A stretch of 39,392 bases of DNA from a bacterium (GTDB lineage: Bacteria > Planctomycetota > UBA1135 > GCA-002686595). Of this stretch, positions 1-39,392 are shown piece by piece. The translations under genes were made by a program, and so were the position numbers. The first letter of the stretch is position 1; every line of letters begins with the position of its first letter. The stretch is taken from the NCBI GenBank assembly GCA_030426785.1, contig JAUHXY010000005.1:1-39392 (forward strand). The letters are read 5' to 3'. A model generated the notes under the pieces. That model did not search any database, was not told where the DNA came from, and saw only the letters and a program-made list of their open reading frames with translations.

Positions 1-1151
1 CGCCGGCCACGGGTTTGCCCTCGCGCACGACGCGACCGGTCAAGCTCGGTCCGGGCACCAACTCGATTTTGAGGCTCGCGCGCTTGCCCGCGTTGAGCTT
101 TTGGTTTTGCTTTTCCGGCTTGGCGATGGCACCGGGCTTGAACGCCATGACGGTCACGTGGCCCGGCGCGAGCCCACGGATGGTGTTTTGCAACCCGGGT
201 TGGACCTCGATCGGGTTGATGCGATACCAGGGGAAGGTGCGTTGCCCACGCATGCTGTTGATGCGCTGTCCGCCCGCAGGAAACAGATACACGAGGGCCG
301 GACCGCGCGTTCCCACGTTGCCGAGCACTTCCAGGTCCAAGATGGCTTCTTTTTCCAACTGGAAGACGAGCCGATCGGGGTCCACTTGCGCACCGCGCGC
401 CACGGGCAACTGCTCGCGGTACAAAGCAAAACCCTCCGCCTCCACCTCCACCAGGATCTGTCCTGCTGTGGTGCGGTAGACCTCGAAGCGGCCCTCTTCG
501 TTGGTGGTGGTGCGTTGGCCGTCGACGGACACCTGCGCGTCGGCGATGGGCTCGCCGCGCTCGTTCTGCACGCGGCCCGTCACGCGCGCCGAGGAGCGCG
601 GTCCGAAGGCGATGTTGAGCTCGGTGTTGCCGAATTGACCCAAACGCACTTCGCGCAACGACGAGTAGCCACGACCGGAGTCGGCGCGCACGATCGAAAG
701 ACCCGGGTACAGGTCGCTGGCCAAGAAGGTGCCGTCCGACGCGCAAGCCAGCTCGCGCCCCTTGTTTGCGCCCGCCTCAAAGATCACCCGGCCCACGATG
801 GGAGCCCCATGGTCGTCGTGCAGCCGACCCCGCAGGACCGCCTTTGCGCCTGCCCGCATTTCCTTGTCGGATGCATCGGGCTGACCCGGCTGGATGAGTA
901 CCAGATCGACCTCCAAGGGGTAGCGGGCGTCCACCGCGGGCCGCACCGGGGCTTCATCACGCAGCTTGGGGGCTTCCCGTAGGCCCTGCAGGTCGACGGT
1001 CTCCGGCTCGAACGCTTCGGGAACCTCGGGCGCCGCCGGAGCTTCGACCCCGGGGGTCGCGACATCATCCGGGGCGGTCGTGCGCTGGGAAAACCAGAGG
1101 TACAGGCCCCCGGCGAGGGCCAGGGGCAGGAGGAGGATCAGGGCTCGCATG
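1..1151 (-). CDS. Secreted or membrane-anchored protein with carboxypeptidase regulatory-like domains (C-terminus beyond window edge)
   Basis: Reverse strand from the ATG at 1151 reads MRALILLLPLALAGGLYLWFSQRTTAPDD..., a signal-anchor N-terminus, then ...AVLRGRLHDDHGAPIVGRVIFEAG..., typical of CarboxypepD_reg-like repeats. Open at the left edge, so absent from the ORF track. Confidence 0.7.
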
Positions 1152-1541
1152 GACGATCAGGTAGGCAGGGGCCGGCCGAAGAGGGCCCCTCTTGGCCCGG
1201 GCGGAAGCGCACTCCGCGGGGCACGACAGCACGGCGGGGAACGGGAGGGAGATCCGCCGGGCGGGCAGGGCAATATAGTCCCTAAGGGTCCATACGTTTC
1301 GAAAAGCGGGAAACTTCCCAGCTTCCGGCGCTCTTGTCGGGTCTTCCTCGCACGAGGCAACCCTGGCCCCGGAATGGTCCTTGGGGAATCCATACGGGCA
1401 GCCGAAAAGGGTCGCTGCGTCCCACGTCCCCCGCTATCGTGGGCGCTCGTTTGTGCCGGCGGCTGCCATCCGGCCAGGGTGGCCCTTGCTCTCCAGCCCC
1501 GCTGCGACCCCTCCCCTTGGGAACACTGAAGGGATCCCCCT

Positions 1542-2564
1542 ATGCCTAGCTACGAAATCGTCGAACTCCTCGGAGACGGCATCTCCTCCGAGTTGTCCGC
1601 CAGCGTGCACTCGGTAGCCGAAGCCCTGCCTTTCGACCTGCGCTTCGTCCCGATGGACCTTTCGGACGAGAATCGCAAGAAACAAGGACCGGCCATCTAC
1701 GACGAGGTCGAAGCCCAGGTACGCCAGTTGGGCACGGCGCTCAAGTACCCCACCGCGACCACCGACGAAAGCCCGAACCGCGTACTGCGGACCCGCCTGG
1801 AGTTTTCCGTCATCCACCGGCCCGTGCAGACCATCCCGGGCATCGAGACCAACTTCACCCAGAGCATCGACATCGATGTGGTGCGCGTGGCGACCGGGGG
1901 CACCTACGAGGATCCGGGCATGCGCATCGGGCGGGACACCGCCGTCTCCGTGCGCGTCATCGAGCGCCACCCGACCGCGCACGCCGCACGCTTCGCTTTC
2001 GCTTTGGCCCAGCGGCGTGGCAAGGGGGTTTGCTCCACCAGCAAGTACACCATCCAAAAGGCCACCGACGGGCTCTTCGAGGAGACGGTGGGCTCGATCG
2101 CCAGCGAACACCCTGACATCCCCTACCGGCGCGAGCTGTTCGACGCGCTCTTGGCGGGCATCATCATGGCCCCCGAGCGTTATGGCGTGATCGTGTGTGC
2201 CAACGAGTACGGGGACTTCTTGTCGGACTCCGCCTGCGGGCTGATCGGCTCGGTGGGCCTGGGCGACAGCGCCTCCTTCGCCTTCAACGACGAGGGGGAA
2301 GTCACCATCGCCATGTTCGACCCGTCGGGCGGAACGGCCCCGGACATCGCGGGCAAGAACCTCGCCAACCCCACGGCAGCCCTGTTGGCCATGGGCAACA
2401 TGCTCAGCCATATCGGCGAAGACGCCTCGGGGCAAGCGCTGCGTCAAGCGGTGCTGACCGCGATCCAAGACGGCGCGCGCACGCGCGACATCGGTGGCGA
2501 CCTCAACACGACCGAGTTTACCGAAGAGGTGGTTCGGCGCGTGCAAGCGGCCATTCCCGCCTAG
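1542..2564 (+). CDS. Isocitrate/isopropylmalate dehydrogenase family protein, divergent
   Basis: LLGDGISSE N-terminus, SPNRVLRTRLEFSVIHRPVQTIPG, KYTIQKATDGLFEE, NEYGDFLSDSACGLIGSVGLG; all match family motifs. Confidence 0.85.
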   Translation: MPSYEIVELLGDGISSELSASVHSVAEALPFDLRFVPMDLSDENRKKQGPAIYDEVEAQVRQLGTALKYPTATTDESPNRVLRTRLEFSVIHRPVQTIPGIETNFTQSIDIDVVRVATGGTYEDPGMRIGRDTAVSVRVIERHPTAHAARFAFALAQRRGKGVCSTSKYTIQKATDGLFEETVGSIASEHPDIPYRRELFDALLAGIIMAPERYGVIVCANEYGDFLSDSACGLIGSVGLGDSASFAFNDEGEVTIAMFDPSGGTAPDIAGKNLANPTAALLAMGNMLSHIGEDASGQALRQAVLTAIQDGARTRDIGGDLNTTEFTEEVVRRVQAAIPA

Positions 2565-2571
2565 GCGGCGC

Positions 2572-3375
2572 TCAGGCGCTGTCCGACCAGCGCAACCGGC
2601 GGGTCAGGAAGTCCTGGATGAACTGATCCAGGACGACGTTGTCCTTCTCGGCCTCGCCGGGCAGGAACACCATGCCGATGTAGTCTTTGCTGCCGTGGTT
2701 TTCCTTGCGGGCCACCTCGAGTCGCCCTTGGACCATCGCGTTGGTCTCGGGGGACTTCAAGCGGAACTTCAAGGTGTCCCCGACTTCGAGGCGTACGGCT
2801 TGCACGTGATCGACCCACGCGCCGATGCCAAGCTCGGAGAGATCGTGCACGCTGGCTTGTAGACGCATCGCTTTGCGGCTGAGGCGCAAGCTGAGGTGAC
2901 TCGACCCCACACGCACTCGGTCGGTTTCGCGGCGGTTGAAGTACTTGCCGAGCTGGTCGTCCAGCTGGCTGTAGAGATCCCCCGAGTTGATGAACTCGAT
3001 GCCCACTTTGACGTAAAAGCGGGCGGTGGTTTCGATCGAACGCACCATGCAGGGCGAGGTCACGCTCCAACCCTCTTTGGAGTGCTCGATGCGTGCCGCG
3101 ATGACCTGATCCATGTGAAGGTACGGCACCGCATCGCGGGAGACGCGCACGTTCGCACCTTGGATGCAAAGATCGTCGAGGCGCCCTTCGAGGGCCCGAT
3201 CGAGCGTGGAGTCCAAGTTGAGCAGCACGACGCCATCGAGCTGGCCGACCATGGCCCCATTTTGGATGGGCTCGAGCGACACCTTGAACTCGTCGCGGTT
3301 CTTGGGAGCGCGGCGCAGTACGCGTCGACGATCCTTATCGGATTCCGTCGTCTCGGCTTTCTTCCGGAAAAACAA
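2572..3375 (-). CDS. Protein with two PilZ-like domains
   Basis: RRRVLRRAPKNRDEF and FNRRETDRVRV arginine motifs, each followed by a beta-rich region. Start proposed at TTG 3375 with AGGAG 8 nt upstream (MFFRKKAETTESDKDRRRVLRR); the ORF track extends to 3480. Confidence 0.6.
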   Translation of the reverse strand: MFFRKKAETTESDKDRRRVLRRAPKNRDEFKVSLEPIQNGAMVGQLDGVVLLNLDSTLDRALEGRLDDLCIQGANVRVSRDAVPYLHMDQVIAARIEHSKEGWSVTSPCMVRSIETTARFYVKVGIEFINSGDLYSQLDDQLGKYFNRRETDRVRVGSSHLSLRLSRKAMRLQASVHDLSELGIGAWVDHVQAVRLEVGDTLKFRLKSPETNAMVQGRLEVARKENHGSKDYIGMVFLPGEAEKDNVVLDQFIQDFLTRRLRWSDSA

Positions 3376-3646
3376 GGGGTGAGCTCCTGGTCGAATCTGC
3401 CCGCCTGTCGACCCGCCGGCTTGTGGGTGCCGGCCCCGAGTCCACAGGAGGGAGGGGACTGAACCCTTCGTCTTCCCCAAGAGGCCATCCTTAGAAAAAA
3501 GCCGTTCTCGGAGCAGGTCCTGATCGCGAAACGTGAGGGCTTGGAAATTCTTTCCGCCTCCGATCGTTCCAAGGTTGGCTCCCCGGTTTCTCGTCGTTTG
3601 GTGGGTTGTCTACCAAGCCCCAAAACGGGCACCATGGCGCGCCCTT

Positions 3647-5083
3647 ATGGATCCGCTCCCGTCCACTGATTCGCCCACCGCCATCGACGGTCGCAAGGCT
3701 TCCCAACGTTGGCTGGCCAGCACCGGTTGGCTCGTCGCGGGGCGTGCCATCGGCTCGTTGTGCACCTTCGGGATCCTATTTCAACTCGCTCGATCGCTCT
3801 CCCTGCCCGCCTTCGGTCGCATCACCTTCTATATGGCGTTGTTCGCGGTGCTGGGCAACCTGGTCGACCTCGGGACCGGGCAAACCCTGATCCAACGCAG
3901 CACGCGCGAGCCGGCTTCGCTGGGACCGCTCTTGCGTACCGCGACCCGGGTGCGGTTTGGCATGGCGGCTCTGTGCGCGGCGGTCATGATCCTGTGGGCC
4001 TGGTGGGCGGGCGAAGCCGAACTCGGCTGGCTAGCAGCTTCCGCCGCCACCCTGTTCGCCTCGGTGTGGGAACTGAGCAACACCCCAGCGCGCAACGCGA
4101 TGCGTTTGCGTACCCCGGTCCTGGTACGCGCCGGGGGCTCGTTGCTCTCCCTCGCAGCGGTCACCTGGTTGCTGCGCACCGGAGAACACCGTGTCGGACC
4201 CCTTCTATTCGCCTTGTTGGCCGGGGCCGCGTTGGCGAACTGGGGCCAGCACATGGTGTTGCGGCCGCAGTTGCCTCCCAAAGCCCGCCAAGCCGCGCCC
4301 TTTCGCCCGTACTGGAGTCTGACTTGGCCCCTGGGGATCGGAGCCTTGTGCAGTCACCTCGCATTTTGGATCGACAACGCGCTGATCCGTGGCTGGTTCG
4401 GAGATGAGGTTCTGGGGCTGTACAACCTGCCGGTGCGGCTGTTTTCCTTTTCGATCCTGGTGGCCGTGCTCGCCCCCAGCGCGGGCCTCGGCCTGAGCCG
4501 CGGTATTGGTCGTGAGCAGCCCAAAGGCGACGGGGACACCCGTTCGGCTCGATATCTCGGCCAGGCCGTGCGCCAGGGCCGCTTGGGCCCGGTCATCAGC
4601 CGGATGGCACCGCCGTTGTTTGCGGTGGGCATCTTCGGCGGCACCCTCCTATGGGTGTGGGCCCCCGACGTCTTGCCGTGGTTTGGACCCGCTTTCGCCG
4701 ATTCCTTGACCGTGATGCGCATCTTGGTGTTCGCCTTGGTAGCCGTGCACGCGGGAGCGTTTTGGACGATGGCTTTGGTCGCGGCTGGCCAAACGCAGCC
4801 GTTGCTGCGCTGGACAGCGAGTGGGCTCGCGCTGAACTTTATCGGGAACCTGCTGGTATTGCCGATTTGGGGGATCGAAGCGGCCGCGGTGACCACGGTC
4901 GCGACGGAGATTTGGATTCGCGGAGGCACCCTGCGGTACCTCATGCTAACCGGAGTCCAACCGTTTTCCGCCTGGGGGGCGCGCACAGCGGTTATCCTTT
5001 CGGGAGCCCTCGTGGCGGGTTGGGTTTGCGCCCATGCCTTGCTGCCCGCCCTGCGTTGGCTGATGGAAGTCACCGCCGGATGA
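3647..5083 (+). CDS. Oligosaccharide flippase / Wzx-like polysaccharide biosynthesis membrane protein
   Basis: Multiple hydrophobic helices, N-terminal [62 protein letters not shown] typical of flippases. Start ATG at 3647 preferred to 3533. Confidence 0.8.
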
Positions 5084-5153
5084 ACCCAACCCAAGGACTT
5101 TCCCCCGCCATGCTCCCGGTTCCGCCCGCCCCGCGAGGTGCCTCGATTCTCGC

Positions 5154-6308
5154 ATGACGTTAGCCCTCGATTATCGGCCCGCGATGGTGAATCGCGAAGG
5201 CATCGGCCGTTACGTGCGCGAACTGGTGCGCGGCATGGTCTTTGCGCGCAAAGATCCGCCCATCAAGCTGTTCGCCGGCACCTTGCGCCCGTCCGCCTAC
5301 ACTCGCGATCAATTGGGTTTGCAAGGTTCGGCCACGCAAATCTACCGTCCACGTGTTCCCACGCGTCTCTTCCGCCGCTGGTTGCGCTTTCGCGGTATGG
5401 GCATCGATGAATGGCTCGGCGGTGCATGCGTCTATCACCAAACCCAGTGGAGTCCGCTCGAAGTGCGCAAGGCCGCCGAAGTGAGCACCATCTTCGACTG
5501 CATCTACTCCTTGGACGCTCAGGGCGGCCCCATGCCCGGCTTTCTGCCCCCCGCAGCCGCCCAACGCATGTTGGAGCAAGCTCAAGCCCTAGCCGACCGC
5601 AGTGCCCGCATCCTGGTTCCCAGTGAGTTTGTCGCACGGGAAGTCGAAACCTGCCTGGGCGCCGACCCGGCCAAGGTGCGCGTCATCCCCTTGGGTTGCG
5701 ACCACTTGCCCCCACCCAGCAAGCCTCCGGAGTACCTGCCCCACGGAGTGCCCTTCCTGATCACCGCCGCGCGCATCGACCGGCGCAAAAACCATGTGTT
5801 GGCCTTACGCGTGTTCGAGCGACTGGTGGCCTTGGGTTATCCCCATTCGTGGGTCGTGGTCGGACCGTTGGGTTACGGCTACGAGGATTTCGTGCACGCG
5901 TTGCGGCACTCGCCTGCGCGGCATCGGGTGCGCATGCTGCGCAGCGTGGAAGACGGCGATTTGGCCAGTTTGCTGGCCGCAGCGGACCTTCTGTTGTGGC
6001 CTTCTCGGCAGGAGGGATTTGGTTTGCCACCCCTGGAGGCGATGGCGAACGGTACTCCGGTCGTGACCAGCCGCAACTCCTCGCTCACCGAGATCTGCGG
6101 CTCGGCGGCCCTGTTGGTGGATACCGACGATGAGTCCGGCTTCGTTGAGGCCTGCCGCAAGCTCATCGAAGACCCCGAGTTTTCGCGCCGGCAAGTCGAG
6201 GAGGGCTACGAACACGCGACTCGCTTCACCTGGCGTGAAACCGCACGGCGCACGCTGGCCGTTTATCAGGAGCTCGAACAAGAGCTGGAAACCGGTCCAA
6301 AGACCTAA
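5154..6308 (+). CDS. Glycosyltransferase family 4 (GT-B)
   Basis: MVNREGIGRYVREL N-terminus; C-terminal LLLWPSRQEGFGLPPLEAMANGTPVVTSRNSSLTEICGSAALLVD donor-binding motif. Confidence 0.9.
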   Translation: MTLALDYRPAMVNREGIGRYVRELVRGMVFARKDPPIKLFAGTLRPSAYTRDQLGLQGSATQIYRPRVPTRLFRRWLRFRGMGIDEWLGGACVYHQTQWSPLEVRKAAEVSTIFDCIYSLDAQGGPMPGFLPPAAAQRMLEQAQALADRSARILVPSEFVAREVETCLGADPAKVRVIPLGCDHLPPPSKPPEYLPHGVPFLITAARIDRRKNHVLALRVFERLVALGYPHSWVVVGPLGYGYEDFVHALRHSPARHRVRMLRSVEDGDLASLLAAADLLLWPSRQEGFGLPPLEAMANGTPVVTSRNSSLTEICGSAALLVDTDDESGFVEACRKLIEDPEFSRRQVEEGYEHATRFTWRETARRTLAVYQELEQELETGPKT

Positions 6309-6427
6309 GCCCGGGCCCTCCAGCCCCCGCGAATCCCAGCGCGGACAGGACGGAGTGCTAGCAGTCGCGCCCGCGGCGCAACGCACCCAAACCCGATCCC
6401 AGCCAGATGCATGGCTTGGGCAAAGCC

Positions 6428-7375
6428 TTAAGGGAATTGCCACCGCTGCGTGCGCCCATCCACCCAAAGCGTGCCGGCGGTCCGCACACGCAGCCGCCCC
6501 CACACGGTTTGGCCGACCAGCGCCAGGCTCGCTCCCGCATGCCAACCCGCAAGGCTCGGACGGTTCGCCGAGATCTCGGGCGCCGCGATCGGAAGCAGCC
6601 CGCTTTCCCAGCCCCAACCGTTGGCCAAGGGTGGCGCGTTGGGATCGATCGGCCCCCATGCCCACAACGCTTGGGCACCCTCACCCTTGGAGAGGGATTG
6701 CCAGCGAGGGCCAGCCACGTCGCAACGCAGGGCGGCGCGCACGCCTTCGTGCTCGAACAAGAGGCGCGCTCCCGCTCCTCCGGAAGACCCGAACGGAACC
6801 AATTGGAACCCGGCGAGACGCGCTTCGGCACCGGGCCCGGCGGGGCGCAACCAAAATACGAGCGAGCCGTCCTGCACCATCACGCGAAACGCCACCGACT
6901 CGGGCTCGTGCCCCATCGCGTCCAGCGTGAGGCATGCAACCAGCCCTTGCGCCCCTTCCACGCCGATGCTCGTGTCTTGCGCTTGGCAGTGCGGCTTGCC
7001 ATACACCAACAACAGGTAGGTACCCGCTGGCAAGTCGTGCAGGACCACGCGCAGGTCCTCCCCATCCGCGTGCACTCCATCCCGCAGCAGCGCACCCAAC
7101 CGTTCGCCATCGCGGCACTGGACCCAACTGGACGCCCCTTCGATCGATAAGCTCACGGCGGTCACCTGTCCCGCCAGATCGCGCAGGGACCACCGGGCTT
7201 GCCGGGTGTAGCCCACCCCGTTCCAGTAGCCGGGCTGGTGCGCTTCCCCGCCCACCTCGGGAGCGGTCCGATCGGCTTCGCCGATATCGACGTTGAAGCC
7301 GAGCGCCTCTTGGGGAGCCTGCGTTGGGCTCGCGAAGCTCGCTGCCCAAAGGCCCAGGATGGTCGTCCAGCTCAT
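6428..7375 (-). CDS. Secreted protein of unknown function
   Basis: Likely start MSWTTILGLWAASFASPTQA signal peptide at 7375; then GFNVDIGEADRTAPEVGGEAHQPGYWNGVG... resembling an N-terminal beta-sandwich module. Confidence 0.6.
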   Translation of the reverse strand: MSWTTILGLWAASFASPTQAPQEALGFNVDIGEADRTAPEVGGEAHQPGYWNGVGYTRQARWSLRDLAGQVTAVSLSIEGASSWVQCRDGERLGALLRDGVHADGEDLRVVLHDLPAGTYLLLVYGKPHCQAQDTSIGVEGAQGLVACLTLDAMGHEPESVAFRVMVQDGSLVFWLRPAGPGAEARLAGFQLVPFGSSGGAGARLLFEHEGVRAALRCDVAGPRWQSLSKGEGAQALWAWGPIDPNAPPLANGWGWESGLLPIAAPEISANRPSLAGWHAGASLALVGQTVWGRLRVRTAGTLWVDGRTQRWQFP

Positions 7376-7490
7376 CGTCTTCCGTTCGCGCTTGTCGAGG
7401 ATCCGCTCGTGGGTGCCGTCGTCCCCACGGACCACGCACCGCTGCGGCGGATCGGCAAGCTACCAAACGCGCAAGCCGGCGCGGACGTCC

Positions 7491-9560
7491 TTAGGCCGTT
7501 TGCGGCGAATCGGGACGGCCCGGCAGGGCCTCGACCGAAACGCGGGTGCTGTAGATGCAGGAGCCGCCCCCCAGGTCGCTGCGTTCGCTCGAAACGAGCG
7601 TATTGACATTGCCGACCGAGGCGGCCTCGCTCTCGTTCCAGAAGCCGCTGACACCCAAGGCGTCCGGAGGAAAGCTCGCATCGAGGGTGGCCGGCAAGTG
7701 GACCGATCCCACGTCGTTGTACACCCGCAGCCAAGTGCCCTCATGGGCGCCGAGTCGCTCGGCCAAGTCGGGGTGCAGGTGCACCTGCGGGGATCCCAAG
7801 CGAGCGAGGTGCCGCTTGCTATGCAGGTAGGTGGAGTTGTGCGTCGCTTTGGAGGGAGTGGGCCAAAACCAGAATTCGTGATCGCCCCCACAGCCGTCGT
7901 CGGCCACGTACTCGGCCATGGCCCCCGCGCCGGTGGCCTCCAGTTCGGGCGAGTGCAACTCGATGCGGCCGCTGCGCGTTCCCCAGTCGGGGCTGGCCTT
8001 CCCGTTCTCCCTCGGCGGCTGCGGCGCGGGGGCGAGTTTGACCGGTTGATGGGCCAACAGTCGCTCCCATTCGGATTCGGTGAAGCGCGCGCGATTGCGC
8101 TCCAAAACCCGCAGGCACCAATCCTCGTGCGAGCCCGCCCAAACGGATTCGGGCAGCTCCAACCGCTGCGCGATCGCAGCAAAGGCATCCAGATTGCTGC
8201 GACAAGATCCTCGCGGCTCGAGGGCTTGCGGTACGTAGTGCAACCAGCGGTGCCCGTAGCTGCGCAACAGGTCGGCTTGATCCAAGAAGGTCGTGGCTGG
8301 CAACACCACGTCGGCGAGTTGGGCTGTAGCCGTCCAAAACAGCTCGTGCACCACCAGGAAGTGATCCGCGCGAGCCAAGCCGGCCCGCACCAACCGAGTA
8401 TTCGGAACGGTCACAGCGGGGTTGTGGCCCCACACGAGGGAAGCCCGAAAGCGCCCGCTTTCGAGTTCTGCGCCGAGGTTGACCAAAGAGATGGGCGGCT
8501 GATCGCACCCGGGCGGACGCAACGCCACCCCATCGAGCTCGCTCAAGTCCAGATCGAAGTGGTCGCCACTCTCCCAGTGCACCCGATCGGCGATGCCGAG
8601 CACGGCGGCGTAAGAACCGAGGGCACGCATGCTCATGCCACCGACCTTGCGCCGGCAAAAACCGATGCCGAGCTTCAAGAGCGGCGCTTGTGCCTCGTGA
8701 AACCATTGCGCCACGCGCTCGAAGTCCGCCCGGTCGAGGCCGGTGACCGCGCACACCTCCTCGATCCCATAGCGTCCCCGCAGGTGCGCGCGGAATTCTG
8801 CGGCGCCTTGCGCGTTCTGTCGAAGAAACTCCAGATCGGCGCGACGGCTCTCGAAAGCGAGCTGTGCCCAGCCCAAAGCCAAGGCCGCGTCGGTTCCCGG
8901 CCGCAGCACGAGCCCTTCGCCCCCGTGCTTCTCCAACCACTCGATGGTATCGCTGCGATAGATGTCGATGGCCGCCACCCGCGCGCCGTTTTGCAAGGCG
9001 CGTTTGAGCTTGGGCAACAGGTGCGACATGGTGCGCGCCGCGTCGCACCCCCACAACAGGATGGCATCGCAGGACTCGAGCTGTTCCAGATCGAAGCCCG
9101 TAGCCCGCCCGAGAACCGCCTGAAAACCCGCCTCCGCGGTCGCATCGCAGATCGTCCCGTCGTTGCGCGTAGCCCCTAGCGCATTCAGGATGCGGCCGGG
9201 GAAGCGTCGGCCGAGCACGCCCATGTTACCGGCGTACTCCAGACTGAGGATCTCGGGACCTGAGAGTGGGGCCAGCTGCTCTGCGATGCGATCCAGCGCC
9301 GCATCCCAAGTCGTCGGCTGCATGCGACCGCGCCGATCGCGCATCCAAGGCTCGGTGATGCGCTCTTCGGAGGTGACGATCTCGCCGTACCAAGAGGTCT
9401 TGGCGCACAAAACCCCTTGCGACCAACCGTGTTCGCGATGGCCGCGCAAGCGCACGAACTGGCCGGCGGCATCGGTCTGCACCTCCAAGCCGCAAGCGTC
9501 GGGGCAGTCGAGAAAACAAGCGCTCGGGGTCCACTCCATGGCATCAGGATAAAGCCCCAT
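7491..9560 (-). CDS. Molybdopterin-dependent oxidoreductase (formate dehydrogenase/assimilatory-type family) with N-terminal Fe-S motif
   Basis: CFLDCPDACGLEV...GVLCAKTSWYGE cluster ligands; VVLPATTFLDQADLLRSYGHRWLHY; C-terminal molybdopterin dinucleotide-binding region SGRIELHSPE...WPTPSKATHNSTYLHS. Confidence 0.85.
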   Translation of the reverse strand: MGLYPDAMEWTPSACFLDCPDACGLEVQTDAAGQFVRLRGHREHGWSQGVLCAKTSWYGEIVTSEERITEPWMRDRRGRMQPTTWDAALDRIAEQLAPLSGPEILSLEYAGNMGVLGRRFPGRILNALGATRNDGTICDATAEAGFQAVLGRATGFDLEQLESCDAILLWGCDAARTMSHLLPKLKRALQNGARVAAIDIYRSDTIEWLEKHGGEGLVLRPGTDAALALGWAQLAFESRRADLEFLRQNAQGAAEFRAHLRGRYGIEEVCAVTGLDRADFERVAQWFHEAQAPLLKLGIGFCRRKVGGMSMRALGSYAAVLGIADRVHWESGDHFDLDLSELDGVALRPPGCDQPPISLVNLGAELESGRFRASLVWGHNPAVTVPNTRLVRAGLARADHFLVVHELFWTATAQLADVVLPATTFLDQADLLRSYGHRWLHYVPQALEPRGSCRSNLDAFAAIAQRLELPESVWAGSHEDWCLRVLERNRARFTESEWERLLAHQPVKLAPAPQPPRENGKASPDWGTRSGRIELHSPELEATGAGAMAEYVADDGCGGDHEFWFWPTPSKATHNSTYLHSKRHLARLGSPQVHLHPDLAERLGAHEGTWLRVYNDVGSVHLPATLDASFPPDALGVSGFWNESEAASVGNVNTLVSSERSDLGGGSCIYSTRVSVEALPGRPDSPQTA

Positions 9561-9662
9561 CCGCGCAGGTAGCGAGACGCGGGAGGTCCATTCTTGGGGT
9601 GAGACCGGGAGCGGATCCGCCCAGGGACCTTCCTAGGCGGCGCTGCCAGCCCAGCGGACCGG

Positions 9663-11138
9663 TTAGCGCCGATCCATCCAGTCGAGCACGCCTTCCTCGG
9701 CAACGAGCGCCTCGAGTTCGCTGCGCTCCTTGGGGCACTCGGGGGTCAGGATTTCGCAGCCATCCTCGGTGATCACCACCACATCTTCGATGCGGATCCC
9801 GATCCCCGTGGCTTGCTCGTACAAACCCGGCTCGATGGTGAACACCATGCCCGGACCCAACGTCACGTCGCCGGGGGGCGGCGGATCGTGCACTTCCATG
9901 CCGACCCAGTGCACCGCACCGTGGGCCATGAATTCCTTGAAGCCCTTTTCGGTCAAAACCTCGGTGCAAGCTTGGTTGACTTCTCCCAGCGTCGCACCGG
10001 GTTTGGCGGCGGCGATGCCAGCCAATTGGGCCGCTAACACCGCGTCGTAGAGCTCCGCTTGTCGCTCGGAAAAGCGCCCATTCACCGGCCAGGTGCGCGT
10101 GATGTCGGTGACGTACTTGTCCACCTCGGGGCCAAAGTCCACCAACACCAGCTCGCCATCCTCCATGCGACGTACCGATGCATTGTAGTGCAGCACGAGC
10201 GCATTGTGACCCGAACCGACGATGGCGGAGTAGGCGGGGCCGATCGCGCCGTGGCGTTGCTGGACCCACGACATGAGTGCCGCGAGATCCCATTCCCCCA
10301 TGCCCGGGCGGGAAGAGCGCACGCCCTCCATGATAGCGAGGCCGCCGGCGCGCGAAGCACGGCGGATGGCCGCTAGCTCCTCAGGCTCCTTCACCAAACG
10401 CAAAGTGCGCAAGGGGCCGGAGATGTCCTCTACCTCGCGATCGAAGCGCTCCTCGAGCTTGGCGATGAACGCGGCTTCGCGCGTAGGGCGACCGTCCCAT
10501 TTGTCCGCGCGCTGCGCCTTGTCGAAACGACCGGCGGTATCGTAGCTGCCCGACAAACCGATGTGGGAGGCCGCAAAGGTGTAGAGCGTTTCGCCCGGGT
10601 CGAGCAGCTCTTCGATGGTTTCTTCCAACTCACCTTTGGTGCGCAGATCCTGGATCCCGGTCAAGTCTTTGATCCACTGATCGTCCGTGTCCCAGATTTC
10701 CCCTTCCCACTTTTCCTTCCAACTGCTGGGCCGGTTGACGAACAGCACCTCTTTGCCGGTGGCAACGTCCATCACGAACGCCACGTTGGGGCTTTCCACA
10801 CCGGTCAGGTACCAGAAGTTCTTGTCCTGGTGGAAGCGCACGTTTTGTCGTGGCCCGGGCAACCCCCGCAAAACGACGACGCCGGGGGACAGTTTCTCGC
10901 GCAAGGCCGCGCGCCGACCCGCGTGAAACTCTTTGCCCAAACCACAGATCGGGTTGCCGTTGGAGCGCTGTTCCATGCTGCCCGCCAGGGCGGTGCCTTC
11001 GAAGGTCGGGGCTTGGGCTTTGGGCGCGGGGGCGTCTTGGCTGACCGCCAAACCGGTGAGTCCGAGCGCGACCATGCTCCAGGGAAGCCACAGTCGAGGG
11101 TTGCGATGGGAGGCGCGGAAGGTTGAGGCAAGTTTCAT
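9663..11138 (-). CDS. Xaa-Pro aminopeptidase, M24B family
   Basis: Complete set of likely metal ligands: DFGPEVDKYVTDITRTWPVNG, HWVGMEVHD, MVFTIEPGLY, GIRIEDVVV. Start MKLASTF... at 11138 gives a signal-like N-terminus. Confidence 0.9.
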   Translation of the reverse strand: MKLASTFRASHRNPRLWLPWSMVALGLTGLAVSQDAPAPKAQAPTFEGTALAGSMEQRSNGNPICGLGKEFHAGRRAALREKLSPGVVVLRGLPGPRQNVRFHQDKNFWYLTGVESPNVAFVMDVATGKEVLFVNRPSSWKEKWEGEIWDTDDQWIKDLTGIQDLRTKGELEETIEELLDPGETLYTFAASHIGLSGSYDTAGRFDKAQRADKWDGRPTREAAFIAKLEERFDREVEDISGPLRTLRLVKEPEELAAIRRASRAGGLAIMEGVRSSRPGMGEWDLAALMSWVQQRHGAIGPAYSAIVGSGHNALVLHYNASVRRMEDGELVLVDFGPEVDKYVTDITRTWPVNGRFSERQAELYDAVLAAQLAGIAAAKPGATLGEVNQACTEVLTEKGFKEFMAHGAVHWVGMEVHDPPPPGDVTLGPGMVFTIEPGLYEQATGIGIRIEDVVVITEDGCEILTPECPKERSELEALVAEEGVLDWMDRR

Positions 11139-11220
11139 GCTGTCTAGGGTAGCGCTTGAACGCCGCGTTCCGCGTAAGGAATGTGTGGTGTCGATCGTCC
11201 TTAGGCGTGAAGATACCCCC

Positions 11221-12282
11221 ATGCGCATCGCGGTCGACTGTTCCCCCTTGAGCGTCCCCCACTCGGCGGGCATCGCCCGGGTGGTACAGCAGACTTTGGC
11301 CGCGCTGGAAGCCCGTGGACGCATCGAAATCGTGCGCGCCCAACCCGCCCCCGGCGAGTCCCTGCGCCGCTGGCGACACCGCAGCTGGCCGGCCCAACTG
11401 CGTGCCGGCTTCCGAACGAATTCCGGCCCCATGGCGGGAGTGCAGGGGGTGCAGACGTTGCAAGCGGCTTTTCCCCTGCGGGTCCCTCAGCCGTGCGTCC
11501 CGACCCTGCACGAGTTGAGTTGGAAGCACGGCGTGCGCGAGCCCGGACAGTGGCGGCGCAAAGGGTGGTGCGCCCTAGCCCGCCGGCGGGCGGCCGCGAT
11601 CGTCACCGCCACGCAGCACAGCGCGCGCGACCTGGGAATTCCCTTGGCGGAAGAAGGCGGACGGCTGCACGTGATCCCATGGGCAGCTGCGCCGGCGTTC
11701 CAGCCGGAAGTGGCTACCGATGCGGACGAGGCGCTGCTGCGCTCCCATGGTTTGCAGCCGGGTTCGTACTGGCTCGCACCAGGAGGCTTGCGACCCAAAA
11801 AACGTCCCGAACGGTGGCTCGCGGCCCTGCGGGCTTGGCCAACCTCGGCAGGGCCTTGCCCGACCGTGGTTTGGACGCAGACGTCCTACGACGCTTCCCC
11901 GGCAGCGACTCGGCCGTCCGAGTTCGCCGACCTACCGCAAATCACCTTGACGGACGCTACCGACGAAGAACTCGCGGCATGGATGCGGCATGCGTGCGCC
12001 ATCGTGATGCTGTCCCCCAGCGAAGGCTTTGGGTTGCCGGTGTTGGAAGCCCTGGCCTGCGGAACCTCCGTCGTCGTGCCGCCCCACAGCGCACAAGCCG
12101 AAGTCGCGGGGGACGCGGGCATCGTCGCGGCAACCTCTGCGCGCGACGACCTGCTGCAGGCGCTTCTGCGAGCCTACCGGGGGGAGGGCCCCGACCGCTC
12201 CGCGCGATTGGCGCGCGCGGCGGAGTTCTCCTGGCAGCGCACGGCGCAAGGGTTCGAAGCGATGTGGGAGACGCTCCTGTGA
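11221..12282 (+). CDS. Glycosyltransferase family 4/1
   Basis: MRIAVDCSPLSVPHSAGIARVVQQTLAALEARG; C-terminal VMLSPSEGFGLPVLEALACGTSVVVPPHSAQAEVAGDAGIVA. Confidence 0.88.
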   Translation: MRIAVDCSPLSVPHSAGIARVVQQTLAALEARGRIEIVRAQPAPGESLRRWRHRSWPAQLRAGFRTNSGPMAGVQGVQTLQAAFPLRVPQPCVPTLHELSWKHGVREPGQWRRKGWCALARRRAAAIVTATQHSARDLGIPLAEEGGRLHVIPWAAAPAFQPEVATDADEALLRSHGLQPGSYWLAPGGLRPKKRPERWLAALRAWPTSAGPCPTVVWTQTSYDASPAATRPSEFADLPQITLTDATDEELAAWMRHACAIVMLSPSEGFGLPVLEALACGTSVVVPPHSAQAEVAGDAGIVAATSARDDLLQALLRAYRGEGPDRSARLARAAEFSWQRTAQGFEAMWETLL

Positions 12283-13433
12283 GAGTCCCCCATCCCGAGT
12301 CCCGGGGCGTCTTGTTGGAAGCCCTAGCACTGCATCCCGCCCCCGGCGGAGCCCTGCGCTACGCCCTCGAGACTTGGCCGCGCCTCGCCGCCCGTTTGAA
12401 GGCAGAAGGCCGCGATCTGCACGTTTTGCTGGCCCGTTCCATGGATTGGTCGACCGAGCAACAAGCCGCTTGGCGCGCGGCGGGCGTGCACCTGCACTTT
12501 GCGGAATGGAACACGGTTTCACCCCGCACCCGGTGGCGACACGCGGGCCATAACGTGCGGACCACTCTGCAGAAGTGCCAACGAGCCGGCCAACCGATCG
12601 GCCTGCTGCAAACCCAAGGCAGCGTTCCGTTGCGGGGTTCGTTCTCCGGAGTTGGCGGTCCTTTGCGACGCGTGCACCTGTGTCATGGGGTGCGCCCGTT
12701 GCGTCGCGGTTCCCGCTGGAAACGCTGGATCGCGAAACGCGCCCTGCAGCGCTGCCTAATGGATGTCGAGGCTTGCATCGCGGTCAGCGAATTCTTGCGC
12801 GAGGAATTGTGGGCCCTCAGTCCATCGCTCGACCGCCGGAACACGTTCGTCGCGCCCCCGGGAGGCGACCACGCCGCCTGGACCCTTGCGCCTGGCGTAG
12901 AAACGGCGCGGCGCGTGTTTTGGCTCGGCCCAGCGGCGCCGCACAAAGGGGCGATCACGTTGGCGAAAGCCTGCGCGGACTTACCGCGCGAAATCCCGAT
13001 CGTTTGGTCGGTGAACGCTTTGGAGGCGCAAACTTTGTTCGCCCACTCCCCGGGCCTGCGCGACCGTGTGCAACGCGTCGATCCTCCCCCGATCGATCGA
13101 CCGATGCCCTTGCCCGCCGATGCGTTGATCGTCCTGCCCTCCGAATTGGAGAGTTTCGGACTGGTGGTGTTGGAGGCCCTTTCCTCTGGTCGACCGATGG
13201 TGGTCAGCGACCTTGCGGCCCATCGCGAGGTGGTGGGTGCCGCCGACCAAGCGGTGCATTGGTTTGCTGCGGGTGACGAAGAGCAACTGCGAGCAGCTAT
13301 CGTTGGCGCTTTGGGCAGCGAAGCGCCCGAAGCTCGGGATGCACGGCAGAAGCGAGCGCTCGACTTTCGATGGGACCAAACGGTGGAAGCGATTTGGCAG
13401 GCGTGGTGGCCCGCACAAGCCGCTAGCGTTTAG
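12279..13433 (+). CDS. Glycosyltransferase, translationally coupled to the previous gene
   Basis: GTG at 12279 overlaps the upstream TGA (GTGA). VFWLGPAAPHKGAITLAKA and VLPSELESFGLVVLEALSSGRPMVVSDLAAHREVVG motifs. Confidence 0.82.
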   Translation: MRVPHPESRGVLLEALALHPAPGGALRYALETWPRLAARLKAEGRDLHVLLARSMDWSTEQQAAWRAAGVHLHFAEWNTVSPRTRWRHAGHNVRTTLQKCQRAGQPIGLLQTQGSVPLRGSFSGVGGPLRRVHLCHGVRPLRRGSRWKRWIAKRALQRCLMDVEACIAVSEFLREELWALSPSLDRRNTFVAPPGGDHAAWTLAPGVETARRVFWLGPAAPHKGAITLAKACADLPREIPIVWSVNALEAQTLFAHSPGLRDRVQRVDPPPIDRPMPLPADALIVLPSELESFGLVVLEALSSGRPMVVSDLAAHREVVGAADQAVHWFAAGDEEQLRAAIVGALGSEAPEARDARQKRALDFRWDQTVEAIWQAWWPAQAASV

Positions 13434-14152
13434 GGGGCTTCCGAAACGTCCGGCTGCTGCCGGGCTTCGCGCAAACCTTGGGTGAGCTGAAAAGATCCAT
13501 AGGCCAACGCCGCCAACAGAGCCAGGGCGATGAGCCCGATCAAGCCACGCTGCCAGCCGGGTCGCTGCGCCAGATCTCCCCGAGCCCAACCGCTATCTCC
13601 CGCCGTGTGCGCGTACTGCAACACCGGCTTGCCGCCGGGGGTGGGTTTGGCCTTGCGATGGGCCCGGCGTGCTTCCTCCAACGGAGAAAGTTCCGGTGGC
13701 TGCGTGGGTACCGGAATGGGGGTGGTCGGTCGCTTGGGTGGTTCCGGAGCGGCGGCAGGACGAACCGCAGCGGGACCCGGCGCGCCCTGCTCCCAATCCC
13801 CTTCGAGGACCACTTCGTCGGCTTCGGCTTGTGCGGGTCCGCTCGTCGGTGGAGCGAGCGTTTCGATGCGTAAGCGCAGCTCGATGTCTGCCAGACGAAA
13901 GATCGCTCCGTCGCTCAACAAGACCCGCGGGACCCGTTCGCCGTCGAGGAACGTCCCCGAGGTGGAGTCCAAATCCTGCAACAGCACGCTCTGTTCGGAC
14001 TGGCGCACCAGCCGCGCGTGACGACGACTGATGCCCGGATGCGGCAGGTGCAAATCCGCACCTTCCGCCCGGCCGATCAGGACTTCGCGCTGCTCGAAGC
14101 GCTCCACGCGGCCGACTTCTTTGCCGCTGAGGATGTACAGGACGAGGGTCAT
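13430..14152 (-). CDS. FHA-domain protein with proline-rich linker and C-terminal transmembrane segment
   Basis: VLIGRAEGADLHLPHPGISRRHARLVRQ...LQDLDSTSGTFLDGERV; C-terminal helix GLIGLIALALLAALAYGSF. Convergent with, and overlapping, the stop of the preceding glycosyltransferase. Confidence 0.88.
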   Translation of the reverse strand: MTLVLYILSGKEVGRVERFEQREVLIGRAEGADLHLPHPGISRRHARLVRQSEQSVLLQDLDSTSGTFLDGERVPRVLLSDGAIFRLADIELRLRIETLAPPTSGPAQAEADEVVLEGDWEQGAPGPAAVRPAAAPEPPKRPTTPIPVPTQPPELSPLEEARRAHRKAKPTPGGKPVLQYAHTAGDSGWARGDLAQRPGWQRGLIGLIALALLAALAYGSFQLTQGLREARQQPDVSEAP

Positions 14153-14329
14153 GAGGATTCCATAAGGGCCGCTGGCCTACGCGCATCCTAACGGGTTCGC
14201 GGGGCCAGGGCTCGTCTCGCGTGGCTCCCCTAGGCGCGCTCAAGGCGAAAGTTTCGCACTCGGCCGCGGGGAGCCGGGAATGCGGCCTTTCTGCACGGTT
14301 CCACGGTGACGATCCGTAGAATGCGCGGC

Positions 14330-15208
14330 ATGCAGGCCCACGCCCCCGCCATCGCTGTGCAGGACCTGACGGTGCGCCTTCCCGTCGGTGCCGGCTGGCG
14401 ACGGCGCACGATTTTGGACCGCGTGAGCTTCACCTCGCCCGCTGGAAGGGTCCTCGGCCTCTTGGGCCCCAACGGATCGGGCAAGTCCACACTGCTGCGT
14501 CACCTCGCCGGCGTCATGCGGCCGAGCGCGGGCAGCGTGCGCTTGTTCGGCATGGACGCGCGCGCGGCGGAGGCGTTTCAAGCGGTCACGTACTTGCCCG
14601 AGGACTCGCCGTTTCCCCGCGACTTGCGCGCGCTCGACGCGCTGCGCTTGCTGTCGAGCTTGCGCGGGCGCACCGGCAAAGGCGCCCAGGCCCAGTGGCT
14701 CGACGCCCTCGAGCGCGCGGGGTTGGCCGATCAGGCGCGCCTTCCCCTGGGCCGCTTTTCGCGCGGGATGCTGCGTCGTTTCGGACTGGCACAAGCGTTC
14801 CTCTTCGAACCGCGACTCGTGCTGCTCGACGAGCCCACCGCCGGCCTGGACGCTCCTGGCCTGCTCGTATTGGAGCAGTGGCTCCAGGAACACAAAGCTC
14901 GCGGCGGGAGCTTGGTTTTGTGCTCCCATCACTTGCAGGACTTGGCGCAACACGCCGATCAAGTGATCGTGTTGTGGCAAGGTCGGGTCGTGCGACAGGG
15001 CGACACCGAGGAACACTTGGGGGCCAAGGGGCAGCAAGCGTTGACGTGGTCCCAAGGGCCTGCAGCGGCGGAGGCGGTGCGCTGGTTGCAAGCCAGCGGA
15101 GCGTTGGATGTGCAGGCAGGCCCCGCCTGGCGTTCGCTCGCATCCCTGTACGGCGATTTGTCCAACACAGAACCACCGCAGGCCACTGCCCCAAGACCAC
15201 AGCCATGA
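14330..15208 (+). CDS. ABC transporter ATP-binding protein
   Basis: Walker A GPNGSGKST; Walker B LVLLDEPTAGLD; signature region is degenerate FSRGM; H-switch LCSHHLQD. Confidence 0.9.
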   Translation: MQAHAPAIAVQDLTVRLPVGAGWRRRTILDRVSFTSPAGRVLGLLGPNGSGKSTLLRHLAGVMRPSAGSVRLFGMDARAAEAFQAVTYLPEDSPFPRDLRALDALRLLSSLRGRTGKGAQAQWLDALERAGLADQARLPLGRFSRGMLRRFGLAQAFLFEPRLVLLDEPTAGLDAPGLLVLEQWLQEHKARGGSLVLCSHHLQDLAQHADQVIVLWQGRVVRQGDTEEHLGAKGQQALTWSQGPAAAEAVRWLQASGALDVQAGPAWRSLASLYGDLSNTEPPQATAPRPQP

Positions 15209-16275
15209 GCCGTGCTTGGTTGGCCTACGAGGGTCGGCGGTGGCTGTGGAATCGCTGGCTTTGGTTCGGAGCGGCGCTAGCGATCGCCGTGGTGGCTTGG
15301 CCTCCTGCGGAGCAGGGGGTGCCGCACGCCACTCGACCCGAACGCGTCGCGCGCGGGGCCATGACCTTCGGCGTTTTGTGGTGGGGTTGGCTCGCCTGGG
15401 TCGGTTGCCACTTCGGAAGACGCTGGCTCACGGCGGAGGCGGCCTGGGTGTTGCCCACGGGACAAACGGCGCGTCGGGCCTGCCTCGTCGCCGGGCTCGC
15501 GAGCGCCGTCGCAACGGCGCTCGTGCTGCTGTTGGGTGTTCTGGGCGCGGCTTTCGTCGGTGGCGATGCTTGGCCCGCTTGGCGCGTGCACCAAACCGCG
15601 CCCCTGAACGCCGCTCCGGCGCTGGGTCCAGAGCAACGTTTGTTGGCACCTTGGCCGGAGGCTTGGCGCAACCGAAAGTGGAAAGCGGGCGACCAGCTCA
15701 GTTTGTGGGTGCACAGTACCGGGGGTGGCGCGCCCACCACGCAAGCGTCCTTTCTCGCAGGACCGGGATCGCTGCTGGAGTCGGGCCTTCCTGCAAGTCT
15801 GAGCCTTGAGGAGCGCATCGACGGCGCGCGTCGGCTCCAAACCACCGTCCCCGACACAGAACCGCCGACCCATTGGGCGGTCCTCAACCACGGCCCGGGC
15901 GAACTGGGATTGCTCGCTCGGCGAGGACTGACTTGGTTGCAACCCGAGTCCACCGGACGCTTCTTGACCAGTTTCGGCGCGCGCTTTTTCTGGGCGAGCG
16001 TTTGCATCGCAGCCGGTGCTCTGCTGCTCGGATCCTTTCTACGGCCGTGGTTGGCGTTTGCCTTGTTGGGCAGTTTGATCGTGGTTGCATGGCACGGGCC
16101 GCCCTGGGCCTCGGCCTACCTGGCACGGGACGCTGCTTTGTGGCGCTCCGGGTTAGGACCCGCGCCCTGGGAATGGGGACAGTCAGCCTTCACGTGGTTG
16201 GCAAGTTTGGCCGGCGTCCTCTCCATGCCTTGGCTCGTGCAGCGCTGCTTGGCGTCCCGAGGGGGTGCACCGTGA
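15205..16275 (+). CDS. Predicted ABC transporter membrane subunit with large extracytoplasmic insert
   Basis: ATGA overlap with the ATPase gene. Several hydrophobic helices flank a ~180-residue hydrophilic section (GGDAWPAWRVHQTAPLN...LLARRGLTWLQPE). Confidence 0.65.
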   Translation: MSRAWLAYEGRRWLWNRWLWFGAALAIAVVAWPPAEQGVPHATRPERVARGAMTFGVLWWGWLAWVGCHFGRRWLTAEAAWVLPTGQTARRACLVAGLASAVATALVLLLGVLGAAFVGGDAWPAWRVHQTAPLNAAPALGPEQRLLAPWPEAWRNRKWKAGDQLSLWVHSTGGGAPTTQASFLAGPGSLLESGLPASLSLEERIDGARRLQTTVPDTEPPTHWAVLNHGPGELGLLARRGLTWLQPESTGRFLTSFGARFFWASVCIAAGALLLGSFLRPWLAFALLGSLIVVAWHGPPWASAYLARDAALWRSGLGPAPWEWGQSAFTWLASLAGVLSMPWLVQRCLASRGGAP

Positions 16276-16862
16276 GAGGCCGCTGGTTCGCATGCCTCTG
16301 GCTGGCTCTCGGGCTCGCGATGCTGCTTTGGGCAACCGCCCAAAACCCGCAACGTTCGAAAGGCGGCTGGCTGCACCCCCTGCGCGCGTTGGTCGCCAGC
16401 GTGGAGTGGACTCGCTTTCATGCAGAGGTCGGTCAAGGCCAGTGGCAAGAGGCTTACGTGCGCGCTCGGCGCGCCCTGCGCTGGGACCCGACCTCCCCGG
16501 AAGGCTGGTCCACCCTGGCCCATCACTTCCTCTTCCGGCGCGCATCGGCGGAAAACGAGCCGGACCCCGAACGCCGAGTGGCCTGGCTGGCGCGCGGGTT
16601 GCACGTCTTGCGGGAAGGCCAAAAGGCCAGCTTCGCCCCCGCGGAGCTATGGCTGGCGGAAGGTCAGACCCTCACCCTGTGGATCGCGGGACTCGCCGAG
16701 GAGGAGGACCTGCCTTGGCCCGGCGGCGGGGAAGCGGCTTGGCAGCTCGGGTTGCAGCGCTTGCAGCGCGCGCTGGAGGCGCAGCACCCCCAAGCCCCCC
16801 TCGTCCTCGAACTGGCGCGCAAGGTCGGCCGAGAAAACGGTTGGAGCCCAGGCCCACCCTAG
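16272..16862 (+). CDS. Membrane-anchored TPR-like protein of unknown function
   Basis: GTGA overlap with the permease-like gene. MRGRWFACLWLALGLAMLLWATAQ anchor, then helical repeats (WQEAYVRARRALRWDPTSPEGWSTLAHHF). Confidence 0.6.
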   Translation: MRGRWFACLWLALGLAMLLWATAQNPQRSKGGWLHPLRALVASVEWTRFHAEVGQGQWQEAYVRARRALRWDPTSPEGWSTLAHHFLFRRASAENEPDPERRVAWLARGLHVLREGQKASFAPAELWLAEGQTLTLWIAGLAEEEDLPWPGGGEAAWQLGLQRLQRALEAQHPQAPLVLELARKVGRENGWSPGPP

Positions 16863-16918
16863 AGCAGGGAAGAATTCTTGCGAGCCGTGGGGCCGCGGGA
16901 CCGCTACCATGCGCGCCC

Positions 16919-17626
16919 GTGTTGGCGCTGGTCGAACAAAGCTTCCTGAGCTCAATCCACTCCCGCTTCGGCTATTGGGCTCCGTTCTTGGTCCTGGTCG
17001 GCGCGGGCTGCGGCCTCCCCGTTCCGGAGGAGGTCACCATGGTGGGCTCGGGCTACCTGGTGCACAAAGAACTGGTGGAGTTCTTCCCCGTCGTGGTGGT
17101 CTGCTGGGTGGCGACCCTGATCGGCGATTCGGTTCCGTTTTGGTTGGGGCGCCTCCTCGGGGACAAGGCCCTCAACCTGCCGTTCAGCCGGCACATTCTG
17201 CATCCCGAGCGCTTTGCGCTGATCCAGAAGCGCTTCGAGCGCCACGGCAACTGGGCCATCTTTACCTGCCGGTTCCTGCCGGGTTTGCGCCTGCCCGGGT
17301 TCTTCGGGGCGGGCACCATGAAGATGCCCTACCCGCGCTTCTTGTTGTTCGACGCGCTGGGCGCCAGCGTGATGGTCCCGATCTACGTGTTGGTGGGCCG
17401 GACCTTCGCCGAACACATTGGCAAATTGGAGCAAGGGGTCAAAGATTCGACCCACTGGGTGGGTCTGGCCCTGCTGATCGTGACGAGTTTCTTGATCGTT
17501 AGCCTGTTGGTCCGGCGACGCGAGCGCCAGATGGCCCGCCTGCCCCGCGTCGAAGAGCCTAGCGATTCCGCGCAGGAGACGACCCCGGCCAGCCCGTCCC
17601 CCGCTCCCGGGGACGACCCGCGCTAG
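16919..17626 (+). CDS. DedA family membrane protein
   Basis: GTG start. GAGCGLPVPEEVTMVGSGYLV, GDSVPFWLGRLLG, RHGNWAIFTCRFLPGLRLPGFFGAGTMKMPYPRFLLFDALGA match DedA/SNARE-associated motifs. Confidence 0.87.
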   Translation: MLALVEQSFLSSIHSRFGYWAPFLVLVGAGCGLPVPEEVTMVGSGYLVHKELVEFFPVVVVCWVATLIGDSVPFWLGRLLGDKALNLPFSRHILHPERFALIQKRFERHGNWAIFTCRFLPGLRLPGFFGAGTMKMPYPRFLLFDALGASVMVPIYVLVGRTFAEHIGKLEQGVKDSTHWVGLALLIVTSFLIVSLLVRRRERQMARLPRVEEPSDSAQETTPASPSPAPGDDPR

Positions 17627-17826
17627 GCTCCGCCGGGCCCGCCCCGATGGGGCTTTGCGAGTCACCGCCTGGGACCGGGCCTTGGGATTTTGCAATTCTC
17701 CCGCGGCGATCGTGGCTGGAGGTTGACCTGCCCCCGCCCGGCCATAAGGTAAGGGGCCCTTTAACCCAGATAGGCCCCCCTTTCGGCCCTTTTGGAGCGC
17801 TACTCCCGTAGCGACCCCCCTCAGCC

Positions 17827-19905
17827 ATGACTGATCAAATCCTCCTCCTGGCGGCCATTTGTGCCGGCCTCGCCCTGATCTTTGCGGTCATTAAGTACCG
17901 CCAAATCATGTCCCGCGACGCGGGCACCCAGGAGATGCAGGACATCTCCAAACTGGTCCAACAAGGTGCTGCCGCCTTCTTGCGCGCGGAGTACATGTGG
18001 TTGACCGTATTCGTCGCGGGCGTGTTCGGCGTCATCTTCATGATCGAAGCCGATGGCTTGGGTCCGAAGACCGCCTACGCCTTCGTGGCAGGCGCCGCCG
18101 CATCGGCCATCGCCGGCTACTTCGGCATGCATACCGCCACCCGCGCGGCCGTGCGCACGACTCAGGCAGCCACCAAAGACTTGTCCAGCGCTCTCGACGT
18201 GGCCTTCTCTTCGGGAACGGTCATGGGCATGAGCGTGGTCGGCCTGGGCCTGTTGGGCGTCGCCATCTTCACGATGGTCTACGCCGTGGACGGCGTCATC
18301 AACGAGGCGGTTCTGCAGCAAGTGCTGGGCTTTAGCTTCGGTGCCTCCTCCATCGCGCTCTTCGCGCGCGTGGGTGGCGGCATCTTCACCAAGGCCGCCG
18401 ACGTGGGTGCCGACCTGGTGGGCAAGGTGGAAGCGGGTATCCCCGAGGACGACCCCCGCAACCCGGGCACCATCGCCGACAACGTGGGCGACAACGTTGG
18501 CGACGTGGCTGGCATGGGCGCGGACCTGTTCGAGTCCTACGTGGGTTCGCTCATCGCGGCCATGACCTTGGGCGCCTTCGCCTACCAGGGTCTCGACGGC
18601 CAAATGGGCATGATCATGCTGCCTCTCGCGGTCGCCGCGTTCGGCATCCTCGCCTCGGCCGTCGGCACGTTCTTCGTGAAGGCCACCGACGAACACCACC
18701 TGCACTCCGCCCTCTTCAAGGGCCTGGTGGTCGCCTCGGTCCTCGTGATCGGCGGCACGGCTGCGTTCGTGTTCACCGGCTTGCTCGATTTGCCCGAAAC
18801 CCTCAAAGCTGGCTACGAGGGCAACGCCTCGATGGCGCTCTTCGTGGCGGTCATCTCCGGTCTGATCGTTGGAGTCTTGATCGGTAAAGTCACCGAGTAC
18901 TACACCGCGATGGAAGCCAAGCCGGCCCAGTACATTGCCAAGCAATCGCAAACCGGCCCCGCGACCAACATCATCCACGGTCTGGCGACCGGCATGGAGT
19001 CGGTGGCCCTGCCCGTGATTTTGATCTGCGTCGCGATCTGGCTGTCCTTCTTTATGGCGGGCGTCTACGGCGTAGCCATCGCGGCGGTCGGCATGCTTTC
19101 GACCCTGGGCATCTCGCTCGGCGTGGATGCGTACGGCCCGGTGGCCGACAACGCGGGTGGCTTGGCCGAGATGGCGGAACTGCCCCCGGAAGTGCGCGAG
19201 CGTACCGACGCCCTCGACGCGGTGGGTAACACCACGGCGGCGATCGGAAAGGGTTTCGCAATCGGCTCGGCGGCCTTGACCGCCTTGGCCCTCTTTAGCG
19301 CCTTCACCGAAGCGGCCAACATTCGCATGCCCGAAGGAGAAACGCTCAGCCTGCAGATCTCCGATTCGCAGGTCATGATCGGCCTCTTGATCGGGGGTTT
19401 CTTGCCCTTCTTGTTCAGCGCCATGACGATGCGCGCCGTAGGTCGCGCGGCCAACCTGATGGTCGAGGAGATTCGCCGCCAGTTCCGCGAGATCCCCGGC
19501 ATTCTGGAAGGCACCGCGAAGCCGGATGCCGCGCGCTGCGTGGCCATTTCGACCAAGGGATCCCTGAAGCAAATGATCCTTCCCGGTGCGCTCGCCGTGG
19601 CCGTGCCGGTTTTGGTCGGCAAGTTCATGGGCGTCGAAACCCTGGGCGGTCTGCTCGGCGGTGCCCTCGTCACCGGCGTCATGATGGCCATCTTCATGGC
19701 CAACGCCGGCGGCGCTTGGGACAACGCGAAGAAGTACATCGAGAACGGCCACGAAGGCGGCAAGGGCTCGGAAGCTCACAAGGCTGCGGTCGTGGGCGAT
19801 ACGGTCGGCGACCCCTTCAAGGACACCTCGGGCCCCAGCCTCAATATCCTGGTCAAGTTGATGACCGTGGTGAGCCTGGTGTTCCTTCCTTGGTTCTTGG
19901 CCTAA
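17827..19905 (+). CDS. hppA: Membrane-bound ion-translocating pyrophosphatase, K+-dependent subtype
   Basis: [110 protein letters not shown]. Confidence 0.97.
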
Positions 19906-19962
19906 CGGCCTGGCCTTGGTTCTTGGCCTAACGGCCTGGCCTTGGTTCTTGGCCTAACGGCC
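19888..19962. repeat. Three tandem copies (26 + 26 + 23 bp) of CCTTGGTTCTTGGCCTAACGGCCTGG spanning the hppA stop codon
   Basis: Exact repeats at 19888-19913, 19914-19939 and 19940-19962. Each contains CCTTGGTTCTTGGCCTAA, i.e. PWFLA-stop. Confidence 0.97.
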
Positions 19963-20039
19963 GAGACCTAGGCGGCTTCGGGGATTCGATTCGAACCCCG
20001 ATTCCGAAAGCCGGGAGGATCCCTCCTTCCGGCCGCCAC

Positions 20040-20073
20040 GCAGGCGGAGCGAGCGCAAACTCGCTCCGCCTGC
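20040..20073. terminator. Perfect 14-bp hairpin downstream of hppA (no clear U-tract)
   Basis: GCAGGCGGAGCGAG-CGCAAA-CTCGCTCCGCCTGC. Confidence 0.6.
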
Positions 20074-20219
20074 TGCGTTCTCGCTGTTCCGCGCCGTTTG
20101 GTGGGTGTTGCCCCCCGCGTGGATCGGCTATCCTCCCCTCAGCCGGGGGGCCGGGCACGCGCAGCGCAGGGACGCGCTGCACGCGAGCTGAAACGCCTCC
20201 CCCCATCGGAGAATCCGTC

Positions 20220-20597
20220 ATCGAAACTCGTCAACTCGCCGCAGCGGCCGCTTGGCTGGCCGACCAAAAAAAAGGAGAAGACATCCGCGTCTACGACGTG
20301 GGTGAGCAGGTCAATTTTGCCGACTACTTCGTCGTGATCACCGGCACGTCGCGCCCCCACGTGCGCGCCATGTACGACGAGATCCACTACCGGCTCAAAC
20401 TCGCCGGTCGCACCCATTCCCGAGCGGAAGGGGTCGAGCTGGGTTGGTGGGTGTTGGCGGACTTCGGCGACGTCGTGGTGCACATCCTGCAGCCCGAAGC
20501 GCGGGAGTTTTACTCCCTGGACGACCTGTACGGAGATTGCGAACAGCTGGATTGGGCCCAAGAGGAGTTGCCGCCCCTGCCTGCCGAGCGGGTCTAG
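20220..20597 (+). CDS. rsfS: Ribosomal silencing factor RsfS, proposed ATC start codon
   Basis: (I/M)ETRQLAAAAAWLADQKKGEDIRVYDVGEQVNFADYFVVITGTSRPHVRAMYDEIHYRLK... is RsfS-like. The track ORF (20298) starts inside the conserved domain; GGAG at 20208-20211 precedes ATC at 20220. Confidence 0.8.
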   Translation: METRQLAAAAAWLADQKKGEDIRVYDVGEQVNFADYFVVITGTSRPHVRAMYDEIHYRLKLAGRTHSRAEGVELGWWVLADFGDVVVHILQPEAREFYSLDDLYGDCEQLDWAQEELPPLPAERV

Positions 20598-20603
20598 AAC
20601 TCG

Positions 20604-22313
20604 ATGGACTGGCACGCTCCCGACGAGAGTGCTTGGCAGCGGGCCAAGGAGAACGGCGCCTACGTCGTGCTCCTGCTCGAATCGGATTGGTGCCCCTTCA
20701 GTCGCCGATTCCGCGAACAGACCTTGGAGTCTCCCGAGGTGCTACAACGACTCGCCCACGACTTTGTGTGCATGCGCGTGCCCGCCGATCGCTATCCCGA
20801 GCTCGATCGACGCTTCGGAGGTGCCGGTTGGCCTACCCTGGCGCTAGCGGACGCGGACCAGAACCCTTTGGATCAAACCGGTCCCCTCAAGGCCGGGGAA
20901 TTAGTCGAACGGCTCGCCGCCTGGGCCGAAGGCCGGCCGGGTGTCGACGCTCCGCAGGATTTGGAGATGGCCTCCGTCTCCGAACAGGTCATGCAACGCT
21001 TGTTGGCGAGCGCGGACCCCGAGTACGGCGGGTGGGGCCAACGGCAAAAGTTCCCCCACCCCGAGGCCCTGCACTTCGCTTTGGTGCGCTGGTCGCGCGA
21101 GGGCGACCCGCGCATGCTGCGCTTGGTCACGCACACCTTGCAGCACATGCAAGCCGGCGCGATCCACGATCGGGTCGAGGGTGGCTTTTTCCGCTACGCG
21201 CGCACCCGCGATTGGGGCCACCCTCAGTTCCAAAAGATGCTGGGCTCGAACGCGCAGCGCATGCTGGCGTACGCCGAAGCCTACCAAGCCTTGGGGAATG
21301 AAACCTTCCGGGACACGGCTCTCGGCATCTACGACTGGATGCAACAATCGCTGTTGCAACCCGAGATCGGCGCCTATTCAGCCAGCCAAGACGAAGACTC
21401 GGAGTACTACCACCTGCCGACGCGCGAGCAACGCGCTCGCCGGGAAGCCCCGCAAACCGAGACTTGGATCTACACCGATCGCAACGCGGCGGCCGTGTGC
21501 GCCTTGCTGAAGGCCAGCGTCGCTTTGGATCGCAATGACCTCGCGGAGCAGGCCCTGCGCACCTTGGACTTCCTGGTGGAGCATCTCTACCGGCCGGGCA
21601 AGGGCGCCTATCACGCGTGGGACGGCAAGGCTAGCGGGACCGGCTTGCTCGCCGATCAGGCCGCTCTCCTACGCGCCATGACCTGGGCGATGCACAGCAC
21701 GGGCACGCGCAAGTACTTGGATTCCGCCGTCGAGTTGGCGCGCTTCACCCTGCACGCCTTCGGTGCTGGCTTGCCTGAACGGGTGCGGCCCATGGATGGC
21801 AGTTTGGTGGATCGACTGCACGAGATTCAGAGCCGGGGCGCGGTTGGGGAACGCACAGAATTGCTGCCCGCCAACGCCCAGTTTGCGGAAGCGCTGTTGC
21901 GCTTGTCCTACATGGCGGAAGCCCCGGATCTGCGCCAGGAAGCCGCTCGCATCTTGGGCGCGTTCCGCCACGACTGGCCACGCTTCGGCATTTCCACGGC
22001 TGACTACGGGCGGGCGATCGACCTGTTCGTGCACGAACCGGTGCAGGTCACCATCGTCGGCCCGCGCCACGGGGATCTGACCCGCGCCCTGCGCCGCGAA
22101 GCCCTGCGGCCCTACATCGCCAGCCGCGTGGTGCAGGTCCTCGATCCCGAGCAGGATTCGGCCTCCATGGAGCAAGCCGGTTGGCCGACCCAACGAGGCG
22201 AAGCGGAGGCGGTGGCATACGTGTACCAGGCGGGTCGATGCTATGCGCGCACTTCCGATCCGGCACAGTTGCCGTTCTTGATGACGCGTTTGGGACAAGA
22301 GCGGACCCTATAA
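20604..22313 (+). CDS. DUF255/YyaL-type thioredoxin-domain protein with glycosidase-like (alpha/alpha) C-terminal region
   Basis: DESAWQRAKENGAYVVLLLESDWCPFSRRFREQTLESPEV; KFPHPEALHF, VEGGFFRYARTRDWGHPQFQKMLGSNAQRMLAYAEAYQ, ASQDEDSEYYHLPTREQ. Confidence 0.8.
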   Translation: MDWHAPDESAWQRAKENGAYVVLLLESDWCPFSRRFREQTLESPEVLQRLAHDFVCMRVPADRYPELDRRFGGAGWPTLALADADQNPLDQTGPLKAGELVERLAAWAEGRPGVDAPQDLEMASVSEQVMQRLLASADPEYGGWGQRQKFPHPEALHFALVRWSREGDPRMLRLVTHTLQHMQAGAIHDRVEGGFFRYARTRDWGHPQFQKMLGSNAQRMLAYAEAYQALGNETFRDTALGIYDWMQQSLLQPEIGAYSASQDEDSEYYHLPTREQRARREAPQTETWIYTDRNAAAVCALLKASVALDRNDLAEQALRTLDFLVEHLYRPGKGAYHAWDGKASGTGLLADQAALLRAMTWAMHSTGTRKYLDSAVELARFTLHAFGAGLPERVRPMDGSLVDRLHEIQSRGAVGERTELLPANAQFAEALLRLSYMAEAPDLRQEAARILGAFRHDWPRFGISTADYGRAIDLFVHEPVQVTIVGPRHGDLTRALRREALRPYIASRVVQVLDPEQDSASMEQAGWPTQRGEAEAVAYVYQAGRCYARTSDPAQLPFLMTRLGQERTL

Positions 22314-22342
22314 GGGGGCGGCCCTTGCGCCCGGGCTGCCGC

Positions 22343-22759
22343 CTAGGCCGCGGAGTCGAAGCCCTTGGCGCGCGCAATCGCGATCGCGACCGGGATCACG
22401 GCCAGGACGCCGCCCACGGTGAGCGCCGCGAACCACATGGGGGGCTTGACGTTCATGAGGTTCATCACCGTGAACACGAGCATGCCTCCTCCGACGGTGG
22501 CACAAATCCGGGGGATTTGCTCCTTCGCCATGAAGGCGGCCCCCAACGCTCCCGCCAACGTGCCCAGGATCGTACCGCCGGCCACCAACAGGTACGCCAG
22601 CGCCGGCAGAGAGTCCTGGTACGCCTGCCGCTGCACCGGATCGTTGAGATCGACCCCTTCCGGGGCCGGATGCATGCGCACCGAGGTGCTGATGAACATC
22701 ATCATCACGAGGATGGCCGTGATGAATCCGGCGAACAGAGCGGCGATGCGGTGGGTCAT
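22343..22759 (-). CDS. Small integral membrane protein of unknown function
   Basis: Multiple hydrophobic helices (IAALFAGFITAILVMMMFIS, LAYLLVAGGTILGTLAGALGAAFM). Confidence 0.6.
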   Translation of the reverse strand: MTHRIAALFAGFITAILVMMMFISTSVRMHPAPEGVDLNDPVQRQAYQDSLPALAYLLVAGGTILGTLAGALGAAFMAKEQIPRICATVGGGMLVFTVMNLMNVKPPMWFAALTVGGVLAVIPVAIAIARAKGFDSAA

Positions 22760-22768
22760 GGCCGGATT

Positions 22769-23254
22769 CTACCCAAGCTCGGGTTGGGTTTCCCGGCTCC
22801 CTTCCCGGCGCATGTCTTGATGCTCGATGCCGTCCAGGGGGTAGGGCTCCCCCACCGGTCGAAAGCCGTGCGACCGATAGAAATCGACGAGGTACACCTG
22901 AGCGTGCAAATGCACGGGATGCGCGGGCCAGACGCGGGTCACCGTTTCCAAACAGCGCTGCAGCAACGCATGGCCGAGTCCTTGCCCCCGCCGCGCGCCG
23001 TCCGTCACCACGCGGCCGATCGCGACCTCGGAACCATCGACGCCCGGTGCCAGCAGGCGGGCGTACGCGACCAGTTCTCCTTGCGCCGAACGGCCCAACA
23101 CGTGGCGCGTCTGCGCGTGCCGATCCTCCACGGTGGGGTCTTGGTAGACGCATTGTTGTTCGACCACGAACACGCGGCTGCGCAACTCCAAGAGATCGAA
23201 CACGTCCGTTGCGCTCAACGCGGCGAAGCGGCTCACCGTCCAGTGGACCGACAC
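22769..23254 (-). CDS. GNAT N-acetyltransferase, ElaA-like
   Basis: LLELRSRVFVVEQQCVYQDPTVEDRHAQTRHVLG...AIGRVVTDGARRGQGLGHALLQRCL. Confidence 0.85.
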   Translation of the reverse strand: MSVHWTVSRFAALSATDVFDLLELRSRVFVVEQQCVYQDPTVEDRHAQTRHVLGRSAQGELVAYARLLAPGVDGSEVAIGRVVTDGARRGQGLGHALLQRCLETVTRVWPAHPVHLHAQVYLVDFYRSHGFRPVGEPYPLDGIEHQDMRREGSRETQPELG

Positions 23255-23258
23255 GGGC

Positions 23259-23978
23259 CTACTGCCCTCCCTTGAAGAGCGGCAACAGCGTGGTGGCTAA
23301 ACGCCGATACAACTCGCCGGTCGCACGAACGTCCCGTAGGCAGTATTCGCCGATGTCCTCGATACGACCCTCGCGATAGGCGCGGCCCACCTGGCTGCCG
23401 TCGATGGAGCCCTTTGGGCTGTCGACGTCGAAGCGCCGACACCAGTAATCCAAAGAATAGCGATCGCGCGTGGAACCTTGGAAGGTGAGCACGTCGAACA
23501 GATCGCAGTGTTCGGAGAGATCGTAGCGGTAGGGCACCAACTGCCGAGACGGCGGCACGTGCAACTGCGCCGAGCGCACCATCAGCACGGGCCCGTCGTA
23601 GCCGCGACCGTTGAAGGTCACCAAGCGCGAAGATCTTCCAGCCCCATCGCGCCGGCCGACGATCTCCCAAAAGCGTTGCAGGATTTGGGTTTCACTGCCT
23701 CGGTAGATCTTGGAGTGCGGCACCTTCTCCCAGGTCTGCTCTTCGCTCTCTTTGCCCTCCAACAGGATCAAACCTCGGTCCTGCTCGACCAACCACATGC
23801 CGATCGCGATGACCTTGCCGAGCCCCGGGTACAAGGCCAACCGTTCGGGTACCGCATCACGCCGCGTAGGGTCCTTTTCGCGCTCCAGCAGGTACCCACG
23901 GGTGCTTTCATCCACCTCCTCCCAGGTGAATCCGGCCACTTCGATGTCGAAGACGATGGTCGATCGGGATGGTGCCAT
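23259..23978 (-). CDS. DnaQ/PolB-like 3'-5' exonuclease
   Basis: STIVFDIEV, LVTFNGRGYDGPVLMVRSAQL, HCDLFDVLT, EDIGEYCLRDVRATGELYRRL acidic exonuclease motifs. Confidence 0.8.
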   Translation of the reverse strand: MAPSRSTIVFDIEVAGFTWEEVDESTRGYLLEREKDPTRRDAVPERLALYPGLGKVIAIGMWLVEQDRGLILLEGKESEEQTWEKVPHSKIYRGSETQILQRFWEIVGRRDGAGRSSRLVTFNGRGYDGPVLMVRSAQLHVPPSRQLVPYRYDLSEHCDLFDVLTFQGSTRDRYSLDYWCRRFDVDSPKGSIDGSQVGRAYREGRIEDIGEYCLRDVRATGELYRRLATTLLPLFKGGQ

Positions 23979-24087
23979 GGGGCTTATCCTACCCGACCGC
24001 CGCCGAAGTCCAGAGCCAGCCCCTAACGCAAGACGCGCCGCGGATCCCCATCCACGGCGCGCCTCACGCTGGCGAGTTTTTGGCCCC

Positions 24088-26292
24088 CTAGGCCCGACGC
24101 ACCGCCCAAAGGCGCAACGTCAGGATCCCGTAGGCCAGCAGCAGCCAGAAGCTGCCCCCCATCACGGTGCGCCAATCCCCATGGCGCGCCGGACTCACGG
24201 CATGACAGCCGCCAAAACTCAGGTTTTGGTCTACCCCACTGGGCAGGTTGTAGGTGAACCCTTGGCTCAACACGGACGCTTGGGTGGTGCTGCTGTCCTG
24301 CACCATCAAGGAGCTGTAGCTGGAGGAACTAGCAGGGCTGACCACTTGGATTTCATTCGCGCTCACCACGGTGACTTCGCTGGCGGTAACGCCCCCCTGG
24401 CCGGTGGTCGGGTCCGCACCAAAACGCACTTGCGTATTGCTCGTAAAGCCGGAACCGAAGATCGTCACCTGCGTGCCTCCTCCGGACGGACCGGAGTTGG
24501 GCGAAACGCTCGACATGCGGGGGTCGGGTTGCGCCAGGAAGACGAAGGAGCTCGAAGCCTGCTCGCCACCGGGGTTTTCCACCAACAAGGTGTGCGGACC
24601 GCCCGGGACCGAAGGCTGCGTGACAAAGGTCAAGGTCTGGTCATCGATCACTTGCACTTGACTTTGGAAGACCCCGTCGATTTGCACGGTCGCGCCGGGC
24701 ACGAAGTTGGAACCGGTCAACGTCACCGTCGTACCGCCGTCCGAGGCACCCAGGGTCGGGAAGGTCGTCGAGATGCTCGGGTTTGCCTGCGAGGTAAACC
24801 CGTCCACGAGCCGTCCTTCGACTCCGCTGCTGTCGATGACCACCACGTCGTGCGGACCGGCGACCGTAGCCGCCAAGTTGAGGTGGATGGTCGTCGCGTT
24901 CGCGACCGTACAGCCGCCCGGCTCTCCATCCACGTAGACGCGGTTGCCGATCACCACGCGGCTTCCCGAGCGAAAATCCGTTCCGGAGATCGTAATGGCA
25001 TAGCTACCCGCACCCGGGCCAGCGCTCGGGGTGATGTTGGTGACCGCGGGGTCCTTGGGCGTGACCTCCAGCGCTCCCGGCAACAAATCCCGATCGCCGC
25101 CCAGGTTGGTCACCAACAGATCGATGTGCCCGTCCGGGGCGTTACCGGGCACGGTCACATCGAAGGTCACCTGCGTGCCGCTCCACAGGGTGGGCGTAAT
25201 CGTCACGGTGGGGTCCGAACAGGTCAGGGTCGAGCCCGCGACGAGCCCGCTCCCGCGTACGGTGCGCGAAACCGTGCGGCCCGCGATGACGCGCAAGGGG
25301 TAGTCGTCCGCCACGCGCCCCAAGGAGATCGCCACGTCCCCGTCGACCGATTGGTCTCCCATCGCTTGGGTTTGCCCGTTGCCGACGGTCACCTGGCCCA
25401 AGTACTTGGACTCGAAGTTGGTCACGATCGTGTGGCCTGCGGTCAAGTTCGACGAAGAGACCGGTTGATCCAGCGGATCCGCCCACACGTCGTAGATGCC
25501 GCCGGGCAGACCTTCGATGCGGAAGACTCCGTTTTCGTCGGCCAAAGCGCTGCCCGTGGTCCGTCCGAAGCCGTCCGTCGCGATCACGAATCCACCGGGC
25601 ACGACACTCGAGTCGGAACTGCGCTTCAGAGTGCCGGTGATGGTCGCGAAAGCCACCGCCGGATAGATGTCCCGCAACCCGCCGATGTCGTCCATGGACA
25701 AACTGCGGTGCAGAATGATCGTGGGATCCACGTAGGGGAACATGGTCGAACCGGCCACGCCCGAGTGGTCGAGGCCCAGGAGGTGCCCCAGCTCGTGCGC
25801 AGCCACGTCCTGGATATCGAAGCGGCCGGGGGTGCCCTCCGTCGTGAACAGGAAGTCCTTCCCGTTGAAGATCACGTCGGCGTCGATGATGCTGCCGCTG
25901 GTGAAAAACTCCAGCGGGGTGATCGCGACGACCCCGGAACCGCCGGGGAAATAGCCCGACGAGTTGTTTTCGTCGAAGGTCAACAGGCGGATATCGTCGG
26001 AGGCCCAATCGGTGCGTGCCCGCTGACTGGGGTCGGTGTTTTCGACGAGTTGCACGGTCGTATCGGGCACAAGGTTCCAAACCTCGGCCGCGTTGCGCAA
26101 CGCAATGTCATCGCTGACACCGGGTACATCGGCCGAGCCCATCTCCTGCACCACGAAGGTCAGGTTGCCCGGGTTGGACCATGAGAGTTCTTGTCCGTTG
26201 CCCGAATAGATCAAACGCACGTGGGCGGCCACCGCAGCGCTCAGGCCGAGGCCCAGCAGCAAGGCATAGAGGCTTCGTTTTTGGATTCGCAT
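24088..26292 (-). CDS. Matrixin-type zinc metalloprotease with IPT/TIG domains and Cys-containing C-terminal TM tail
   Basis: AAHELGHLLGLDHSG zinc motif; repeats such as SPNSGPSGGGTQVTIFGSGFTSNTQVRFG and PTLGASDGGTTVTLTGSNFVPGATVQI; tail SFGGCHAV...GGSFWLLLAYGILTLRLWAVRRA. Start ATG 26292 (MRIQKRSLYALLLGLGLSAAVAA). Confidence 0.85.
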   Translation of the reverse strand: MRIQKRSLYALLLGLGLSAAVAAHVRLIYSGNGQELSWSNPGNLTFVVQEMGSADVPGVSDDIALRNAAEVWNLVPDTTVQLVENTDPSQRARTDWASDDIRLLTFDENNSSGYFPGGSGVVAITPLEFFTSGSIIDADVIFNGKDFLFTTEGTPGRFDIQDVAAHELGHLLGLDHSGVAGSTMFPYVDPTIILHRSLSMDDIGGLRDIYPAVAFATITGTLKRSSDSSVVPGGFVIATDGFGRTTGSALADENGVFRIEGLPGGIYDVWADPLDQPVSSSNLTAGHTIVTNFESKYLGQVTVGNGQTQAMGDQSVDGDVAISLGRVADDYPLRVIAGRTVSRTVRGSGLVAGSTLTCSDPTVTITPTLWSGTQVTFDVTVPGNAPDGHIDLLVTNLGGDRDLLPGALEVTPKDPAVTNITPSAGPGAGSYAITISGTDFRSGSRVVIGNRVYVDGEPGGCTVANATTIHLNLAATVAGPHDVVVIDSSGVEGRLVDGFTSQANPSISTTFPTLGASDGGTTVTLTGSNFVPGATVQIDGVFQSQVQVIDDQTLTFVTQPSVPGGPHTLLVENPGGEQASSSFVFLAQPDPRMSSVSPNSGPSGGGTQVTIFGSGFTSNTQVRFGADPTTGQGGVTASEVTVVSANEIQVVSPASSSSYSSLMVQDSSTTQASVLSQGFTYNLPSGVDQNLSFGGCHAVSPARHGDWRTVMGGSFWLLLAYGILTLRLWAVRRA

Positions 26293-26302
26293 GGCGTGCC
26301 TC

Positions 26303-26920
26303 CTAGCGCGGTTGGGAAGCCCCATAGGCTTCGCGGGCCAATCGATCCGTCACACGCGCTTGCACGCGCGCGCTCAACTCGGCGTAGGGCATCGCATGCA
26401 CCGCGCCCGGCTGGCACAAGTGCGCGACATCGCCATGACTCGCTTCGCCGCAGGCGGAGCTCGCCAACTCGACGCCCCCGTGGCGCACCGCGAGCCGCTG
26501 ACCGGCCCGATCGCTCATGAGCCGGAACTTGCCTTGCGCCAAGCCCGTCGGCATCGCCATGGATTCACCGTTCAGGAACAGCAGAACCTCTTCCCCCACC
26601 TGAATGCGCGGCATGCCGGGCAACATCAGGCCGCGCCCGTTGGCGAGCACTCCGCCGGGCAGACGCACCACATCCACGGAGTCCCCGTAGAACGTGCGCC
26701 GCCGCAGCAGCTGGTACTCGGTCACGATGCGACCCCGCTCGTCGCGCAGGGTGCGCCTTCCGGTGATGCGCGCCTCCAGGATGCGATCCGCACGATCGAC
26801 GAGGTCTTCGACCTCCATGCGCACCGCAGTGCCCGCTTGAAGGGTCGGTTGTTGAGTTTGAAGGCGAACGAGGCCTACGGAGAGGCCGCCCGTCGCCAGG
26901 GCGAGCAAGATCCAACGCAT
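26303..26920 (-). CDS. Secreted protein of unknown function, probable operon partner of the matrixin gene
   Basis: MRWILLALATGGLSVGLVRLQT signal-like N-terminus; stop lies 10 bp before the matrixin ATG on the same strand. Confidence 0.65.
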   Translation of the reverse strand: MRWILLALATGGLSVGLVRLQTQQPTLQAGTAVRMEVEDLVDRADRILEARITGRRTLRDERGRIVTEYQLLRRRTFYGDSVDVVRLPGGVLANGRGLMLPGMPRIQVGEEVLLFLNGESMAMPTGLAQGKFRLMSDRAGQRLAVRHGGVELASSACGEASHGDVAHLCQPGAVHAMPYAELSARVQARVTDRLAREAYGASQPR

Positions 26921-27199
26921 TGGAGTGTGGGGATTGGGGAAATCACGAAGGCTGGGGAGAAATGCACCTTCGTAAGTGCTCCCTCATCGCCGTCGAAAAG
27001 GGTCATCCTTGAAGAAAAATGGAATTCCTAGGGAGGGCCCAATTCGGCGCAGCTCCGTGCCCCGAAACGTGTCCGCCGCCCCCGGGGATTCCTAAGAATG
27101 GCACCCTTTCCGATCCCGCTCGACTTGGTTGAGGTTCGAGCTAGCCAGGTCCCGATGAATCTGCCGATCGCATTCCTGCGTCCCCAGCACCCGACCCCC

Positions 27200-28042
27200 A
27201 TGACGGAATCCCAAGCCCTGAGAAAGTTGCTGAAGAGCAACCTCTCGATTCCCACCATGCCTGCGATCGTGCAGAAGATCTCCACTCTGATGCGCGACCC
27301 CAACACGGGCACGGCGGAGATCGGCAAGCTGGTGGCGGAAGATGCTCCTTTGGCGGCCAAGGTCCTGCGCATCGCCAACAGCGCCTACTACGGGTTGTCG
27401 AACGAGTGCATGTCGACCGAACATGCCAGCACGATTCTGGGCCTCAACGTGCTGAAGAACATCGTCACGCAGGTGTCGGTCATCTCCCAGTTCGAAAACT
27501 TGGAGAAAGAGACCGGTTTTGATGTGTCGGTCATCTGGAAGCGATCGGGCTTGACGGCCCAAATCGCTTTCAAAATGGCCCCCCACTGCAAGGAAGTGCG
27601 GGTGCTGTCGCCGGACGAGTTTTACGTCTGCGGCTTGCTGCACAAGGTCGGCCAGATCGTCATGCTCGACAACATCGGCAAGCCCTACGCTAAGCTGCTG
27701 ACCGTCGCGAGCCACAACCCCGGCAGCACGCAGAAGCTCGAGAACATGAAACTGGGCTTCAACCACCAGGACGTGGGCGCGTTGGTCGCCAAACGGTGGG
27801 ATTTGCCCGATGCCCTCATCGACGCGATCCAATTCCACGGACAACCGATCGAGGCCATCGGACCGCGTTTGCACGTGCACCTGATCACCGTAGCCAGCCA
27901 AGCCGCTCGCATGCTGATCGACCACGAAGAAGAGAAGGCGACCAGCGTGCTGCTGCGCAACGCCTCAATCTTGGGCATGAGCTCCCAGGTGGCCGCGAGT
28001 CTTCTCGATGGGATACAGATCGAAGAGGAAGGGATGGCCTAG
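27200..28042 (+). CDS. HDOD domain protein
   Basis: LSIPTMPAIVQKISTLMRDPNTGTAEIGKLVAEDAPLAAKVLRIANSAYYGLSN, GLLHKVGQIVM, HQDVGALVAKRWDLPDALIDAIQFHGQP. Confidence 0.92.
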   Translation: MTESQALRKLLKSNLSIPTMPAIVQKISTLMRDPNTGTAEIGKLVAEDAPLAAKVLRIANSAYYGLSNECMSTEHASTILGLNVLKNIVTQVSVISQFENLEKETGFDVSVIWKRSGLTAQIAFKMAPHCKEVRVLSPDEFYVCGLLHKVGQIVMLDNIGKPYAKLLTVASHNPGSTQKLENMKLGFNHQDVGALVAKRWDLPDALIDAIQFHGQPIEAIGPRLHVHLITVASQAARMLIDHEEEKATSVLLRNASILGMSSQVAASLLDGIQIEEEGMA

Positions 28043-28108
28043 GCGGTCTCCTCGGGGCGGCCGGACCGCCAACCGGCTCAGGGCGGGGTAGGTTTGAGTC
28101 CTTGCCCC

Positions 28109-28441
28109 ATGGAACCCGAACGACTCCTCCAACGCATGTGCCAGCGCCACAGCCTGCCCTTCGAGGCGGGCAAGGCCCTGCTGCCGCTCATCCAGCGAGC
28201 CTTGATCTCCCCCGACAAGGTCCGCGATCGCATATTGACCTTGGTCGATCGCAACCTAGCTCGCCACGCCGATGGCAAGAGTCCTGGCTCCACCCTGGCC
28301 GCCGTCGAACGCGACCTGGACGAAGAGGTTCTGCTGTCGGTCGCCAAGGTCCTGCACAACTGGAACACGGGCGGGAAACCCAACCAGTTGGGTTGGGACC
28401 TGCCGGGACTGTTCCCGAATGGGCTCGATCTAGATTGGTAG
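28109..28441 (+). CDS. Small conserved-looking protein of unknown function
   Basis: Compact alpha-helical 110-aa ORF between HDOD gene and a strong terminator; Met at 28109 (track start 28094). Confidence 0.5.
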   Translation: MEPERLLQRMCQRHSLPFEAGKALLPLIQRALISPDKVRDRILTLVDRNLARHADGKSPGSTLAAVERDLDEEVLLSVAKVLHNWNTGGKPNQLGWDLPGLFPNGLDLDW

Positions 28442-28475
28442 AAAGGGGACCAACAGGCCCCGGGATCCTCCATCC

Positions 28476-28519
28476 AAAACGCCACGCAGCCGACTCTTCA
28501 GCCGGCTGCGTGGCGTTTT
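28476..28519. terminator. Bidirectional intrinsic terminator
   Basis: AAAACGCCACGCAGCCG-ACTCTTCAGC-CGGCTGCGTGGCGTTTT: perfect 17-bp stem with A4/T4 ends between convergent genes. Confidence 0.92.
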
Positions 28520-28549
28520 AAGCTGGGTGCCCCTCGCAGGGCGCCCGGC

Positions 28550-30055
28550 TTAGCGACGCGGACGATCGCCCATGTGGCGACGCATGTCGTCGAGGGCTTC
28601 GCGCAACTCTGCGAGTTGAGCCCGCATGGCTTCCAACTCCGCCCGCATGGCGCGTAGATTCACTTCCTCGGGGCCTCCTGAAAAACCCGGACGCTGGATG
28701 CGCGCCTTCTGTTGCTGAATCCGTTCGGCATCGCGATGGGCTTTCTCGCGCTTCGCTTGGGCGGCGCGGCGCCGCTCGATGCGCTGCTTCTTCTGGGCTT
28801 CGGCCTTCTTTTTCTTGGCTAGCTCTTTCTGCTTGGCTGCCTTCTTTTTGATGGCTAGCGCCTTCTTTTCGACCTGGGCCTTGGCTTGGCCACAGGTGCA
28901 ACCGCAGTTTTCGCAGCCTCCTTTGGAGGAAGCCTTGGCCTTCTTCTGGACCAACCAAGCCTTCTTGGCCTTTTGTTCCACCGCTTGGCGTTCGGCCGCT
29001 TCCTTCTTGGCTTGGATGATCCAAGCCTTCTTCTTGGCGACTTCCGCGGCCGCATCGTGACCACCGTCGGTGTGGTACTCAAAGACCTCTTCGCCATGGC
29101 CATCGGGGGTCACGACTTTGACGTAGACCTGCGCCTTACCGACTTGGCCGTGGTCCCCCAAGTGCTTCTGGAGGGCCTTATGAACCTCTTGGCTGATGTC
29201 GTGATCGATCGCGCCGGATTCCGAGACCCACTCGAAGGAGATGTCGCCGTGCTTGCCGTCCTGAGCTTTCTGCACGAGCTTTTTGAGCGTCTTCGCGTCC
29301 ATTCCGTGCACGTGGAGCGCATCGTGCAAGCCTTCCAACTCGACCGTCTCTAGGACCTCGACCAACGTTTCATGGCCACCGCCCTCGGGATGATTCACGT
29401 GCAGCCAAGTCATGTCGCCATCATGTTCATGGGGAGCATGGTCCGTGGCATCCCCCTGACTCTGACCACCGAAGAGTCGAACACGTTTCACTTCGTGTTT
29501 GGGTTCTTGGCCCTTCTTCTCGATCTCTTCCACCAAAATGGCGTCTACCGTTTCATCCCCTTGGCCGGGTTTCTCCGCTCCCCAGCGGAAGACCGAACGC
29601 TTGGGCGCTTCTTTTGCCTTCGGAGCGGCGCTCGCTTGCTCGGGGCGCTTGCCCAACGACACGAGGAACAACTTTTCCTTACCCTTGCGTTGGACCACCA
29701 CGGCGACTTGATCGCCCACTTCGTGAGCGCGGATGGCCTCGATGAGCGCATCGGTGTTCGGTGTCGCCCGATCGGCCACGCGCAGGATGATGTCACCGAC
29801 CTGCAGGCCCGCTTCATCGGCCCCCGTCTTGGCGTACACGTCACCCACGGTGACGCCATCTTTCTCGGTCCCCCCGATCGCGATGCCCATGTAGGGTTTC
29901 TCGGCCGAGACGGCCTTCTGGACAACCGGCTTGCTGTCCGCGGTGACTTGCACGCGCCGCAACGGCATGGGATTGCCTTCTTGGGCCGTGGCCAGGGAAG
30001 CGGGGAAGGTGGCGGACAACGCCGCCGCGAAAGCCAACAGTGTCGGGCGATTCAT
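28550..30055 (-). CDS. Secreted PDZ-domain protein with His-rich segment and Lys-rich coiled-coil tail containing a Cys cluster
   Basis: MNRPTLLAFAAALSATFPASLATAQ signal; PDZ-like YMGIAIGGTEKDGVTVGDVYAKTGADEAGLQVGDIILRVADRATPNTDALIEAIRAHEVGDQVAVVVQRKGKE; GGCENCGCTCGQ within KKAWIIQAKKEAAE/KKAWLVQKKAK coiled coil. Confidence 0.8.
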   Translation of the reverse strand: MNRPTLLAFAAALSATFPASLATAQEGNPMPLRRVQVTADSKPVVQKAVSAEKPYMGIAIGGTEKDGVTVGDVYAKTGADEAGLQVGDIILRVADRATPNTDALIEAIRAHEVGDQVAVVVQRKGKEKLFLVSLGKRPEQASAAPKAKEAPKRSVFRWGAEKPGQGDETVDAILVEEIEKKGQEPKHEVKRVRLFGGQSQGDATDHAPHEHDGDMTWLHVNHPEGGGHETLVEVLETVELEGLHDALHVHGMDAKTLKKLVQKAQDGKHGDISFEWVSESGAIDHDISQEVHKALQKHLGDHGQVGKAQVYVKVVTPDGHGEEVFEYHTDGGHDAAAEVAKKKAWIIQAKKEAAERQAVEQKAKKAWLVQKKAKASSKGGCENCGCTCGQAKAQVEKKALAIKKKAAKQKELAKKKKAEAQKKQRIERRRAAQAKREKAHRDAERIQQQKARIQRPGFSGGPEEVNLRAMRAELEAMRAQLAELREALDDMRRHMGDRPRR

Positions 30056-30226
30056 AGCTTGAGATGGGGCTGAGGCCTCGGGATCCGCGCCGGACGTGGC
30101 GCCGGAGGTTTGCAAACAGGACTACGACCTGGGTAGTTCCTGGTTGGCGAGGAATCGGGAAGAATTCTTCTGCCAAGGCACGATAGCCGCTCCTCGGGCC
30201 TTTCAGGGGCCCCACTGACGCATCCC

Positions 30227-31441
30227 TTACGGGAGCTTTTTGGGGACCGGCAAGTCCGAAAGCCGCCCCGGGCGAGGCAAATCCCCCACCAGCGGCCACA
30301 GATAGTCGGTAAACGCCTCGCTGACGTCGTGGTCGCCCGCCAAAAACTCGGGGCCCATCTCCTTGGTCTTTTGCGCGACGTTTTCCAAATCCGTACACCC
30401 GTAACGCGGGATGTAGACCCCGCGCACCACATCGCGCTCGATGATGATCGATCCATGGGGCTGCTCGCCTTGCAGCGCGACCTGGACCGCGTGCCGGCCG
30501 ACCTCACGAGCCTCTTTGGCATCCTGCTCGGACACGATCCCGAAGTACGAGCGCTGCAAGTAGCCGAAGGTGTCCGCGCGCACGCGCTCCTTCGGACCGA
30601 CCACCTCGCGCACCTTCTCCGCGAGCAAATCCCCGAGCACACCCGTCCCTGACAAACGCATGTTGCCGTGCGCATCCATCTCGCCGGAATGAGCGATCAA
30701 CTCGCCCTCCGCCGTATGGATGCCCTCCGAAACGGCGATCACGCAGCGACCGTGGAGGGCCATCGCATCCTGGACGTGCGACTGGAACGCGTCGATCGAA
30801 AACGGCCGTTCGGGCAAGTAGATCAAGTGCGGCCCTTCGCCGGGGCTCGTGCGCGCCAAACGCGCCGAAGCCGTCAACCAGCCCGCATGCCGCCCCATCA
30901 CCACGTTGACCTTGATGCCTCCAAGGCTGCGGTTGTCCTCATTGTCGCCCAAGAAGGCCTGGGCGACGAACTTGGCCGCCGAGGGATAACCCGGGCAGTG
31001 GTCGGTGACCATCAAGTCGTTGTCGATGGTCTTCGGAACGTGATAGAGCCGCAGGTCGTAGTCCATCCCCTGCGCGACCTGATGCAAGAGGTAAGCGGAC
31101 TCCGCCGAGTCGTTGCCTCCGATGTAGAAGAAGTAACGCACGTTGTGAGCCCGGAAGACCTCGACCATGCGCTCGCACTCCTGCGCGTTGGGCTTCTTAC
31201 GGACCGAGCGCAACGCGGCACAGGGCGTGCGCGCCACCCGCTCCAAATCCCCCGGACTCTCCAAGCCCAGGTCGATCAGGTTTTCGTCGAGCACGCCCTG
31301 CACCCCGTTCAACGCGCCATAGATATGACCGATCTCGGGAGCCTGGACGCAGGCCTCCACCACCCCGACGAGGCTCTGGTTGATCACGACGGTCGGACCG
31401 CCGGCCTGGCCGACGAGTGCGTTTGCCTTGGGTTCGCTCAT
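30227..31441 (-). CDS. 6-phosphofructokinase, pyrophosphate-dependent type by motif
   Basis: YFFYIGGNDSAESAYLL (GGND), VPKTIDNDL (PKTIDND), GRHAGWLTA, ADTFGYLQRS. Confidence 0.88.
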   Translation of the reverse strand: MSEPKANALVGQAGGPTVVINQSLVGVVEACVQAPEIGHIYGALNGVQGVLDENLIDLGLESPGDLERVARTPCAALRSVRKKPNAQECERMVEVFRAHNVRYFFYIGGNDSAESAYLLHQVAQGMDYDLRLYHVPKTIDNDLMVTDHCPGYPSAAKFVAQAFLGDNEDNRSLGGIKVNVVMGRHAGWLTASARLARTSPGEGPHLIYLPERPFSIDAFQSHVQDAMALHGRCVIAVSEGIHTAEGELIAHSGEMDAHGNMRLSGTGVLGDLLAEKVREVVGPKERVRADTFGYLQRSYFGIVSEQDAKEAREVGRHAVQVALQGEQPHGSIIIERDVVRGVYIPRYGCTDLENVAQKTKEMGPEFLAGDHDVSEAFTDYLWPLVGDLPRPGRLSDLPVPKKLP

Positions 31442-31703
31442 AGGGGCTCCTGCGCTGCCGGGACGGGGCCCGGGCCCCCGAAATTAGTCCCTGAGCGCGA
31501 GCGGGGAAAGCACCGGACCCCGCCCGCAGAACAGAATTCGATCCACCGCCCCAGGAGCCCCTGGAGCAAGCTTGCATCCGCCCCCCCGCCTGCTATCCTC
31601 TGCGCCTTGTGACGGCCCATGGCCGTCCCCGAATCGCCCTTCCTTGCCTTGGGGCTGCGGCTTGGCCGCGCTGAGGTTGTCTACCGGGTGGTTTGGTGCG
31701 GTG

Positions 31704-31790
31704 GCCCGGGTGGCGGAATTGGTAGACGCGCGAGACTAAGGATCTCGTGGGGTAACACCCGTGCTGGTTCGATTCCAGTCCCGGGCACCA
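31704..31790 (+). tRNA. tRNA-Leu, anticodon AAG, CCA encoded
   Basis: GCCCGGG/CCCGGGC acceptor + ACCA; GGTAGAC D-loop; anticodon arm CGAGA-CTAAGGA-TCTCG (AAG at 34-36); long variable arm TGGGGTAACACCCG; T arm GCTGG-TTCGATT-CCAGT. Confidence 0.93.
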
Positions 31791-32035
31791 CTTTGGCGGG
31801 CTGACGGAAGCGTCGGTTGGCAGTGAACACGGCGATCAGCACGGGTGTCGTCTTTTATTGGCGAGCGCCTGACGGCGCTCGACACTGGCGTGCTGGTTCG
31901 ATTCCAGTCCCGGGCACCACTTTGGCGGGCTGACCGCGAGCGTCGGTTGGCAGTGTGAGCTGCAGTCAGCACGGGTGTTGTTGTTTTTTTAGCGAGCGCC
32001 TTACGGCGCTCGACATGGGCGTGCTGGCTTTGGCC
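31760..32035. repeat. Diverged tandem repeat (~129-131 bp period) that includes the tRNA-Leu 3' end; two full copies plus start of a third
   Basis: CGTGCTGGTTCGATTCCAGTCCCGGGCACCACTTTGGCGGGCTGAC at 31760 and 31889; CGTGCTGG again at 32020. Shared downstream blocks AGCGTCGGTTGGCAGTG, TCAGCACGGGTGT, CGAGCGCCT(G/T)ACGGCGCTCGACA. Confidence 0.95.
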
Positions 32036-32239
32036 AGGGAGTTTGGGTGTGGAGTTGCCCTGGTTAGCGTCGATTGGCAAGGGTGACTGGTTTGTTTGCC
32101 TTGTTGTAGCTCTGGTTTGTTGAGGAGCCTGTTGGGTTGTCCTTTGGACCCAGGTTGCTGGGTGGACTGGGGTCTAGGGAGTGCTCCGGGCGGTGCTCGA
32201 TACCCGCTTGTGGCTTGAGTTTGAGGGCCCCTAGGGTTT

Positions 32240-32266
32240 GGGGTTATTGGGGGGTGGGGAGGGGGG
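32240..32266 (+). other. G-quadruplex-forming motif overlapping the 3' end of the minus-strand 690-aa gene
   Basis: GGGGTTATTGGGGGGTGGGGAGGGGGG: four G-tracts with loops of 5, 1 and 1 nt. Confidence 0.75.
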
Positions 32267-34316
32267 TGTGGGCGCGGAGGGCCAGTTTGAAGTGTTTGGG
32301 GTCCAGGCGGAGTTGGAGCAGGACGTGGTCCATGGATTCCATGTAGGTGATCTCGCGGTCGCGCTTGGCCATGAGTTTGGGGGTGTTGACGACTCGGTAT
32401 TCGTCGGCCCATTCCGTTAAGCGTTGGTCGACGATGGCGCGCAAGCGGTCGACCTCGGCGGTGGAGAGTTGGTTGATTGGGCGGCCGCCGAATTGTTCGT
32501 TGCGCACCTCGCGTTCGACGATTGGGCGCTGTTGGGCCCAATTGATGGAGTTGAGCACGTTGTCCTCCGCCCACTGTTTGGCGATTTTGCGGAGCGTGGG
32601 CGCGGCTTTTTTGGGGTTGAACCAGACGATCAGGTTGGCCTTGTCGAGCGCTCCTTCCACTTGGCGCCGGAAAGAGGGCAGCTCCGACAAGCGCTGGTAG
32701 CCGCGGTCACCACCTTGGAAGTAGGTGCGGCGCAGCGCCTCGAACATGCGCTCGTGGTTCGTGATCCAGAAGTGGTTCTCGTCCGTGAGCATGGTCGCCA
32801 TCATGCCCGTGCCGGGGATCAACGGGGACCAAAACTCGCGGGTTGCGAAGCCACCCGAGTCGTAGATGTAGTAGCCGGTGTCGTTGGGATTGGCGGAGTC
32901 GTAGCCCTTCAAGCCGAACTTTTCGGGGTTGCGGCCCACCATGTCGCGGATGTCGTCGAGCTTTTTGACCGAGTCGGCGCCCTGCGTCCAGGTGACCAGG
33001 GTCATGGCGAACACCGGCATGCCGTCGGTTTCCGCTTGGAATTCCTGCCCGTCTTTGCCCCGCGCGATGACGGGGCCGTAATCGTTTTCGCGCACGATCA
33101 AGGCCATGCGGTTGCGCAGAGAAGATCCCAAAGCGTCGAGCAGGTCATCCAGGCTCTTGAAGTGACCGGTGCTCTTGACGGCGTCCTCGATGTTCGAACG
33201 CATCGCTGGCTCGACCGAGTCGAAGACCTGAGCCAACAGGTCGGCGATCGGGCCGTGCATGTACGCGAACAGGACGCAGTCGGCGGGTGCCATGCGCGCC
33301 GCCGTGCGCAGCATTTGATCGCGCTCGAAGCCGTCGACTCGATAGAGCCGGGACTGGAAGGGGGTCACGCTCTCGGAAGAGAACGTGCCCGACAGATCGA
33401 TCTGCACGCCGTGATCGAAGCGCACCAAGCCGTGCACGTCCTTGCAGGAAGGGGCCTGGATCAAGCGTCCCAAGAAGGCTTGCGAAAAGCGATCGCTCTT
33501 GGTGTTGGGCCAGGGCCCCCCCTTGCCGAGGGACTGAAAGGTCTTGCCCACGTCGAGCAACACCTGCAAGCCGCTCTCCCCCACCTTGTCCTCCACGCGC
33601 ATGATTTGATCGATGTAGCCCGCGCTCAATGCCAGGGAGTCCTTGCCCCCTACCGCCTTCAGCGCCGGCCCCCGCGCCACCAAATCCTTGTGGTTGCCCA
33701 CCACGAGCACGTCTTGCACGCGCGTAATGAAGAGCGGCTTCTTCAATTGCCCGCCCGTCAGTCCGTAAACCCCGTCTTGGCTTTCGACGACGAAATTCTG
33801 GCCCGAAAAGCGGCGTAACAGTTTGGGGTAGCGCAGGACGGCCGCTGCCAGCTTTCCCGGCCAGCCCACACGACCGCAAATCATCCATTGCGCGTTGCCG
33901 AGGCCCTGACCGGCGAAGTTCCCGGCGATCGCGACCTCTTCGCCGCCGAAGATATCCAAGGGGCCGAGGCCGAGCGGCAATTGGCGCGTTTGCTCGCGGA
34001 TGCGTTCGACCAGCCCGTCCAGATCGTTCTTTTGGGTCCAAGCCTCAAACTCCGGGGAACCCGACCAGACCCGCCATCCCTTCGTATCTTCGATCTGGTC
34101 CCAGGCCGCCAAGACCGGGAATTCGCCGAAGTCAGCGGCCAAGTTTTCCTTCGCCAGGAAGAAATCCACCTGTCGCGGAATCAAACCGGCGACCGCATGG
34201 GGCCACTTGGACTCGAAGGGTTTGAAGAGAAAGGTCGAGAACGCGAAGTACCCGAGGAACAGGAGCACGGCGAGCGAGATCGCCGAAATCTTGAGGATGC
34301 GTTTCTTGCGGCTCAT
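32244..34316 (-). CDS. Large single-pass membrane-anchored protein of unknown function
   Basis: MSRKKRILKISAISLAVLLFLGYFAFSTFLF anchor followed by ~650-aa soluble-looking region; long clean ORF. Confidence 0.75.
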   Translation of the reverse strand: MSRKKRILKISAISLAVLLFLGYFAFSTFLFKPFESKWPHAVAGLIPRQVDFFLAKENLAADFGEFPVLAAWDQIEDTKGWRVWSGSPEFEAWTQKNDLDGLVERIREQTRQLPLGLGPLDIFGGEEVAIAGNFAGQGLGNAQWMICGRVGWPGKLAAAVLRYPKLLRRFSGQNFVVESQDGVYGLTGGQLKKPLFITRVQDVLVVGNHKDLVARGPALKAVGGKDSLALSAGYIDQIMRVEDKVGESGLQVLLDVGKTFQSLGKGGPWPNTKSDRFSQAFLGRLIQAPSCKDVHGLVRFDHGVQIDLSGTFSSESVTPFQSRLYRVDGFERDQMLRTAARMAPADCVLFAYMHGPIADLLAQVFDSVEPAMRSNIEDAVKSTGHFKSLDDLLDALGSSLRNRMALIVRENDYGPVIARGKDGQEFQAETDGMPVFAMTLVTWTQGADSVKKLDDIRDMVGRNPEKFGLKGYDSANPNDTGYYIYDSGGFATREFWSPLIPGTGMMATMLTDENHFWITNHERMFEALRRTYFQGGDRGYQRLSELPSFRRQVEGALDKANLIVWFNPKKAAPTLRKIAKQWAEDNVLNSINWAQQRPIVEREVRNEQFGGRPINQLSTAEVDRLRAIVDQRLTEWADEYRVVNTPKLMAKRDREITYMESMDHVLLQLRLDPKHFKLALRAHTPLPTPQ

Positions 34317-34556
34317 AGTCGTTCGGGAATTCTAGCGGCTCGTTCGCTCGGCTAGGCGCCCCAGGTCGATTCCCGGTGCCTTGCGCCCGGTCCGACGCAA
34401 CGGGGGGAAGTACTGCAAGCGCTGGAAAGGAGGTGGACGCAGGACCAGTGGGTTCCTTCCCCGCCGGAACCCAGAAATCGTCGATTTGCAGCGGGCCAGG
34501 CCATTCCCCGCACTCGATCGCTACGCCGCGGCTCCGAGCCCGATTAAAATGCGACC

Positions 34557-35723
34557 ATGCAAGAGAATCGCCGCGCAAAAGCCCTGCCGGGGTCGGCCAC
34601 CCTGCAACTCGCCGCACGCGCCAAGGAACTGGCTGCACAGGGCCTGCCGGTGCTCTCCATGGCCGTAGGCGAGCCCGACTTCGACGCTCCCGCGGCCGCG
34701 CAACAGGCCGCGGTCGCAGCCGTCGCAAGCGGCCAGGTGCGCTACACCCCCGCTGCGGGGCTGCTCGAGCTGCGCACCACCATCGCCCAGCACGTGGAAA
34801 CCACCCGCGGGTACTCGGTCGACCCGCAACACATCGTGGTCGGGCACTCCTGCAAGCACATGCTCTCCGCCGCCTTGGAAGTGCTGCTGGAGCCGGGGGA
34901 CGAAGTCCTGTTGATCACGCCAGCTTGGAACAGCTACGAGGCGCAGATCCAAATCGCGGGCGGACAGCCCGTGTGGGTCCCTTGCCAGTCCGACCTGCGC
35001 CCGGATCTAGACGCGCTCGAAAGCGCCATCGGTCCCAGAACCAAGGGAATGCTGCTCAACTCCCCCAGCAACCCCTCCGGCTACGTGTGGACCCGCGCGG
35101 AATTGGAGCGGCTCGCCGCGTTGGTCGAAGCCCACGACCTGTTCGTGCTGTGCGATGAGATCTACCGCCGCCTCGTGTTTGACGGAGCGACTTGTCCTTC
35201 CTTCACGAGCCTGGACGAGCGTTTGCGGGCGCGCACGGTCCTGGTCGACGGTGCTAGCAAGAACTTCGCGATGACGGGGTATCGCATCGGCTACGCCTTG
35301 GCTCCTGCGCCGATCGCCGCGGCGCTCGGGCGGCTTGTCAGCCAAACGACCGGCTGCCCCAACTACGTATCGCAAAAGGCTTACCAAGCCGTGCTCGCGC
35401 AAGAGCCGCCCGAAGTGGAGCGCATGGTAGCCGCCTTCGAGGAACGTCGCGATTTCTTCGTTCCCCGTCTGCGCGAACTTGGCATGGAATTGCGCACTCC
35501 CGGTGGTGCGTTTTATGCCTTTCCGAACATCGCGGCGCACTTGCGAGGGCGCACGGCGACCGAGTTCTGCGCGCAGTTGCTGGAACAACAACACGTCGCG
35601 GCGGTCCCAGGATCGATTTTTCACGCCCCCGACCACATCCGCTTGAGCTACGCGTTGTCCTTGCAGGACTTGGACGAAGCCTTGCGACGCATCGCCACGT
35701 TCTTGGCAACGCCTCCAGCCTGA
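34557..35723 (+). CDS. PLP-dependent aminotransferase class I/II (aspartate aminotransferase-like)
   Basis: VGEPDFDAP, LLNSPSNPSGYVW, CDEIYRRLVFDG, DGASKNFAMTGYRIGYA (PLP lysine). Confidence 0.92.
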   Translation: MQENRRAKALPGSATLQLAARAKELAAQGLPVLSMAVGEPDFDAPAAAQQAAVAAVASGQVRYTPAAGLLELRTTIAQHVETTRGYSVDPQHIVVGHSCKHMLSAALEVLLEPGDEVLLITPAWNSYEAQIQIAGGQPVWVPCQSDLRPDLDALESAIGPRTKGMLLNSPSNPSGYVWTRAELERLAALVEAHDLFVLCDEIYRRLVFDGATCPSFTSLDERLRARTVLVDGASKNFAMTGYRIGYALAPAPIAAALGRLVSQTTGCPNYVSQKAYQAVLAQEPPEVERMVAAFEERRDFFVPRLRELGMELRTPGGAFYAFPNIAAHLRGRTATEFCAQLLEQQHVAAVPGSIFHAPDHIRLSYALSLQDLDEALRRIATFLATPPA

Positions 35724-35735
35724 AACGCAGGCGAA

Positions 35736-37193
35736 TCAGCCCTCGCGGGGTAAAGCGTAGACGTTGCGCGCCCCTTGGAATTCGGCCTGCGCAACCGCTT
35801 GGACCTGTCGCAGCACCTCGGGATCCGCGTCGCTGCACAACACATAGAACTTCCACAGATTGCGGTACGAGTTCTCCAGATCCGCCAGCCGCGGCACCCG
35901 GTCCCCGAAGTGCGCCAGGGGCAGCACTTGGCTCTCCCCCGGCCAGCGCACGTGAATGCGCGCTTCTTTGAGCTGCATGTGCTGCGCGGGGCAATACACG
36001 ATCACGTGGATGCGTTTGCCGGTAGCGAAGTGCACCGCATCTTCGATGCGTTGTTCGACCGCTTCACGCTCTTTCGCGCCGCCGTTGGCGAAGAAGCGCT
36101 CCACCAGTTGGGCTTGGATCGCTTCGTTTTCGTAGGCCGGAAAGACGCACGTGCGCTTGTACAACCGTCGGTGTCGGAACCGCCGGATGAGGTCTCGCAC
36201 CCGTTGGCCCGTCGCTTCCGGCAGCTTCGTACTGGCCCTTTCGAGCACTAACAGCATGGAATCGTCCGTGCAATCGTACAGGTCCTCCTCCGACAAAGCG
36301 CCGCCGCGCACGCACAGGTCGACCGCCCGCGCCACCAATGCCCCGGCGCTAACCTTGGCGTGGTGGTAGTACACCCGTTCGGAAAAGAAGTAGCGCGCGT
36401 CCAAAAGCCGCACGACCTCGCTCAGGATGTCCTCCCGCAAGAGATCGTGCTTGGACAGGTCGATGTAGAGGTTGCCGCTGGCGCGATCGATCTTGAAGTA
36501 GCTCGTCACCCGCTGGTCGACCTGTAGCTTCAAGCCTGTGAAGTACGCGTCCCGCGCCAAGTAATCCAAAATGTCGGCCGCAATGGTGCCCGACAGGAGC
36601 TGCATCCAGTAGGAGGGCACTTCCTGTCGGCCTTCGGTGCCCGGCTTCGTCAGGATCGAAAAGACGGTGTCCCGCACCCCCAATTCCTGCAGGACCCGCC
36701 CGAGGGCCCGATTGGGAGCCAACATGCGACGGTAGCGATAGGCGGAATCATGGCGCTCAAAGATCCCGTCCTGGTCTTCGATGTTGTGCCCGAAGGGGAT
36801 GTGCGTGACGTCGTGCAGCAGCGCCGCGATGCGGATCACGCGGGCTTCCTCGTCGCCGATCGCCAAGGAGGCGGCCGGTTTGAGGTGGAAGGAGAGGTTG
36901 ACCGAGTCGATCAACTGCTGCACGCAGTGCACCGTTCCGATGGAGTGATCAAAGCGCGTGTGCAGCGCCCCCGGAAAGACCAAGTACGTCGTCCCAAGCT
37001 GCTTGATGCCGCGCATGCGCTGCATTTCCGGCGTATCCAGCAGGCGCAGCTCTTCGTGGGTGAGGTACACGTCCCCGTGCACGGGATCGCGGATGACGCT
37101 GTACTGTTTTTTGGCCAAGGGGTTCGATTCGTCGGTGGCGCAAAGAGAGCGAGGCCACAACGTGAGGGCTCGCCGTATGGTTCGGGCGAGCAT
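35736..37193 (-). CDS. HD-domain phosphohydrolase, dNTPase/SAMHD1-like
   Basis: YSVIRDPVHGDVYLTHEELRLLDTPEMQRMRGIKQLGTTYLVFPGALHTRFDHSIGT, LLHDVTHIPFGH, IAADILDYLARDAYFTG. Start MLARTIRR at 37193 preferred. Confidence 0.88.
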   Translation of the reverse strand: MLARTIRRALTLWPRSLCATDESNPLAKKQYSVIRDPVHGDVYLTHEELRLLDTPEMQRMRGIKQLGTTYLVFPGALHTRFDHSIGTVHCVQQLIDSVNLSFHLKPAASLAIGDEEARVIRIAALLHDVTHIPFGHNIEDQDGIFERHDSAYRYRRMLAPNRALGRVLQELGVRDTVFSILTKPGTEGRQEVPSYWMQLLSGTIAADILDYLARDAYFTGLKLQVDQRVTSYFKIDRASGNLYIDLSKHDLLREDILSEVVRLLDARYFFSERVYYHHAKVSAGALVARAVDLCVRGGALSEEDLYDCTDDSMLLVLERASTKLPEATGQRVRDLIRRFRHRRLYKRTCVFPAYENEAIQAQLVERFFANGGAKEREAVEQRIEDAVHFATGKRIHVIVYCPAQHMQLKEARIHVRWPGESQVLPLAHFGDRVPRLADLENSYRNLWKFYVLCSDADPEVLRQVQAVAQAEFQGARNVYALPREG

Positions 37194-37347
37194 CGTACTC
37201 TTCCCGGCCGGCTTCGTCTTGGTTCCGTGGAGAAAGCTACGCGCACGAAAGCGGATCACACGCAGCGGTCCCACTCTCCCATCGACTCCCAAATCGGCGA
37301 CGAAAAAGCCGTGGCGTCCCCCAGCGCAGGCCCCTACCCTGCCCCCT

Positions 37348-38487
37348 ATGAGCGACACGCTGCGCCTCCTCGCCATCGAGCCCTGGCTCGGCGGCAGCCA
37401 TCGGCAGCTCCTGGAGGGTTGGCGCCGCCACTCGAATCATTCGATCGAGGTGCTCGGACTCGCCGCTCGGCATTGGAAGTGGCGCATGGCCGCCGGCGCG
37501 CGCACGCTGGCACTACGCGCTCGCGAGCTACCGCGCCCCGATGCTCTGTGGGTCTCCGATTACGTGGACCTGCCCCAGCTCAAGGCGTTCCTACCGCGCG
37601 ATTGGGCCGACGTGCCCACCCTGCTCTACTTCCACGAGAACCAACTCACCTACCCGCGCTCGCCGCAGGACGACCACGCTTACGACTTCGGTCCCGCTTG
37701 GACGAACCTGACGTCGGCCCTGTGCGCGGATGGGATCGCGTTCAACAGCGAGTACCATCGCAGCGAGCTCGCCGAAGCCACGGCTGAGTTGCTGGAGAAG
37801 CTCCCCCGCCCGCGCCCCACGGAGGTGCTCGAGGCGATCGCGGCGGCCGACGTGTTGCCGCCCGGTATCGACTGGAGCGCGATCCCTTTGGGATCGGGTG
37901 CTCCGCCCGATGCCCCCCTGCGCATCGTCTTCAACCATCGTTGGGAACACGACAAGGGTCCGGACGCTTGGCTGCGCTTAGCCGCCGAAGCGATCGACGA
38001 AGGCCTCCCGATCGAACTCGTGCTGCTAGGCGAACGCAGTGCCAAGCCGTTGCAGGCCGGCCAAGCGCACCTGGAAGCTTTGCGCGGGCACATTTTACAC
38101 CGCGGACGGGTCGAAAGCCGACAGACCTACTACGAGTGGCTAGGCCGCTGCGACGTGGCGATCTCCACCGCCCACCACGAGTTTTACGGCATGGCCATCC
38201 TCGAAGCGGCGGCCGCTGGCTGTTTGCCCGCCGTTCCCCATCGATTGGCCTACCCCGAGGTGCTGGGCGCCAACAACGCGGTGCGCAGCCTCTACGATCG
38301 TCCGGAGGACTTGCTACGCCGCCTGCGCCATTGGGCCCTGGAGCGGGATCGTTTCCGCGACTGGGAGGCCCGCCGGGCGATTCGCGCTTCGGTGGAGCGG
38401 CATGCCCTGGAGCACAGTGCCCGCGCTCTCGATCAGCGCATGGAGGGTTTGGTGGAAGCCGCCCGCACGACCGGCACGCACCGTTAG
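37348..38487 (+). CDS. tRNA-queuosine alpha-mannosyltransferase-like (DUF3524 / GTDC1-type) glycosyltransferase
   Basis: N-terminal LLAIEPWLGGSHRQLLEGWRRHSNHSIEVLGLAARHWKWRMAAGARTLA is the DUF3524 signature region as I recall it; C-terminal GT-B motif VAISTAHHEFYGMAILEAAAAGCLPAVPHRLAYPEV. Confidence 0.8.
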   Translation: MSDTLRLLAIEPWLGGSHRQLLEGWRRHSNHSIEVLGLAARHWKWRMAAGARTLALRARELPRPDALWVSDYVDLPQLKAFLPRDWADVPTLLYFHENQLTYPRSPQDDHAYDFGPAWTNLTSALCADGIAFNSEYHRSELAEATAELLEKLPRPRPTEVLEAIAAADVLPPGIDWSAIPLGSGAPPDAPLRIVFNHRWEHDKGPDAWLRLAAEAIDEGLPIELVLLGERSAKPLQAGQAHLEALRGHILHRGRVESRQTYYEWLGRCDVAISTAHHEFYGMAILEAAAAGCLPAVPHRLAYPEVLGANNAVRSLYDRPEDLLRRLRHWALERDRFRDWEARRAIRASVERHALEHSARALDQRMEGLVEAARTTGTHR

Positions 38488-38545
38488 CTCGCGAAGCGCA
38501 AGCGGTCGAGGACACCGATGCCGGGCGCTCTTCCGCCAGAAACGG

Positions 38546-38574
38546 CGAAACCTGCCCGACGGGGGCAGGTTTCG
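38546..38574. terminator. Hairpin between convergent genes, probable terminator
   Basis: CGAAACCTGCCC-GACGG-GGGCAGGTTTCG, perfect 12-bp stem. Confidence 0.7.
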
Positions 38575-38608
38575 AAGGCAGAAGCCGACCGCCCGGGGCA
38601 CTCGAGCG

Positions 38609-39392
38609 CTAGACCGTCGCCGCGGCGAACATGCCGGGCTGGTAGGCCGTGATGCGGCCGACGATCGCGCTGGCCGCGACCGTCAAGGGTGAGGCTAGGT
38701 ACAACTTGCCGGGGCCACTGCGGCCTTGGAAGTTGCGGTTGATGGCGCTCACAGTGACCTGTTCGGCGCTCTCGGAAACGCCGGGACCACAGCCGATGCA
38801 AGCCCCGCAACCGGGGTCGATCACGCGCACGCCGGCGGCGGCAAAAACCTTGTCGTAGCCCTTGGCGCGCGCGTAGTCGCGCACGGCCTCGGAACCGTAC
38901 TGCACGATCATTTGCACACCATCGGCCACCTTGAGGCCCTGGTCGAGAGCTTCTTGCAGCACGCGCGCGTAGTAATCGAAATCGTCTTCTTTGCCCGCCG
39001 TGCAGGAACCGGCGTAGGCGATATCGATGCGCACATCCCCCAGCTCGGCGATGTTCTTGCCGTAGGTCGGGTCCCCGGGCTCCGCCACCATGGGCTGGAT
39101 CTCCGACAGGTCGATGGTGAAACGGCCGCCGTCGTAGACCGCGTTTTCGTCGGGAGCGACGGTGCCAGCGCGCAGCGCTTCACGGTCCACACCCGGCCGA
39201 CGGGCCGCGATCCATTCGATGGTCGCGTCGTCCGCTTCGCAGATGCCCGACTTCGCGGAGCATTCGGTCGCCATGTTGCACAGGGTGGCGCGCTCGTCCA
39301 TCGACAGCGACGCCAGTCCAGGCCCGCCAAACTCCATGATGCGGTCCAAGGTGTCTTCGCGCTTGGCGTAGTGATCGAGGATGAAGAGCATC
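38609..39392 (-). CDS. Aconitase / homoaconitase / isopropylmalate dehydratase large-subunit family (partial, N-terminus beyond window)
   Basis: TECSAKSGICEADDATIEWI, YAGSCTAGKEDDFDYYARVL, DPGCGACIGCGPGVSESAEQVTVSAINRNFQGRSGPGKLYLASPLTVAASAIVG. Confidence 0.88.
   Translation of the reverse strand, partial: MLFILDHYAKREDTLDRIMEFGGPGLASLSMDERATLCNMATECSAKSGICEADDATIEWIAARRPGVDREALRAGTVAPDENAVYDGGRFTIDLSEIQPMVAEPGDPTYGKNIAELGDVRIDIAYAGSCTAGKEDDFDYYARVLQEALDQGLKVADGVQMIVQYGSEAVRDYARAKGYDKVFAAAGVRVIDPGCGACIGCGPGVSESAEQVTVSAINRNFQGRSGPGKLYLASPLTVAASAIVGRITAYQPGMFAAATV

Follow-up and report, generated by a model that had tools for sequence, protein, structure and literature searches.

The 3′ end of a tRNA gene is known to recur downstream of its own gene in Escherichia coli K-12, where a 19-nt tail of tRNA-Tyr is found at +175, +472, +650, and +828 relative to the tyrT end and the tail of tyrV itself lies at +294, all of them with 0 mismatches. 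The full units that follow tyrV are ~95% alike from each one to the next, have a period of 178 bp, and end in a partial copy; in the E. coli record, this locus carries annotations for RttR, a small RNA, and for the gene tpr. The 178-bp unit also contains GGGGAAGGAT, a 10-nt complement of the tRNA-Tyr tail. To our knowledge, the purpose of the tyrT arrays is still unclear. Another E. coli tRNA transcript gives rise to 3′ETS-leuZ, a trailer-derived sponge whose function has been reported from experiments (PMC8166272).

Here, we describe a tRNA tail array from the metagenome bin of an uncultured planctomycete (4.0 Mb in 366 contigs, completeness of 85%), whose nearest relatives found, judged by the flanking phosphofructokinase, are two Planctomycetota bins. 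Within the bin, 20 contig stretches were sampled. The array-bearing contig, C45, is the entire window, i.e., the whole stretch of 39,392 nucleotides that was analyzed, and the only tRNA gene on it is the tRNA-Leu(AAG) gene that precedes the array. We regard a lineage-specific local tandem duplication at the 3′ end of this gene as the best account of the array and consider it likely to be the right one. The gene and the repeats are as follows.

31704 to 31790, + strand: tRNA-Leu(AAG) gene including the CCA, source of the repeated tail (ARAGORN; Rfam RF00005, 54.6 bits).
31760 to 31888, + strand: unit 1, consisting of the tRNA T arm, acceptor 3′ strand, and CCA (31760 to 31790) and then a 98-nt spacer (direct repeats, 113 of 131 columns identical to unit 2).
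31889 to 32019, + strand: unit 2, consisting of an exact copy of the tRNA tail (31889 to 31919) and then a 100-nt spacer (direct repeats, tail 100% identical).
32020 to 32086, + strand: probable decayed third copy, in register, with CGTGCTGG at 32020 and AGCGTCGATTGGCA from 32066 (in-register local alignment, equaled by 19 to 25 of 3,000 shuffles).

An earlier note on this DNA had described diverged tandem units of ~130 bp that begin with the tRNA T arm at 31760 and 31889, and this description holds: units 1 and 2 are 129 and 131 nt long, and their global alignment has 113 identical columns out of 131. Its view that the array is not a simple assembly artifact is likewise upheld by the 18 columns at which the copies differ. 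Misassembly, for which the 366 contigs and 85% completeness of the bin could be cited, is extremely improbable in the face of this divergence and of the junction between ACACTGG and CGTGCTGGTTCG, where identity to the distal edge is limited to 8 bp, apparently too short a stretch for a k-mer misjoin. All differences between the two units are confined to the last 85 columns, while the first 46 bases, which include the T arm, the acceptor 3′ strand, the CCA, and 15 nt more, are the same in both (repeat finder). If the differing columns were spread at random, finding 0 of 18 in the first 46 would have a P value of 0.0002, with one gap for which the alignment allows a place on the border of the identical block or immediately within it; such a distribution is what homogenization or constraint predicts. 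The substitutions between the units are clustered, which weakens point-mutation statistics in either direction. The spacers are also homologous, with 83% identity over positions 1 to 94 (BLAST). The + strand open reading frames that start within the units are short, 21 to 43 amino acids.

The third copy had been placed at 32020 and limited to its first 8 bp. The start was correct, but the copy seems to go on past that limit: in local alignment, the segment AGCGTCGATTGGCA...GTGA (32066 to 32086) falls opposite AGCGTCGGTTGGCA...GTGA of the units and keeps their register, with a score that was matched by 25 of 3,000 dinucleotide-preserving shuffles for unit 1 and by 19 of 3,000 for unit 2 (about 0.6 to 0.8%). 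Because so few shuffles align as well in register, the sequence from 32020 to about 32086 or beyond is probably a decayed third copy.

The tRNA-Leu gene is flanked by the gene for 6-phosphofructokinase and by a convergent gene, an order that is found in many relatives. The distance from the CCA to the stop codon of the convergent gene is 453 bp here and mostly 1 to 130 bp in the relatives, with a few values of up to 630 bp; this comparison covers the relatives in which the convergent gene was located, and two negative values in it are a product of the automatic stop search. Within the same genus, genome G001 has a gap of 22 bp and G002 one of 116 bp; in G003, no convergent gene was located. 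As the gap is wider than in most relatives and the order of the flanking genes is kept, the array has grown locally in an otherwise unbroken gene neighborhood, with no break in synteny. In contig C78 of G002 (locus L153), scattered single Ns directly follow the CCA of tRNA-Leu, as if reads disagreed, so that the region is possibly variable or repeated in that species too. Two further family loci carry unrelated tandem repeats downstream of the orthologous tRNA, one with a short unit containing CACGCCTGACGGCG (L009) and the other with a longer unit with GGGCGAATCGCTCCTGGTGG (L004). The window itself has a perfect 26-bp tandem repeat at 19888 to 19962 (2.9 copies of CCTTGGTTCTTGGCCTAACGGCCTGG, with a short palindrome inside). 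The anticodon, at 31738 to 31740, is AAG, which most of the family loci that were read (L003 to L026) share; some of them have GAG. With AAG, the wobble position would have to carry inosine; leucine tRNAs of this type are, as far as we know, uncommon among bacteria.

The same neighborhood bears on the proposal of the earlier note that the repeats are scars of repeated site-specific insertion at the tRNA 3′ end. The att cores in tRNA genes typically have the size and place of the identical block, which spans the T arm, the CCA, and a further 15 nt, and the 46 bp would then represent such a core after two integrations and an internal deletion. However, homologous spacers between the att-like blocks would require that one and the same 130-bp element be present twice, and synteny across the site is intact in the relatives. 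A search for the phage integrase family (PF00589) found two such genes in the genome, confined to contigs C199 and C233, and none on the array-bearing contig, in line with the earlier remark that no integrase is visible. The spacer had no match in phages or plasmids (BLAST), and two exact patterns had none in viral contigs. Given the intact locus, the homologous spacers, and the lack of a phage-type integrase on the contig, we consider repeated integration very unlikely.

Searches that allowed up to 3 mismatches recovered the tRNA tail from 74 of 81 family genomes, once in 73 of them and twice only in this one. At the level of individual loci, 29 family tRNA-Leu loci were taken and 28 placed; none of the 28 has a second tail within the range searched, which was 1.4 kb or up to the end of the stretch, a few stretches being short. 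Among family genomes with a recognizable tail, the array is thus private to this genome. BLAST searches with the spacer over the family returned only fragments of ~20 nt, nearly all of them from the hairpin, and a covariance model of the spacer produced two marginal matches in the 81 genomes, with E values of about 0.007 to 0.009 per genome, which is about what chance would give. Rfam searches with gathering and relaxed thresholds returned the tRNA as the only significant match, with no match to the RtT family in cmscan at either gathering or E-value thresholds. A search of the available literature on tRNA tail repeats found nothing relevant. None of the other tRNAs scanned in the same genome is followed by a copy of its tail; the exception among them is two similar serine tRNA genes, both complete, that lie next to each other. 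The earlier note had suggested looking for the unit in the host genome and relatives with a covariance model and for similar arrays at other tRNA genes of the genome, and had held that a lack of recurrence, together with no compensatory changes in relatives and no transcript past the mature tRNA, would favor a neutral local duplication. Neither search turned up a recurrence beyond chance, which by that reasoning favors local duplication.

Two strong hairpins are found in each unit.

31799 to 31818, + strand: hairpin GGCUGAC/GUCGGUU of unit 1 (folding).
31928 to 31948, + strand: hairpin GGCUGAC/GUCGGUU of unit 2, with a different loop (sequence; local fold with flanks, −12.1 kcal/mol).
31862 to 31881, + strand: hairpin with an 8-bp stem and a UGAC loop, CGAGCGCC-TGAC-GGCGCTCG, of unit 1 (sequence, folding).
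31993 to 32012, + strand: hairpin with the same stem and a UUAC loop, CGAGCGCC-TTAC-GGCGCTCG, of unit 2 (sequence, local folding).

As claimed previously, the first stem is kept between the copies while its loop differs, and the two versions of the second hairpin differ in the loop only; every arm base of both hairpins is unchanged from unit 1 to unit 2. When the changes in unit 2 are mapped on the centroid structure of unit 1, they affect none of the 36 paired positions and 16 of the 62 unpaired ones (P = 0.0003), a contrast that is weaker on the full minimum free energy (MFE) structure (P = 0.03) and overlaps with the 46-base statistics, as the first hairpin lies partly inside the identical block. 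No pair in the two strong hairpins shows a compensatory change between units 1 and 2, and in the consensus fold both sides have changed in 1 of 25 pairs, within a third, weak helix. Since no arm pair of the two hairpins has changed, the preservation of the arms beyond chance is conservation and not covariation. The idea of a structure-preserving divergence is therefore upheld for the two hairpins but not for the whole unit, as the MFE folds of units 1 and 2 differ. Outside the array, the hairpin pattern has no site in the genome with fewer than 2 mismatches; the exact stem pattern occurs in two palindromes, one on contig C118 and the other at 15500 to 15523 of the window, where a 10-bp stem includes the CGAGCGCC/GGCGCTCG stem of the array hairpins. 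A dispersed intergenic repeat of the REP or MITE type was also considered and rejected: it requires multiple copies in the genome, and the array site was the only one found.

The earlier note did not mention that the unit contains a complement of its own tRNA.

31837 to 31848, + strand: CAGCACGGGTGT, a 12-nt exact reverse complement of tRNA variable/T-arm bases 31755 to 31766 (repeat search, shuffles).

Its counterpart in unit 2 is a 13-nt complement at 31967 to 31979, and a 12-nt complement was reached in 0 of 500 shuffles of the single-unit region. These bases overlap with GCACGGGTGTCG (31839), which, if the units were degenerate tandem copies of the whole tRNA gene, would represent what is left of a tRNA 5′ end, opposite the tail of unit 2. 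There is a weak covariance match to tRNA-Sec at 31839 to 31915, and, by eye, 6 of the 7 bases of GCACGGG could pair with the copied CCCGGGC. However, at 18.7 bits the match falls far short of the gathering score (47), folding of the 81-nt segment does not yield that acceptor stem, the same bases better match the reverse complement of the tRNA variable and T arms (12 to 13 exact), and the second tail is found in no other family genome, which makes this interpretation highly improbable. The complement also enters into an interpretation of the array as an independent second rtT-type locus, in which the amplified tail and trailer would make up a structured RNA whose conserved 12-nt antisense to the variable/T arm could influence the folding, processing, or termination of the tRNA; we consider it unlikely.

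Downstream of the units, the DNA has a marked G+T excess.

32028 to 32243, + strand: strongly G+T-rich (72%) stretch from the array to the convergent gene (composition).

This stretch lies within the most G+T-rich part of the window, and the skew continues into the convergent gene, over its 3′ part. Over the 450 bp that follow the tRNA, the G+T fraction is 0.662, the top value among the 27 family loci measured; a similar excess is seen behind other tRNAs of the same genome, including those for Ala-GGC, Leu-TAG, Met, Lys, and Ser (up to 0.68 over 450 bp in loci L032 to L062). Strand-asymmetric mutation behind weakly terminated tRNA transcripts would explain such an excess, and its presence downstream of tRNA-Leu hints at read-through transcription. 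A scan for intrinsic terminators detected no terminator-like sites in 31500 to 32350.

If the array is transcribed well beyond the CCA, as the skew suggests, it could encode a regulatory RNA of the rtT or 3′ETS kind, with the spacer hairpins freed by processing of the precursor to act as a small RNA or a sponge and the repeated tRNA tail providing repeated processing sites. The hairpin arms, which are the same in both copies with different loops that both fit C(UNAC)G, and the perfect tail copies are in keeping with such an RNA, as are the overlap of the same layout in E. coli with the annotated noncoding RNA rttR and the precedent of 3′ETS-leuZ as a trailer-derived sponge (PMC8166272). On the other side, the array is found in no relative examined, the MFE folds of the units are unlike each other, and the RtT model of Rfam is unmatched; a regulatory RNA is, in our view, rather unlikely. 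The similar suggestion in the earlier note, an undescribed tRNA-linked repeat RNA, fares in the same mixed way: it is compatible with the arm conservation, the G+T skew, and the tyrT parallel, but the unit does not recur and its layout is already known from E. coli tyrT/tyrV.

Local tandem duplication is favored by the homologous spacers, the in-register third copy, the single tails in relatives, and the preserved synteny. In this scenario, at least one event of slippage or unequal exchange, and probably two in view of the decayed distal copy, would have duplicated the 3′-terminal third of the tRNA-Leu(AAG) gene plus ~100 bp of its trailer. The first, intact gene would still make the tRNA, and the copies in the 3′ trailer would presumably be transcribed by read-through and then trimmed. 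The identical 46 bp would most likely reflect homogenization with the tRNA by gene conversion or a recent exchange, and selection for a trailer that is compact and stable may have kept the hairpin arms unchanged. Two observations speak against a purely neutral duplicate, namely, that the hairpin arms are more conserved than predicted and that the 12-nt antisense of the tRNA is retained in both copies. The G+T excess is compatible with transcription of the array region, which may have some function.

The array has the layout already known from E. coli tyrT/tyrV and has arisen independently, by convergence. Judging by its sequence, it is tyrT-like in anatomy and not a member of the rtT family. 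In both cases, the tRNA 3′ end is repeated downstream with spacers of roughly 100 to 160 nt, the tails are perfect while the spacers drift, the final copy is partial, and the unit holds a short complement of its own tRNA. The two differ in the tRNA (Leu versus Tyr), the phylum, the length of the unit (129/131 versus 178), and the spacers, which are unrelated; in addition, the planctomycete array has no tandem second tRNA gene. An independent array of tail plus trailer in another phylum indicates that this layout can arise convergently, and such arrays merit a systematic search, with the question of whether mutation (slippage at a strongly transcribed gene) or function gives rise to them. The array resembles attL and attR of phages and genomic islands at tRNA 3′ ends in that such an end recurs as a short direct repeat; it differs from them in its homologous spacers and in having neither an element nor, on the contig, a phage-type integrase. 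With 3′ETS-leuZ it shares an origin in the trailer of a leucine tRNA transcript (PMC8166272), although the latter is a single, unrepeated trailer of 53 nt.
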